From the NCBI GenBank assembly GCA_949317995.1, contig OX439040.1, positions 24,423,830-24,487,829 on the forward strand: a stretch of 64,000 nucleotides of DNA, in the 5' to 3' direction. Position numbers and translations under genes: made by a program. How positions within the stretch are numbered: the first letter of the stretch is position 1; every line of letters starts with the position of its first letter. The notes under the pieces were generated by a model. That model saw only the letters and a list, made by a program, of their open reading frames with translations, made no database searches and was not told the DNA's origin. Below, one piece after another: positions 1-64,000 of this stretch. Source of the stretch: Acholoe squamosa (Eukaryota > Annelida > Polychaeta > Phyllodocida > Polynoidae).

Positions 1-1168
1 TCAAAGGTCGCCAACACTGGTATTTTCCGGTCTGCACTGGGTATTTAGAGTGGTACCACCTCCAGAATGCGTTGAGACGAAAAGTCCGGTAACCTTGGTA
101 ATGTGCCGGAAGGAGGGGGAGCAGGGACGGAAGGGGAGCAGGATATTATAGAAAATCTATGGGGGAAATGCACACGTGATAGGGGCTTAATCACCCACAT
201 CTCCTGATTCAGAAATGTTGTATGCACCTATATCTAAGAGCTTCATCGCTGTTTGAACAACAAATAGATCTTAGATCTATAGTACTAGTACTGCGCGTGC
301 TTTTAGGCTAAAAAGAGGGTACAACGTACTAGTAGGCCAGACGACAACAGCCTCTCACTACCGCTAACTTTCATTGCATTGATTATCCATACTTTGATAA
401 AATCTAGAAATTTGAGGCTGTGAGCTGGACTTTGGCACAGTGCCAGGCCAAGCCTTTTGCTGCAGCCAGCAGATACAAAATAGAGGATTATAAGTCAATC
501 AAAGCTCCAATCTTTCCATCTAAGCTCATGTGGCAAGGAAAATGTATTATAATTGTATGGCAAAATTTTGAAAAGCAGACATAAATTGGAAGTTTGTTAA
601 AAATCATTTGGTACCATTGGTACCAAATTTTAAACTACCACAAAGGCATCTGCGCTCTGCCGCTCCCGGTAGGAAGAGTCGGCAGTGAGCTCGGCCTACG
701 TACTAGCTACAACTTACCGGTAGTACCTCACTTTTAACCATTCAGGAAACGTTCTGACCTCTAGATTCATACAAAGCACTGTAAGTCTTGTTACTAATAA
801 AATCTTTCACATTCTAGTCCTTTGGACGAATAATCGGGATAAAGATTTTGAGAAAACATGGGAAAACTAAGACTCTAAAACGACTATCAGCTAAACCAAA
901 AGTAGTAATACTCAGCAATGTCTGGATCTTTTTAAATCTTACTTCAAATACCATTAGACTATCACTTTATGTGTTGGATTTATTCATTGAGCAAGTGGGA
1001 GCAAGTAGTTTTCTCTATGAAAATACAGTCTAAACTGAGATATATTTGTATAGAACAAAGAGCCGTTCACGAGACTGGTGTGCGATAATCAATGAAATGA
1101 ACGTCCATCATGGACGGTTCAAGTACTCCTTCCAACCTCCTCTGATCTTTACCCAAAAACAATGGCGG
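1..1168. other. non-coding, no gene seen
   Basis: AT-rich sequence with stops in every frame and only very short open frames. A stretch near 70-110 shares the words GAGACGAAAAGTCC and GGTAAC with the inverted repeat around 2,560, suggesting a relic of the same repeat family. I see nothing else that can be supported. Confidence 0.6.
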
Positions 1169-1409
1169 TGTCATATCCCAGAAGTTGGCGCATCCCAGAA
1201 GTTGGCTGCGCATGCGCAGTGTATGTTTTAAGCCTATTATCGCTCATGGGCCACAAACATCAATGAAAATAAATAACTTTTTGAAAACATAAAAACCAGG
1301 ATAACATCCCTCACTTCTTATAGAATTTGAAAGGACAACAACCCTAATGATACTGTTATTTTGAAAATTACGGCCAACTTCTGGGATGCTCGACTTTTGG
1401 GATATGACA
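1169..1409. mobile_element. MITE with TGTCATATCCCA termini
   Basis: A 241-bp non-coding element. Its left end TGTCATATCCCAGAAGTTGG is matched in inverted orientation by the right end, which reads CCAACTTCTGGGATG then GGGATATGACA, with a few mismatches. It is flanked by GCGG at 1165-1168 and 1410-1413, a candidate 4-bp target duplication. The interior at 1286-1370 is related to stretches at 6187-6268 and 61976-62065. It has no coding capacity, so it would depend on another element for mobility. Confidence 0.6.
1286..1370 (+). repeat. dispersed repeat, copy 1
   Basis: Shares with 6187-6268 and 61976-62065 a run containing GGATAACATCCCTC, TTATAGAATTTGAAA and ACAACAACCCTAATGATACTG. Here it lies inside the 1169-1409 MITE, so the other two may be fragments of the same family. 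Confidence 0.55.
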
Positions 1410-1468
1410 GCGGCATCACAGTGCCCCCTGGTTTTCCGTCAAGAACCAGTTAATCTAATATCGTCTAC

Positions 1469-1861
1469 TCACCCATTTGTGTGCTTAGACAGGCTACTGT
1501 CCTCTTTTGGACAATTTATTGTGGATTTTGAAGGTTCTTCCTTGGAGGAGTTTGTCTTTGAGTTTGAGGAAGTCCATTTCCTGTCCAAAACTTCGACTGG
1601 CATTTCAAGCCAGCAGCCTTGATGAAGTTCATTAATAATTTTATTTTGGGTCCGCAGTTCTTTACTCAACTCAAACCATTGGCTTTGGATCTGGAATAGT
1701 TGTTCTCCATTGAGGCGTAGCGCCTGACGGAATTCTTGTATTTCAGTCATTTGATCTTTGATCCGCTGTTCCAAGTCTTCAACACTGAAGCGTAGACCTA
1801 CAATGACGTCCTCGAAAGATGGGACTTTTTTTCTTCCTGTTTTGCTGCCTTTCATTCCCAT
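1469..1861 (-). CDS. 130-aa predicted coiled-coil ORF, unknown
   Basis: ATG at 1859-1861 opens a frame of 130 codons. Residues about 18-80 are rich in E, Q, L and K with heptad-like spacing (segments VEDLEQRIKDQMTEIQEF and QWFELSKELRTQNKIINEL), so a coiled coil is likely. The C-terminal 40 residues are Ser/Lys-rich and low in complexity. I do not recognise a family. It could be the start of a retroelement ORF1 or an exon of a host gene. No poly(A) signal, splice context or partner gene supports it, so the call is weak. Confidence 0.3.
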   Translation of the reverse strand: MGMKGSKTGRKKVPSFEDVIVGLRFSVEDLEQRIKDQMTEIQEFRQALRLNGEQLFQIQSQWFELSKELRTQNKIINELHQGCWLEMPVEVLDRKWTSSNSKTNSSKEEPSKSTINCPKEDSSLSKHTNG

Positions 1862-2429
1862 AATTTCCTTTCCTAGTCGTCAATTTTTGTGAATTAGTTT
1901 CCACTTTGATTGCTGTCATTGGGCAAAACTGCAGAAAAAGGCCGACTACTGAGACAAGGCGCTGCTGCTTACACTGGGCCCCGCAAGATAGCTGTGGGAC
2001 CAGTGTAGGTGTTGCTTTTTTAGCTACGTGTCTATGACGTCACGTGTATCTCATATTTATGAAGTTGCTAGGTAACGGTGACTTTGGCGGCATGGTTACC
2101 ATTGTTACCACCGGGACACGCTTCCCCAGCAAAACGGAGGTTGCACTACTTCCTCCTTGGTCCTTGGATCGCCTTGAATCAGGTAAAGAACTTAGAAGCA
2201 AAGATTTCATTTGGCGTGCTTTCATCCCCTTTTCATATTATTGATTGATACAAGGGTAGAGTGTAGAAATTAGAATCTGGGTCCCTGCCTCTGACCTTTT
2301 CTGTGCTGTGGGACCGACCGTAGACGTATATCCTCACCCAAACATCCACCCAACACTCCCCGCCCAACCCAAACATCATGCAAACAGTCTACGCCCGACC
2401 CGGATATAGTCCGGACAATCTTAGGGAGT

Positions 2430-2545
2430 TATAATTTTTTAACAACAGGGGGGGGGCTGGTGGGTTTGACGGGGGGGTCAGATTTTTTTCGAAAAGATTT
2501 TCAGCGAAAAAGCCCGCGCGTTACTATAGGTTAAAAGGGCGCGTT
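2430..2545 (+). mobile_element. fragment of GGGAGTGGTCATT MITE family
   Basis: Begins with a degraded end (TTAGGGAGTTATAATTTTTT, AACAACAGGGGG) followed by the family's G-rich interior, TTTTCAGCGAAAAAGCCCG and CGCGTTACTATAGGTTAAA. It corresponds to the left part of the full copy at 63258-63580 and breaks off at about 2545, where another inverted repeat begins. Confidence 0.5.
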
Positions 2546-2815
2546 CGCACATGATTCATTGAGACGAAAAGTCCCGTAACTACGGCAACGGTCCGACGTC
2601 GGCACACCGGATGCCGGGGACAAAGTGGTGCTCTGCGCTTTGCGATCCCTGTCATGTACCATAATAAAGATGCTACACTGGAGCCTTTTAATGGTGGACA
2701 TAGTGCTGACGCACACAAATTTGTCCCCGGCACAGTATGGCGCAATCCGTGCGCACGTGACAAGTTACCTTGGCGACTTACTACGATACGTGGTTACCGT
2801 CCGGACGAATTTCAG
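2545..2815. repeat. imperfect foldback repeat
   Basis: The left arm (including GCCGGGGACAAAGTGG near 2613) is repeated in inverted order on the right (TTTGTCCCCGGCACAGTATGG near 2720), and the flanks GACGAAAAGTCC...GGTAAC also pair across a centre near 2680. It is probably a MITE. The non-LTR coding remnant starts immediately after it. Confidence 0.45.
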
Positions 2816-2817
2816 AA

Positions 2818-3886
2818 AACAGAAAAAGTCTCAAACACCCTAAGAGTAGTATTCGGCAAAGACAAATCAAAAATACTACAAATTGGAACAACGACTAACC
2901 CTGACAACCCCAAAATCAACGACATGGAAATAGAGAAAACAGACAAATACAAGTACCTGGGCGAAACGCTCAACTCAAAGAATAACCTAGACGACCATAT
3001 AGACACGATAAAGAATAAAGCAGAGGGAGCCCTACAAACGGTCCTATACATAGCGGGCAATGAAAACTACAACAACATAGAACTTGAAACTATCTGGAAA
3101 CTCGTGGAGACCTGCATCATCCCGACAATAACCTACGGTGCTGAGACATGGAACACAAGGAAAAAAGACACTGATGCCCTCAACCAAATCCTAGACAACC
3201 AACTAAAAAGAATCCTACGACTACCCCAAGCAACCCCAAGGGAATGCATATATGATGAGCTTAGAATCCTTGACATAGAACACAGAATCCTAGAACTACA
3301 GGTCAACTACCTGACCAAAATAACTAAATCCCAAGGCGAAGAGATCACAATAGCAAACACGAGAGCAAGACCGACCTCATGGATACAGAAGACCAAAAAA
3401 GCATCCGAAGAACTCCAAACCCCGATCAACATACTGACAGACCTACCCACCACCAAGCGCAAAACGACCATAAAGAAAGCAGTGAAGGCAAAACAAGCAC
3501 TCTGCATGAAAACAACCGGCGTAAAAAAAAGCAAGTTCAATTACCTGACTGAAAACAAAAGGAAATACAGCTGCGAATCTCATCACTACCTGACCAAACT
3601 AACTAAAGAACAAGCAAGGAGAATCTTCATGGCCAGAACCAGAATGATAAGAGCGAAAGATAACTATAGGAAAATGCACCACACACAAGAGTGTAGGGGG
3701 TGTGGCCACACTCCAGAAACCCAACAACACCTACTAGAAACGTGCCCAACCATACATGACAACCAAGACTCCACAACCCAAATCAAACTAGAAGACATCT
3801 TCACTGACAACCTAACCCTACTTAAGAGGACAGCATCCAAACTAGACATGATAGAAAAACAACTCAACATATGGGAAAATGCATAG
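2818..3886 (+). pseudogene. 5'-truncated non-LTR retrotransposon ORF2, C-terminal part
   Basis: An open frame runs to the stop at 3884-3886. From about 2818 it reads like the region downstream of the catalytic core of a non-LTR reverse transcriptase: the FGKDKSKILQIG and YKYLGETLNSKNNLDDHI thumb-type segments, TITYGAETWNTRKKD, then basic helical sequence and a terminal Cys/His motif CRGCGHTPETQQHLLETC (C-x2-C-x7-H-x4-C) typical of C-terminal zinc motifs in several LINE clades. The palm motifs are absent, so the copy is 5'-truncated, the usual outcome of incomplete target-primed reverse transcription. The frame stays open upstream to 2654 by chance through the foldback repeat. No disabling stop lies inside the remaining part, suggesting a fairly young insertion. 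Confidence 0.75.
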
Positions 3887-3950
3887 CCGCCCTACCCCCA
3901 GGGAGCACCCTGGTTACCCAGGGAACATGCACGTAGTATAGTATAGTAAG
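3887..3950 (+). other. 3' end of the truncated LINE
   Basis: Directly after the stop comes a short hairpin-forming stretch (CCCAGGGAGCACCCTGG, then TTACCCAGGG) and a short GTATA-type repeat (GTAGTATAGTATAGTAAG). This is compatible with a LINE 3' UTR stem-loop and simple tail. Confidence 0.5.
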
Positions 3951-3954
3951 GCCC

Positions 3955-4262
3955 CTGGTGGGGGGGTCAAAAAAGTTTTGACCCATCAAGAGGGGGGGCT
4001 AAAAAAATTTACCCTCTTTTTAGCAAAAAAGCCAGCGCGCAACTATAGATCAAATTAGCCGGGGCATGAAAAAATTTGACTGCCGTCGAGGGGGGGTGTA
4101 AAGAATTTCTGCGCAATAAGTCACCCTCCCCTCGACGGCAGTCAAAATTTTTTGCGCCGCCCGCACCAGAGGTACGGAGAATTTTCACGCCCCTATTTGA
4201 TCTATAGTTGCGCGCTGGCTTTTTTGCTAAAAAGAGGGTAAATTTTTTTAGTCCCCCCCCAT
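3955..4262. repeat. large palindrome built from two head-to-head MITE halves
   Basis: The left arm (CTAAAAAAATTTACCCTC, TTTTTAGCAAAAAAGCC, AGCGCGCAACTATAGATCAAAT, CTGCCGTCGAGGG) is repeated in reverse complement on the right (CCCTCGACGGCAG, ATTTGATCTATAGTTGCGCG, GGCTTTTTTGCTAAAAAG). Arms are about 130 bp around a centre near 4,115. Both arms match the interior of the MITE at 63258-63580. Confidence 0.65.
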
Positions 4263-5423
4263 CTAGAAGTTGTGGCCAAAGATATCCAAAATCTAGGGGT
4301 TTTCTAAAACACCCTGTAAAACCTTATTTCACTTCCAGTAGGAGTTTTTAAAAAATTCCAAAAATCCTAGATAGATACATATACGCCCCATTTAATCGAG
4401 TAGTCGAATGACCTTTTGACCTTGACCTTTGACCTAGATCTTACTCTCGGAGGTCACCAAGCTTCACATTCAAACAACAAAATCCTTTGGGAGCATGTGA
4501 GAGCATTGTCCGATTGTTCTGAAATTTTTTACAGTGCATCTTGAGATAAAGTCCAACCTAAATACTGAGTAGCAACCAGTAGCATTGATAACTTCATTGT
4601 TTGGGCAGATTCTGGAAATACCATGTCTTCGACAATAGCAGAATCCAATGTTTTCTCAAATGGAAGCACTTTTGTTGTATATGGTTGGATAGGCCTTTCT
4701 TTGGTCTATACATTAAACCATTAACCTGTAAACATATGTTAAAGAGCACTCCCCCAGAGAAGAGGGTTCAGACCAGTGTCTGCAGAGCCTGCCTGGGCCC
4801 CCTGCACAGCTCCCAGTACCGGGGTACCGTACCCTAAGTGGCGCCCCTAGTGGATTCTGGGGTCCCTACTAGAGGCTAAGATTTTCGGTGTGTCCGGAAA
4901 TTGCGTCCAGGTCAACCAATGATATCATATTAGCTAGGAGGTACATGCCATAACAGAAGGATTACCATGTATGAAAAGTAGAACAAAGTACCTCCATAGA
5001 TTTTGCTTGTTGGGGGGTCCATGAAATTTTCAGATTTTCAAATGTGTAAATTTTCAAGTTGATGGAAATTAAAATAATGTATACCGTATGAATGCCCTTG
5101 CATTAATTTATCGTAATATGTGTTTTGAAAGAAAAAAAAAATTATTAAAGATTTTATGCGAAAAATGAGTTTTACCACAAAAAAAAGGTGCAAGGTCGCC
5201 TTTTATCTATGTGTGTCATTTGGCTAATTGCAATTATTTGTAAGAAATAAAATTCAAATATTGTTTTAAAGATTGTGAATCAATAGTTGAGATAAGATAA
5301 TATCAAGTGACGTCATAGCTCAAATGGAAGTGATGAATAGAGATCCATTTTAAATGTAATTACCTTCATTTGTGTCCATAAATTAACACCGTAACACCTT
5401 TTATTCAATGGAATTAAAGAATT
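4263..5423. other. non-coding, no gene seen
   Basis: AT-rich DNA with no convincing open frame, no RNA gene and no clear inverted repeat. The stretch around 5,100-5,160 is poly(A)-rich. Confidence 0.5.
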
Positions 5424-5631
5424 GTGTCGTAATCCCTTTTTGGGGATTGCGGGACATTGCTGGCGGGCCACTTACCCCATGGAAACAACAGTCACAGTGG
5501 CACCACCCCAGGCCGGCCACGGTGCTACTCAAAATCTCATCCTACCCTTACCATTTCGCTCCGCCCCACTGTACTGTTCACATCTATTTTTTCGCTCCGC
5601 TCCACTGTACTGTTTACAACTATTTTTACCC
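5424..5631 (+). repeat. split direct repeat A1 of element A
   Basis: Begins GTGTCGTAATCCCTTTTTGG and matches 11421-11592 through CCATTTCGCTCCGC and CAACTATTTTTACCC. A1 has an internal duplication of about 35 bp (TTTCGCTCCGC...CACTGTACTGTT), which explains its greater length. Confidence 0.75.
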
Positions 5632-6186
5632 TGCGGGGCAAACTACACCTTAGGTTACACCTTTATGGACATTATTATTAACCTGTGACATTACCAGCTG
5701 AAATGGCGCAGTATATTGGACATACTCGACGGCTCGGATAAAACGCCGTGGTCGGACCGATATGCCACTACATACTCAGCTAGGAAGGGTAAGGAAAGTG
5801 CTTTTGATAAGCCTTGGACTGACAATGTGCGCCTGCAAGCCCTTGAAACTATGGTAGAAAGGATGGCAGAGCGTTTTGAGGCCTTTATACGTATTGCTGA
5901 CAACAAACCGGATGGACAACATGGCGGTTCCCGCCAACTGTTGGTGCCAAAACAAGATGGCGGCCCCCTGTTCCAAGATGGCGCCCCACTGTCCCTGGAT
6001 GGCCCCGCCATGTCACATGAACAACATGGTGACTCCTCACGTGACCAGCATGGCGACATTTCCAGCGTTCTCCTAACAGACTTTGCAACCTCGAAATTGT
6101 ATGGCGCTAGGATTAAAAGATCTGCTGGGAGAGTGACAAAGGTTGCTTAATCTCGAAACAAATAGTTTTTTTATTGAAAGGAAGAA

Positions 6187-6268
6187 ACCATGATAATATC
6201 CCTCTCCTCTTATAGAAATCGAAAAAACAACAACCCTAATGATACTGCCCCTACGCCGTAGAACTATG
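6187..6268 (+). repeat. dispersed repeat, copy 2
   Basis: Contains ACCATGATAATATCCCTC, AAAACAACAACCCTAATGAT and CCCTACGCCGTAGAACTA, shared with 61976-62065 and in part with 1286-1370. Confidence 0.55.
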
Positions 6269-6972
6269 ATTAATGCAAAGTGTAACTTGATTTTTCGCGG
6301 AAACATTGCTCACGGAGCGACATTTTGTATATTACAACGTCAACATCCAAGATGGCGGCACCCATGACGAGGCACTCCCCCGGACTTTTATGCCCACACC
6401 ATTCCATGACAACACACGCCCTGACACACGACACGAGGAAAGGTTGGGGTGCTGGCAGGTGGGAAACTCCCCGGAGCAGTGACAACATGTATACATCGGC
6501 ACAACGCTGATGGGAGTCGGCGGCCTACCCTCCTCCACAACACCGCCAACACAGCACGACCGCGGCACGTCAGTGTCCCACATACAACTACCGCAGACCA
6601 AAGGCACCAAGCTACCATAGACCACCACCAGCCTGACATGTCACATAGGCCCGGCAGGATACCAGTGGGCCGAGAACAGGCTATGGATAATTCTTTAAAA
6701 GCTGAATGTCTCATCATACACCGTACTGCCGGTAAGGACGACATATTAGCTGACCCCCTCATTAGCGAGGCACTCATTAAACCATACATGTACATGTGAC
6801 GCCCCGGGGTCCACAATATGCGTAAGAAAATAGAACTTAGAGATGGCATGGGCATTATCGAATATCTTACTTGCTATATTCGCATGGTTCGTGACCCTAC
6901 TACATTTAGAACATATATTGGAGGATGCCATGGTAGACCCAGACGTAGCTCAGTCGTGGTAACAGGACCTAT

Positions 6973-7419
6973 TTGACACAATGGAGTCAGAAAACCTGGG
7001 ATGGGAACACTACCAGGGCAGATTCCAAAATGACAGGCTCAGCAATTAGGGGGAAACAAAAACACAACTCAACTGGTATCAACCAACACAACAGTGACAA
7101 TAAGTCAGAGGTCAATTGTAGTGACTTCAACTCGGCTAGGGGATGCCAGTATAACAAGCACCATAATGCAGGCAACCTACGCCTACTGCACTTCTGCTCA
7201 CATTGCCACAGCTCACAAGGGGGACGGAAGAAATACTCCCACCACTCACTCACGACATGTAGGGCGAAACAGGGTGCGACACATACCACGCAACAACAAC
7301 ACCATCATGCATCAGCACCTCAACACGCATCACAGATGCATCACCAACAACCAATGCCCTACCAGCTTTGGGCACTAGCACAGCCCACACAACATCCTCA
7401 TACACAACACACTATGTAA
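6973..7419 (+). pseudogene. gag remnant of YR element A
   Basis: A 148-codon open segment with a Cys/His cluster reading DFNSARGCQY, then FCSHCHSSQGG, then SHHSLTTC. Its order (C...C-x2-C...H...C) resembles the zinc-binding C terminus of DIRS-order Gag proteins. The C-terminal part is Gln/His/Pro-rich. Upstream sequence (5,700-6,970) holds only short open pieces, so most of Gag is destroyed or unrecognisable. Assignment rests on the motif and on position just upstream of reverse transcriptase remnants. Confidence 0.5.
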
Positions 7420-7709
7420 CATACCTCAACACGCCCCCCAACCAGGGCCCACTCCTTCGACCACAGGCACCACCCTTCTTCCCAGCAAAAAACTAGGGGT
7501 GAGTGTCCCATGTGTAGAGAGCAGCATGGAGATGCTCAAAAAGGTCCCAGGTTCCATAAATGATGTACATAGTACTCCTGACACTTGTACAGCGCACTCG
7601 TTGTCTAACACATGTGTTGATATCCAGTCTGATTATTGTGTGCAAAATGATGATGTTCATGAACCCCCTCTTGTACCCCCTGGCGGGCCGCCACCCCACT
7701 GACCACATG

Positions 7710-8683
7710 GCCTCCCAGGGCTATGCCTATAACCCATTTGGCAGGGATACCACCGCCTGCCAACAACCTCATCCGGTCCTGGCCGACCCCAATGGGGCCA
7801 CATACCCAGACTTCGAGTCAATACGCCATATGTGCGAATTTGATTTCTTCATGGACCATATTGATATTTCACCTATGGCATTCGCTCGTCACCGTATTGA
7901 CTACTGGCCCGACCTGAGCACACAGTGGGTAGAGATGGGTTCGGGGCCAGCACACTTGGCGGATATATACCTGCAGGTCAAGGCTACCGGCCTCCCCAAC
8001 TGTCTCGCAGTCCATGCCATCCTGCCGACCCACCTCAACCTCAGCGCATGGCGAAGGTACCTTGGCGGAGACTCAGCGCACCACCGCCTACTCGACTACC
8101 TCCATTTCGGCTTCCCCATGGGGTATATGGGCCCCTTGACACATAACTCACATGTCGACAATCACCCCAGTGGGTCCAGATACCCACAACAGATGATAAA
8201 TTCATAGTGAAAAAACTGGGCCTTGGGGCCATTATTGGCCCATTCGACAGTAGCCCCTTCACTCAGTGGACGCATACTACCCCACTGATGTCACGCCCAA
8301 AGTCTGACCCGAATGAAAGGCACATCATCACTGATTTTTGTTTGTTTGTTTAGTTTTTTATGTCCGGGGGCCATCGAGGAACTCAGACATTCAACATCAT
8401 CACTGACTTAACCTTCCCACATACTGAGTCGATCAATGCATTTATAATCAAAAACACTGCTATGGCCGAGGTACTCTAACATGGGCTACCTACTATTGAG
8501 CATTTGATTAATTATGTTATACACGCAGGTCAAAATGCGTACATGTTCTCACTGGATCTTTCTAACGCATATAATAATTTCAAATCGGATCCACTTGACT
8601 GGCCTCTATTGTCACTAAAATTGGAGGGTCATCATTTGTCGATGCCCTTTGGGGGCAGCTGTAGCTCCGCCCACATGTAGAGA
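7710..8683 (+). pseudogene. reverse transcriptase N-terminal remnant, element A
   Basis: The open frame to 8207 contains NLSAWRRYL followed by LLDYLHFGFPMGYMGP and NHPSGS, a segment typical just before the palm in DIRS-order reverse transcriptases. A frame change follows. Then come ERHIITD, a 59-bp foreign insertion (8335-8393), and a stop-containing stretch with motif A (FSLDLSNAYNNF, near 8,550) and SMPFGGSCSSAHM near 8,640. In-frame stops near 8,478 and 8,677 confirm decay. Confidence 0.65.
8335..8393 (-). mobile_element. 59-bp retroposed micro-insertion, copy 1
   Basis: Flanked by a perfect 13-bp duplication ACATCATCACTGA (8322-8334 and 8394-8406). On the minus strand it reads GTCTGAGTTCCTCGATGGCC, CCCGGACATAAAA, then an (AAAC)n tail. 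The same sequence occurs at 10853-10907 and 58031-58091 with different duplications. The tail and duplications indicate target-primed reverse transcription of a very short template end. Confidence 0.85.
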
Positions 8684-9508
8684 GTGGCGGAGGCTATAGT
8701 GGGCATCCTCATGGAAGAAGGCATACATGCCATTATGTACCTAGATGACTTGGCGGTTGTAGCATCGACTAAACCGAGAGCTAAGTTCCAATATACCCGG
8801 GTAAAATCTCTACTAATTGAACTCGGACTGCCTGAAGCCATAGACAAAGCTCAACCTCCGGCAAGATCCATACGCTGGCTCGGGGTCATAATAAACATTG
8901 ACAATATGACCATTGCAGTTCTGGATGATGGCCCAGCCCGACCTTTCCTCCACACACTCCTCCAGGCGTTAAGGTCCATGCCGGGCCTTGACACACCCAT
9001 TACAACGGCCATACGAACGGACCTACACGTCCTTAATGAGCTGTGCAACGACTGGAATGGTGTCGGGTTTATACCACCCCCGGTCCCAAACGATGAAATG
9101 TGGGTAAGTGCCTCCCTTACAGGTATCAGTGCAGCCAATCACACATACGCTTACAGACAGGAGAAACGCCCGCCGGTTGGTCGACAGTACATTATTACAG
9201 AGCTGGAATCGGCGAACATTGTGGTAGCCCTCCATTCCTTAATTAGAACAGCTGATAGGGGGGCACACATCCGAGTCCACTGTGACAATATGGGTGCCGT
9301 TTCGGCACTTAAGATGGGGAGAGCACACAACGGTGTACTCAACCAACCCTCTCGCGCAGTATGGGCACTGCAGGCCAAACTGCAGATACACCTCTCATTC
9401 AAGTATATAAACACTAAAAACAATAACATTGCGGACGCATTGAGCAGGTCCCACATGTCGCGCCATAACCGACTAATGGCCGACCGGCTTATCACCCAGC
9501 ACAACTAA
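8684..9508 (+). pseudogene. RT palm C-terminal half plus RNase H, element A
   Basis: A 274-codon open stretch with the catalytic YLDDLAVVA box (near 8,735), the primer-grip region SIRWLGVIINIDNMT, and an RNase H domain: YIITELESANIVVAL (Glu), RVHCDNMGAVSALKMG (Asp) and the terminal ADALSRSHMS. This order (RT then RNase H, ending in ADxLSR) fits DIRS-order Pol proteins. The N-terminal half lies upstream in other frames. The first RNase H Asp strand is not obvious. Confidence 0.75.
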
Positions 9509-9596
9509 TGTGAAATTACCCCTTGCCTGTATTTTCTAACAGACATTCAACCGTCATTCTCCTACAGATTCCAGGTGGAATGCACTGGCCGCGCTG

Positions 9597-9953
9597 GTGG
9601 AGAAGCGCCAGGACAAGGCAAGGACCCAGGCTACCAAAAAGAACCACAAATCGACGGTAAAAGCCTATATCAACTTTTGCCTCGATATGGACATAGCTAT
9701 CCTGGCCCCTACAGTGGTAGACATATGCATGTTCATAGAGGACCAGATGCTGAACAAGCTGGCCCCGGGTACAATTGCCAACAAACTGACCCACATTCGC
9801 CAGTTTCTGAAACTGGCCGATGGACACATGTCTGGCATCAACAACCCGAGAATCAGGAGGGCACTGGACGCCATAGAAAAAGACAAGACATATGTCCCCA
9901 GAGCAAAGCCAGAAATCGATTCTACGTCAGGTCCTATCCAACATCCCAAGTGA
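9597..9953 (+). pseudogene. tyrosine recombinase N-terminal domain, element A
   Basis: The frame reads ARTQATKKNHKSTVKAYINF, LDMDIAILAPTVVDICMFIE and LAPGTIANKLTHIRQFLKL, the helical SAM-like core-binding domain of phage-type integrases. It then shifts frame. The catalytic domain continues in pieces: FFAGLRQV near 9,990 (candidate first catalytic Arg), the amplified 169-bp block, and 10912-11142. Confidence 0.6.
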
Positions 9954-10021
9954 CCCAGTGGGAGTTACAATTCGCGGCATACTACTGACTATCTTCTTCG
10001 CAGGCCTGCGACAGGTCGGAG

Positions 10022-10697
10022 GTGGCCCCCCCACTCAGTGCAACAGTTCGCACCAATTCACCACTTAACGCGGGCAGACGTCATGATGGGCGAGACTGTT
10101 CAGATCCTGATCAAGCACGCCAAAAACATGCAGAATGTAGGGCAGTACAAGCACGTGACGCTCCATGCTGCATCAAACCCCATCTTCCCCATGGCCCCCC
10201 CACTCAGTGCAACAGTTTGCACCAATTCACCACTTAACGCGGGCAGACGTCATGGTGGGCGAGACTGTTCAGATCCTGATCAAGCACGCCAAAAACATGC
10301 AGAATGTAGGGCAGTACAAGCACGTGACGCTCAATGCTGCATCAAACCCCATCTTCCCCATGGCCCCCCCACTCAGTGCAACAGTTTGCACCAATTCACC
10401 ACTTAACGCGGGCAGACGTCATGGTGGGCGAGACTGTTCAGATCCTGATCAAGCACGCCAAAAACATGCAGAATGTAGGGCAGTACAAGCACGTGACGCT
10501 CCATGCTGCATCAAACCCCATCTTCCCCATGGCCCCCCCACTCAGTGCAACAGTTTGCACCAATTAACCACTTAACGCCGGCAGACGTCATGGTGGGCGA
10601 GACTGTTCAGATCCTGATCAAGCATGCCAAAAACAAGCAGAATGTAGGGCAGTACAAGCATGTGACGCTCCATGCTGCATCAAACCCCATCTTCTGC
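10022..10697 (+). repeat. four tandem copies of a 169-bp segment
   Basis: The unit containing CCCCCCCACTCAGTGCAACAG, CGGGCAGACGTCATG and GGGCGAGACTGTTCAGATCC repeats about four times with a period of 169 bp and few differences. It lies within the recombinase catalytic region of element A. As 169 is not a multiple of three, each copy shifts the frame, so the open frames here are artefacts of the repeat. Confidence 0.85.
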
Positions 10698-10852
10698 CCA
10701 GTATCAACACTCAAGTGAATACTCAAACCGTCGCTGACAAGGTCTTTACACCAACCCATGTTCACATACCCGGGCACATCAGTACCAATCCCACTGTCAG
10801 ACGTCACAATGTGACAATGCTCTCTGATGTCTGACAATGTGACAATGCTCTG

Positions 10853-10907
10853 TCTGAGTTCCTCGATGGCCCCCGGACGTAAAACTAAACAAACAAACAA
10901 ACAAAAA
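10853..10907 (+). mobile_element. 55-bp retroposed micro-insertion, copy 2
   Basis: TCTGAGTTCCTCGATGGCCC, then CCGGACGTAAAACTAAAC and an (AAAC)n tail, flanked by the 12-bp duplication GACAATGCTCTG at 10841-10852 and 10908-10919. Same family as 8335-8393 and 58031-58091. Confidence 0.85.
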
Positions 10908-10911
10908 GACA

Positions 10912-11142
10912 ATGCTCTGGGACAATACCCTCAGGAAGTTTGGGATACCAGTGAGGAAGTATTCCCTCTATTCCATACGAAAGACAACGTCCACGACAGC
11001 CTACAACAGTGGCTGCACTGAACTCGAAGTACAGCACTTCGGAGGCTGGACCTCAAGGACGTACAAGACATATATCACACGCGCAGACAGACTGAAAGTC
11101 AATAAGGCTCTTATTAATGCCATCACGGACTATGACACATAA
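10912..11142 (+). pseudogene. tyrosine recombinase C-terminal remnant, element A
   Basis: The frame includes YSIRKTTSTTAYNSG (box around the second catalytic Arg, with the His position occupied by Tyr), VQHFGGWTSRTYKTYIT (candidate nucleophile Tyr) and a short tail ending at 11142, directly before repeat B1. This is the expected end of the YR gene. Confidence 0.6.
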
Positions 11143-11157
11143 ATATTCTGGCGTTTG

Positions 11158-11420
11158 GCCGGTATTCAAATATAACAATGATGATAATCTCATCAATTAT
11201 ACAATACTATCTCATCTGTGATATAATCACATACATGGTTCATAATCGTTGTACCTATTTATTCAAACATAAGTACACACTACTCTTTATATGTCATCAA
11301 TTGTTTTAACCATTATATGTACTTATTCTTATCAACTCCAAAATGTAGTAAATCTTATCAAAACCTCCATCTCTCTTATCACTGGTGCAAAGCAGGGATC
11401 ATGGGTCGTATGTAGTAATG
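11158..11420 (+). repeat. split direct repeat B1 of element A
   Basis: Starts GCCGGTATTCAAATATAACA and matches 11820-12080 almost throughout, ending at AGTAATG just before repeat A2. Confidence 0.85.
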
Positions 11421-11592
11421 GTGTCATAATCCCTTTTTGGGAATTGTGGGTCATTGCTGGCGGGGCACTTACCCGGCAGAAACACCAGTCACAGTGGCGC
11501 CACCCCAGGTCGGCCACCGTACTACTCATAATTTCATCCTACCCTTACCATTTCGCTCCGCTCCACTCTACTGTTCACAACTATTTTTACCC
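11421..11592 (+). repeat. split direct repeat A2 of element A
   Basis: Direct repeat of 5424-5631, starting GTGTCATAATCCCTTTTTGG and ending CAACTATTTTTACCC. It abuts B1. Confidence 0.8.
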
Positions 11593-11604
11593 ACCCACCC
11601 ACAT

Positions 11605-11700
11605 ATATATTTATAATTACTCAATATTTGTCAGCAATTATTCAATATGTAATTACTCACTATTTGTCAGCAATTAATCAATATATATCAGTATTTACAC
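11605..11700 (+). repeat. short array of the 21/42-bp minisatellite inside element A
   Basis: Contains TTATAATTACTCAATATTTG, TCAGCAATTATTCAATATG and TCAGCAATTAATCAATATAT, nearly identical to 13868-13960 in the large minisatellite 2.2 kb downstream. Confidence 0.75.
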
Positions 11701-11819
11701 AATTTCTTTTATTAATCTTAAGCATAAATTCTTAAGTCATAAGACATTAGGCTCTATTTTGTAACCAATCCCAGTTTGTTAGGTAGTGCGTTTTGTCCCA
11801 CCATATTATATGGCATTAA

Positions 11820-12080
11820 GCCGGTATTCAAATATAACAATGATGATAATTTCATCAATTATACAATACTATCTCATCTGTAATATACACATACTTGGTT
11901 CATAATCGTTGTACCTATTTATTCAAACATAAGTACATACTACTCTTTATATGTCATCAATTGTTTTAACCATTATATGTACTTATTCTTATCAACTCCA
12001 AAATGTAATAAATCTTATCAAAACCTCCATCTCTCTTATCACTGGTGCAAAGTAGGGATCATGGGTCGCATATAGTAATG
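11820..12080 (+). repeat. split direct repeat B2, right end of element A
   Basis: Direct repeat of B1 (11158-11420). The similarity ends at AGTAATG (12080), marking the right end of element A. Confidence 0.8.
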
Positions 12081-13428
12081 AACCGTAATCCATTTGAAAA
12101 CATCGAAAACCGGAAGTGCTTCCTGTTGCTATGACATTGTGCATGCGCAGAGAGAAATAGCCTCAATCCAGTGTTTTTCCTTTGTTTTTGCCGTAATCCA
12201 TTCAAAATACACATTTATTGATGTCTAATGGCTAGTATTGATCATTATTTAGTTTAGAAAGGACAGAAATCCGTCCTGGTCCTAGGATTCCAAATCTGTT
12301 TGTTTTTCTTTCCTATGACGATTTGGTGGAAAGTTATGGGCATTTTTGTGATTTTTCATAGTCTAGAATATTTGTTATCAGTCAAAAGTGAATTTTGATC
12401 CATTAGTGGTAATCCTCTCAAAGAACTGATACAAATTGATGTGCTGCACGTCCCTGTGCGACCAATAGTAAGGGAAATATGATGGTTTTTGTAAAACTGC
12501 CAGTTCTTGGACCTTTCTGCCAGTGCCTGGACTGTCATCTGCCCCCATGTCCCAAAAAATCCTTGATTTCGATCCATTCCTTCCTCAAACCTGCCCTTTT
12601 TCGCCGGTGACACTTAAAACAGATAGCTTTTGGCTGGAGGTAGGGCGCAGGTGGACCGGCTGAGGCCGAAAAGGGGGACGAAACACCCCAGATTGATACC
12701 AAACATTCCATATCCGCACATATTATTTGCATAATTAGCATAATTATGCAGTATCTTGGTACTTTTCCATATATATAGATGTGTGTCATTGCTCCCTTAT
12801 AGAATTCTTATGCTTGCAAATATAAACTACAGACACCTAGTTGGGGGTTTGACAAAAATTTGTCCCAGTCCAAAATTTTATTTCGCTTAATTTCAGTCCA
12901 AACAAATTTTCAATAGTGCGAGGTCGATCGGAGGGAAAAACTACCACAGATCCATATCCTACAATGCATTGTTGCAATTTTTTTGTGTGCATAATTAGCA
13001 TAATTATATGGATATGTTCCATTGGTCCCTTATAGAATTCATATGCTTGCAAGTATAAACTACTGACTGCACCTAGTGACTAGTAGAATCTGAACAATAG
13101 AAAAGAAATACCCCTACCCTACCTTCCTATAGCATTAAACAAGTTGTTCAATGGAGGCAGCCATTGCTTGATCACATGATTAGACCTTTTAGATCCAAAT
13201 GCTAGTTACCAGTGCATTATCACTGTTGATAAGCTTTACACATCAATACCTGCAGCCACCCGGGGCACAAGCCTTGGTTGCACTGAATGGATGTCTTCCT
13301 ATTTCTCCATACTCTGGTGTTTGATTGAAAATGTTGTCATTCTGTGTTTTAATTTGTGTTTTAATCTGTGTTTTTATGGTACATGTATTGAGTTTAGGGC
13401 TATAACAGGTTAGTGTTAGTGCTATGGT
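12081..13428. other. non-coding; two diverged copies of a short repeat
   Basis: No gene seen. Related stretches with GCATAATTAGCATAATTAT and CTTATAGAATTC, TATGCTTGCAA occur at about 12,725-12,840 and 12,985-13,075, apparently an imperfect duplication of about 250 bp. Confidence 0.5.
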
Positions 13429-14352
13429 ATGATAGTAATTACTCAATATTTGTCAGCGGTTAATCAATATATGTTAGTAATTACTCACTATTTGTTAGCA
13501 ATTAGTCAAAATATGTCAGTATTTACTCACATTTTGTCAGCAATTATTCAATATATGTCAGTACTTAGTCACTATATATCAGCAATTATCAATACATGTC
13601 AGTATTTAGTCACAATCTGTCAGCAATTAGTCAATATATAACAGAGAAATAGCCATTGATTCAATTGTGCATCCTGCCTTGACTGGTATTTGTCAAAATA
13701 TGTCAGTATCTATGGAATATTTGTCAGCAATTAGTTAATATATGTTAGTAATTATTCACTGTTTGTCAGCAATTAGTCAATACATGGTAGTAGTTACTTA
13801 CATTATATCAGCATTTAGTCAATATATGTTAGTAATTGCTCACTATTTGTCAGCAATTATTCAATATATATTTATAATTACTCAATATTTGTCAGCAATT
13901 ATTCAATATGTAATTACTCACTATTTTTCAGTAATTAATCAATATATATCAGTATTTACTCACAATTTGTCAGCAATCAGTCAATATATGCCAGTACTTA
14001 ATCAATATATAACAATACTTAGTCCATATATGTCAGTAATTACTCACAATTTGTCAGCAATTAGTCAATATATGTCAATATTTACTCACATTTTGTCAGC
14101 AATAAGTAAATGTATGTCAGTACTTTGTCGCTATTTGTCAGCAATAAATTAAAATATGTCAGTAATTATGCACAATTTGTCAGCAATTAATTAAAATATG
14201 TCAGTACCTATGCACTATTTGTCAGCAATTAGTCGATATATGTCAGTAATTGCTCACAATTTGTCAGTAATTAGTCAATATATGTCAGTAATTACTCACT
14301 CTTTGTCAGCAATTAGTCAATATATGTCAGTAATTATTCACTATTTATCAGC
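13429..14352 (+). repeat. minisatellite, 42-bp period from two 21-bp halves
   Basis: About 900 bp of imperfect copies alternating units like TCAGTAATTACTCACAATTTG and TCAGCAATTAGTCAATATATG. The 42-bp period is a multiple of three, so long but meaningless open frames (14-residue repeats) run through it. A short copy lies inside YR element A at 11605-11700. Confidence 0.9.
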
Positions 14353-14922
14353 AACCATCAGAAATATGGATCTAAAAGTTTTAAAATGGAATAGGCATGG
14401 TGGAAAACCTTGAAATTGATATATTACTATGAATACCATATGTACCTCCTAGCTCCACAGTGTTTCAGCACTAAAAATTAGGTCTACCATGTAGAAATAG
14501 CAGTAGATACCTTGTTAAAGAATGAGTCAACCTAATTAATTAATCAACCCAAAGGCATCTGAAATCAAGTGTACTACAATCATTTAGCCCAAGAAGGATT
14601 TCATTATTTCACATTTTCTGTAAAATCATAATTTCTCTAAAAAAAGTTGGCCCTTATGGTAACTTTGGCCTGCCACTACTATAAAATGCCGGTCATTTTA
14701 GTCAAAATAGTTATTTTTCACAATTTTTGTTACATGCTGTTTTGTTCACCGTTGATAAAAAAAATGCCTGAAATGGATACTTTCTAAGAATGCTTTGACG
14801 ACGTTTTTAGGGGTAACTTTGACCCAATATTTGGTTGTGAAAAATTAAGAAATATATACTATCATAAGAAATACCTTTGGGGCCAAAGTTGCCCCGAAGT
14901 ACCTTTGCCCCAACCGATGTAA
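14353..14922. other. non-coding, no gene seen
   Basis: AT-rich unique-looking DNA with only short open frames. Confidence 0.5.
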
Positions 14923-15071
14923 GGGAGTGGTCATTTTTTAATAACAGGGGGGTTGGTGGGTTTGGGGGGGACAAAAAAATTTCAGACTCCTCTTAGGGGG
15001 GACGGAAAAATTTTCACCGCGCACGCGCAGAATTTCACCAACCCCCCTGTTCTTAAAAAATGACCACTCCC
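14923..15071. mobile_element. short MITE, GGGAGTGGTCATT family
   Basis: 149-bp copy with inverted ends GGGAGTGGTCATTTTTTAAT and ATTTTTTAAGAACAGGGGGG (rightmost arm read on the other strand as TTAAAAAATGACCACTCCC). Flanked by TAA at 14920-14922 and 15072-15074. A TWA duplication is typical of PIF/Harbinger elements. Confidence 0.8.
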
Positions 15072-15100
15072 TAAATCTAGTACTTGCTGGACACTTTTAA

Positions 15101-15255
15101 AGGGGGCTAGCATGGCAAATGCACGCCCGCATTAAAAGGTCACTTGACCACCCATTGACCAATCAGAACGTCGCAAAAATTTCGCTGGGTCTCATGGATT
15201 TGTCCACGATCTATTGGTAGGTACCCATATTGAAATTTGCCATGCTAGCCCCCCT
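15101..15255. mobile_element. MITE with AGGGGGCTAGCATGG ends
   Basis: Inverted ends AGGGGGCTAGCATGGCAAAT and ATTTGCCATGCTAGCCCCCC flank a non-coding interior. TTAA occurs at both borders (15097-15100, 15256-15259), compatible with a piggyBac-type duplication, although the A/T-rich border leaves its exact length open. A diverged copy lies at 62250-62405. Confidence 0.7.
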
Positions 15256-16620
15256 TTAAAGTCACATATACATTTGAAAGATACTGACTAAAACTCAAAC
15301 TAATAATAGTTATTTCCCCAATACTTGCACTCCTATCATGCTAAAATTTTGTAAATATCCAAAAAGTGGGCGAAAGTATCCCTGTTTTACATACTTTTGG
15401 GAATCTCCCTAGGCAAGGCCAAGGGTCTACTTTTGGGAATTCTCCGGCAAGGGTATGGTGGTGTACGATGGTGTAAGAGAAATCTCTAATGGATAATAAT
15501 GTGTAGTTAGCAGTGTCAACAGTGAAAAGATATTTAAGTGATTTAATAGAGATGCAAAGAAAAAGGCAGTAAGGCAAGACAGAGTAATGGATGTTTATTG
15601 ATAAAAACAGTCCGAGATGAAATGGATTGGTAGCGTGTTCCATGGGAATTAGTGGTGTAAACTGTAGTGTCTGAGTCCATAATGAGATTTGGGACAGAAG
15701 GCTTGATTGCTCCAGTCGAGAGATGAAAGGGATAAAAACACCAATAGCCTGAGGGATGAATAGAAGAGATTCCATCTGAAAATGAAAGAGATAATTGGTT
15801 TAAGACCAGCAGAATCAGAGGGACTAATGATGAATAATGGGGAAGAAGAATATTAGATTAAGAAATAACTACTTTACAAAGTTGAACAATAAATGGGAAA
15901 TGAATACGAGCTAGTGAGCTCATGAAATAACTACATTTCTCGGGCGCGTTGAGATAACAACGCTCCTCAAATAATATATTTATAGAATTCTGAGTCGGAA
16001 GCGGGGAGTTCGTTCAGAGGGAGCATGGAGACAACATTGAAAGTTAGGCACACATATCTGAGCTAGCAGTTAATAGCCAGATACCATTAGATCAAAGTAG
16101 TGAACAGCCTATACACATTATGAAACAGCAGCCTTATATAAGAGCGAGATCTGACATCTGGGGAATTGCATGCACATTCAACAACAGCATACTCACCCTT
16201 CACTGCTGAGGAGATTTAGAGAGTAGATCAAACACAACTATTTGTAGCTCTGAAAAGCACTACCTGGAAATGACTAGTTTCCAGCCAAGGGACTTCATAC
16301 AAGATGAAGGTAGGAATTAAGAGCAGTGATTAGTACAATCCGACTCCAGGCCTGGGGAAGGCCTTTTCTCTCTCCATGCAGGGAATATCCCTGTGTGGAC
16401 TTAGGATCCACCGTAAGGTGGGCATCCTATATTAACTATTCAGACCTTCCATGTGAATGCACTACACTGCCTAATTAGAAGTTACAATTGGACTAAGCTT
16501 GCCTTCTGCCTTGCCTACTGTATAACATCCTGTGAACTTAGGAATTGGGAGTTGTCATCAGGATAGGGAACTTTAATATGAGAAGGATATAGAGATTGTC
16601 ATGATAAGATTATGTCATTA
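15256..16620. other. non-coding, no supported gene
   Basis: Includes a 144-codon minus-strand open frame (15341-15775) that lacks any recognisable domain and is not called. No repeat or RNA gene identified. Confidence 0.5.
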
Positions 16621-16847
16621 ATGGGACTATATACACTCGTGTATATGCATATAATTAACAGCGGCGAGTGGTCCGCCCTCCCGGTACTACTTGTTGTGCG
16701 CAACAATACAGCGCTCCTTTTGGTAACTATGGCAAAGCTACCCCCTGCTATATAAGTCGGCGCTGCCATTCTATCGGCAGTCGGGCTCTGCTATTCATAC
16801 GGTGCACAACACCCCTGTGCTGGGGGTTGGCACAAAATTTAATTTTT
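16621..16847 (+). repeat. direct repeat A1 of YR element B
   Basis: Starts ATGGGACTATATACACTCGT, contains a TATA-like box CTGCTATATAAGTCGG near 16,745 followed by the likely transcription start region, and ends GCACAAAATTTAATTTTT. It matches 39416-39642. Confidence 0.9.
16735..16765 (+). promoter_or_regulatory. putative core promoter in repeat A1
   Basis: TATATAAG about 190 bp upstream of the gag ATG, embedded in repeat A1 and conserved in the 3' copy near 39,540. Plausible promoter for the retrotransposon transcript; the start site is not identified. Confidence 0.4.
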
Positions 16848-16937
16848 TACCGGTTGCCAAAGTTGATTGGGCTTCATCAACACTACCATTCGTCTTTTAA
16901 CCTGGCAAAGTTGGTTTCTACCTAAATTCTGGCCAGG

Positions 16938-17600
16938 ATGGGCCTCAGAAAACCAAATAAGAAGACATTTGAGCCTGACTCAGGACCGCCGAGCGGTGTT
17001 AGGAGATCTGTCAGAAGGCAAGGGCCTCCTGGGTCGTCCGTTACAGACCAGCCCACAGATCCTCTACCCGCTGATGGGATGACAGACGCTATGTCAGACG
17101 AGCTGACGGATTTGAAGATCCGGACGGAGGCTGTGGAGGAGAATCTGGCAAAAATCCTGGATAAGTTGGATGTTTTGACTCCAGAGGGCGCCGGCGGGGG
17201 CAGCGATCGAGACACGACTTCCAGGCCACGACGGCTGTACAACAGATCGAGAGGTGGATCTAGATCAAGTTCAAGCTCCGGCAGTGATAGCTCTCGCTCC
17301 AGGTCGAGGTCCAAGCATAGATCAAGGAAACCAAGGGGTGAGTTCGACCAGCGAAATTTTTTAGGTCACAAAAAAAATGTTGACAGCCTAGAAAAATTAC
17401 TAATGGTCAATGTTCGTTTAGTCAGTGCCAAACTTGAACAAGGTGAAGAAGTAAAATATATTCTTGACCACATAGAAATGCTGCTGGAGAAATCTGCCAC
17501 CAGAATATTTACTCTCAGCTCACTTGTAAATTATGACAAGAGTGTCAAAGAGCGAGCTGACAAGAAGGGTATAAGAGCGTTTGAGACTGGAGAATTGTGA
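16938..17600 (+). CDS. Gag, N-terminal part, YR element B
   Basis: ATG at 16938 (context CCAGGATGG) opens 220 codons. The product has a basic N terminus, a helical segment ELTDLKIRTEAVEENLAKIL, then an Arg/Ser-rich stretch (SRSSSSSGSDSSRSRSRSK) reminiscent of SR proteins, and a helical C-terminal part. It would package the element's RNA. The frame ends at 17598-17600, but the adjacent frame from 17581 continues with the zinc-binding C terminus, so a one-base lesion or a programmed shift lies at about 17,585-17,600. Gag of the DIRS order is poorly conserved, so identity rests on position and the downstream Cys/His motif. Confidence 0.7.
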   Translation: MGLRKPNKKTFEPDSGPPSGVRRSVRRQGPPGSSVTDQPTDPLPADGMTDAMSDELTDLKIRTEAVEENLAKILDKLDVLTPEGAGGGSDRDTTSRPRRLYNRSRGGSRSSSSSGSDSSRSRSRSKHRSRKPRGEFDQRNFLGHKKNVDSLEKLLMVNVRLVSAKLEQGEEVKYILDHIEMLLEKSATRIFTLSSLVNYDKSVKERADKKGIRAFETGEL

Positions 17601-17826
17601 CATCCTACGACACTTGAGCTACGATGGCACATACACAGCCCAAAAGTTGGCTAAGTCATCCAAACCTGTTGTCAAAAAATCAGCTAGCTCAAAAAATCAC
17701 TGTTATGCTTACAATAGGCCCGAGGGCTGCAAATTAAATCCCTGTCGTTACAGGCACGTCTGTAGCTCATGTGACTCTGGGAACCACTCTGCTGACAAGT
17801 GTCAGAAGAATGGCTCGGAGAAGTAG
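17581..17826 (+). CDS. Gag zinc-binding C-terminal part, YR element B
   Basis: Continues Gag in the next frame. The Cys/His array reads CYAYNRPEGCKLNPCRYRHVC and then SSCDSGNHSADKC, a composite C-x7-C-x4-C-x3-H-x-C-x2-C-x4-H-x4-C motif typical of DIRS-order Gag proteins. It ends at a single TAG (17824-17826). Beyond it the same frame stays open into the reverse transcriptase at 17884, so Gag and Pol are separated by only one amber codon, which could be read through or be a point mutation. Confidence 0.7.
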   Translation: MRLENCDILRHLSYDGTYTAQKLAKSSKPVVKKSASSKNHCYAYNRPEGCKLNPCRYRHVCSSCDSGNHSADKCQKNGSEK

Positions 17827-17883
17827 GATGTTGCCTCTGGGGAGGCTCGTGCCTCCAGATTAGCTGGCCATGCAGAGGCACTG

Positions 17884-19377
17884 TTGGTTGACCCCCCTGT
17901 TGAGGATTGTGTTCTTGGCAATGTTATGCCAGATATTCCAGTTATTGATGAATGTTGTCAAAAGCCACCAGTAGAGGTGGACTTGTTGAATTTTGCCAGC
18001 TCTGAAAATAATTTTGTGGAAAACCTTAATATTACCGGGTTTACTACAAGGAGTATTCCAAATGTTGGGGAGTTTTATCCCATTTTTGATGTAAAGTGCT
18101 CAGGTAATGTTAGTATAAACATTTACCAAAGTTGTGTTGACGGTACATGTTCTTGTCAACATTTTATTGGTGGCCACAAGGCCCAAATTTTGCCATGTAG
18201 ATTGGCATGTTTCCTAAGACAGGAAGGTGTTATAAATTTACCCAAACGTGACTTAGATTATTTGTGGTCGGGTTTTGTAGAAGGTTTCAAAATTGTTGAT
18301 CCTGGTTGCAAAACAGAGTATGAATGTGTGAATTACAAGTCAATTTTTCAGGGTAATTTTTATAATGAAATGTGTGAAATTGTTAGGGAAGAACTCCAGG
18401 ATGGTTCCATTTTTGAAGTAACCTCCAAACCTAGATGCATACATGCCCTTGGCGGTGTCCCCAAAAGTAACGGTAAATTAAGACCCATTACTGATTGTAG
18501 TATGCCCAGAAAAAGGAGTATTAATAATTTTATGGATTCAACTTTTAAACCTTTTTCATATAAATCCATAAATTCTGTCACGGCAATGTTGAACAAAAAT
18601 GATTTTATGAGTGTTGTTGACTTAAAGTCCGCCTATAGGTCTATCAGTGTCTATGGGGAGCACCAGAAATTCCAGGGTTTTTCATGGGATATGGGCGATG
18701 GTAAAAAATTTTATCAGAATAATCGCCTTACCTTTGGACTCAGATGCGCTCCCTACATATTCAACCAGATCTCTGATTTTCTGGCTAAGGTGGCAAATTT
18801 TTATGGTATTGATAGATTGGTCAACTACCTGGATGACTTCATCATTATTGCCAACTCTGAAAGTGAGTGTCGCCGTCAGAGGGACCTTTTAATCGAAATT
18901 ATGGAATATTTTGGTTTTAAAATTTCCAGAGATAAGGTTACTGACCCAAACAGAATTTGTACCTTTTTAGGTATCACCATTGACTCCCATAAAATGGAAT
19001 TAACATTGCCTAAAGAGAAAGTTGACAAGTTAGCCCATGCTATAGACAGTTGCATTTATAAGAAATTTGCCAGTAAAAAAACCTTACAGAGTATTGGTGG
19101 CTTGATGTCATTTTGTTCCCAGGTGGTGAGGGGGGGCCGTACTTTCAGTAGAAGGGTTTTTGACTTGATGGCAAAGGCTAAGGAAAGGGGTGTCATTAAG
19201 TTAAATCCAGGTATCATAAAGGATTTTTTGTGGTGGAAGGATTTTTGTAAGATTTTTAATTGCAAAAATTTAATCTTGAATGATGTTTATAATAAACCCA
19301 TGGTATCTGATGCGTCCATTCTAGGTTATGGAGCATGGTGTGGTACAGATTTCCTTTATGGATCTTGGGATAACGTT
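17884..19377 (+). pseudogene. Pol of YR element B, RT and first part of RNase H (5' fragment)
   Basis: Encodes a DIRS-order reverse transcriptase: EIVREELQDGSIFEV, VPKSNGKLRPITDCS (fingers), SVVDLKSAYRSI (motif A, catalytic Asp), FGLRCAPYIFNQ (motif B), VNYLDDFIIIA (motif C, two Asp) and FLGITIDSHKM (grip). RNase H starts at KPMVSDASILGYGAWCG with its first catalytic Asp. The Polinton cuts the frame after codon NV at the AACGTT duplication (19372-19377). Chance translation continues 16 codons into the Polinton repeat. The remainder resumes in the same frame at 37637. All RT catalytic residues are intact, so disruption is due to the insertion. Confidence 0.9.
19372..19377. repeat. 6-bp target site duplication, left (AACGTT)
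   Basis: AACGTT, repeated at 37631-37636. Six-base duplications are the rule for Polinton integrases. This target is itself palindromic, so it can pair with either side when the border is drawn. Confidence 0.9.
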
Positions 19378-19770
19378 AGTAGTATATACATGCAAACTGA
19401 GCGCAATGGATTAGCTACTAACTAGGTCATGACCTACTGGTAGACCGGAAGTGACCTAGTTTCAGCCAATCAGAGGGCTGGATTTGACAGGAAGTGACGT
19501 CATAAGGTCATGACCTAGTTTTTTCGACCAATCAGAGAGCTGGATTCCATTTGACCTAGTGACCTGACCTAGTTGCATAAATTAAAAGAATTGTGCAATA
19601 CCTAGAGCTGACCTACTTACAAACCGGAAGTGACCTACTAACCTACTTGCAAAAACGTATGACCTACGTATGAGGGTGTATTGTGCAATCCTTGAAACAA
19701 ATTACACAATAACCATGACTCATTTTCTGATGCAATGTTCCTATGAATTTACGCAATACTTATGACTCAC
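19378..19770. repeat. Polinton left terminal inverted repeat
   Basis: Matches the reverse complement of about 37247-37630. The outer 300 bp are nearly identical; the inner part (to TACGCAATACTTATGACTCA) has small indels. It contains internal sub-repeats: two copies of AGGTCATGACCT, two CCAATCAGAG boxes and two ACCGGAAGTG boxes. Confidence 0.93.
19424..19655. promoter_or_regulatory. dense promoter-like motif cluster in left TIR
   Basis: Within 232 bp I count eleven AGGTCA/TGACCT hexamers: 19424, 19430, 19452, 19505, 19511, 19552, 19560, 19565, 19609, 19631 and 19650. Two pairs form the zero-spaced palindrome AGGTCATGACCT, a known nuclear-receptor response element form. Also present are CCAATCAGAG at 19466 and 19528 (NF-Y type CCAAT boxes), ACCGGAAGTG at 19444 and 19623 (ETS type) and TGACGTCA at 19495 (CRE). 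The right TIR carries the mirror set. Motifs are directly visible; binding and hormone control are inference. Confidence 0.6.
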
Positions 19771-19915
19771 TATTTTGATATGAGATTAAATGCAACAAAG
19801 ACACAACTCGGTTTTTTTTTTAATTCAATCTTTTTATTTTTTTCTTCCTATCAGAGTACATGCTAGGTATGAATCATTATAATCAGATATGCTTTGCAAG
19901 CAGAGTACATGGATA

Positions 19916-20230
19916 TTATATGGAAAATGAATTCTTGTTGCAGTACCAACTGCACCCGGTCTTGGCTGGAGTAGGACTTTGACTACGGTCCTCTAAGGCC
20001 CGCATTCTCTCCATTAAATCCTTCAAGGCCTTTCTTCCTATGTCGTTCTCCTCCAGGGCTACCACTTTGTCCATTAACTCGGCCATGATGATGAGAATCT
20101 TGTCTATTACTTCCGCCGTGCTCTGAAGCCCGTCTATCACGTCCAGTTCACGTTTAACTTTTCCTTTCACCAAAAGATTGCTCACGTCTGCTTTGACTGC
20201 TACTTCTTCTGGACTCATCTCGAAATTCAT
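19916..20230 (-). CDS. small predicted coiled-coil protein of the Polinton
   Basis: 104 codons from the ATG at 20228-20230, which overlaps the protease stop as ATGA; this overlap decides the start. The middle and end are heptad-like (VIDKILIIMAELMDKVVALE, KALKDLMERMRALEDRS), so a coiled coil is likely, with a Cys-containing tail CSWYCNK. It is the last gene of the leftward block, 0.15 kb inside the terminal repeat, and TTTATT near 19,833 gives a poly(A) signal on this strand. I do not recognise a family. Its position after the capsid genes suggests a small structural or assembly factor. Confidence 0.65.
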   Translation of the reverse strand: MNFEMSPEEVAVKADVSNLLVKGKVKRELDVIDGLQSTAEVIDKILIIMAELMDKVVALEENDIGRKALKDLMERMRALEDRSQSPTPAKTGCSWYCNKNSFSI

Positions 20231-20691
20231 TGCCTCTTCTTCTCTCTTTTTCTCAGGAAGGGCCTGACTATTTTGTCCATTAAGTTGAAGGGGACCTGAG
20301 AAAACCTTTTCACAGTGTGGTGTGGATCCTTGGTCCGACATGTTTCTATGAGGAAGTTAATGCAGTGGGCTCCACACGTTTTAGCGTAAAAGTTTTGCAC
20401 TTGTTTTCTGCTGAACGACCCGTGACCATCTGACGACTTTTGCATGAACCTCTGGTGATATATAGTAAACGGAGGTAGGCCATAGGGATCAAAGTAGAAT
20501 ACATTCCCATTATGAGAAACGTAAAATGCCACCCAGTGCTGACCAGGTTTAGAGCTTGGATCTGTGTTACTGACGAAACATGTAGAGGGAATTGGTTTTT
20601 TAGGACATTGATTACTGGCAAAAGTTCCCAGGTAGAACCGCCTTGTGTGTGGATGGTTTCCCAGTGCACCTGTTATGTCTGAAGTTCTCAT
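20227..20691 (-). CDS. PRO: adenain-like cysteine protease (PRO)
   Basis: 154 codons, about the size of adenovirus-type maturation proteases (C5 family, ULP1-like fold). The catalytic set is readable: His52 in GQHWVAFYV, Asp68 in YFDPYG, Gln99 and Cys106 in QNFYAKTCGAHCINFL, with the same Gln-to-Cys spacing of seven as adenain. In Polintons and adenoviruses the enzyme processes capsid and core precursors during virion maturation. It follows the major capsid gene after 7 bp, and its stop overlaps the start of the next ORF. No lesion seen. Confidence 0.93.
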   Translation of the reverse strand: MRTSDITGALGNHPHTRRFYLGTFASNQCPKKPIPSTCFVSNTDPSSKPGQHWVAFYVSHNGNVFYFDPYGLPPFTIYHQRFMQKSSDGHGSFSRKQVQNFYAKTCGAHCINFLIETCRTKDPHHTVKRFSQVPFNLMDKIVRPFLRKREKKRQ

Positions 20692-20698
20692 TTTTTTC

Positions 20699-22015
20699 TC
20701 AGTTCATGTGGTAGTCTGTGACAGGAAGACAGTCAGCCGTTAGTTGGATGTTGTTGTCGTAGAAGGAACACAAGACGGCAGATATGGCGTGAGTAGTCGG
20801 GGCGGCAAACCTAAGGGAAATGCCCAGCTTTCCTTGCTTGATGAGATTTATACGACTGTCTTCAGGTGCTCTGTCTGGGGTGAGGTCGAAAACAAAGAAG
20901 GAATATCCATCTTTGAAATCTTCCAAAGTTATGCCACAGTCTTGCCCCAAAGCCGACAGCCCACTGTCTATGAACATTTGACTGTAGGCTCTGATGCAGT
21001 TGCCTGTTTCGAAGTCGGTCTTCAACTCAAACTTTTGATCGTCATATCTCACACATATTTCCTTCACGTTGAAATGCCTGCAGTTGAAAGGATTTTCTGT
21101 CTTAGTCCCAGCAGCTGCTGTTTCCTTTATCATACACAAGACTATCCTGGTGGGGATCTGAGTAGTGTCAGGTTGAGTCCAACTGTAGTCTTGTGAGCCG
21201 CCGTCCAAAGTGTGTTTAGTTACTTTACACCTGGCTATGTGATAGTTGAAAGGGCCCCAATGTGGATTCCTGACACTGCTGACGTGAGTTTTCACCACCT
21301 CGTCGTCGACACATTTTTGGAGAAGTGTCATTTCAGCTTTGGTGATTTTGACCCAGTAGTTTTGATCGGCTGCTTGCATCATGTAGTAATTGGGCTGATT
21401 TTTTTCGAATATGAACTTGATTTCACAGTTCGGAGGCAGCACCTTGCACTGTTTAATTAAATCCAGGTGCGGCTTCATTACTAAGGCATGCTTGTTGCGG
21501 GCACTGAACTCTGCTCTCCGTGCCGTCCATCCAGCATTTTCGCCCGCTCTGGCTTCCATGTGACCACAGGTGTCTTTCATGTACTTTTGACACCCTTTCA
21601 ACCGAGTCTCTTTGTCTTCTTTGTTGCAACAAATTGTGTCCAAAATGTAGGCCTTGAGACCATAGTCTTCATTGTTGCCGGTGACTTTCTCCCCATTTAT
21701 CAGCAACTGGCAGGAAGCAAAGAGAGCGTGTGCCAAGTTGTTGACTGGAGCAGCTTCTATGCCTACGGCAAGGTGAGTTGTTCCATCTGCCGCCACGGCT
21801 TCCAGTTCCATGTACAGCTCAGTTTCTGAGAGGTCTGTGTACAGGTTGCTTGGTTCGAAGGTGAAGTCAAATGATTCAGTGTGTGGAGTCAGGGCATTGT
21901 TGGTAGTTTTGGTTATTTTTTGACATTTTAATATGTCCTTTTGAGTGACAGGCAAGGCGTGTAGGTCTAGTTCACCTACTGCACATACCTGACCCTTGGG
22001 ATGAAGGAGACTCAT
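20699..22015 (-). CDS. PY: major capsid protein, double jelly-roll type (PY)
   Basis: 438 codons, close to the usual Polinton major capsid length. The C-terminal part is diagnostic: SFFVFDLTPDRAPEDSRINL, then QGKLGISLRFAAPTTHAIS and AVLCSFYDNNIQLTADCLPV, matching the FDLT...G.l.l.irF...y.n.i pattern of Polinton hexon-like proteins. The N-terminal half has beta-rich segments such as SFDFTFEPSNLYTDL and LLINGEKVTG. Members assemble trimeric capsomers of icosahedral shells. The ATG at 22013-22015 lies 2 bp after the upstream stop, in a run of closely packed late genes. Confidence comes from the C-terminal pattern, length and position beside PRO. Confidence 0.85.
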   Translation of the reverse strand: MSLLHPKGQVCAVGELDLHALPVTQKDILKCQKITKTTNNALTPHTESFDFTFEPSNLYTDLSETELYMELEAVAADGTTHLAVGIEAAPVNNLAHALFASCQLLINGEKVTGNNEDYGLKAYILDTICCNKEDKETRLKGCQKYMKDTCGHMEARAGENAGWTARRAEFSARNKHALVMKPHLDLIKQCKVLPPNCEIKFIFEKNQPNYYMMQAADQNYWVKITKAEMTLLQKCVDDEVVKTHVSSVRNPHWGPFNYHIARCKVTKHTLDGGSQDYSWTQPDTTQIPTRIVLCMIKETAAAGTKTENPFNCRHFNVKEICVRYDDQKFELKTDFETGNCIRAYSQMFIDSGLSALGQDCGITLEDFKDGYSFFVFDLTPDRAPEDSRINLIKQGKLGISLRFAAPTTHAISAVLCSFYDNNIQLTADCLPVTDYHMN

Positions 22016-22017
22016 GA

Positions 22018-22488
22018 CTAGAACAAGGTCCTTCCTCTAGCTTGTCCTCTGCCTCTGCCGCGTTGCCCCTTACGTCCTCCGCGCTTGCCGGTTGCTCGTC
22101 GTTTGACTGGAGGAGGTTCAGATGTACCTTTTATGTATCCTTGAGCAGAAGAAGCAGCCCTTTTGAGTAAGTTCTTCCCTGTAGCTTTACTTCTCCTAAC
22201 TACACTTTTCTTGAAGCCTTTTCCTGTTACCACGTCGGACAAGACTCCAGCTCCTGTAGTAAGCAAGGCTTTGCCTGCAGATTTGGCAGCCGAGCGTCCT
22301 ATTTTACTTAAGAGGGGAACAGCTCCTCTCAGTAAACCACCTATTAACGAACCAAGTCCGTGCCCTCTTTGTCTGCCCCTGCCACCGTACGCTGGTAAAG
22401 CACCGTTCCCAAACTGTGATTTTCTGTAGTATTCAGCGTACTGACCCCTAGGGGCCAGGTATGGAGGTGTTCCATAGTAGTGAAGCAT
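22018..22488 (-). CDS. basic Gly/Arg-rich virion protein with amphipathic segment (pVI/pX-like)
   Basis: 156 codons. The N terminus is Tyr/Gly-rich. It is followed by a Gly-rich, hydrophobic, helix-prone stretch (GHGLGSLIGGLLRGAVPLLS, residues about 43-62) and a long basic tail rich in R, K and G (RRATGKRGGRKGQRGRGRGQ). This layout resembles adenovirus pVI/pX-type core or membrane-active proteins and the comparable small late genes of Polintons and adintoviruses. It sits between the penton-like and major capsid genes, with 2 bp to the latter. Probable role: DNA condensation and/or membrane disruption on entry. Based on composition and context only. Confidence 0.6.
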   Translation of the reverse strand: MLHYYGTPPYLAPRGQYAEYYRKSQFGNGALPAYGGRGRQRGHGLGSLIGGLLRGAVPLLSKIGRSAAKSAGKALLTTGAGVLSDVVTGKGFKKSVVRRSKATGKNLLKRAASSAQGYIKGTSEPPPVKRRATGKRGGRKGQRGRGRGQARGRTLF

Positions 22489-22500
22489 GGTAATATACTC

Positions 22501-23838
22501 CTATCCTTGAAGAGGTCTGAAGGCAAGTACCACCGACACTGATCCGCTTTCAAATGGTATAGGTTCCCCAGTCTTGTCTCTTAAGTATATCCCTATCTGT
22601 CTGAAGGTGGTTTTAGTGACTGGCAGATATATCAAGTTCTGGAAACTTATGGTCTGCATGTCACCGTTGTAGCGATTTATGTTGATTTGCCTGAGAAGGG
22701 GTGCTTTAGAATCACCCACAAGACTGTGCTTGACTATGTCAGAGTACACGAAAGCACATCGACTTTTGAACTGAAGGTCTACCACGTAGGGGCTTTGTGT
22801 CTTTCCACTTAGGAAAACACTTCCGTCAAAACCTAATTGTTTCCCTAAGTTTTCTGGGAGTTGCATGACCACACCAGGAGGCAAGGAAACTACACTTTTC
22901 ATTGTGTATTTGTTGTAGTGAAACACGGTGGCTTTGTTGTTTTTCCTGTAGTTTCTTAGTTTTCTCACCAACATGCTCTGTAGTTTATTTATGGTCCTGT
23001 TCAAGTATCCTATCAACTCTGAGTTGCTTTCCAGGTTCACACCTTCTAAGGCAAACATATTGTAGATACTACCTTCCTTGAAGTAATACTTAGACAGGTA
23101 TCTGCTAATTTCCTTGAAGCGTGTACATATTTTCACAGCCTGTAACTGACTGGGAGAGAGCGGAGAAACATTAGCAGAGTCTGTGAAGACGGCCTTTTCT
23201 TCAAAAAAAGAAAGAGACCTTTTTTCCCTGTCATCCATAGACATCACTTCAGCCACAGCCGACGATATTTCCCTTTTCTCTCTGCCTGCCGTGTCACGCT
23301 CCCCCTCAGCCTCCTCCTCTTCCTTTTCCTCCTTCTCTGGCGTGGGTTGGTTAGAAGTGAATCCTCCAGATGGCGTCTCAGTCGCAGCAGCAGGAGTTGG
23401 TGGACTTTCACTTGCAGGACCAGCAGGAGGAATGGTTTCAGTCGATCCCACAGGGTTGACATGACGTAGGTTTTTTGTTATTTTTACTCCTCTCTTCAAA
23501 GCAGATTGGGCTGATAAATTTGATGTAGAGCTTGAAGCTCTACTGAAGACACTATGGGCTCCTGGTTTTTCCAGAGGAAAAAATTCTCTTCTGCGTTTGT
23601 TCAATAAAGCTACTACAGAGCGGAGGTTGTTTGTCAGGTCGTTTTCTCCCTGTACCAAGAGGATGGGTTCTTCTTTGACGTTGTACCACGTGGTAGGACA
23701 GGTTATTTCTTGAAGAGCACACTCTAACTGAGTAGGAGAGTTAATGTATTCTGCCAAAATTGTATTGTAACTAGTTAAAGTGTTGTCAGGAAAAACGTTC
23801 ATAGATGAGTTACTAGGTAAAGTTAAGGTAAACGCCAT
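22501..23838 (-). CDS. PX: minor capsid (penton-like, single jelly-roll) protein (PX)
   Basis: 445 codons from the ATG at 23836-23838. This start gives the family-typical N terminus AFTLTLPSNSSMNVFPDNTL followed by ALQEITCPTTWYNV, seen at the start of Polinton penton homologues. A Pro/Glu-rich linker (residues about 135-195) follows. The C terminus has jelly-roll-like strands: HSLVGDSKAPLLRQI, ISFQNLIYLPVTKTTFRQIG and FESGSVSVVLAFRP. Pentons occupy the capsid vertices. The start lies 16 bp inside the integrase ORF, so the two genes overlap in different frames. The acidic/Pro linker is longer than I would expect and may be lineage-specific. Confidence 0.88.
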   Translation of the reverse strand: MAFTLTLPSNSSMNVFPDNTLTSYNTILAEYINSPTQLECALQEITCPTTWYNVKEEPILLVQGENDLTNNLRSVVALLNKRRREFFPLEKPGAHSVFSRASSSTSNLSAQSALKRGVKITKNLRHVNPVGSTETIPPAGPASESPPTPAAATETPSGGFTSNQPTPEKEEKEEEEAEGERDTAGREKREISSAVAEVMSMDDREKRSLSFFEEKAVFTDSANVSPLSPSQLQAVKICTRFKEISRYLSKYYFKEGSIYNMFALEGVNLESNSELIGYLNRTINKLQSMLVRKLRNYRKNNKATVFHYNKYTMKSVVSLPPGVVMQLPENLGKQLGFDGSVFLSGKTQSPYVVDLQFKSRCAFVYSDIVKHSLVGDSKAPLLRQININRYNGDMQTISFQNLIYLPVTKTTFRQIGIYLRDKTGEPIPFESGSVSVVLAFRPLQG

Positions 23839-24902
23839 TTGTTTATGTTTTTGACAGGTTCCCAAGAGTTAAACTTGTCTCCATAACCCTTCCACTTGAT
23901 CAAGGCTTCTCTTTTCTTGCCTTTTCCTCTGTATTTTACTATTTTTTCTATGTTGTAGCGTCTTCCGTGACGGACTTGGACCTTCTGGACCTCAGGTTCG
24001 TAGAAGCTTCCTTTTATCTCTTCTCCAAGGAGATCTTTCAGGTGATACCCTTTGGGCGAAATGTTGTCGACTGTGTATATTTCCTCAGTCCAGTTAGGTT
24101 CGTACCCTCTGTTAAATGTTTTCTTTGTTTTCAACATTCGCACTTGATTTTTTCTCTTCAACTGAAGGACAGGAACTTTTTTCTTTTGAGGTTGATCGTA
24201 CAACCTGTAGAACAAGACTTCAGAGTTGTCTTTATTTATGTCTGAAGGGGCAGCTCCTAAGGCTTTGTGGTAAGTCAAATTGTAGGACTTAACCAAGTCG
24301 GGCAGCAAGTCAACCCATTTGTAGTTATTGAAATGAGAAAAACATCTCCACATTTTTCCTTGTAAGGTAGAGTTGAACCTTTCGGCTAAGGCACACTTCA
24401 CGTCGTCGTTCTCTCCTGTGAAAAAATTGATTTTTTGATCTTCACAGTGTTTTTTGAAAATTTTGTTGACAAACTCTTTGCCCTTGTCAGTTTGAATTTG
24501 TTGAGGTTTTCTTTCTTTGCTCATTTTTTTGAAAGCCTCTGTCACGTCATCAGCTCTCTTACTTTTCACAGGTTGTCCAAAACCATACCTTGAAAAAACA
24601 TCTATTCCCGCTAGAATGTACTGGTATCCTTTGTTTTCCTTTGAAAATTCTCGCATGTCTATGAGGTCAAGTTGCCACTGTTTGTCTATGCCCCATGTTT
24701 GTGTTTTTCTTCTTGGAAATCTTCTCTTGTAAGGTTTGTGTCTGGTGTAAGCGTCTACATCTTCCAAAGCTTGTTCTATGTTTTTTTTCTTTGTTTTCTT
24801 GAAGTGATGACGTTGAAGTTTAGAAACGCTGGTGAAACTTCCAGGTTGTTTAGGATCTGTGTAAAACCTGAGCACATCTTTTTTCAAAGCCTTGTGCGCC
24901 AT
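23823..24902 (-). CDS. INT: retroviral-type integrase with C-terminal chromodomain (INT)
   Basis: 359 codons. The RNase H-like core shows the D,D35E triad: Asp79 in QWQLDLIDM, Asp139 in QTDKGKEF and Glu174 in ALAERFNSTLQ. Around it are YQYILAGIDVFSRYGF and YNLTYHKALGAAPSDI, typical of Polinton integrases. A C-terminal chromodomain spans about residues 310-356 (YNIEKIVKYRGKGKKREALI, KWKGYGDKFNSWEPVKNI), including the aromatic WEP segment, and may direct integration to methylated histone. The enzyme inserts the element with a 6-bp staggered cut, as observed here. It overlaps the penton gene by 16 bp and the upstream gene by 19 bp. Confidence 0.95.
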   Translation of the reverse strand: MAHKALKKDVLRFYTDPKQPGSFTSVSKLQRHHFKKTKKKNIEQALEDVDAYTRHKPYKRRFPRRKTQTWGIDKQWQLDLIDMREFSKENKGYQYILAGIDVFSRYGFGQPVKSKRADDVTEAFKKMSKERKPQQIQTDKGKEFVNKIFKKHCEDQKINFFTGENDDVKCALAERFNSTLQGKMWRCFSHFNNYKWVDLLPDLVKSYNLTYHKALGAAPSDINKDNSEVLFYRLYDQPQKKKVPVLQLKRKNQVRMLKTKKTFNRGYEPNWTEEIYTVDNISPKGYHLKDLLGEEIKGSFYEPEVQKVQVRHGRRYNIEKIVKYRGKGKKREALIKWKGYGDKFNSWEPVKNINKWRLP

Positions 24903-25840
24903 ATAAACTTACGTCCAGTTCCTTTTTGACTTACTTTCCTCTTCTTTATAGGGGAAGCTCTTTTCAAGGGACTGGCAGCAAAGGAAGGACTGTGCCCTGC
25001 AAAAGCCGACTTGTTTTTGACAAATTTTAAGGTGGGGTTCAGCCTTTTAACTGCTCTCATGAAAACCTGGCTTCCTTTAGGTTGGTCCTTTTTCAAAGAC
25101 TTTGGTCGGGCAGCAAAAGCTAACAAATCTGTTATGTCAGTTCCAGGCACACGTTCCCCGTTAACATATATTTCTCCGTCTCTGTTCCAATTCAAAATTT
25201 GACTTCCGTGACGAGATAATTCTCTGTATAGATTTTTAGCAGTGGTTCTGTAACTTGCAGGTATTCTTTCTTTTATGTCGGCGTCCATACCCTCTGTGTT
25301 GTCTCTTGCACGAGGTTTAAAGCCTTCCTCCCCTTTGAACTCGTCTACACTGTCTCCGTCTGAATCGTCAGGAAGTGGTGGATCGTCTCTAGTCTCTGTG
25401 AAAGTGTGGTCAGCATCATCGTCGCCGTCGTCGGTGTCTTCTAAAGAATTGTTTACTCCCCCAGCTGCTGCTGCTGCTGCTCCTGCAGGACCTTGTCCTA
25501 CTGCTCGACCAAAATAGGGACCTTCCCTACGTTGTCCTAAGGCCTTGGCTTTTTTAGTTAAAATTCCCGACTTTATCATAAGTTGATTGTACTGCCTTAA
25601 CTTTTCCTTCAGTTTGAGGTTAGGAGAGTTAAGCACCTCATGTGCTTTACTCTGAAGGTGGTTCAGGACTTGAACCAGGCTGGAATCAGGAGTTAAACCT
25701 TCTCTTAAAAGTTGAGTGCTGTAGTACTGGTCTTGAACACTAGGTCCAGGCTGGGGAGGAGAGGAAGGACTAACAAAAGAAGATTTTTTTTCTCGGGGAA
25801 CAAGATCCGCCCTTACGAGGGCCATCCTTGAATAAGACAT
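24884..25840 (-). CDS. Polinton core-like protein with NGERVPGTDITDLL motif
   Basis: 318 codons. Residues about 10-110 carry a Pro-rich head and helical region (LVQVLNHLQSKAHEVLNSPN). A low-complexity Ala/Asp-rich linker follows. The C-terminal conserved block reads LYRELSRHGSQILNWNRDGE, IYVNGERVPGTDITDLLAFA and VFMRAVKRLNPTLKFVKNKS. That block recurs in a protein found in many animal Polintons and adintoviruses; its function is not established, though a virion core role has been suggested from its position and basic tail. The start at 25838-25840 is the first ATG; a second Met follows five codons later. Confidence 0.65.
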   Translation of the reverse strand: MSYSRMALVRADLVPREKKSSFVSPSSPPQPGPSVQDQYYSTQLLREGLTPDSSLVQVLNHLQSKAHEVLNSPNLKLKEKLRQYNQLMIKSGILTKKAKALGQRREGPYFGRAVGQGPAGAAAAAAGGVNNSLEDTDDGDDDADHTFTETRDDPPLPDDSDGDSVDEFKGEEGFKPRARDNTEGMDADIKERIPASYRTTAKNLYRELSRHGSQILNWNRDGEIYVNGERVPGTDITDLLAFAARPKSLKKDQPKGSQVFMRAVKRLNPTLKFVKNKSAFAGHSPSFAASPLKRASPIKKRKVSQKGTGRKFIWRTRL

Positions 25841-25847
25841 GATTTTT

Positions 25848-26213
25848 TTATCGACGTGCTCCTATGAGACCTGTTATCAGGGGTAAGGCGAGGCCCAAAA
25901 TGGTTCCCAAAAATCCTCCCTTTTGCTCAAAGGTTTTCCTCTTCTGCTTAACGGTAGCCTTGTGCCTTGTGACTGACTTGAGTTCTTTCTTGTAGGGTGA
26001 TAAACGTTTGACTGCGTCGGACTCGTTACGCAACAGGTTTTTGTTCATTACGTTGACGCAAATTTGACTCATCAACCTAATGACCTCATCGCTGAGACCT
26101 TTGATAATGTGGGAACACTCTGCCGAGGAACACTTGGATATGTGTTTCAACAAGTGGTAATGTTTCCTAATTGTTTTAAATTTTCCTCCAGAAGGAGATC
26201 TTTTGGTCACCAT
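25848..26213 (-). CDS. small basic protein with hydrophobic C terminus (PC1-like)
   Basis: 121 codons. The body is helical and basic (HYHLLKHISKCS, LSPYKKELKSVTRHKATVKQ). The C terminus is GGFLGTILGLALPLITGLIG, a strongly hydrophobic Gly-containing helix of 20 residues. Small genes with exactly this layout are found between the packaging ATPase and core genes of many Polintons. A membrane-active or minor virion role is likely but unproven. It starts 1 bp after the ATPase stop region and is followed 7 bp later by the core-like gene. Confidence 0.6.
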   Translation of the reverse strand: MVTKRSPSGGKFKTIRKHYHLLKHISKCSSAECSHIIKGLSDEVIRLMSQICVNVMNKNLLRNESDAVKRLSPYKKELKSVTRHKATVKQKRKTFEQKGGFLGTILGLALPLITGLIGARR

Positions 26214-26214
26214 T

Positions 26215-26904
26215 CTATCTTTTTCTTTTCGAAGCTGAAGCTTGAGGAATGAAAACCAAGGTGTTCCAAGGAGTTGTTATGCTGTTTCTTACCCTAAGCT
26301 CGTTAGGTGTGCTCTGCTTAAAGTCCAATAGGATGTATGAATGCTTCTCTTTGGTTTCTGAGTTATATACCTCCGTCAAAAAGGATTTCTGTCCTGGAAA
26401 GGCCTGTTTGCTGATGTGCCCTATCTGACTCATGTCTCTAGGGTTTTTAAAAACAACTAGGTAGTGTGCATTTAAGCTCAAGGTTCTGAAGGCAGGATTG
26501 TTGAAAAACAAGTTTTGAGTAACAAAAATTACACTTAAACTGCGATGGTGAGAGCCCACAGTGAAAAGTTTCATTATGGTGGGAACGTACTCGGGATCCA
26601 TGAGATCGTCTATTACGACCAGTCCATGTTTAGTCACGTCTCTTTCATCCTCGAACAAAAAGTCTTCTGAAAGAAGACCTTTGTTAAACTTAACCCCCAA
26701 CTTCACCATTTCGTCGAATCCATCTTGCCATTGACTGTAGCAGTAGTATATGTCGTGTATTTTTGGAGTAACAAGCTCGTCTACACCTTTAATCAACTTG
26801 AAAACAAGTTGACTTTTCCCACAAGAAGTAGGTCCAGCTATGATCATTGTGAAGGGGCTTTGTAGACGTGGGTCAAAAATGATCTCCTTTTCCTTGTGAT
26901 CCAT
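26215..26904 (-). CDS. ATPase: FtsK/HerA-type genome packaging ATPase
   Basis: 229 codons from the ATG at 26902-26904. Walker A is GPTSCGKS (residues 24-31), Walker B is LVVIDD (95-100) with the following LMDPEYV, and a sensor-like FVTQNLFF follows the GSHHRSLSV segment. Polinton packaging ATPases of the A32/FtsK-HerA class have this size and order. The enzyme is expected to pump DNA into preformed capsids. A longer reading frame exists upstream (to 26943) but would overlap the Death-domain gene; the chosen ATG places the family-typical II.DPRLQSPFTMIIAGPT at the N terminus. Confidence 0.92.
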   Translation of the reverse strand: MDHKEKEIIFDPRLQSPFTMIIAGPTSCGKSQLVFKLIKGVDELVTPKIHDIYYCYSQWQDGFDEMVKLGVKFNKGLLSEDFLFEDERDVTKHGLVVIDDLMDPEYVPTIMKLFTVGSHHRSLSVIFVTQNLFFNNPAFRTLSLNAHYLVVFKNPRDMSQIGHISKQAFPGQKSFLTEVYNSETKEKHSYILLDFKQSTPNELRVRNSITTPWNTLVFIPQASASKRKR

Positions 26905-26917
26905 GTTGGACGATATC

Positions 26918-27547
26918 TTAGACCAAAGTGACCAAAGGAGCAACCTCGTCCTCTTTTAAACCAGTAGAACCCTTGTTCAAACCTTCCACGTAAAGAGCTA
27001 CATCAGAAAGTCCCATGTTGTATAGACTGGCTATTAGGCAGCTTGGATGAGATATTTCTCTATATTTCCAAACCATCAGAACTTCGAACACAGGATTTGT
27101 GACACCTTTTTTCCCTGGAACAGGGGTGGATATCAGGTTAAGCTCGTGGTCGCTCATTCCAAGTTGAGTTCCCAGTTTCCTCCAGTCAAGCTTTTCGAAC
27201 TTGTCTGCCAGGTTGACGAACAAAGTATCAACTTTCCACTGTTCTGGAGGAATTTCACAATGGTCCACTACGTTGTAATATCCCATGTACCATCTACAAT
27301 AATCAGTTAGATCGTAACGACCTATGTCACTTAATGCATGTCTCAATACCATCCACTTGCAACGCACGTTCTTTCTACTCCATGAAATAAGCATTTCTCT
27401 CCCCATAGAACGAAGAGACGGTATTTTTTCCATGTAATCCATTAAACTTAGTCTAAGTCCTAAGTAAACTCCTAATCGAGGGTAGTCTTTTTCAGATATT
27501 TTTTCACTGACCTTGAATAACAACTCGTCCGAAAGGTGAAACTCCAT
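26918..27547 (-). CDS. predicted tandem Death-domain protein
   Basis: 209 codons from the ATG at 27545-27547. Two repeats of about 80 residues look like Death domains. The second is clearer: residues 107-188 with FVNLADKFEKLDWRKLGTQL (Trp122 at the canonical position), then ELNLI, then VFEVLMVWKYRE and CLIASLYNMGLSDVALYVE, matching the six-helix pattern l.....W..La..Lgl...ei..i......mL..W.......L...L....l.d.a. The first, residues 5-84, has DYPRLGVYLGLRLSLMDYME, MLISWSRKN and VLRHALSDIG. Death domains mediate apoptosis and innate immune signalling by homotypic assembly. A virus-like element could use such a protein to modulate host death-fold complexes; this is inference. It lies in the late-type block just upstream of the ATPase. 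Confidence 0.7.
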   Translation of the reverse strand: MEFHLSDELLFKVSEKISEKDYPRLGVYLGLRLSLMDYMEKIPSLRSMGREMLISWSRKNVRCKWMVLRHALSDIGRYDLTDYCRWYMGYYNVVDHCEIPPEQWKVDTLFVNLADKFEKLDWRKLGTQLGMSDHELNLISTPVPGKKGVTNPVFEVLMVWKYREISHPSCLIASLYNMGLSDVALYVEGLNKGSTGLKEDEVAPLVTLV

Positions 27548-27629
27548 AGCGTCCAAATAAAAAGTGTTGAGCAAGTAAGGCAGGCAGGTAGGAAGGCAGG
27601 CAGGTTATGACAGGCTAGAAAGCATACAG

Positions 27630-27920
27630 TTGACTTATATAGGGTAGGGTAGGGTAGGGTAGGGTAGGGTAGGGTAGGGTAGGGTAGGGTAGGTGGGTAG
27701 GTGGTTTAGGTGGGTGGGTAGGTGGGTGGGTGGGTTAGGTGGGTTATTTTGGGCGGCCAGCCCGGGCCAACAAGCCCCAAACCCCCCATACTTGAGGGGT
27801 GCCCCCACCCCCCCACCCCATAGTTTTTTAAACCCAACCCCACCCTTTCCTACCCTACCCTACCCTACCCTACCCTACCCTACCCTATTTTATCCTACCC
27901 TATTCTATCCTATTCTATAT
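27630..27920. repeat. inverted simple-repeat hairpin, (GGGTA)n ... (TACCC)n
   Basis: About ten tandem GGGTA units (27641-27691) and G-rich variants (GGTGGGTAGGTGG) are followed by a GC-rich spacer (GGCGGCCAGCCCGGGCC) and, after a C-rich run, by about nine TACCC units (27845-27890). The arms can pair into a large hairpin or form G-quadruplex/i-motif structures. It separates two leftward genes. Not a telomere, since the unit is a pentamer and occurs internally in both orientations. Confidence 0.85.
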
Positions 27921-27987
27921 ATCTCTCCCGTTCCCTTCCCCCTGTTTAGGTAAGCATGTTACATCGTTCTTCGTTCGTTTAAATTTG

Positions 27988-28611
27988 TTATGACGTTGAG
28001 TGTAAAGCGAGCTGATTGTGGTGAAAACAGTGAGTAAGGGAGATAAGCTGGGTGCACCACATAGCCAGATAAAACCAAACTTTTTCTTTCTCCTCTACAC
28101 TGAAACGATCCAGGGACGATGATGGGATGTGAAATATGGGGCAGGAGGAAAACAAAGTTTTGGTTTCTAAGCACTCAGCTAGAAGTTCCAAAATAGACAT
28201 GAAGAAATGAAGACGCTGGTTAAGTAGGCGGGGATTTTCTTTGGCGTGATGCTCTTCTGCCGCTTTCAATGCTTCCACATGGAAGGGGTTTTTCAGTGGG
28301 CCTTTTCCCTTTCTTCCATGCTTCAGGGCATAACCCAAGGTTTCCACCGCTGAAAATTTCGACAAGTTATGACTCAAAACCATTTTCCTCAAGGTTTTTC
28401 TGTCTTTGGATGTAAAACTTGATTGCACTGAAGAAAAAACTAAGTATAATTTTTTCCGGTGAAGAACACATTCTTTCAAGTATTTGCACACGTACCTGAA
28501 ACAAATAGAAGAGCAACATATAATTTCATTTCTTTCCCTCACATATGTCAGAACTTGAGTGTCGTCGGGGTGACGTTGTTCTAATACACGCTGCAGGGAG
28601 TAACGCGACAT
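27988..28611 (-). CDS. Polinton orphan protein, 207 aa
   Basis: Open frame of 207 codons from an ATG at 28609-28611. No family recognised. The N-terminal 60 residues are helical and contain several Cys (IICCSSICFRYVCKYLKECV). The middle is basic (KDRKTLRKMVL, KHGRKGKGPLKNPF) and the C terminus has a hydrophobic helix-like stretch (WFYLAMWCTQLISLTH). The compact, mostly helical character would suit an accessory factor. It is the second gene of the leftward block and is separated from the Death-domain gene by the GGGTA hairpin. Confidence 0.6.
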   Translation of the reverse strand: MSRYSLQRVLEQRHPDDTQVLTYVRERNEIICCSSICFRYVCKYLKECVLHRKKLYLVFSSVQSSFTSKDRKTLRKMVLSHNLSKFSAVETLGYALKHGRKGKGPLKNPFHVEALKAAEEHHAKENPRLLNQRLHFFMSILELLAECLETKTLFSSCPIFHIPSSSLDRFSVEEKEKVWFYLAMWCTQLISLTHCFHHNQLALHSTS

Positions 28612-28846
28612 AGTAGGTCGAAGGTTGTTGTGTCAAATAACGATGGTTTAGTCCCCGTTTAACCTTTATAGGAAACCTGTCAGTCTTTCCTTATCGCAAT
28701 TTCCTGAAATGATTTATTGCTCAAGGACGAAACAAACGTCAGGGTCAGTGCCTGAGCGTTCTGAAAAGAGGGGAAAACATGTGGAAGGGTGGGTTTGGCC
28801 CAGGGGCCTTACCCGGAGGATCATCGTTTATTTTTGTTCAGTTTTA

Positions 28847-29503
28847 TTAGGAGGACCAAAAATTAGATACGGGGTAGGCTGTTACCACCTTTAGCTGACC
28901 TTTTTCATGGGAGGCAGTTATTTCAGTTATAACTCTCACAACATGACAGCATCCATGGTAATTGTGGCCAATCTCTGTCCTGAATCCTCTTTCATAGAAA
29001 ATTTTTGAACCTAAAGAGTGTGTAATTTTGTCTGGGTGAAGTAAAGTGGCTTTAATTAAAGCCTTCACCATAGTAGAATCGATGAAAACTGAATTACCAG
29101 GCCCTCCCCCCAAAGGTTGATCCCTTAGAAAAAAGGGTTTTTGTCTGTCTGAAATGAATTTCTTTGAACTTCCAGAGGAAATGGAATGTCTAGACATTAA
29201 GTGTACCATGGCACCATGTCCCAAAAGAACACCTGAAAAAAAACTTTCCCCATTTTCTGAGATAAGTTTTTTCACAGAGGGTCCACCAGGAACCAATGCA
29301 GTGGTTTGGTTGTGCAAAAAGCATTGTTTGAAGTTACAGTTAGGAGGGATGTAAAGATCCCTGTTCAAATTTTCAGGACAGAATTTCCACACAGCCCACA
29401 CCTTACCTTCTTCTACGCCCCTCCTGATGTCTGAAATAAACACCTCCTGACGCCTTTTGTGACCTACGGTCAAAGACAAAGGCAAAGGACAAAAGTTAGC
29501 CAT
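28847..29503 (-). CDS. Polinton orphan protein, 218 aa, C-terminal TAYPV motif
   Basis: 218 codons from the ATG at 29501-29503; first gene of the leftward block, transcribed from the divergent intergenic region. I recognise no close family. The C-terminal 75 residues (KATLLHPDKITHSLGSKIFY, then EIGHNYHGCCHVVRVITEIT and LKVVTAYPV) have the spacing and the closing VxTAYP strand seen in some small RNases of the barnase/EndoU/RelE-like group. This is a visual resemblance only and I rate it low. The N-terminal 140 residues (WAVWKFCPENLNRDLYIPPN) are unassigned. Confidence 0.6.
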   Translation of the reverse strand: MANFCPLPLSLTVGHKRRQEVFISDIRRGVEEGKVWAVWKFCPENLNRDLYIPPNCNFKQCFLHNQTTALVPGGPSVKKLISENGESFFSGVLLGHGAMVHLMSRHSISSGSSKKFISDRQKPFFLRDQPLGGGPGNSVFIDSTMVKALIKATLLHPDKITHSLGSKIFYERGFRTEIGHNYHGCCHVVRVITEITASHEKGQLKVVTAYPVSNFWSS

Positions 29504-29901
29504 GTCTGCTTGAGAGAAGCTAGTTCTGATGAATGACGAATGGTCTGCGTTAATTACAGAACGGTAACAACAAGACTCGTTTTACAAGCCTCACCCTGAA
29601 CGTTGACTGAACGTTATCACGTTTTTTATTTGAGTTAAGCTTTTTTACTTTTTTCCAAAACAACACTGACTAAGTGTAAAACATACTATGAATGGAAAAG
29701 CACGGTTATCTACGACTCATGGACGTGGTTGTACGTTATCTAAACGACAAGGGAACGTCCCAGCATCGTATCAGGATAGTTACTATAAAGTAGACTTGAG
29801 CTGCTCGATCTTCATCAAACCTTTTCTGACGTTTGTCTGCTGTTCGCCGTCCTGCTCCTGCACCTTCCAGCCCTGCCACCCTTTCATCTTCAAGGAGAAC
29901 A
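29504..29901. promoter_or_regulatory. divergent promoter region of the Polinton
   Basis: About 400 bp between the first leftward gene (ATG 29503) and the first rightward gene (ATG 29902). It must hold both promoters. AT-rich parts near 29,620-29,650 could hold TATA-like elements, but no motif is decisive. Confidence 0.5.
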
Positions 29902-31305
29902 ATGCCTGGTCGCATGAAGACGGGACTTAGTGTCAGGAGAGGAGGAGCTAAAAAACTGGCTCCACTAACTTTTACTACTTCTAAACAGACAGTGGAAAAG
30001 GCGTCGGGCATCGCCCCTCCTCCTACCTCTCCAGCCTCACCTGATAAACCACCTGCAACTCCTGCTCGGCTTCCAACTGAAGTGCCTGATGCAGGAGAAC
30101 AGGAAGCCGCTCTTGCAGCTCTTCATGGCGAAATCACTGATTTCCTGGATCGCGTCCGGGATCGCTCTCCTCAGGAAGCTGGCGACGGCGATTTTGACAT
30201 CAGGGAATACATCAATCCCCCGGCACCTTTGAACTACCAACCCCCCACTGAAACACCTACGTCCGCCTCTTACTCACCCGTGACTCCGGAGGAACCTTCT
30301 CCCCAGGTCAGTCCAATTAAGGTTATAGACCTTACAACCTCATCACCGGCAGTTAAACCCATAGAAGTGGTGGACTTAACACAAGGGACACCTTCACCTG
30401 CTCACCGCGGGGGGTATTCGCAGGTAGAGGTTATAGATTTAACCGGCCCTTCTCCTCTGTACTCTCTCCCGGTTCCAGTAGAGGAGCTGCTTCTTAAAAG
30501 CCCGCCGGAAAAAAGAAACTGTTCCAGTGAGAAAGAAGGGGAGCCTAAGAAAAAAAGACAGAAGCGCGCCTACCACAAGAAAACCCCTGTCTCTACCCCT
30601 GCTTCAGATTCCTCAGCGACTTCATCCTATGGTGCCGAGCCAATTGGTTCTGTCCCAGGTGTTCCTTCTCCTAAAGACAAGTCACACAGGCAAAAGTTTG
30701 GGGAGGGAACTGCCCCCAGTTCTTCCAGCAAGCTTGTGGGCTTTAGGTCAGTGCCTTTGGTGGTAAAAAAGTGGCCTGCTCGATTTGGTTTCCAAGAAAA
30801 GTCACCTGCCCCCAACCAGGTTTTTTATCCGGAAGGGGATAACAACGCCTGCATAGAAATATACAGGGAACCTAGCATCAGGGGAGTATGCTTGAGAACC
30901 TACCTGGACAAACCTTACGAGCGGTGCTTGAACCTAGAGGCGCGTGAATTCAGGAACTTAGTGGACCAGATAGAGTGCATCCTAGGAAAGTACAAGGAGT
31001 TACACCGCCTAGCTGCCCTTGGAGAGAGGAAGGTGGATAATCTTTTGTTGTCCTTGAACCAAGACTGCACCGACCCCAGTGGAGGCCGGGCTATGGTCCT
31101 GGTAAACTTGTACAAGGGAACTCCTAAAGTTCACATAGGAACAACCAGCTACGTGGAGGAAATGAATGCCTCGGTGTCTTCCAGCTTCAGAATGCCCCCC
31201 TCAGCCACACACTGCGGACACACTGTGTCCCCCTTCATTCTGGAGGACATAAAATCACGAGTTGGTCCCTTCCTAGACGAAACGACCGATTTCTACTCTG
31301 GGTAA
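29902..31305 (+). CDS. Polinton protein with three SUMO-interacting motifs
   Basis: 467 codons from the ATG at 29902. The first 300 residues are Pro/Ser/Thr-rich and likely disordered. They carry three evenly spaced copies of a textbook SUMO-interacting motif: VIDLT at 141-145, VVDLT at 156-160 and VIDLT at 177-181, each followed by Ser/Thr/Pro. A nuclear localisation-like run EPKKKRQKRAYHKK lies at 214-227. A folded C-terminal domain spans about 290-465 (IEIYREPSIRGVCLRTYLDK, EAREFRNLVDQIECILGKYK, AMVLVNLYKGTPKVHIG); the first strand-strand-helix faintly recalls PC4-like single-strand DNA binders, at low confidence. Likely a nuclear early protein; it may gather at SUMO-rich bodies or act in replication. 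Confidence 0.7.
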   Translation: MPGRMKTGLSVRRGGAKKLAPLTFTTSKQTVEKASGIAPPPTSPASPDKPPATPARLPTEVPDAGEQEAALAALHGEITDFLDRVRDRSPQEAGDGDFDIREYINPPAPLNYQPPTETPTSASYSPVTPEEPSPQVSPIKVIDLTTSSPAVKPIEVVDLTQGTPSPAHRGGYSQVEVIDLTGPSPLYSLPVPVEELLLKSPPEKRNCSSEKEGEPKKKRQKRAYHKKTPVSTPASDSSATSSYGAEPIGSVPGVPSPKDKSHRQKFGEGTAPSSSSKLVGFRSVPLVVKKWPARFGFQEKSPAPNQVFYPEGDNNACIEIYREPSIRGVCLRTYLDKPYERCLNLEAREFRNLVDQIECILGKYKELHRLAALGERKVDNLLLSLNQDCTDPSGGRAMVLVNLYKGTPKVHIGTTSYVEEMNASVSSSFRMPPSATHCGHTVSPFILEDIKSRVGPFLDETTDFYSG

Positions 31306-31537
31306 GTGGTCAACTTTGTATAGTGTCTGGTCAACAGCTCCTTGTTAAGTGCTTTTACATTATGATGTATATCAGCTAATTTGTAGTTAGATTTAGATGT
31401 ACTCCGTTATTAGTCAACATAGCCCAGCGTAGGTTTAAGTTCCATATGTACTCCATGTATACTTAGGTTAGGTTTTTAGTTATAAGTTTGTATATAGAAC
31501 ATAAAGTGAAACAAGAAAAAGAAACCTTAAAAAAAAA
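31306..31537. promoter_or_regulatory. intergenic region before polymerase gene
   Basis: AT-rich, 232 bp, between the SIM-protein stop and the polymerase ATG, with a poly(A) run immediately before the ATG (ACCTTAAAAAAAAATGCC). Probably a promoter and/or poly(A) site region; no sharp motif. Confidence 0.35.
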
Positions 31538-34500
31538 ATGCCGCCCAAAAAGGTAAAACAACTTTACACCGTCAACTGTCCAATGTGTAACACCCCTAGA
31601 CCTCCACGTTTGGTAACTGTAGAAAACAGTGGAAAAACTTTATGTAACTCAGATTCTTGTAGAAGAGAAACTTTTTCCGACAGCTTAGAACTTCCAAAAG
31701 AAATAGAAAAAAATTCTTTGCATAAAAGCAGTTACCGTGACAACTTCAAGTCCATAGCTTCAGGTTTGGCTGTGCTTGGTAAGCTTCAGTCCATTTTCAA
31801 CGTCAGAATGACAAGTTTCAACAAAGACTTGGGAGCCAAACAGGTAATAGAGGCGCTTACCTCTATTCATAGAAATCAAGTTATGGCTTACAAAGTGGCT
31901 GTCTCTTTTGGAAGGTTGTTGTCTTCCTCTAAGGAGGAAGAAGAAGAAGAGAAAGTCATGTACTTTCATGCTTCTGCCAACAACTCGTCTTTGTTCTATG
32001 ACAGTGAAAGTCATAGAGACCCTTACATTTTTATAAGGGACGACAAAGACTTTGCAGAGTGTTTAGATTTAATAGAAAACAACATTAAAGAAGACACTCA
32101 AAGACCCTCTACTAAATGGAGTGTAATAGGCAACGTGAACGCCAACATCACACTGATAAGGGCTACGGGAGGAGAATATCTTTTAGGTAAAATGAAAACT
32201 GTTCCACCAGGTTTAAGACAAAGAGGAATGCAACACTTTCACAGAGACCCTAAAACCAAAAGGGCTTACAAGGACAACTTGTGTTTCTTTAGATGTCTGT
32301 CTTTCTTCCTGTATGAATCTTTAGAAAAAACTCAAGAGCTTTTCCTTGAAGCCTATCCAGGGGTGAACAAGGAGACTTTTGAGGGCGTTAACATAAGAGA
32401 TTTAGACAGGTTAGAAAAAATGTTTGAAGTTAACATAAGAATCTTTTACCTTCCCTCTTTTGGTAAAAGAAAGGGTCGACCTAAAATTATAAGGTCAAAC
32501 ATGTGTTCATCCAAGAAAATCATGAACTTGAACTTACACAGAAACCATGTAAGTTTAATAACTAACATGGGACTGTATGGTAAAATGTACCCCTGTGAAA
32601 AGTGTCATAAAGTTTTCACTCGTAGCTTCCTTTTGAAACAACACAATGGGGTGAAAAAAGATTGCACCAAAGTCAGCTTCAGGTACAAAGGTGGAGCATA
32701 CAATCCATCCAAAACAGTTTTTCAAGTTTTAGAGGAACTGGGAATAGTTTGTTCACCTGAGAAAAAAATATACCCCTATAAAATTGTTTTTGACTTTGAA
32801 AGCTATTTCGTCCAACCTGAAAATTCGTCCCCAGAAAATGATAACACTGTGATAGAAAAAACTCACATACCCCTTTCTGCCAGTGTAGCTTCTGATTTTC
32901 CTGGGCATACAGAACCAGTGTGTTTTGTCAGAAATTCCAACAGGGACGACGATCCTTTGGTTAAAAATGTGTTGGAACACATAAACAACTTGGGGCAGTT
33001 GATAGGAGAACAGGTGAAAGAGAATTTTAGAGATGTTTTAGACGAACTAGACTCTCTAGAAGAAAAACAAAAGGAACTAGAACATAAAGCTAGCAAAGTT
33101 TTTCCATCAAAGAACAAAAAAAATCCCCAAAAAAAAATCTCCCATGTTCTTGAAGTGAAGGAAAAACTTCTTACCTACATAGAAAGAGTCCCTGTTCTAG
33201 GTTTCAACTCTGGAAAGTATGACATTAATTTGATAAAAAAGGAATTTCATTCTTTTTTTATAGACACAGACAAAACAGAAATGAAAACCATAAAAAAATG
33301 CAACAAGTACATAGCAGTGTACACAGACCATCTTCTTTTCCTTGACATGTTTAACTATTTGGCACCAGGTTATTCCTACGCAAACTACCTGAAAGCCTTT
33401 CTAAAAGGGAAAGCTGAAAAAGGTTTTTTTCCCTACGAGTGGATGGACAACATAAGAAAACTGAACAACAAAGCTCTTCCTCCACGCCACTGCTTCTACA
33501 GTTCTTTGTCGGGTGGTGGAATAAGCAAAGAAGATTATCTTAAATGTAAGAAGGTCTGGAAAGAAAACAAAATGAAAACTATGAAGGACTACTTGATATA
33601 TTACAACAACCTGGATGTTAAACCCTTTGTTTTAGCCATAAACGAGCACACAAAATTTTTTATAGATCGTGGGGTAGACATGTTCAAAGACGGTTTAACT
33701 TTGCCAGGTTTAACCTTGAAGTTTCTTTTCAACAACACTGCACCTAATGCCACTCCTTACATTCTTTTTGGTGAGAAAGAAAAGGATGTTCACTCCTTGC
33801 TCAGACGCAACTTAGTAGGGGGTCCCTCTATTATTTTTCACAGACATCACAAAAGTGGAGAAACAAGAATAAGACAAAAAAAATACGGGTCACAAAGCAA
33901 AGTATGCAGACACATAGTAGGGGTAGATGCTAACAGCTTGTACCTCAAGTGCATGGGTGAAGAGCACTGCACAGGTTATTATGTGGTGCGCAGGAAAGAA
34001 AACGATTTTCAAGCTGTTTGCAGTCAACAAATTAGCTACTCAGCCACAGAATGGTTGCGATACAAAACTGTGACAGACAAAGTCAAGATATTACACCAAT
34101 ACAACTACGGGGAAGTAGTATTGGGTTCAAGGAAAATAAAAGTGGACGGATATGATCCAGCTTCAAAAAAAGTATACCAGTTTCACGGGTGCTACTGGCA
34201 TGGTCACATATGTCACCTTACTAAATCAGTTTTGAGAGACCCCAATGGAAAGGCATGGTTAGAAGAAAAAAACCAAAATACCATTTTGACTACCCTATAT
34301 CTTCAATCGTTAGGTTACCAAGTAGAGGAAAAGTATGAGTGTATGTGGTTGAAAGAAAAAACTGAAAACTTGTGCAGAGAAACAAAAAGTGAATGGGAAA
34401 TTAAAAGACCGTTGTGCCAAGGCAGAAAAAGTCAGGATGAAATACTGAGAGGGGTTTCTAAAGGAACAACTTTTGGACTTATCCAGGTAGACATAGAAAC

Positions 34501-35680
34501 ACCTGAACACTTGAAAGAAAAATTCAGTGAAATGACACCTATTTTCAAAAACTGTTTAGTAGGAAAAAAAGACGTAGGTGAACATATGAAACGTTACCTG
34601 GAAGCAGCAGGTAAGCTAAAACAACCGCAACGCCAACTTATAGGCAGCTACCACGCAGAGGGAATTTTGTTGGGAACTCCTCTCTTGAAGTGGTACCTGG
34701 AAAAAGGTTTGGTAGTTACGACAGTACACCTTCTCGTAGAATACACTCCAGAACAGACTTTTTTACCCTTCATGGACGAAGTAACCAAAGCTAGGAGAAA
34801 GGGCGACGAAAATATAGACTGTAAGATTTTGTCAGATCTGTACAAACTTTTGGGAAATGGTTCATACGGAAAAACCATATGCAACAAACAAAACTTTGTT
34901 CAAACAAAGTATCTTCACCCCTCTAAGGCAAGACGTTTGGCCATGCACTGGTCAGTGCAAGATGTGCAAGACATAAGTGACAACACGGTAGAACTGTCCT
35001 GTTTGCCCACCTCCATCACCTACGATCTCCCAGTTCAAATAGGGTTCATGGTATACCAATATGCCAAACTTAAAATGTTGGCTTTCTATTACGACTTTCT
35101 CCTTGAATACATAGACGAGAAAGATTTTGAAATGTGTGAAATGGACACTGACAGTTTTTACTTTGCTTTAAGTGCAGAGAAAATAGAAGACGTAATTATT
35201 CCTGAAAAACGTGAAGCTTTCTTCAGAGAACGTCACAAATGGTTGCCCTCTGAATCATGTGACAACAGTCACCACAGAGAGACCTATGTTCAGACCAAAG
35301 TATTGGGTGAGCTGTGGCTGCCTCAACCATGTTGTAAGAGCCGTCTGGAGTTTGACAAGAGAACCCCCGGGTTATTCAAAGTGGAGTGGGAAGGTGACGA
35401 AATGACTGCCTTGAACTCCAAATGTTACATAGGCACAGGAGTAAATGTGCCCGTTAAAATGAGTTGCAAAGGTGTAATTCAAAAACAAAACCCCCTGACC
35501 ACTGACAAGTACAAAGAAGTACTGGACAGTGAAAATGTTGTCACGGTAGTCAACAAAGGATTTAAAGTAGTAAACCACAGCGTTACGACTTACTCTCAAA
35601 GGAAACAAGGTCTAACCTATCAGTACATAAAGAGACAAGTATGTGAAGACGGTGTAAGCACCCTACCCCTTTCTATATAA
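31538..35680 (+). CDS. POLB: protein-primed DNA polymerase B (POLB)
   Basis: 1380 codons. Exonuclease motifs: Exo I VFDFES (Asp419), Exo II FNSGKYDIN (Asp562), Exo III YYNNLDVKPF (Asp693). Polymerase motifs: A GVDANSLYL (Asp797), B LLGNGSYGKT (about 1108) and C EMDTDSFYF (Asp1203, Asp1205). Between A and B lies FHGCYWHGHICH (Cys885 onward), the Cys/His segment of the endonuclease-like insert known in Polinton polymerases. The N terminus adds zinc-type CPMCNTPRP...CNSDSC and a C2H2-like YPCEKCHKVFTRSFLLKQHN. The family replicates linear DNA from protein-primed ends. It is somewhat longer than many relatives; no lesions seen. Confidence 0.97.
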   Translation: MPPKKVKQLYTVNCPMCNTPRPPRLVTVENSGKTLCNSDSCRRETFSDSLELPKEIEKNSLHKSSYRDNFKSIASGLAVLGKLQSIFNVRMTSFNKDLGAKQVIEALTSIHRNQVMAYKVAVSFGRLLSSSKEEEEEEKVMYFHASANNSSLFYDSESHRDPYIFIRDDKDFAECLDLIENNIKEDTQRPSTKWSVIGNVNANITLIRATGGEYLLGKMKTVPPGLRQRGMQHFHRDPKTKRAYKDNLCFFRCLSFFLYESLEKTQELFLEAYPGVNKETFEGVNIRDLDRLEKMFEVNIRIFYLPSFGKRKGRPKIIRSNMCSSKKIMNLNLHRNHVSLITNMGLYGKMYPCEKCHKVFTRSFLLKQHNGVKKDCTKVSFRYKGGAYNPSKTVFQVLEELGIVCSPEKKIYPYKIVFDFESYFVQPENSSPENDNTVIEKTHIPLSASVASDFPGHTEPVCFVRNSNRDDDPLVKNVLEHINNLGQLIGEQVKENFRDVLDELDSLEEKQKELEHKASKVFPSKNKKNPQKKISHVLEVKEKLLTYIERVPVLGFNSGKYDINLIKKEFHSFFIDTDKTEMKTIKKCNKYIAVYTDHLLFLDMFNYLAPGYSYANYLKAFLKGKAEKGFFPYEWMDNIRKLNNKALPPRHCFYSSLSGGGISKEDYLKCKKVWKENKMKTMKDYLIYYNNLDVKPFVLAINEHTKFFIDRGVDMFKDGLTLPGLTLKFLFNNTAPNATPYILFGEKEKDVHSLLRRNLVGGPSIIFHRHHKSGETRIRQKKYGSQSKVCRHIVGVDANSLYLKCMGEEHCTGYYVVRRKENDFQAVCSQQISYSATEWLRYKTVTDKVKILHQYNYGEVVLGSRKIKVDGYDPASKKVYQFHGCYWHGHICHLTKSVLRDPNGKAWLEEKNQNTILTTLYLQSLGYQVEEKYECMWLKEKTENLCRETKSEWEIKRPLCQGRKSQDEILRGVSKGTTFGLIQVDIETPEHLKEKFSEMTPIFKNCLVGKKDVGEHMKRYLEAAGKLKQPQRQLIGSYHAEGILLGTPLLKWYLEKGLVVTTVHLLVEYTPEQTFLPFMDEVTKARRKGDENIDCKILSDLYKLLGNGSYGKTICNKQNFVQTKYLHPSKARRLAMHWSVQDVQDISDNTVELSCLPTSITYDLPVQIGFMVYQYAKLKMLAFYYDFLLEYIDEKDFEMCEMDTDSFYFALSAEKIEDVIIPEKREAFFRERHKWLPSESCDNSHHRETYVQTKVLGELWLPQPCCKSRLEFDKRTPGLFKVEWEGDEMTALNSKCYIGTGVNVPVKMSCKGVIQKQNPLTTDKYKEVLDSENVVTVVNKGFKVVNHSVTTYSQRKQGLTYQYIKRQVCEDGVSTLPLSI

Positions 35681-35744
35681 AAATGGTTTCTTTTTCTAGT
35701 TTCACTTCCAGTTGTACATTTCGTTGAAAGAAAAAAAAGTTTTA

Positions 35745-36070
35745 AACAAATTGTTCAAATGAACAAATTTCCTTCATAGAAAACAGTGTTAAAATGGAAA
35801 ATGTTCATTTAAAAAATTGTTCAAACGAACATTTGTTCAAATGAACATTTTTCCCCATAGAAAACAGTGTTAAAATGGAAAATGTTCATTTGAACAATTG
35901 TTCAAACGAACATTTGTTCAAATGAACATTTTTCCCCATAGAAAACAGTGTTAAAATGGAAAATGTTCATTTGAACAATTGTTCAAACGAACATTTGTTC
36001 AAATGAACATTTTTTTCCATACAAAACAGTGTTAAACTGGAAAATATTTTTTGTTCAAATGAACATTTTT
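35745..36070. repeat. 81-bp tandem repeats with palindromic GTTCAAATGAAC cores
   Basis: About four copies with period 81 bp (phase markers CATAGAAAACAGTG at 35774, 35856, 35937 and 36018). Each unit contains inverted words TTGTTCAAACGAACATTTG and GTTCAAATGAAC plus GTTCATTTGAAC, so each can fold into a hairpin. Lies between the polymerase gene and the last rightward gene. Confidence 0.85.
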
Positions 36071-36324
36071 CAAATAAAAAAAATGTGTACTGTATCATGA
36101 AAAAAACTAATAAAAAAGTAAGAAAAGTGAACTGTATCACCCAAAAATAAAAAAAACTTTTCACAAAAGTGAACGCTGTACATGTTCACGACAAAAAAAT
36201 AAAAAATCCGGCGCTGAAGAAATTAAGTTGGAACAGAAAAAAAAGTGGTACCAGATTTCTTAACTCATAGCGTCACGTTCACCAGACTATTAGTATCTGG
36301 TTAGATTTAAGCAACCATTTTAAC

Positions 36325-37197
36325 ATGGAAAGTTTAGAAGCTATGCTTGTGGAGCAAACCACAGAAACTCCACCTTATGACTATTACATGCGTCCAGTTT
36401 TACAAAGTGTTGCTTCATATAATCAAGCTTCTTCTATAACACCTGACAATGATATAAGTTCTGTAGCATGTGGATGTTCAGAGAATTTCTTTTGGGAAAT
36501 AATACCTGCAGAAAACATTGGTTATTTTAGAGGAGCTGAACCAGACACTGTTGACCACTGTATAACTAGTGTTAAAATGTACAAATATTTCTCTTCAGCT
36601 TTTTGGGACGCCTACAGAAACTGCATGTACTATTGTCGAGTGAAAAAAGTTAACTTGATAATGCATGATTGGTGTATAGGAGTATATCAATTGCACACTG
36701 AACCTGGCTGCCCAAGACACTACACAAGGTACACTTTAGGAAGTGTAAGAAAGTTTGCTCTTACTCTCCAAGAGTTAGAATGTAATCCCATAGTAGGAGT
36801 GTTTTGTCAGTGTAATTGTAAACTGGAAGTATCTGCTATTGCTAAAACTATTTGTTTCACATGTCTGCAGGTCTCTCTGGAACTTCATGCCTTAAGTATA
36901 CCTGGAGTGAAAAATCATTTCTCCTTTGAGGTAAACTTTAAGGATGGTTTTTTATCTGGTCTTTTACCTGGACCCAAAAACAGTCAAACTTACTTCCTGG
37001 CCCAGGCTTTGTTCGAGCATGCTATATCTAACATAGCCAAACTTAACAGTTATTGTTTCCACAACACATGGAAAACAAGTCTTACTGGCCAAAGCTGGTA
37101 TCAAGCAAGTAAATTCACACACAACAAATGTTTTTGTAGTATATGTGCACGCCCCGGAAATGGAAAATCTGTCTTCATCTGTAAATATTGTGTCTAA
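36325..37197 (+). CDS. Polinton orphan Cys-rich protein, 290 aa
   Basis: 290 codons from the ATG at 36325; last gene of the rightward block, ending about 50 bp before the right terminal repeat, with AATAAA overlapping the stop (37197-37202) and again at 37222. Not recognised. It is rich in Cys, Tyr and His throughout (NCMYYCRVKKVNLIMHDWC, GVFCQCNCKLEV) and ends with a zinc-ribbon-like CFCSICARPGNGKSVFICKYC (C-x-C-x2-C...C-x2-C). A metal-binding nuclear accessory role is plausible; it does not resemble the core Polinton genes I know. Confidence 0.65.
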   Translation: MESLEAMLVEQTTETPPYDYYMRPVLQSVASYNQASSITPDNDISSVACGCSENFFWEIIPAENIGYFRGAEPDTVDHCITSVKMYKYFSSAFWDAYRNCMYYCRVKKVNLIMHDWCIGVYQLHTEPGCPRHYTRYTLGSVRKFALTLQELECNPIVGVFCQCNCKLEVSAIAKTICFTCLQVSLELHALSIPGVKNHFSFEVNFKDGFLSGLLPGPKNSQTYFLAQALFEHAISNIAKLNSYCFHNTWKTSLTGQSWYQASKFTHNKCFCSICARPGNGKSVFICKYCV

Positions 37198-37246
37198 TAA
37201 AAAATATAATCTGTTATGTGAAATAAATGAGTTGTGTTTTATTTTA

Positions 37247-37630
37247 ATGCATGAGTCATAAGTATTGCGTAAATCCATAAAAGTATTGCATCAGAACATT
37301 GTGTAAATTCTTACAAGCATTGCGCAATGCACCCTCATACGTAGGTCATACGTTTTTGCAAGTAGGTTAGTAGGTCACTTCCGGTTTGCAAGTAGGTCAG
37401 CTCTAGGTATTGCGCAATTCTTTTAATTTATGTAACTAGGTCAGGTCACTAGGTCAAATGAAATCCAGCTCTCTGATTGGTCGAAAAAACTAGGTCATGA
37501 CCTTATGACGTCACTTCCTGTCAAATCCAGCCCTCTGATTGGTTGAAACTAGGTCACTTCCGGTCTACCAGTAGGTCATGACCTAGTTAGTAGCTAATCC
37601 ATTGCGCTCAGTTTGCATGTATATACTACT
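37247..37630. repeat. Polinton right terminal inverted repeat
   Basis: Reverse complement of 19378 to about 19770, with the same CCAAT, ETS, CRE and AGGTCA/TGACCT motifs. I count roughly seven substitutions over the outer 300 bp. Confidence 0.93.
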
Positions 37631-37636
37631 AACGTT
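37631..37636. repeat. 6-bp target site duplication, right (AACGTT)
   Basis: Copy of 19372-19377 directly after the ...TATACTACT end of the Polinton. Confidence 0.9.
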
Positions 37637-38029
37637 GACAACTTTAAATTGGGGATAGGTCACTGGGTTGCCCCTCCAAAGTATGACAATATTGATGTTC
37701 ATGAACGTAATATTAATGTGTATGAACTATGGCCCGTTCTAGCCGGTTTAAAGAGATGGGGTCATTTATTCAAGAACTGCCGTCTGAACACTGTAACGGA
37801 TAACATGCAGGTGTTGGCAATGTTGAACACAGGCAGAAGTAAAAACCCACTTTGTATGGAGTGGCTGCGTGAAATCTATTGGCAATGTTTTGTATATAAC
37901 ATTGATATCTACTCAACATATATAAAGTCCGCTGATAATATTCTGGCAGACCAATTGTCAAGATTGGACTACAAAAATGTTCTTGCCAAGTGTGAAAAAA
38001 CTTTGTCTGAAAATAATATGTGTATCTAA
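37637..38029 (+). pseudogene. Pol of YR element B, rest of RNase H (3' fragment)
   Basis: Resumes the interrupted Pol frame directly after the duplication. It includes NVYELWPVLAGLKRWGHLF (second catalytic acid, Glu), LNTVTDNMQVLAMLNTG (Asp) and the closing KSADNILADQLSRLD. The frame also reads backwards into the Polinton end to 37613 by chance. It overlaps the following recombinase ORF by 53 bp in another frame. Confidence 0.88.
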
Positions 38030-38984
38030 AAATTTTTCAGATCCCAGATTGAGGTCCCTGTTAAGAAAGCAGGAGGAATTTGTGAATTCGGGTGTTGCCA
38101 TGACAACCATGAAAACCAGAAAGCAACAATTTAAGAGGTACAGCAAATTTTGTAGGAAATTTTCCCTAAAAACTTATCCGTGTTTGCCATCTCAGGCCTC
38201 TTTGTACGCCACTTATCTGGCGGATAAGATGAAACCAGTCTCCATCAGGAATTATATTTCGGCTGTATGGTTTTTTCAGAAGTTGCATGGTCACCCTGAC
38301 TACAGTAGTAGTTTTATCCTGAAAAAGACTCTAGATGGTATTGAGCGGTTTCAGAGTTTAACCAGAGTTGTTAAATACCCACTTACCACTGTTGACATGT
38401 TTAAAATTTTGTCAACCCTGAATATGACTCTAATATTGGATAGGGTTTTCTGGTGCGCCATTCTGGTACTGTTCAGGGGAGTTTTGAGGTGTTGCCATGT
38501 AGTGGACTCCATACATTCACTAAGGGTGAGGGATGTTGTATTAACTAATGATTATGTAAAACTTCACATTAGGACATCAAAGACAGACCAATTTGGCCAC
38601 GACCCTTACGATATTTACCTAGTACTCGATGAATCTTCTCCTTTTTGTCCATCAAAAATTTTGGCAGAGTTGATACAGACTGCTAATGGCAATGTTAATC
38701 GGAAACTATTCAGTTTTCCATCAGGTGGCAGGAGCAAATGCTTGACATATTCGTATGTAAATACGCGTTTAAAATTTTTGTCTGTCAAAATTGGCTTAGT
38801 AGATGAGAATGTTAGTACCCACTCACTACGCCATGGTGGGGCTACCTTCCTAAAGTCAATTGGCCTTTCAGTAGAAGACAAAATGAAACGCTCCAACTGG
38901 AAATCCAGATGTGTGTATAAATACTTGCATGATTCAAGATGTGATTTGTTGAAACTTGATGTATTACCATCTATTAATGTGTAA
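37977..38984 (+). CDS. YR: tyrosine recombinase of YR element B
   Basis: 335 codons from the ATG at 37977, overlapping the end of Pol by 53 bp in another frame. The N-terminal core-binding domain spans about residues 35-130 (TRKQQFKRYSKFCRKFSLKT, ASLYATYLADKMKPVSIRNY). The catalytic domain has the first Arg in LFRGVLRCCHVVD, then HSLRHGGATFLKSIGL with the H-x-x-R box, and the nucleophile Tyr in WKSRCVYKYLHDSRC. This enzyme replaces the DDE integrase in DIRS-order elements and would recombine the circular DNA copy into the genome. The ORF is intact. Confidence 0.92.
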   Translation: MFLPSVKKLCLKIICVSKNFSDPRLRSLLRKQEEFVNSGVAMTTMKTRKQQFKRYSKFCRKFSLKTYPCLPSQASLYATYLADKMKPVSIRNYISAVWFFQKLHGHPDYSSSFILKKTLDGIERFQSLTRVVKYPLTTVDMFKILSTLNMTLILDRVFWCAILVLFRGVLRCCHVVDSIHSLRVRDVVLTNDYVKLHIRTSKTDQFGHDPYDIYLVLDESSPFCPSKILAELIQTANGNVNRKLFSFPSGGRSKCLTYSYVNTRLKFLSVKIGLVDENVSTHSLRHGGATFLKSIGLSVEDKMKRSNWKSRCVYKYLHDSRCDLLKLDVLPSINV

Positions 38985-39124
38985 TAATTGTTACTCCGTG
39001 ATGTTCCATGTGTTTGCCGGGTGGTTGGCCATTTTGTATATTCAGATCAATTCCACCAAACACATGTCTCTGTTCAATTATTATTATTATTATCATATCC
39101 AGTAATCCATTCAATACCGTCATC

Positions 39125-39300
39125 ACTTATCATAATGTTAATATACCGGTAAATACCTTAAAGTCATCCTAGTATTTATTATAATGTTAATATACCGGTA
39201 GCTTCCTAGTGGGTCATCTTGATATTTATTATAATGTTAATATACCGGTAAATACCCTTAGTCATCCTAGTATTTATTATAATGATAATATATAATATGT
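39125..39300 (+). repeat. tandem repeat, about 55 bp, with ACCGGTA motifs
   Basis: Three imperfect copies of ATAATGTTAATATACCGGTA followed by AGTCATCCTAGTATTTATT-type sequence. Lies between the recombinase gene and repeat A2 of YR element B, the place where a B1 repeat would be expected. Confidence 0.75.
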
Positions 39301-39415
39301 GGTTTCCATGGTAATCAACTTCATCTCTTTATTATTCAATATACCGGTTACTACCCTAATATAATAATCTACCGGTAGTGGTTAACCGGTATATGTAGTC
39401 GCCCCTAGTTAACTT

Positions 39416-39642
39416 ATGGGACTATATACACTCGTGTATATGCATATAATTAACAGCGGCGAGTGGTCCGCCCACCCGGTACTACTTGTTGCACGCAACA
39501 ATACAGCGCTCCTTTTGGTAACTATGGCAAAGCTACCCCCTGCTATATAAGTCGGCGCTGCCATTCTATCGGCAGTCGGGCTCTGCTATTCATACGGTGC
39601 ACAACACCCCTGTGCTGGGGGTTGGCACAAAATTTAATTTTT
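39416..39642 (+). repeat. direct repeat A2 of YR element B
   Basis: Matches 16621-16847 with three substitutions that I can count (at CCACCCGG and TGCACGC) and no indel. The low divergence argues that element B is young. Confidence 0.9.
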
Positions 39643-41160
39643 AATTTTAATAATTGTCTTCCATTGATTGTTAGGACATGATCATCTGAGAGATGCCGGG
39701 ATATTTGGCAAATCTTTGTACTCTTTTATGCTTGACGTGTTAGTATCTGAGGAGAGGAATCAATAAAGCCTTCAGTCAAGAGGTATCTCTCACTGGTTTT
39801 ATTTGAGTAGGACTGCTGCCCGGCTTAATAGGTGTACTGGGCTGAGGTAGTGGCATACTCTACCCTTTATAGGAAGCTAGCTCAAACCCCAAAATATACT
39901 ATGTTACATCTATGTACAACGACTAGAAAGTAGGACTAAAACAACTTCAAATTAATGAAGTAAACACACAGTACAGTACCAGTACATTTTGAGTAAAAAA
40001 TGCTGCCAGCACAAATAAGTTTTCAGGAAATGCTTAATTTCAATTTTTTCCCCAACATTGTGCCATTCCCTCAGCGATGCCCTCATAGGATGCCCACAGT
40101 ACAATGCCTTATTATATGGTCTTAGATGTGTCCATGCACTATATATTCAATGCCATAGCTCAGAGTTGCAGTCAGGCAGAATATCCTCACCAACATGCAG
40201 TGTTCCTTTTTTTATCAAGGAACAATCAACATATAATGGTTTTACTTAAATACAAAGCAGCTTGCTGTATGACTTTACCCATTTGGCATAAAAACGTTTT
40301 TTTACGTTAAAAAAATGTTTTTATTGGTTTCCCTATTGGTTATTTGGTTGAAAATGTGTCCTGGGTCGTAGACGTGTCCATGTCAATACTTTTCTTATGA
40401 TATCTCTGGTTCTATGTGGAATCTATTAACCAAACTTACAGGGCTTTTTGCTGTCATTAGGCCCACATAATAAGTACAGTTAAAAAAAAAGATACCTAGC
40501 AGCTATGGGTACATGCATGGTCGGAGACATGTCCATGCGTAAACTACCCCAAAATCATATCATAGCCTCTGGGACATACAGTTTAACAGGCAGGTACAAT
40601 TTTTTTTTGTTGGCTACATAGGTACATGTAAGGTCTCTACCTGGTAAATCGTCCTCACGACGATTACACCAAAGGATTTATGCACCCAGTGATCACAAAA
40701 AATAATGCATGGACCCCCAACTATTACAAAAAAAATTCTCTACACTAGGGGGGATATCCCAGATGAAATAAATAAGGTTTTGGCCCTTTATATTTTTTTG
40801 CTAGCAAGGGGAAAAAAATTAGTCCCTTGATTTTACCAAAAAAATGACGCTTTTTTGGCCCTTTTGCACCCCTGTAGCTCACTTTTATGCATAGGAGATA
40901 GGCAAAACCATGGTTCCCCTTCCAACTCTGAGCAAGAAGGCATAAGGGAGTGGTCATTATGTCAAGGTGAATATCGATGCTCCATAGAGAAAGCACTAAG
41001 ACTGCGTATTGCACCCTTCCATGAAATAACCAGTGCCAAATCCGCACGATGATGTCATAGACCCACCGCGCATGTCAGCATTTTCGCATTGACGATAGGT
41101 AAATGTGAGTTTTTGTCCATTTAATAGATTAAATATACACCCAAACACCTTGACATCAAT
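39643..41160. other. non-coding, no gene seen
   Basis: The first 150 bp may still belong to element B (AATAAA at 39,761). A solitary end TAAGGGAGTGGTCATTATG lies at 40943-40960, related to the MITE family at 63258. The rest shows only short open frames. Confidence 0.5.
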
Positions 41161-41311
41161 GTAAAGATGAACTCTGATAAGTTTTTGCCTCCTAGTTTCT
41201 TCACTCGCGGGTCCGGGCCACCCCGCACTCGGACTAACGGCCTCGTGCGGAACGGCCCGGACCCTCTCGTGAAGAAACTGTCATCAAAAACTTAACATCG
41301 TTCACCTTTAC
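41161..41311. repeat. imperfect palindrome, probable MITE
   Basis: Left arm GTAAAGATGAAC...AAGTTTTTG...AGTTTCTTCAC...GGGTCCGGGCC is mirrored by GGCCCGGACCC...GTGAAGAAACT...CAAAAACTTAAC...GTTCACCTTTAC. Arms are about 75 bp with a GC-rich loop. Confidence 0.7.
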
Positions 41312-41619
41312 CATTTTATTTATCAACAGGGAGGGTGGTGGGTTTGAGGGGGAGGCGTAAAAATTTCAGATCCTTCCCAAGGGGGGTGGGCTAAAAAATT
41401 CTTGACCCCTCTTGAGGGGGGTTAAAAATGTTTACCCTCTTTTTAGCAAAAAAGCCTGCGCGCTACTATAGATCAAAGGGGGGCGCGAAAATTTTCCACG
41501 CCTCTGGTGCAGCGGGTGGCACAAAAGATTTTGACTTCCATCGAGGGGGTGCATAGAAAATTTTCGCATGTCCGCGCGAAAACCCACCACCCCCCTGTTG
41601 ATAAATAATAACCATGCCC
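41312..41619. mobile_element. MITE, GGGAGTGGTCATT family (left end degraded)
   Basis: TTATTTATCAACAGGG at the left and CCCCTGTTGATAAATAATAA followed by CCATGCCC and TAA at the right, with the family interior (TTTTTAGCAAAAAAGCCTGC, CGCTACTATAGATCAAA). Left terminus lost. Confidence 0.7.
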
Positions 41620-41890
41620 TAAATAACAACTTTATCTCTTATTTTGAACAATTTATTGAGTGGGAGGCAAAGACAACCCATCTGACGACGATCTGTGACT
41701 ATCAGTCATATACATGTATGCTGTTTATATGCAATATCTTTGACAATGTATTATCACTGTATGATTAGAAATATGAAGAGTGTGTGACGTGTAGCATAGT
41801 ACCATTAGTAGAGGGTATGTATGCGTTGCTTGTACTTGAAGAGATAGAATGACACTCTACCACGCCTCTTTCCACTACAACTTATGTAAC

Positions 41891-42103
41891 TGTGGGATGT
41901 GTGCGTCCATGCGCGCGAGCCTATGACGTCAGACGGGGGTTCCCCGGCCCCGGGAACTCCGGGCCCGATGCGCGGGCTCTTGAGGCGAGATTCCCACACT
42001 TTAGAGCTGACTGCAGACCACTACACAGGTGCTGGAGTTGTCTCCCCTACATCTTCAAGGTAAGATACTCTGATATTAAGGGGTCATATGTGAAAGTCTC
42101 ACA
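41891..42103 (+). repeat. 5' LTR of the Gypsy element
   Basis: TGTGGGATGTGTGCGTCC ... GTGAAAGTCTCACA. Shares all landmarks with the 3' LTR, including CCCCGGCCCC, GAGCTGACTGCAGACCACTA and GGTAAGATACTCTGATATTA. Short for a Gypsy LTR. Confidence 0.9.
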
Positions 42104-42105
42104 TT

Positions 42106-42119
42106 TGGTGCCAGGAGTA
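42106..42119 (+). promoter_or_regulatory. putative primer binding site
   Basis: TGGTGCCAGGAGTA starts two bases after the 5' LTR, where a PBS complementary to a tRNA 3' end (which finishes in CCA) is expected. The tRNA is not identified. Confidence 0.5.
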
Positions 42120-43306
42120 CTTGCCCTTGTGGATATATACTGTGTGTCTACAAAACCTGTGGGCACCAGAACTGTTTTTGTGAAAGTTGTGGAGGAAGCC
42201 AGGAGGAATCCCCTCAGCCTCCCCCATCACTTCTTTGTGTACAGTGAGCATATCTTTAATCCATCTGCTCACAAGGAGAACTCTATTTTCTGAGAAAACC
42301 ATTGGATTTATTTTGTTAACCACACTGGGGCCATCATTTCTGTGTGTTTTTCACCAACTTTGGCCAAGTTTTGTGAACTTTGCCCTGTCTTGGAGGAACT
42401 GGGTCAAGCTGCCACTAATAAGGATTACTGGAATCCTACAGAGTAGCCATCTTGGATCTGGCAGTTAAAGCCTCATGGTCCACTGATTTGAATTGACAAT
42501 CCAAGCCATCCTTAATATTCTTGAACTATCTCACAGTAACAAATTACTGGAAAGTGACTGATAAGTATTGACAATATCATTGGGATAAGTATTTTTGTCA
42601 ATTTTTGGAAAATTAATTAGTTTGGGGTTTGGTACTTTCTGCCCATGTGGGTTGCCTGCCATTTTAAATTCTCCTTGGGCATGGTGGCTCTCAATACTGG
42701 AAAAATAATTTTGTGTCTTCTACTGTGCTTGAGGATTAGCCAATATCAACTTGTTTGATTTCTGGCAATAAAAAACCAAAACAAAAAAAGAAGAAAAAAA
42801 AAGAAAAAAAGTGGCAATTCTACGGTGACCCCCCCCCCCTCACCTCTAATTGAAATGGAAGGCCGGCAGACTCTAGTTCCATTATTTCCTGGTATTTTGG
42901 ATTTTCCTTGAAATATCCTTACTCCAGTGGATTTACCAATGCTATTGGCTAATGCTGCATATAATTGAACTTTAGGCTAATTTTTAAGAGAAACCTATAA
43001 GGCTTGCAATTGTGTGCATTACATATTTAATAAGGACATAACTTAGCCAATGCATGTCATCTGGCAAATTATCACTTTTAAGTACATACAAACTAACTGA
43101 CTGACAACTCACCCCCCCCCCCATCGAGAATCCAGAAAAGTAAGTGAAGAGGGGAAATACTAACATTGTATAAGATAAGCCAGTGATTGTAGTCCTGCTG
43201 TAGCATTCTATATCACCTGGCCCACTAATTACGCTCTCTCGGTTACTTGCACTGAGTCTCCCCTTCACCCACTTACATATATTGGATAAGCCTAACATCC
43301 CCGAGG
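42120..43306 (+). other. untranslated leader of the Gypsy element
   Basis: About 1.2 kb without a convincing gene, containing an A-rich run near 42,780-42,810 and C-runs near 42,830 and 43,110. It is longer than usual for a leader, so it may include a degraded insertion. Confidence 0.5.
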
Positions 43307-45046
43307 ATGTCTCAGCTCAGTTTTGATGTGAACGAGGCGAGTACGGAGGACTTGAAAGCCCTGCCGGGCATTGGGTCAGCGAGAGAAATTGTTCAGTGCG
43401 TTCGCGACCAGGGGCTTTTCTCAGATGTGACTGGGATGCTCAGATTCGTCAGCCCAGAGACCAGGGAGTACTTCAGGAGGCGGTCATTAAAGGCCTGGTG
43501 AAAATTGGGAAGAAAGGGGATAGTGCAGCGGACGTGACGGTCGTGTCCCCAGAAGAAGTCGATGCCGCGAAGAACTTCGAGGATTTGAAGGTGCTACTGT
43601 AGAGATCCATGGCACGGATAGAAGAGCTGGAGGCAGAAAAGCGGCAAAGGGAGGCCCGGGGAGTAGGGCAATCACCGACGGATCAGAAGGAGGGTGCGGA
43701 GCCAGAGTCGCACCAAGCATCGCCCGGGGCTGGCGCCACCTCGGCATCTACCGGGGCCACCGCAGGGCGCCCACATGGCGACACGCTCCCAAACGATGTA
43801 GCGGAGACTCTGCAGGCCATTCTGCGGCAGAACCCAGCTCTCGCACAGAGGACATGGGCGGCGCTGAGTAGCCTGCACCGAGTGAAAGTTCCTTGCCACT
43901 CCATTCGACGCCCTACCAGAAAGGGACGGTTAGGGCAACGTGTATGTCCCGAAAGGTCCACAGCCATACCCGCAGAGGGCACCCGCTGACTGGAATGGCA
44001 ACACAGGGACTGATGACCGACAGCACAAGGCACCTCGTTCACCTGTGAGCCAGGCCAGCGCCAAAGTGCTGAAGGAGTCGAGGAAGAGCAGGCAATCAAG
44101 GATCGAGGACACAGACTCCTCGGACTCCGATGACAGTTCATCGAGCTCAAGTGATGAGGACGAACCCCCAATGCACAGAGCAAGGGACGGCAGAGATAAA
44201 CCTCACCAGGGAAAGATTCCCACCTACGACGGTCGCTTGAAATGGGGGATCTACAAGGAGCAGTATGAAAGAATTGCTCGTAGATGCGGATGGGGCAGAG
44301 AGGAGAAGATCGACAGCCTCGTGCAACATCTGAGAGATGATGCCCTCGTATTCTTTGGGTCGCTGCCCAGAAAGACCCGGCGTGACTACAAAAAAGTCTG
44401 CAAGGTGCTGAAGGGGCGATTTGGAGCCAGAAAACAACCGGCAACAGCACGCAGGGAGCTCCAAAACCTGCGTCAGGAACCTGATGAGGTGCTGGATGCA
44501 TTTGCACAGCGGTGCATGGATTTGGCGAGGGAAGGGTTCAGAGGGGACTCGGAACGGACCATTGAGAAAGCAGCAGTTGACTCCTTCTTGCAGGGCTGCT
44601 CTGAACAGAAAGCTGCGCTGATTGCGGGGGAAAAGATCCTGAAATCGATGAGGGAGGCGATAAAGAGTGTCAGGCATTCCATCCACAATACCAGGTTTAT
44701 TTTGGGGGACAAGAAGATCAGGAATGTCTTCTTCTCGGGCAATGACGAGATACATCCCGGCGTGTTACGCCTGGAAACAAGCCAGCTTACAGAACTGAAG
44801 GAGGATATACGTAAGATGGTTGTATCTGTTGTCAATGACCAACTACACCAACACCAACAGCGCTCCCCCAGAGCCCCTAGCCCCTACCCAAGCTACAGGC
44901 CGGGCAGGAGCCCTGCGAGAAGCCCTGGGCGCAGCCCCTCCCGCAGCACATCACCTGAAAGGCCGAGTGAATGTTACAACTGTGGGGAGCAAGGGCACTT
45001 TGCCAGAGAGTGCACCAAGCCAAAGCAACAGCCACCAAAAAACTAG
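43307..45046 (+). pseudogene. gag: Gag of the Gypsy element (frameshifted)
   Basis: Starts at ATG 43307 with a helix-hairpin-helix-like head (EASTEDLKALPGIGSAREIV). The frame breaks near 43,490 and continues in the next frame (VIKGLVKIGKKG) and again by 43,940. The main part, 43940-45046, has an Asp/Ser-rich linker, a capsid-like domain (IPTYDGRLKWGIYKEQYERI, LRDDALVFFGSLPRKTRRDY, LRQEPDEVLDAFAQRCMDLA) typical of Gypsy Gag, an SR/Pro-rich tail (RPGRSPARSPGRSPSRS) and the nucleocapsid CCHC knuckle CYNCGEQGHFARECTK. It ends at TAG 45044-45046, just after a slippery heptamer. Confidence 0.85.
45037..45043 (+). promoter_or_regulatory. -1 ribosomal frameshift slippery site (A AAA AAC)
   Basis: The heptamer lies in the correct phase of the gag frame directly before its TAG stop. 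The -1 frame continues open (KKLARNGLDLIPFQADQGRP) to 45213, toward protease. A_AAA_AAC is a canonical slippery sequence. A downstream stimulatory structure was not evaluated. Confidence 0.65.
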
Positions 45047-45604
45047 CCAGGAATGGACTGGACCTGATTCCATTCCAGGCTGACCAGGGTCGTCCACCAG
45101 ATATAGATCAAGGACAAACACCAGACTTAGTTACTGGAGACTCTTGTGCCGATGCCAACTCCCGCACGGTGCGCGCTGTGAGGGATTGGGTTAGGCATGA
45201 AGAGTCGGTTTGAAGCTGTCAAAGGTCGCCCCCCAGAGAACGCCAAGGTACGGCAGTGGCAAAGGCCAGACGTTCCCACTGAGGGCCCTCACTCTGATGC
45301 TAAATCCTACATGGTGCACACTGTAGAGGATGGTGCAAGACGTGAGGACCCTCGGATACGTAATGTCTACTTCCATACAAAGAACTCTATAAAAGACGCC
45401 CCTGAGAGTCTTGTCCTACCAGTTGTAATCAATGGGACCTCAGTAAACGCTCTGATTGACCTAGGTGCACAAGTGTCTGTGCTCAGCTCGAACTTTGTAG
45501 AAAGCATGGAGCGCCCTCCTACACGAAAGGAGACCATTAAGTTGAAAGGGGCTGGGCCAGACAGCTTCATGAAGGGCCACTTCACAGACACAGTGAAGGG
45601 GACC
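45047..45604 (+). pseudogene. pol: retropepsin region of Gypsy Pol, 5' part
   Basis: The -1 frame runs to 45213; the frame from 45197 then carries the protease: LVLPVVINGTSVNALIDLGA followed by QVSVLSSNFVE. The usual catalytic D-T/S-G reads D-L-G here, which probably inactivates it. Just past residue 135 the LINE inserts (junction about 45605-45608). The frame continues in phase at 54247, where the C-terminal protease motif VILGLDFF is found. Confidence 0.8.
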
Positions 45605-45803
45605 ATGAGTGAGTAGTCGCGCTGGATTTCGCTCGCTGGGTTCTTGGTATTTTTGGACTGATTGAAGGCAAGGATTACTATAAGAACTGTCACAGAGTGA
45701 TATGAACTATCTGTGAACCCGCTGGTACATGTGGATTTATTGATTATACTACGGGTTGGTCATAATTCTATAGTTTTTGCTGAGTTTCTTGGTTTTCTGT
45801 AAC

Positions 45804-46805
45804 ATGAAAGTAGTGCTAACTGCTTGTGGAGTCAACATGGATTGTCTAACTGATACACGAACTAGATGCCATCATATGGAAGGGACACCTAATGCTAGGA
45901 AGAGGAAGTACTCTAGAGATTCTTCTGGTAAGGGGAGTCCAACACAAGGACAATTATCTAAAAAAATCAGCTTGGATGATACTCCTACATCGGTCCAATG
46001 GGACTATTTCCTGAATGGAGGTGTGTTAATGGGTAACCAGGGAGTAGAAAGGTCTACTGTTGTTGAACAACTACCTCCCCCACCAACTACCAGAGGTGAG
46101 AAAAGCTCAGTTGGCTCTAGCAGCCTAGAGAATGTAAATACCATAAGTGCTCTAGCTAAAATGATTGCTGAAATGAACATCAATCTAACCAATAGTATCA
46201 ATGACTTGAGTACTAACTTGAGGCAACATAAAGCACTAGTAGCAAGCAATACAAACCGTTTAAACATACATGAACAGCAGATTAACACCCTACAGGGAGA
46301 GGTGAATTCAATAAAGGCTGAGTGTAAGAGTAGATATGAATATGCTACAAATGTGAGTGGGCAATTAACTGGTTATAAGGAGGAGGTGAAAAAAGACATG
46401 CAAAAGTATTCTGAAACACAAAAAGGCCTTAAAGATGAAATTGAAAACATCAATCAAAGGCTGAATAACCAGGAGCCTATAAACATTGATCAGTTAAAGG
46501 ATCAGTTAATTGATGAATTAGACATTGATAAACTAGTAGAGTGTGCAGTATCAAAGAGATTACAGGAGAGTGAGCAAAGAGATGACAACTACATTACTGA
46601 AAGGCTAGATGAAGTTGATTCACTAAGAGAGAAAGTGCAGTCACAGCAGGTAATGATAGATGGTATGATTGCAAAACAATTAAGTGTGCCAGAAGTGGGT
46701 CAATCTACTACAGGCCTGAGTACTAAAGAGGAGACCAGGAATGTGTTAAGTATGTGTGCAGGTGTAGTCAAACAGCTTAGTGGTGTCAATGATTGTACAG
46801 TATAG
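45804..46805 (+). pseudogene. LINE ORF1, coiled-coil N-terminal half
   Basis: 333 codons from the ATG at 45804. A basic head (EGTPNARKRKYSRDSSGKGS) precedes a long predicted coiled coil (residues about 115-300: ALAKMIAEMNINLTNSINDL, NTNRLNIHEQQINTLQGEVN, EVDSLREKVQSQQVMIDGMI). Coiled-coil trimerisation followed by an RNA-binding domain is the classic ORF1p layout. Here the frame ends at a TAG at the border of the 2.2-kb foldback, and the RNA-binding half is found on the other side at 49061. The two were probably a single ORF before that insertion. Confidence 0.75.
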
Positions 46806-49060
46806 GATAGGTCAGTCCATACAGTCCTATAGTGAGGGCCAACCCCCCTCTACCCCCCCATGAAACTAGGTGACCTTGTGTGTTCAGTATTGGGCCCTAT
46901 ATAGGATAAGGGGGTTTATGGAGCTATCATGTATCTTCCTGAAAGGGATACCAAATGAAATGAAGAGACCATCTAAGCCAAAAAATCCTGCTGAATCCAA
47001 AAATGTTGGTCTTTCTTATCAAAATTTGACCAAAAGTACCCGAAAATGATGTTTGATGAGGGAAATACTTTTAAAAATGTACAAAAATTATATTGAAAAT
47101 GATTGCAAATCTTTAAATATAGAACACATAAATCAGAGGTAATACCTTAATCCAAATACCCAAATGTCTGCCTATCTCTGTCAGGCAAGTTCTGGGCTTG
47201 TGCATTATTCTGCCTATCCCACATACAGCATATCAATTGTGTACCTATCACTCATCCTGCCTATCTCTTCAATCTGAAACATTGTCAGTTCAATCTGGTT
47301 ATCTCTTAAAAGGCCTAACTTATAATGCTTATCCCTCACCTTACCTTATCTCATTTGTTCCTTCTTTCCTTTAGTCTACCTATCCTCAATCTGCCTATCA
47401 TTCATTTTACCTATCCCTCATGGTGACTATCCCTCAGACCATCATGTTTAATCTGCGCTGTTTGTCTGCTATATAAGCCTTTATTGTTTAACGGTACATT
47501 CCTTACCATGTCTACTATTTCAATTTTACCTATCCCTGATAATGCCTATCATGTAGCCTACCTATCCCTCATTGTGCCTATCCCCCAACTCTGCACATCC
47601 CTCATATTTGACTTGCATATCTGTCCCTAGGATGTATGTTTTTTTGTTTTTTTTTTTTTTTACGTTTGCTCATCTTACAAGGTACTCTGTGCCTATTCCT
47701 TAAATTGCTAATTGCTCATACTGCCTATCCCTCTTGCTACCCATCCTTACCTATCCCCCATGCACTCTATACAGCTCTCTTACCCATCTCACCTCTCTTA
47801 CCTACCTATGTCACATCCAACCTTCATTATGATGACCATTTCTTAGTCACCCTATCACCTAACATACTGGTTACAGTCCACCTTATTCACACATCTACCT
47901 ATCATTCATGCTGCATATCTTTCAGTTTACCTATATAATGATATGAATGGAGGATAGGCATAATGGGGGATAGGTATATTTCACAAGGCATAGACCTGGA
48001 GACAGGTGGAAGAAATTGAACACAAGCTGAGATATGTATAGAGAGAGTGAGTTAGATTGACTGAGCTGAAATGGTAAGAAAACCATATGGAGAGCATGAG
48101 GGATAGGTATTCAAAAGGATTGGTAGCAAGGGGGATAGGTAGCATGTGCAATATCTAGTTTGAAGGATAGGCACAGAGAGTACCTTGTAAGATGAGCAAA
48201 TGTAAAACAAGAAAACATGGGTGGTAGCGACAGATGGGCAAGTCAAATATGAGGGATATGCAGAGTTGGGGGATAGGTATAATGAAGGATAGGTAGGCTT
48301 TATGATAGGCATTGTTAAGGATAGGTGGGATCAAAATGATAGACATGATAAGCAATGTAACTGTTAACCATTAGGGCCTAAATAAACAGATGAACAATAC
48401 AGTTTAAACATGGTGGTCTTAGGGATAGTCACATAAGGGATAGGTAAAATGAATGATAGAAAGACTGAGGATAGGTATACTATGGGAAACTTGGACCAGA
48501 GAAGATTAGCTAAAGTAAGGAGTAAGCTTTAGTATCTAGGTCTTTTGGGAGATAGCCTTACTTCAAGATGCTTTAGATTTAAGAGATAGGCAGTATGAGT
48601 GATAGGTAGACTAAGGGATAGGCAGTATGTGAGATAGGCAGAGTAGTGCACAGTTAGAATACTTGTCAAATTGGGAGATAGGCAGACATTTGGAAATGTG
48701 CATTGAGGTACTAACTCTGGTTTACGTGTGTCTATAAAGACTTCTCATTATTTTGAATATTATTTTTGTACATCTTTAAAATATTTTCTTCATCAAACCT
48801 CATTTTCGGGTACTTTTAGTCAATTTCTGAGAATCATGATAAAAAATTTGGATTCATCAGGATTTTCTGGTCCAGGTGGTTTCTTCTTCCCCTTTAGTAT
48901 TACCCTGATAAAGGAATACCACAGCTCCATAAACCACCTAATCCTCTACAGAAATCAACAATGAAGACACAGGGGCACCTAGTTTCATGGGGGGGGGATA
49001 GAGGGGGGTGGCCTGTCACACTCTACCCATAGACTATGCTCTCAGTGACCTCTCCTATAG
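46806..49060. mobile_element. 2.2-kb foldback (long inverted repeat) element
   Basis: Two arms of about 1.1 kb mirror each other around 47,938. Examples: CATGAAACTAGGTGACC (left) against GGGCACCTAGTTTCATG (right); CCAAATGTCTGCCTATCTC against GGGAGATAGGCAGACATTTGG; AAAGTACCCGAAAATGA against CATTTTCGGGTACTTTTAG. Inner arms consist of a degenerate CCTATCCCTCAT-type motif and its complement. Possible 4-5 bp target duplication TATA or GTATA at the ends. No coding capacity; a transcript would form a very long hairpin. Confidence 0.9.
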
Positions 49061-50257
49061 TATAAGCTTCTTGGTGGTGTAAAGCATACACAGCCTACTC
49101 TAGAAAGGAACATCATTATTAAAGGTATACACTACCAATTTGGTGAAAACTTGTATGCTACCTTTGATGGACTATGTGTCGCTATGGGTGTTAGTTATGA
49201 CCCTTGGAACGATATCTTAGACATTAAACGTACTGGAAATGGCTGGAGATCGCCAATTAAAGTGTGTTTTTCTAACATGAAGATCAAAAGGGTTGTGTTA
49301 GATAACAAGTGGAAGTTGAAAACACCAGTAAAGGAAGACCAAGTGTGGATACAGCATGATGAGCCCAAAGAAGTGCGTGATCATAAAAGAAGAGTATGTG
49401 GGCTTGCAGTAAAAACGGGTTTTAGACCAAAGATGGTTGAATCTGGAGTAATTATTGACGGAAGCTACTTCCCAAACTCAAGGCTACATGAGGTCAATGA
49501 CTCACTGACCTTACCTGACATCTCAAATATGAACAGTATGCCTATCCTCAATAATAGCACAGATAAATCTGACAATTCTGTGAAAGAGAGGCATGAAGAT
49601 GTCAAATCAACACCAGCAAAATCTGACCCTAAACCAGGTACTAGTGCTGCCACTGAGGCTGAAATGAAATCGCCTGGTTCAATAAGCACTGATGATGAGG
49701 ATGAAGATGATGATGAAGATAATAGCACAGAAACTCATCAAAGGAAAACAAGGGCTGGATTAGTTTACAGAGGAAAGAACAGCTTCCTAAGTAACTGGTA
49801 TCCATGTTCTTTTGAGGCATATGTCTTAGGTCAGACAATGAAGTTCAACAGTGTCGAACAGGGTTATTTCTTTTGTAAACTCAAAGAATTGGGCTATCAT
49901 AGGCTAGCCGATGACATCATGAAAACCACAAGTGCTAGAAAAATTAAAAGCAAATGCAAGTTCTATAAAGCACCACCTGGTCACTATTGGCATAGTGTAT
50001 CTGAAACCTACATGAGCACCCTGATCAGTGCTAAATTCAATCAGTGTGAAGGGCCTAGAAGGAGCCCACTGGAAACAGGGTCTATTGCCCTGGTGGAAGG
50101 TTGTAGAGACTTGATCTGGGGTGGAGGGTTTGTATATCACTCAGACTGTTATGACCAGGGAAGAATTAAAGGCCAAAATCTGCATGGAAAAAATACTATG
50201 CGCATCAGGGATAGCATTAGAGATTATGAGAGGAGCAGACCACTGATTGTATTATAA
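49061..50257 (+). pseudogene. LINE ORF1, RRM-like plus NADAR domain C-terminal half
   Basis: Open from 49061 without an ATG until well inside, consistent with being the continuation of ORF1. An RRM-like ORF1p core comes first (ERNIIIKGIHYQFGENLYAT, SPIKVCFSNMKIKRVVLDNK, VWIQHDEPKEVRDHKRRVCG, IIDGSYFP). After an acidic linker (DDEDEDDDEDNS), the last 160 residues form a NADAR (YbiA-like) domain: FLSNWYPCSF, MKFNSVEQGYFFCKL, HYWHSVSETYMSTLI, LVEGCRDLIWGGG and GKNTMRIRDSI. NADAR enzymes act on ADP-ribose-related N-glycosidic substrates; some reverse guanine ADP-ribosylation in DNA. Within a LINE it may counter host ADP-ribosylation or bind such marks. Confidence 0.82.
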
Positions 50258-51060
50258 GTAGTGTTGCAACGTTAATCTTATGTCGCCATAGGTACAGCAT
50301 TGCGCTGCCCGCGAAATGGACGCAATGATATCTTTAATTTTGAGAAATGATACCCTTATTAGACCATGTGTTAAGTGCATATACTGAGTCAGAGCCATTT
50401 TTCCATTTTTTCTTTTTCTTTTCTTGTTATATCTTCAGAGGGGAGTGTATACCCTTAAGAAAGTAATTGCTTAGGTATAATAGTCTTGTGCAGCTAGGAA
50501 GTGAGTCACATAGAACAGAGCCATGGAACTACAAATGTGGTACAGAGTTGGTATTCTATTGATTGGAGATTTCAGGATTGTACTAACAGCGTTTTTTTTT
50601 TTTTTTTTTTTATTATCAATACACTTATCTTGTACTATGATATCTTGATACATTCTTAACCTGGGCTTCCCTAGCCCACTTAAAAGGGTCTATATCTCCT
50701 CTTTCCTATCCCCTCAGGATGTGTGTGGTGCACATATGCGCGGGCACTGACAGATTCCTCTGTTAAATTATCAACCTGTGAAGCACGGGATAGCCACTTA
50801 GTGCCGCTAAAGTGCTGTAAAGCACAAATCAATCAATCAATCAACATTCTTAACCTGATTCTTTCTTTTCTTAATTTTTATTAAACAAAATATATTTGTC
50901 TTCTATATCTATCCAAAAATCCCATCAACCCTTGCGATACCCAATCATAATAAAACAAAGTCCTATAACTATAATTACGGTGGGTGGGTTTTCCTCTGTG
51001 CTGTGTATAGCTGAAATTAAGTAGGCTCACAGACCAGTCTCCTCTTCCACGAGGTTAATT
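50258..51060 (+). other. LINE region between ORF1 and ORF2
   Basis: No gene. Contains a poly(T) run at 50591-50611 and the SINE-like insertion at 50664-50843. Confidence 0.6.
50664..50843 (+). mobile_element. SINE-like or truncated LINE insertion with (AATC)n tail
   Basis: 180 bp flanked by the perfect 14-bp duplication ACATTCTTAACCTG (50650-50663 and 50844-50857). The 3' end has a small hairpin (GTGCTGTAAAGCAC) followed by AATCAATCAATCAATCAAC. No tRNA A/B boxes that I can assert. Confidence 0.85.
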
Positions 51061-51495
51061 TTGTGGAAAAGAATACACTGTATTATTTATGTACATATTG
51101 ATTTGAATTCATTGTTTATTTGTCTTGTTATTAAATATCATTTGTGTACATTTTTCGTTTTCTATTACTGTATTCAACTCATGGTCTGTTTGATTAGCAA
51201 ATTCAGAGAGAAGAGGGGGCTGGTTTTCTCTTCTATTAATTGTAGGAGCTTTGAAGACAAGTATAGTGAGGTATATAAGATATTAGATAGGAGTGACATT
51301 ATCTGCTTATGTGAGACCTGGCTAAAACCAGGGTCTCCTGAGGGTTTGATAAATAAAGATGATAGGTTATTATATAGACAAGACAGAATAGGTAAAAATT
51401 GTGGAGGTGTGGGTCTCAGTGTGAAATCTGGTTTAGGTCAAACATTAAGATCATACCTGAATTCACTGTTCAAACAATTGATTATGAAAGTATAG
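51061..51495 (+). pseudogene. LINE ORF2, endonuclease N-terminal part
   Basis: Begins the APE-type endonuclease: LVFSSINCRSFEDKYSEVYK, SDIICLCETWLKPGS with the catalytic Glu, and DRIGKNCGGVGLSVKSG. The frame shifts near 51,400-51,490, and the domain continues in the frame of 51399-53036. Confidence 0.75.
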
Positions 51496-53036
51496 CGTGT
51501 ATGTTATGTGTGCCTGGTGAGAAAGATATATTTCTTATCTCTAAATACAGAATTCCTAATACAAATGTCCCTAATTTTATTGCGTTTTTAAGGAAAATTG
51601 CAGGTTTTGAATTTAACGGTAATAGAGGTAGACATGAGACATGGATCTTAGGTGACATAAACTTAAATATGTATGATGATACTGATGTGGGTTGTGAAAG
51701 CTTCAGATCCTTGTGTAAAGATATTGGTTGGAAAATTCTGATAAATGAAATAACCCGACCCTTCAGTGGAACCTGTATTGATAATGTAATTACCAATAGC
51801 CTTAATGTTATAGATTCAGGTACTATTTCGGCTTTGATTTCAGATCATGTGCCTGTTTATGTTTGCAGAGGGCATAACAATTTTACATATGAAAAATCGG
51901 TGTATAAGGGAAGGGATTATAGAAATTTTTCAGAAGATAATTTCAAAGATTTTTTGAATGCCTGTGATTGGAAAACATATTTTGATATTAAAGATAATCC
52001 AGATTTATTATGGGAAATGCTTGTAACTCCTATAAACCAATATCGGAACAAATATCATTCTTATGTTGAACGTCAAATCAAGAAAACTCATAAATCTTGG
52101 ATTGATGATGAAGTAATGGATTTAGTATTTGAAAGGGAAGGATGGTTAAGATTATATAGTGTTAACAAGGGTACAACGGAGAAACAGGCTATCAAAGACT
52201 GCAGAAGGAAAATAAGAAAAAAGATTAAAGCAAATCAAATTGGAGGAGTAATGCAAGAGTTACATGAATGTAATGGAAATCCTAAGAGGTTCTGGAAGCA
52301 TATTAATGACATGTTTAAGAATAATAAATCCATTATATACCCCGATATGAAACACCATGAGACAGGGATTGATATTGCTTCTGATGTAGCATGTGAGTAT
52401 GTGAATGAGTACTTTTGTAATATTGGAAGAGAGCTACATATTGCAGCGGTTGGTGATGATCAATGTAAACTTGATAATGATCAAAGTATTGAAAATGTAC
52501 TCATAAATAGAAACTTCACTGAAACAAACATTAAGGTAAATAAATGGGATGTTCATTACGCTATAAAAGAAATAGACAAAAATAAATCATCTGGGATTGA
52601 AGGCATAAGGGGTGATATATTACAATGTGCATTGCTATGCCTAATACATCAATCTACCCACCTGATTCAGACTAGTTTAGATAAAGGTATTTTTCCAAGA
52701 GACTGGGCCTCTGCCCTAGTAAAACCATTACCTAAGGATGGAGATTTATCACAGGTCAAAAACTGGAGGCCTATTTCCCTCCTACCAATGCCATCAAAGA
52801 TTATTGAAAAAAATATGTATTATCATTTAAGTGAAAGTATGAAAAGAAATAACACCTTTTGTGACAATCAATATGGTTATAAAAAAGGTACTGGAACAGG
52901 TGATGCTACCTTTGATCTCGTAAATGAATTGTTTGAGAATAGAAATAATGGGTACATAACAGGGGCCCTTTTCATTGATTTCACTAAAGCCTTTGATAGT
53001 GTAATTCACTCAAAATTGCTGGTCAAACTTAGTTAG
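51490..53036 (+). pseudogene. LINE ORF2, endonuclease C-terminal half and RT fingers/palm
   Basis: Endonuclease continues with FLISKYRIPNTN, WILGDINLNMYDD, NEITRPFSGTCIDNVITN and ISALISDHVPVYV (SDH catalytic box). The reverse transcriptase starts with LVKPLPKDGDLSQVKNWRPI, SLLPMPSKIIEK and QYGYKKGTGTGDATFDLV, then motif A LFIDFTKAFDSV. It stops at TAG 53034-53036, inside the palm. Confidence 0.85.
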
Positions 53037-53060
53037 CTTGGGCTAAGTAGGACAAATTTT

Positions 53061-53903
53061 ATGTGGTTCAAAAGTTATTTAGAAAACAGGCAACAGAGAA
53101 CGAGTTATGGTAATAAAATATCTAAAAAGAAATGTATAAAGTATGGTGTACCACAAGGCTCAGTTCTGGGCCCCCTGTTTGTTTTATATATAGATGATGT
53201 TGTTAATGTGTTGCAATCGTGTAAGATAAAATTGTATGCTGATAATATAGTAATCTATTGTGCTGCAAAGGACTCAGAGACCATTAAGAATATGATGTAT
53301 AATGATGTTCAACGTTTCAAAGCATGGGTTCTAGAAAACAGACTAACAGTAAATCCAAATAAGACCAAATTTATGTGGTTATGTAGTGCATTTAAATTAA
53401 AGTACTGTCCTGATCCAAAAATAGAATTCAATGAGAGTACTGTTCAAACAGTGACCTTCTTCCCTTATTTGGGAGTCCACATTGATAGCAAACTGAGCTT
53501 TGACAAGCAAATTAACATAGTTAAAAGAAATGTATGTAATAAATTATTTCGTTTTGCCAAATTAAGAAAATTTCTGACTCAAGATCAGAGTGTAAAGATA
53601 TATTGTAGTATAATAAGACCAATTATATAATATTGTTCCTTCATTTCAACTAGCTGTAATGATGAAGGTTTGAAAGCTTTACAACACTTACAAAATAGAG
53701 CCTTAAGGATATGTCTAAAATGCAACATTAGAAAATACAATGTTAAAGAATTACATATACTGTGTGATATAACTCTATTAGAAAAAAGGTTTGATATGCT
53801 TCTATTGTGTCTGATGTACAAAAAATCTAAAGATATAGAGCAAAGGCCACATGCACATAATACACGGTCACAAAATAAAATTGTTTTTGAATTACCAAGA
53901 TAA
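53061..53903 (+). pseudogene. LINE ORF2, RT palm end and C terminus
   Basis: Motif B is KYGVPQGSVLGPLFVLYIDD. The catalytic motif C reads YADNIVIY, so the second Asp of the usual ADD box is Asn; this should abolish polymerase activity. Thumb-type FPYLGVHIDSKLSFDKQI follows. A stop at 53628-53630 is followed by a further in-frame-like piece 53670-53903 (ALQHLQNRALRICLKCN, LHILCDITLLEKRFDMLL). Confidence 0.82.
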
Positions 53904-54246
53904 ATTTCCAGGCATTACAAGAGATCTCCATGGTATAGAGGGGTGGCGCTCTGGAATGTCCTACCTGAGAACATCCAGAAAGCCACCACTAAAGTCAAAT
54001 TTAAAACTGAAATACTGAAGATAGATAATTTGAGGCAGAAATTGAAAATTGGTTACAGCTAGTATATGAAGCAGGTGTAGTTAACGCGCCGCTTCCAGAT
54101 AATAGTGTTGAATCCTAATTACCATTATGTTACTGCCTAATACACTAACATGAATGTCAAATGTTATGTAAACCTTAGCTACTATACCAGTACATTATAT
54201 CTTATACTATCTTATAACAAAAATGCATGTGTGAACGGATGGACTC
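53904..54246 (+). other. LINE 3' end
   Basis: Non-coding; a remnant of the C-terminal frame (RYKSPWYRGVALWNVLPENI-type sequence) runs to about 54,060, then AT-rich 3' UTR with TACTATAC/ATATCTTATACTATC repeats up to the junction with Gypsy protease. Confidence 0.5.
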
Positions 54247-55919
54247 ATGTTCAAATGGCACAAGTATGTTGTGCCAATAATGGATTCTGTCATACTGGGT
54301 CTGGACTTTTTTAAAGCTGTAGGGGCCTCGATTGATCTCACAATGGCAACAGTCCAGATCAACGGTCACATTATCAGAGCTAAATATCGCCAGAGCAGGT
54401 CAGGCGACACATATGGGGTCTCCCCAGTGGTCTGCCTCAAGAGAGTTGTATTACCACCGCATTCATCCCGACAGGTAGCAGTGTGTACCAATCAGGGACC
54501 GGATGTGCCTGAAGGAGATCGGGTTCTGAGCCCAAGGCTCTTTCACCCGGATGTCTTGTGCCAACACAGTGTCCTAGATAAAAACTCAGACACAGCAGTA
54601 CTCGAGTTATGTAATGTCAGTGATAACTACGTCAAGGTCAAGGCAGGCCAGGTTCTCGGGTCGGCACAGCCCGGAGGGGTCATGGACTCGGAACTCGACA
54701 TGTCGACGGTGCCGGCTGGCCTTAGGAACTTGGAACATGAAGCCAAACAGCTAGTCTCGGCAGAGGATGTCGAAGACCTGGCGGGGCAAATACCACCGCA
54801 TCTTCACGATTTGTTCCACAGGTCAGCCTCAGTGCTCAATCTGGACCAGGCCCGAGAGCTGTGCACTATCCTTAAGGAGTACCAGTCAGTATTCTCAAAG
54901 GATGACACAGACCTGGGTTGTTTCTCAGCTATAAAACACACCATAGACACAGGGGATGCCAAACCCATCCGGCAGCGCATGCGCCCCACCCCATTGGGTT
55001 TCCAAGAGGAAGAGGAGAAGCATCTTAACAAGATGCTCGATGCTGGAGTAATCAGGCCCCTTATCATCCCCATGGGCTGCAGTCCCTGTGTTGGTACGTA
55101 AGAAAGACGGGTCAGTCCGATGGTGCCTCGATCATCGGGGCCTGAACAGTGTGACCATAAAGGATGCCTTCCCCCTGCCAAAAATCAAGGAGTGCTTAGA
55201 CTCACTGGCGGGAAGTCGGTTCTACAGCACCCTGGACATGAATTCAGGTTGCTGGCAGATAGAGCTCGACGAAGCTGATCAGCACAAAACAGCTTTCATC
55301 ACAAAGTATGGGCTCTATGAGTGGACATGTATGGGTTTCGGTCTATGTAATGCCCCTGCGACATTCCAGAGGGCAGTTCAGCTTGTTCTCCATGGTGCAG
55401 TGGAAGAAGGTTCTGTCATACCTAGATGACGTGGTGGTCTTTGGAAACAGCTTCTCCCAAGCCAGGGATAACCTGGTTGAAGCCCTAGAGAGGTTTGGAG
55501 AATATGACCTCAAACTTAAACCTAAGAAGTGCAGTCTGTTCCAAAACAAGGTCACATTCCTTGGCAGGCAAGTAACACCAGAAGGGATCCAGATAAACCC
55601 AGAGAGCAGAGAAACTATAGAAAAGTGGCCAACACCGAAATGTGTCAAAGACCTTGAATCATTCCTTGGGTATGCAAATTACCACCGTGAGTTCATCCCG
55701 CGGTTTGCTGAAATATCTGCTCCACTTTACGCCCTGACCAGCCCCAAGACGAAATTTGAGTGGTCAGGGGAGGCGGCCACAGCACAGTCCCTAATCAAGA
55801 GTGCGTTACTGGCAGCGCCAATACTACCGTACCCAGACGTCAGATACAAATTACCTGCTTGGGAGGCCCTTTCTCGTCAGGACCGACCACAACAGCCTCA
55901 CGTGGCTGATGGGCTTTAA
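54247..55919 (+). pseudogene. pol: Gypsy Pol: protease end and reverse transcriptase
   Basis: Resumes the protease frame (PIMDSVILGLDFFKAVGASI), then a spacer and [74 protein letters not shown] (motif A Asp), [14 protein letters not shown] (motif B) and [13 protein letters not shown] (motif C). The connection KKCSLFQNKVTFLGRQVTPE and YANYHREFIPRFAEISAPLY follow. Frames change near 55,090 and 55,375, so the protein is broken, though every catalytic residue survives in the fragments. Confidence 0.92.
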
Positions 55920-57521
55920 AAGCATCCAAGGTCAACTATCAAGGTGGCTAGAGGAAATCTCCCAATATGACATGTCGATTGTGCACCGTCCAGGGAAGAA
56001 GCACATCAATGCTGATGCCCTGTCCTGCATCCCAGACACGGTGGAATACTGTGACTGCTATAGGGCGGGATCCAAGCCTCAGCTCCTGCCATGCGGTGGA
56101 TGCAGGTTTTGTGAGAGAGCGCATGACCAGTGGAGCTGCTTCGAGACAGATGTGGATGATGTAGTGCCGCTTGCATTACGGAGCCTGGACGCATGCTTGG
56201 CTACAGGCGAAGCCGAGTCGAGTACGACACAAGGGACGGTGATCAGAATGCTTGATGTTGATGACCTAAATGCGGAAGATGAGCAGACAATGCTGGATAC
56301 ATGCCTAGGCGGATACTCTAAGGAACACTTAAGGGAAAAACAACTGAAAGACCATGACCTTAGCCCCATCATAGGGTGGATGGAGGCAGGATGCGAGCCG
56401 TCGCAAGCCACTCTGGCCATCAGCAGCCCAGCCACAAAGTACTTCTGGGTGCACAGGTCACAGCTGGTTATGAGAGAAGGGGTGCTACACTACAAGTGGG
56501 AAACGCTGAATAAGCCTAGATTCCTACTGATAGCACCGAAGGAGCACAGACAAGAAATACTGGAGTTCTGCCATGACCATGCCACGGCTGGTCATCTGGG
56601 GCAGGACAAAACATATGCACATGTGCAACAAGGATTTATCTGGTTCCAGCTGCAGAGCAACTGCCGGGACTTTGTCCGGTTATGTGCCACCTGTACCCGA
56701 AATAAGAAACCCTGCCAAAAGGCACGTGGCCCCCTTGGGAAATACCATGCTGGTGCACCGCTAGAAAGGGTCCACCTAGACATACTGGGGCCGCTACCGG
56801 AATCAGAGAGTAAGAACACCTGTATCCTAGTTATTGTTGACCAATTCACCAAGTGGGTGGAATGCTATGCCATCCCGGATCAGAAAGCCGAGATCATCGC
56901 AGATAAGTTTGTAGATGACTTTGTAGCGCGCTGGGGATGCCCACAACAACTACATACCGATCAAGGTCGCAATGTTGACGGCAATGTCATACGCAGCGTG
57001 TAAAGAAAACCAGAACAACACCATACAGGCCTGCATCCAATGGACAGGTGGAACGGTACAATAGAACAATCCTGCAGATGGTGTGCTGCTTTCTCGAGGG
57101 AAAGGCAAGGCAATGGGATAGACACCTGTCTGTCCTGGCTGGAGCCCTCCGAGCGGTTCCCCACAAGCAAACTGGGTATAGCCCCAACATGATGATGCTG
57201 GGCCGGGAAGTTACGCAACCAGAGGATGTGGTTTTCAGACTCACCGCCAGGAACGACAATATTCCCGTCTCTGCCTCGGAGTATGTCCAAAAGCTACGAC
57301 GAACCATGGAGGAAGTCCATGAAATGGCGCGTGAAGGTCTCAAGGCAAAACAGGAGCTCCAGAAAAAAACTTATGACCAAAAGTTGTCCCATGTGAAGTA
57401 CGAACAAGGTGATCTAGTCTACAAGAGGGACACAGCGAACAAAAAGGGCGAGAGCCCCAAGCTCAAGCCGGTGTTGAAGGGCCCATACCTAGTTGAGGCA
57501 GTCCTGTCACTGGTGTCCTGA
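55860..57521 (+). pseudogene. pol: Gypsy Pol: RNase H remnant and integrase
   Basis: RNase H is internally deleted: after DVRYK near 55,847 the frame jumps to the domain end (FLVRTDHNSLTWLMGFKSIQ, HRPGKKHINADALSCIP). The integrase has a zinc HHCC set (HDHATAGHLGQDKTY, RLCATCTRNKK), a DDE core with Asp in ERVHLDILGPLPES, Asp in LHTDQGRN and Glu in SNGQVERYNR, plus a frame break near 56,990. The C-terminal GPY/F module is YEQGDLVYKRDT...LKPVLKGPYLV. Frame breaks again near 57,515. Confidence 0.9.
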
Positions 57522-58018
57522 AGATCCGGGGGAGGAAAAAGGAGGAGGTTATCCACCATGACCGCCTTATCATGTGCAGGGACAGAGAAATCCCAATGTG
57601 GCTCCGCCGTATGAGACATCAGCTGTTGCATCTGGAGGAATCTAAAGATGAAGCAGAGCTGGAATCAACTCAGGAAAATGGTCCTCCCAACATGAGGGAG
57701 AATGGCCCTCCCGACATGAGGCAGACAGAGGATACACCCTCAGCCGCCTTCGACAATCAGCCTGTAGCAGGTGATGCCACAGCTGCTCTGGACGAGCCTG
57801 CAGGACCCTCGGCGGAAAATAATCGACAGGCCGGAGCGGACCAGCCCAAGGGGCTTGGTGTGGAAAGAAAAAGAGAAAATACGAGAAAGGAAACTACACG
57901 TCATGATCAGAGTAGCTCGGTGGAGTCTAGCCGCGACTCGGTAGAACGAAGGTCAAGAAGAGGCAGGCCTATACACCTTCCCGCAAGACTTTTGAACACG
58001 ATTCGCCGACTATCTTAG
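57522..58018 (+). pseudogene. pol: Gypsy Pol C-terminal tail
   Basis: Continues after the GPY/F module in another frame: IHHDRLIMCRDREIPMWLRR, then a Pro/Glu/Asn-rich tail with the imperfect repeat ENGPPNMRENGPPDMRQ and a basic end RRSRRGRPIHLPARLLNTIR. Ends at TAG 58016-58018. Confidence 0.7.
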
Positions 58019-58030
58019 CTTCCTCGCATA

Positions 58031-58091
58031 TTTGAATGTCTGAGTTCCTCGATGGCCCCCGGACGTAAAACTAAACAAACAAACAAACAAA
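58031..58091 (+). mobile_element. 61-bp retroposed micro-insertion, copy 3
   Basis: TTTGAATGTCTGAGTTCCTC, GATGGCCCCCGGACG, TAAAACTAAAC and an (AAAC)n tail, flanked by the 10-bp duplication TCCTCGCATA (58021-58030 and 58092-58101). Same family as 8335-8393 and 10853-10907. Confidence 0.85.
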
Positions 58092-58200
58092 TCCTCGCAT
58101 ACTCCACTAACAATAGCAACCTATAAGTAGTCGTAGTCACACAAGTAGTCCCACTAGATTTATTAAGATGGAATTATAGACCTCGTCTTTTTCTTCACCA

Positions 58201-59199
58201 TTGCAGCCCAGATCAACAACTCTACTAGAGATGGATCAGAGCCAATCCACTTGGCCAACCCAGATGCCACCGAATGGGTTTGTCTTGGTCCCAATGCCAC
58301 TTCCACCAGCAGCAACAGCCAACATGGGTCAAACACCTCTTCTGTTTGGCTCGCCCTGGTCACTTGCACAGTGGGGGTCACCCCTTCCAATAATGGCGGG
58401 CCCGCTGATGGCTGGTTCCCCGGCCCTGAGGAATGGGACCGGGCCATTAGAACCTGCTAGAGACCACAAAGTTCCGTCACAGCAGGAACCGGGCCAGGAG
58501 GGCGCTGCCCCAACACCAGCAGTAGCACCTCCGGCAGCCAGCGAGGTTCGGCAGAGAGCTCATAGCCATGAAGTAGCCCGCCCAATACCAACGGGAATCT
58601 GTGTCACTTTCGCGAGTGGTACGGGTGGAGCTGCCGTGGAGGAAGGCAGTCAGCGGTCTGTCACACTGGCCACAGGCCACAGGAAGAGAGAATATGAGGA
58701 AGAGGAAGAAGTCAGAACGGTTACCATAGAAAGACGTCCCAGCCCAAATGAGAACCAGCCCAAGAGGTGTGGTACCGGGCTGCAGCCAGCGGAAAAGAAG
58801 CGACGTAAGACCAGCGCATGCCCAGTCTCGGACATGTGCAGCCGGTCAAACCACATCCATCGCCATGTGGTACAGTCTCATGTGCCCTTCTTCATCCAGC
58901 CAGAAACAGCATGCTGGGGCTGTCAGGAGCAGTTCACAAGACCGGGCTGTTTGACGTTGCATATGAGCAGGTGCCGCAGAGCAAGACCGTTTGACGATAG
59001 GATGTTGGACCGTTGGGCTGTGATGTGCGCAGGGATGCTTGAAGACCTGTCGCATTCCCTAGGTGTAAAGCGAGCCAACCTACACCACCTGCTGAACAGG
59101 GACACACTGGGTGAGATCTCGGTGGCACCATGTCAAGAAGCACTCATGGCACATTATGATCAGGCACTGGGGCTCACTGCTCCGGCGAAAGGATCATGA
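58201..59199 (+). CDS. accessory zinc-finger ORF of the Gypsy element
   Basis: The open frame covers 332 codons; the first good ATG is at 58231 (MDQSQSTWPTQ). The first 180 residues are Pro/Ala-rich and probably disordered. A basic patch (EKKRRKTSACPVSDMCSRSN) precedes two Cys/His clusters: CPVSDMCSRSNHIHRHVVQSH and CWGCQEQFTRPGCLTLHMSRC, which look like C2H2-type or variant zinc fingers. A helical C-terminal part follows. Its stop overlaps the next ATG (ATGA at 59196-59199), so the two ORFs may be translated in a coupled way. It lies inside the LTRs, downstream of integrase, and so is part of the element. The family is not recognised. Confidence 0.7.
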   Translation: MQPRSTTLLEMDQSQSTWPTQMPPNGFVLVPMPLPPAATANMGQTPLLFGSPWSLAQWGSPLPIMAGPLMAGSPALRNGTGPLEPARDHKVPSQQEPGQEGAAPTPAVAPPAASEVRQRAHSHEVARPIPTGICVTFASGTGGAAVEEGSQRSVTLATGHRKREYEEEEEVRTVTIERRPSPNENQPKRCGTGLQPAEKKRRKTSACPVSDMCSRSNHIHRHVVQSHVPFFIQPETACWGCQEQFTRPGCLTLHMSRCRRARPFDDRMLDRWAVMCAGMLEDLSHSLGVKRANLHHLLNRDTLGEISVAPCQEALMAHYDQALGLTAPAKGS

Positions 59200-60139
59200 A
59201 TCCGCCACCAAGTGAAGGATGCTTGCTTCACTGGCGTGTACTGGCACCGCTCTTGGCGCTTTGTGACCAGAACACCCGACAAAGAGTCAAGACACCAAAT
59301 GAGTCAGCTGGGTGCCTGGGGGTAACCCTTCCACCCGGCTTTGATGCCCACTGTCACCTTCGCCAGTTGGCCAGAAACTCCACCAGGTCCACTGTCTATA
59401 ACAAAGGCTGGCGGAGGAACCTCTCTTCCCTTACGGTAGTTGATGTCCAATGCTACCCGGGTGACTGGGGACGCATGGCAGATCTCCCGGGGGTGGGAGT
59501 GCTACGAGCAGTGGGCCTACACCCAGCAATAGTTCCGGAACGGCTGGAGGAGTTAGAGGATCTGCTAAACCGGACCCGTGAGGCAGCGACCCAGGACGTC
59601 GTCGCGTTGGGAGAGATCGGCATCGACCTCTACCATAGCGAAGGCCATGGCAGGTCCTGGCCCAAGAGGTGGCACTGGCCAATGTAGCCTTCATGGCTGC
59701 AGAAAGGAGACTGCCAGTCGTGGTCCATACACGCGACAGGGGTGATGGACGGGCTGGTAGGATGTGCCGACAGGTCCTCACACAGATACTACCCAAGAAA
59801 CACCGTATCCAGCTCCACAGCTTTGACGGGGGCCTTGCAGAGCAGAGGGCCTGGGAACAATCATTTCCGGAGGTGTCCTTCAGCATCTCTGCATTGCTGC
59901 TACGCTCCAACCACCATCCAGAGCTGGAGAAGGTAGTACAGAACATCCACTTGGACAAGCTGCTCCTGGAGACTGACAGTCCATACCTTTCCCCCCCTGG
60001 AATCCGTCCCAGTCAGCATTGCCCAGAGTCAATCCTGGAGGTTGCCAGACGTATAGGGGAGCTGCGGGGACTGCCCCGTAGCATCGTACTAAGGATTGAC
60101 GCACGGAACGCGGAGGTGTTCTTTGGGCCTCAGTCCTAA
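59196..60139 (+). pseudogene. TatD-type metal-dependent hydrolase carried by the Gypsy element (frameshifted)
   Basis: Two overlapping frames (59196-59687, 59669-60139) together show a TatD family domain: GFDAHCHLRQL (HxH metal site), GVGVLRAVGLHPAIVPE, VVALGEIGIDLYHS (metal Glu), LANVAFMAAERRLPVVVHTR (metal His), IQLHSFDGG (His) and KLLLETDSPYLSPPG (catalytic Asp). TatD enzymes are Mg-dependent nucleases/hydrolases of the amidohydrolase TIM-barrel fold. The frame breaks once, near 59,660. The N-terminal 40 residues link to the zinc-finger ORF by the ATGA overlap. Sitting between integrase and the 3' LTR, it looks like a captured host gene. Confidence 0.85.
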
Positions 60140-60277
60140 ACCCCTGAGAGTACACATAGTCAGTAGTCATCATTGTAAATCGTAGGCACATAGACAAGTA
60201 GGAAACTAGCACGAAGCTGGGACTAGCGACCAGTACCTTGTGAACTGTGAAATCAGTGCCCTGCCCTTTAAAAACTG

Positions 60278-60289
60278 AATGGAGAGGAG
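60278..60289 (+). promoter_or_regulatory. polypurine tract
   Basis: ATGGAGAGGAG directly before the 3' LTR (TGTGGGA at 60290), the expected position for plus-strand priming. Confidence 0.65.
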
Positions 60290-60493
60290 TGTGGGACGCG
60301 TGCGTCCGTGCACGCGAGCCTATGATGTCAGACGGGGGTTCCCCGGCCCCAGGAACTCCGGGCCCGATGCGCGGGCTCTTGAGGCGAGATTCCCGCACTT
60401 TAGAGCTGACTGCAGACCACTACACAGTTGTCTCCCCTACATCTTCAAGGTAAGATACTCTGATATTAAGGGGTCATATGTGAAAGTCTCACA
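60290..60493 (+). repeat. 3' LTR of the Gypsy element
   Basis: Same landmarks as the 5' LTR, lacking 9 bp (GTGCTGGAG-type) present there. Followed by TAAC, matching 41887-41890. Confidence 0.9.
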
Positions 60494-61044
60494 TAACATA
60501 TGACTGACTCTTTCCTGTAATTTGCATTCATATGTGGTATTGCTGTAAAGATTTTGTCAGGCAGATCATGTTATTTACTGAGATGAGTGACAATAAAGAA
60601 AATAAAGAGAAAGAGAATGTGCATGTGAGAGAGTGAGTGAATACCCCTACAGTTTTACTGCGGCAATGGTTCTTTAACATCCATCACTACATAGGCACAG
60701 TGGCAGATGGACAGACCTGTTTTGAGTCATTTGTCTGCCATGAACGTACTGTTAACAATGTGCTCTTAGATGGATTGTAGATAATATCATTATCCATATT
60801 CCTCACATACTTAAAATATGGCATGTTAAGAAATGAGCTTATGACCTTATGTTTGGTCCCCCCTAAAAAACAATATAAAGAGAAGGTTAAATGATGCACA
60901 TATTCAGAAATACAACCAGTACATTGATAACCTAGAGAATACTGGCAAGTGTAGAATTATCAAGATGTGTAAAGATGATCTCAATGACATTTATGAAGAG
61001 CGTGAATACCTAACGCATACAGAATCACCTAAAATTAGAACCAT
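60494..61044. other. non-coding flank
   Basis: No gene or repeat identified beyond short purine-rich runs near 60,590-60,640. Confidence 0.5.
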
Positions 61045-61290
61045 TATTGGTTTGGGTAAAACGTTTTTAAAAAACGTTTATTGATCATTGAAAAAACGTT
61101 TTGAAACGTTTTTTTAACCAAATAAAAACGTTTGTTTTTTCTACTATTTTTCAAACCAAATAAAAACGGTTTTTAATTACGTTTCTTTTACATTAAAAAA
61201 AAACGTCAAAAAAATGGAAAAAAAAAAACAAATTTCGGAACCAAATAAAAACTTTTTTTAAACGTAAAAAAAAACACGTTTTTCTGCCAA
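61045..61290. repeat. AAACGTTT-rich palindromic low-complexity tract
   Basis: Many AAAACGTTTT-like words and the repeated phrase CCAAATAAAAACG. Similar to a shorter tract near 40,285-40,320. Confidence 0.6.
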
Positions 61291-61539
61291 GTGGGTTGTT
61301 TGTCAGATTTAATGTAGGGTTACTTTCTATTTTTCATGCGTACAAAATGGGGCAAATATAGGTTAATATTATATGGTGCAGCAAGGTCTTAACCTCGCGA
61401 ATAAGCCATGCCTGAACAAATGGATGGTAGGTCTCTTTATCTATATATTGACAGATAACCTGGTGAGGCAGCCAGTTAATGCTGGACCCTGTATAGACTA
61501 GGTAGATATGTAAGCGCATCCACCACTAAAACCTCGAAA

Positions 61540-61603
61540 GACCTCCCCCCTCAAACCCACCAGCCCCCCCCCACCCCCCTGTTGTTAAAAAAAGATCACT
61601 CCC
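61540..61603. mobile_element. right-end fragment of GGGAGTGGTCATT MITE family
   Basis: CCTCAAACCCACC, CCCCCTGTTGTTAAAAAAAG and ATCACTCCC followed by TTA, as in the right end of 63258-63580. The left part is missing. Confidence 0.6.
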
Positions 61604-61975
61604 TTAGTCTGAGTCCACCTGGTTTCACTCAGTGAGTGAAACTAGGGATGGTTCTCCTTGGACTTGGTCTTGTTTATCTATTTTAATATGTGGGTACACA
61701 CAGTCCACTGCAAAGTATGGACATCTCGAAGCCTATTGAAATTGAGATCACCCCAATGGGTATTAGTTTGACACTCAAACCCAGGGGCGTGGGAAGCAGT
61801 TTCAGAGTGGGTGGGACCAGGGGGGTTTTCTGCAATTTTTGCTTGACCTTTCAGTTTTGACCTTTTGAGGAGTTGAGGACATGTCCCGGACCCGCTACGT
61901 TTCTACCCGGTCTACGAACTTTGCCGACTGGGGGCCCCTTATAGTTCTAAAAATAGAAATCTAGAGATGGGGTTA

Positions 61976-62065
61976 AAACCATGATAACATCCTTCAAGAT
62001 CTAATAGAATTTGAAAAAACAACAACCCTAGTGATACTGTCCCTACGCCGTAGAACTACACTGGC
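61976..62065 (+). repeat. dispersed repeat, copy 3
   Basis: ACCATGATAACATCCTTC, AAAACAACAACCCTAGTGAT and CCCTACGCCGTAGAACTA, as at 6187-6268. Confidence 0.55.
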
Positions 62066-62249
62066 CATGAATGTTAAATACAGTTATTTTGAATTTATTT
62101 TATTATTTTTAATGTCATAAGCGGCTGGATATCTAAAGACGCGTTGCGAGCTTGCTGTTCGTAGACTGGGTAGATTGCGTCCGTGCCCCATGCCCCCCCC
62201 CCCCTGCTTTCCACGCCCATGAAACTTAATCAAATTGAGTCAAATTTAA

Positions 62250-62405
62250 AGGGGCCCTGGCATGGTAATGCATGCCCGCATTAAAAAGTCACATGATCAC
62301 CCCTTGACCAATCAGGGCCTCGCGATTTTTCCGCTGGTTCCAGCGATTTTATGATCGCTGTTTGAATCGGTACCCATGTTGTTAATTTTCCATGCCAGCC
62401 CCCCT
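62250..62405. mobile_element. MITE, second copy of the 15101-15255 family
   Basis: AGGGGCCCTGGCATGGTAAT at the left and CCATGCCAGCCCCCCT at the right, with shared interior CATGCCCGCATTAAAAAGTC and TTGACCAATCAG. TTAA is present at the left only, so the right border has decayed. Confidence 0.65.
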
Positions 62406-63254
62406 CTGCTACCAGGAAGCCATTTGGTGGCGCCCTAGTGACAGACACACAAACTACCCCAGCCGTACAGTATACCTGTTTATGACGCAGTTGGCGCCCC
62501 ATAGCGTGAACCTAAGCCTAATCAGGGGAGGGCTAGGTCCACTTCAGCGTTTCATACTTCCCAGACCTAATGTGAGCCTTTCCGCCTACAACTAGACCTG
62601 GCAGTTAGGATGTTTGACAGAAACCAGAAGAACGCTGTAGACCTATATTGTGGAACTGCTGGGGCTGGGAGTGTCAGTGTGTGTCATTCATATTGGCCAT
62701 AGGAGGGGTCTAGACTACGATCACTGACTACATCTTCAGTTTGTTGACATCATCATACGAAACATGAAGGTAACTTTGTTCAGACACGTACATTATATAT
62801 GTAGCTGATCTGGTCAGCGAATGTGTCTATCTTTTTTTGGCCTACTTGATTAATTAAAGACATTCATTTTATCAAAGGGACTGACTGATCTTTAATAGAG
62901 AAGGTAGGGAGAGCATCTATTGGAGGAGGTGTTTTTCTTTACTCCATATCACTATGCCAGTGTTACCGTATATAAATCGAAACTACCCTGATATAAATTT
63001 GTCTATATGAAAGCCGGGTATGAAACTTATATTATGTTTAGACGCCCCATCGGTTAACTTCACTCAGTCTCTCCAGGTTTCACCTTGCAGCTGTCTGTTG
63101 GGTAGGACTTGACTATGGACATGGGGCACATATTTGTCATCATCATGATTATGAAGTATATAACTCAAAACGCATCTGTGGTCAATAAGGGAATGGTCAC
63201 TTAATGAAAGGACGGGGGGGGGGGGGGTTGGTCAATTGTCGTGCCCTTGGTGGC
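62406..63254. other. non-coding, no gene seen
   Basis: Short open frames only. A degraded end TAAGGGAATGGTCACTTAATG lies near 63,188. Confidence 0.5.
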
Positions 63255-63257
63255 TAA

Positions 63258-63580
63258 GGGAGTGGTCATTATTTATCAACAGGGGGGGGTGGTGGGTTTT
63301 CCCGCGGACGCGCGGAAATTTTTTACGCCCCCCCTCGACAGCAGTCAAAATTTTTCGGGCCCCCCCGCGCCGGAGGCGCGGAGAGTTTTCACGCCCCTCT
63401 TTGATCTATAGTAGCGCGCGGGTTTTTTTGCTAAAAAGAGGGTGAATTTTTTTAGCCCCCCCCTCAAGAGGGGTCAAAATTTTTTTTAGCCCCCCCCCCC
63501 TCGGGAGGGGTCTGAATGTTTTACGCCCCCCCCTCAAACCCACCCTCCCCCCCCCCCGTTGATAAATAATGACCACTCCC
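63258..63580. mobile_element. full-length MITE, GGGAGTGGTCATT family
   Basis: 323 bp with inverted ends GGGAGTGGTCATTATTTATC and GATAAATAATGACCACTCCC, flanked by TAA (63255-63257, 63581-63583). The interior carries inverted G/C tracts and CTTTGATCTATAGTAGCGCG. Reference copy for the fragments at 2430, 3955, 14923, 41312 and 61540. Confidence 0.85.
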
Positions 63581-64000
63581 TAAGGGACAAGTCGTTTTGG
63601 TAAGGGGGGGTGCGGGCAAAACCCAATAAACGGTAAACCTTCACACTGGGGGGTCAAAACTAAATATGGGCAATTCAAATACCCATCGCGACGCATCATT
63701 CCACGTGCGTATCCGATTTTTTTTTTTTTTTTTTTGGGGGGGGGGGCATTTTGCAATAGGCCTATTGGCTCTTAGTGGGGGGGGGTGGTTGCAATCAGGG
63801 CCGACCCTTTTTTCTTTGATTCTGATAAAACCATTGATGGGTGGGGGGGGGGGGGTTCCCATGTCCCTTTTCAGAAATGGTCATGTCACCATGTTGATTT
63901 TAAGGATTGGCCATGTCTCTGGCCATGCCTCATGTCACTAAGCCACATTTGTTTTGGGGTTATTCTTTAAGAGTCATCCGAGCGGCCTTATGAATAATGA
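63581..64000. other. non-coding, homopolymer-rich
   Basis: Poly(T)/poly(G) runs near 63,718-63,748 and 63,840-63,855. No gene seen. Confidence 0.5.

What the first reader, a model, noticed from the sequence alone, without database searches (positions are those of the whole stretch)
49061..50257. NADAR domain fused to a LINE ORF1 protein
Directly after an ORF1p-type RRM-like core, the frame carries a clear NADAR/YbiA-like domain (FLSNWYP, SVEQGYFFCK, ALVEGCRDLIWGGG and GKNTMRIRDSI). NADAR proteins process ADP-ribose-linked N-glycosides, and some remove ADP-ribose from guanine in DNA in bacterial defence settings. A retrotransposon carrying one suggests a counter-measure to host ADP-ribosylation or a role at damaged target DNA. 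The two domains share one uninterrupted frame, so fusion is seen directly.
Basis: partly seen in the sequence, partly recalled or inferred. Interest (0 to 1): 0.9.

Follow-up and report, generated by a model that had tools for sequence, protein, structure and literature searches.

The report
ADP-ribose-removing domain in LINE retrotransposons
Many different LINE retrotransposons in this genome carry, fused to their RNA-coating protein, an enzyme domain of the family that strips ADP-ribose off guanine in DNA and RNA, with its active-site residues kept, which suggests that these genomic parasites guard their own RNA or DNA against that modification.

Summary
The fusion is real and not a one-off. 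Window 49081-50257 is the C-terminal part of a LINE ORF1: RRM/CTD region, acidic linker, NADAR (PF08719, E=4.9e-21). A 97%-identical copy has ORF1 in one 729-aa open frame, and subfamilies at about 72, 62 and 51% keep the fusion. Genome-wide, 150 of 150 scored NADAR matches (3224 first-look candidates) pass Pfam's cut-off. A LINE ORF2 lies downstream in 24 of 24 opened loci and in 6 of 6 taken at fixed list positions. NADAR occurs in L1-like and in non-L1 LINEs. The catalytic E-K-E is kept: 42/42, 38/42 (rest R), 41/42. NADAR changes far less than the linker beside it. One paper (PMC12477816) mentions NADAR-like ORF1s of oyster Tx1 LINEs; my searches listed nothing on other clades, selection or catalytic state. 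Best mechanism, inferred: ORF1p carries a guanine-ADP-ribose hydrolase onto the LINE's own RNP. Structure, activity, clade names and host are untested.

The parts
45601..54184 (+). extent of the LINE by similarity to copy L029 (includes the foldback insert)
   Evidence: blastn of window 45001-55000 against L029: first match starts at 45601, last ends at 54184
45804..46786 (+). ORF1, N-terminal part: MKVV start and coiled-coil region
   Evidence: open frame 45774-46805; same start MKVV in L029-L032; junction with the insert from L029
46787..49080 (.). foldback insert in ORF1, counted with one copy of the imperfect target duplication TTAGTGGTGT / TTGGTGGTGT
   Evidence: inverted arms; absent from L029
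49081..49516 (+). ORF1, RRM/CTD region (L1 type II ORF1p-like)
   Evidence: conserved with P0001 and 15 ORF1s; profile A3 matches LINE-1 ORF1p; no Pfam match
49517..49738 (+). acidic, fast-changing linker
   Evidence: aa 153-226 of the frame; highest nonsynonymous rate of the three parts
49775..50221 (+). NADAR domain, YbiA type
   Evidence: PF08719 E=4.9e-21, aa 239-387; E39, K46, E119 of A1
50255..50257 (+). stop codon of ORF1
   Evidence: end of the open frame
51181..54062 (+). ORF2 remnant (endonuclease and reverse transcriptase) with a frameshift and stop codons
   Evidence: frames 51025-51495, 51396-53036, 53037-53630; Exo_endo_phos only 16.2 bits, below its cut-off of 24.5; RVT_1 E=4.6e-12 and 1.7e-15

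Best explanation
The window holds a dead copy of a LINE whose ORF1 protein is an L1-type (type II) RNA-coating protein (coiled coil, RRM/CTD) with a C-terminal YbiA-type NADAR hydrolase. SHOWN: the domain is present in many copies, four related subfamilies and several other LINE groups of this genome, with catalytic residues kept and changing far less than the linker beside it. INFERRED: ORF1p binds the LINE's own RNA, so the fused NADAR sits on the ribonucleoprotein and removes ADP-ribose from guanines of the template RNA, the cDNA or the nicked target DNA, protecting reverse transcription and integration from guanine-ADP-ribosylating enzymes of the host or its surroundings.
For: Pfam match; 42 of 111 genome matches run from RRM to the end of NADAR; intact ORF1 frames of 729, 768, 713 and 767 aa in four subfamilies; collinear ORF1s in 15 loci; ORF2 downstream in 24 of 24 and 6 of 6 loci; catalytic E 42/42, K 38/42 (rest R), E 41/42; pN of NADAR 0.14-0.30 against 0.45-0.58 in the linker, p 1.1e-15 to 1.4e-8; profile match to LINE-1 ORF1p and to NADAR structures. 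Published: NADARs hydrolyse guanine-linked ADP-ribose in DNA (PMC11543638) and were the only hydrolase family that did so on RNA (PMC11833690); passages read.
Against: No structure, activity or expression. K46 is R in 4 of 42. NADAR changes somewhat more than RRM/CTD in two of three comparisons (p=0.056, 0.041). Within families pN/pS of NADAR is 0.59, 0.13 and 1.59. Relative P0001 ends in the acidic stretch without NADAR. 13 of 111 matches cover the RRM side only and 16 the NADAR side only, which may be truncated or frameshifted copies. The source of the supposed modification in this host is unknown.
Confidence: 0.5

Rival explanations
1. The domain is a working NADAR but acts on soluble NAD-derived signals (such as cyclic ADP-ribose of a host defence) rather than on the element's own nucleic acid.
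For: Catalytic residues kept. PMC9503650 (passages read) argues for soluble targets of phage NADARs.
Against: Fixed fusion to an RNA-binding ORF1p rather than a separate protein; for viruses of eukaryotes the same paper favours macromolecular targets.
Confidence: 0.15
2. The domain is an N-glycosidase or binding module with another substrate (riboflavin intermediates as in E. coli YbiA, RNA processing as PMC12477816 suggests) and has nothing to do with ADP-ribosylated guanine.
For: YbiA acts on riboflavin intermediates (stated in PMC11543638, passages read); LINE NADARs are far from the tested ones (21-31% identity of the window's to all but its own subfamilies in A1).
Against: The ADP-ribose-contacting W (W83) is invariant in 42 of 42 and the catalytic triad is kept; P. 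nicotianae, E. coli YbiA and phage T4 NADARs all act on guanine-ADP-ribose (PMC11543638, PMC11833690).
Confidence: 0.25
3. The domain is kept only as a structural tail, for folding or RNP assembly of ORF1p, with no catalysis.
For: K46 is R in the L1-like L015, L019, L020 and in L010; the NADAR surface was not examined.
Against: Both catalytic Glu are kept in 41-42 of 42, in domains only 21-31% identical to the window's outside its subfamilies.
Confidence: 0.09
4. A one-off chance fusion or assembly artefact in this copy.
For: The window copy itself is broken.
Against: Many copies on many contigs and intact fused frames.
Confidence: 0.01

Closest known systems
Tx1 LINEs of Crassostrea gigas with NADAR-like ORF1 (one sentence in PMC12477816; passages read)
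   Same: NADAR in the ORF1 protein of a LINE; the L015/L019/L020 copies here are L1-like and may be of this kind (the name Tx1 is recalled)
   Different: the window clade is not L1-like; that paper gives no test of catalysis, selection or other clades in the passages I read
Gypsy elements of Ectocarpus with NADAR at the N-terminus of Pol (PMC12477816; passages read)
   Same: a retrotransposon carrying a YbiA-family NADAR
   Different: LTR element, Pol and not ORF1
Type II (L1-type) LINE ORF1 proteins (PMC4120745; passages read)
   Same: coiled coil followed by an RRM/CTD region
   Different: added C-terminal NADAR; the term ADP-ribose does not occur in that survey of 448 Jockey-superfamily elements
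DarT1-NADAR toxin-antitoxin systems (PMC11543638; passages read)
   Same: NADAR fold family and catalytic Glu and Lys
   Different: bacterial, stand-alone antitoxin with Asp at the third position; here Glu as in the YbiA group
NADAR domains in polyproteins of animal RNA viruses (PMC9503650; passages read)
   Same: fused in a replication protein of an RNA-based parasite; a counter-measure to host ADP-ribosylation is proposed there
   Different: viruses, not genome-resident retrotransposons

Membership tests
NADAR (PF08719) | match to the curated profile over its cut-off | tested here: met
   76.1 bits against 35.1
NADAR (PF08719) | catalytic Glu and Lys shared by the superfamily (E43, K50 of P. 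nicotianae) | tested here: met
   E39 and K46 in the window; E 42/42, K 38/42 with R in 4; mapping by motif onto 8bau is my inference
NADAR, YbiA subfamily | Glu at the position of E125 (Asp in BC4488, His in phage NADARs) | tested here: met
   E119 in the window, E in 41 of 42
NADAR (PF08719) | YbiA fold and guanine-ADP-ribose hydrolysis | not tested
   the structure job failed; no assay possible
LINE (APE-type non-LTR retrotransposon) | ORF2 with endonuclease and reverse transcriptase downstream of ORF1 | tested here: met
   window: RVT_1 E=4.6e-12 and 1.7e-15, endonuclease match below cut-off; relatives of this ORF2 in L029-L032
Type II (L1-type) ORF1p | coiled coil upstream of a single RRM and CTD | tested here: met
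   profile A3 against LINE-1 ORF1p, E=1.5e-5 over positions 54-217; part of the score may come from the coiled coil; no fold test
L1/Tx1 LINE group | ORF2 closely similar to L1 ORF2p | tested here: not met
   window RT fragment: no L1 match at E<=0.1; relative L031 35 bits, against 353 bits for L020
Jockey superfamily (CR1, L2 and kin) | place in an RT tree with named reference elements | not tested
   no reference RT library at hand; likeness of the motifs to CR1/L2/Jockey is recalled

The most novel reading that the evidence does not exclude
Guanine ADP-ribosylation of nucleic acids restrains retrotransposons in this lineage, and LINEs have answered by building a NADAR hydrolase into the protein that coats their RNA: a module found in several distant LINE groups of one genome, through one ancient fusion, repeated capture or exchange of whole ORF1s.
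Probability: 0.25. Interest if true: 0.92.

Novelty: new variant of a known kind. Interest (0 to 1): 0.76.

Why it matters
It points to nucleic-acid ADP-ribosylation as a force acting on retrotransposons in an animal-type genome, a role known so far mainly from bacterial toxin-antitoxin and phage conflicts. It offers many natural NADAR sequences tethered to RNA-binding proteins for testing substrate and specificity. It also poses a clear evolutionary question: one ancient ORF1-NADAR fusion, repeated capture, or swapping of ORF1s between LINE groups.

Tried and rejected
Homologues elsewhere: the single-sequence search gave only P0001 at E<=1e-3 among 6558 candidates. The ORF1-NADAR profile A3 gave none of 6925 candidates at E<=1e-5, so the spread of the fusion to other species is not established here; the choice of candidates by exact words may be to blame. 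Viral contigs: none confirmed for P0001 or for the window fragment.

No fold search was therefore run.

Host transferase: a search of the genome with PF22596, which I recall as the Scabin-like family, did not complete. A genome search with the window's ORF2 did not complete and I did not repeat it.

Set aside: a weak NarE match in the extra ORF of L024 (E=0.0011, 19.7 bits against a cut-off of 27), taken as chance since that ORF resembles by eye the SGNH-like ORFs of other loci. The hhalign of A1 with A4 (100%) is inflated because both hold the window sequence. A tblastn run failed on a wrong option and was repeated.

Full report
CHECK. The 398-aa frame at 49061-50257 matches NADAR (PF08719) at aa 239-387 with E=4.9e-21. 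Compared with copy L029, the LINE part of this frame begins at 49081; 46787-49080 is a foldback insert with inverted arms, counted with one copy of an imperfect ~10-bp target duplication. In this copy ORF1 is therefore 45804-46786 plus 49081-50257 and is broken; ORF2 is broken too. The LINE (45601-54184 by similarity to L029) lies between a Gypsy-type gag with zinc knuckle (43934-45043) and frames with a Gypsy-like pol look (from 54235, by eye; the first of them has no Pfam match).

OTHER COPIES. The genome (1.48 Gb, 63 contigs) gave 150 scored matches to PF08719 out of 3224 first-look candidates, all 150 over the cut-off; by my count of that table 143 of 150 have no stop inside the match. These are the best-scoring candidates, so the share of broken copies overall is not known. 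The two best (L001, L002) look like host genes: they fall among stand-alone NADARs in the tree. The window fragment has 111 matches (2420 first-look candidates, 104 scored). By script 42 of 111 run from one end to the other (start <=12, end >=388) and 67 of 111 cover part of the RRM and at least 70 aa of NADAR; 13 cover the RRM side only and 16 the NADAR side only. By my count the 42 are the window itself, 11 at 94-97% identity, 24 at 70-72%, one at 65%, four at 61-62% and one at 51%. Representatives with an open fused ORF1 are L029 (729 aa), L030 (768), L031 (713) and L032 (767), lengths stop to stop, at 97, 72, 61 and 50% identity to the window fragment in A2.

SPREAD OVER LINE GROUPS. I opened 20 more NADAR loci, chosen for long open frames and variety; some are near-copies of each other. 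All 20 have NADAR in an open frame of at least 447 aa. All 24 loci (with L029-L032) have a match to the ORF2 of another locus downstream on the same strand. To guard against my choice I took six places at fixed positions of the list: 6 of 6 have a LINE ORF2 downstream. Fifteen ORF1s align as coiled coil, RRM/CTD, NADAR. Their profile matches 8bau (NADAR, E=1.2e-27), 2b3w (YbiA, 4.5e-23) and human LINE-1 ORF1p (2ykp, 1.5e-5); RRM-only L1 chains match weakly (2ldy 0.014, 2w7a 0.11), and many coiled coils match too. In L011, L016, L017 and L028 I see no RRM, and an SGNH-like stretch follows NADAR (by eye).

TREES. The NADAR tree gives seven LINE groups: window+L029-L032; L009/L010/L013/L014/L021; L018/L024; L011/L017/L028; L026/L027; L015/L020; L022. 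The RT tree supports the first three and the pairs L011/L017 and L015/L020 (both near-copies). It does not support L028 with L011/L017, and puts L026 and L027 in one weak fork with L015/L020, though their ORF2s are 58% identical. L018 has a very long RT branch. Deep order is unresolved. L020 is L1-like (353 bits to L1 ORF2p); L017 is far from L1 (95 bits); L031 and the window are not L1-like. So NADAR sits in at least two distant kinds of LINE, and probably more.

FUNCTIONAL STATE. The catalytic Glu, Lys and Glu of P. nicotianae NADAR (E43, K50, E125; PMC11543638, passages read) correspond by motif to E39, K46 and E119 of A1. In 42 LINE NADARs (window and 41 loci, near-copies included) they are E 42/42; K 38/42, with R in L010, L015, L019 and L020; E 41/42, the exception (L040) perhaps an alignment shift. 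W83, at the place of an ADP-ribose-contacting Trp, is 42/42; W126 is 34/42. Between subfamilies synonymous sites of RRM/CTD and NADAR are saturated. Nonsynonymous differences per site, L029 against L030, L031 and L032, are 0.14, 0.24 and 0.30 in NADAR, 0.09, 0.18 and 0.33 in RRM/CTD, and 0.45, 0.49 and 0.58 in the linker. Linker against NADAR gives p=1.1e-15, 1.4e-8 and 1.4e-9; RRM against NADAR 0.056, 0.041 and 0.31. Within families pN/pS of NADAR is 0.59 (10 copies), 0.13 (7) and 1.59 (4 copies with few changes); these mix selection with decay after insertion.

ORIGIN. Profile A1 finds 1190 stand-alone relatives, of which 120 were listed; those listed with an organism name from NCBI are invertebrate animals. 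In a tree with 33 of them and the two host genes, the 18 LINE NADARs need two changes of label and stand apart from the host genes; a single LINE clade is not rejected (AU p=0.425), with warnings on long branches. One ancient fusion, repeated capture and ORF1 exchange cannot be told apart. PMC4120745 (passages read) reports reticulate ORF1 evolution in Jockey-superfamily LINEs.

MECHANISM. NADARs remove ADP-ribose from guanine in DNA (PMC11543638) and were the only hydrolase family of those tested that did so on RNA (PMC11833690, passages read). C7 NADAR did not act on uracil-linked ADP-ribose (PMC13036486, passages read). An ORF1p that coats the LINE RNA would place this activity on the template, the cDNA and the target site (inference). 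Six edible clams show N2-guanine ADP-ribosylation of DNA, and CARP-1 was cloned from one (PMC11209040, passages read). Whether this host is a clam or has such a gene was not shown. NADARs also occur in polyproteins of animal RNA viruses (PMC9503650, passages read).

PRIOR ART. PMC12477816 (passages read) reports NADAR in Ectocarpus Gypsy Pol and, in one sentence, in ORF1 of several Tx1 LINEs of oyster. Searches for NADAR+retrotransposon, YbiA+LINE+ORF1, NADAR+transposable element+ADP-ribos and a wider set on molluscs and LINEs listed no other report of NADAR in LINEs. The library holds open-licence papers only, and searches listed 20 of 104 and 25 of 10,570 papers. The bivalve LINE survey PMC10294476 was looked at in passages; it is not among the papers holding YbiA, LINE and ORF1 together.

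Noticed in passing
window 26918-27601 (-): A Death-domain ORF (PF00531, E=3e-13) beside ORFs that look by eye like a Polinton/Maverick element; the neighbouring integrase frame (23823-24905 -) has a chromodomain.
   Followed up: no
window 59160-60136 (+): A TatD-type DNase split over two frames (PF01026, E=2.9e-11 and 2.1e-24) shortly downstream of the Gypsy-like pol frames.
   Followed up: no
L009, L010, L013, L014, L021, L024, L031, L032 between ORF1 and ORF2; L011, L016, L017, L028 inside ORF1: SGNH-hydrolase-like ORFs or stretches accompany NADAR in many of these LINEs (by eye; only L013 has a Pfam hint, Lipase_GDSL_2 E=0.0025, below cut-off).
   Followed up: partly
window 46787-49080: A 2.3-kb foldback element with long imperfect inverted arms and many GATAGG-type short repeats, inserted in the LINE's ORF1.
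   Followed up: partly
   Followed up: partly
L024 and L025: Two NADAR LINEs on different contigs have ORF2 identical over 946 aa, which suggests very recent copying.
   Followed up: no
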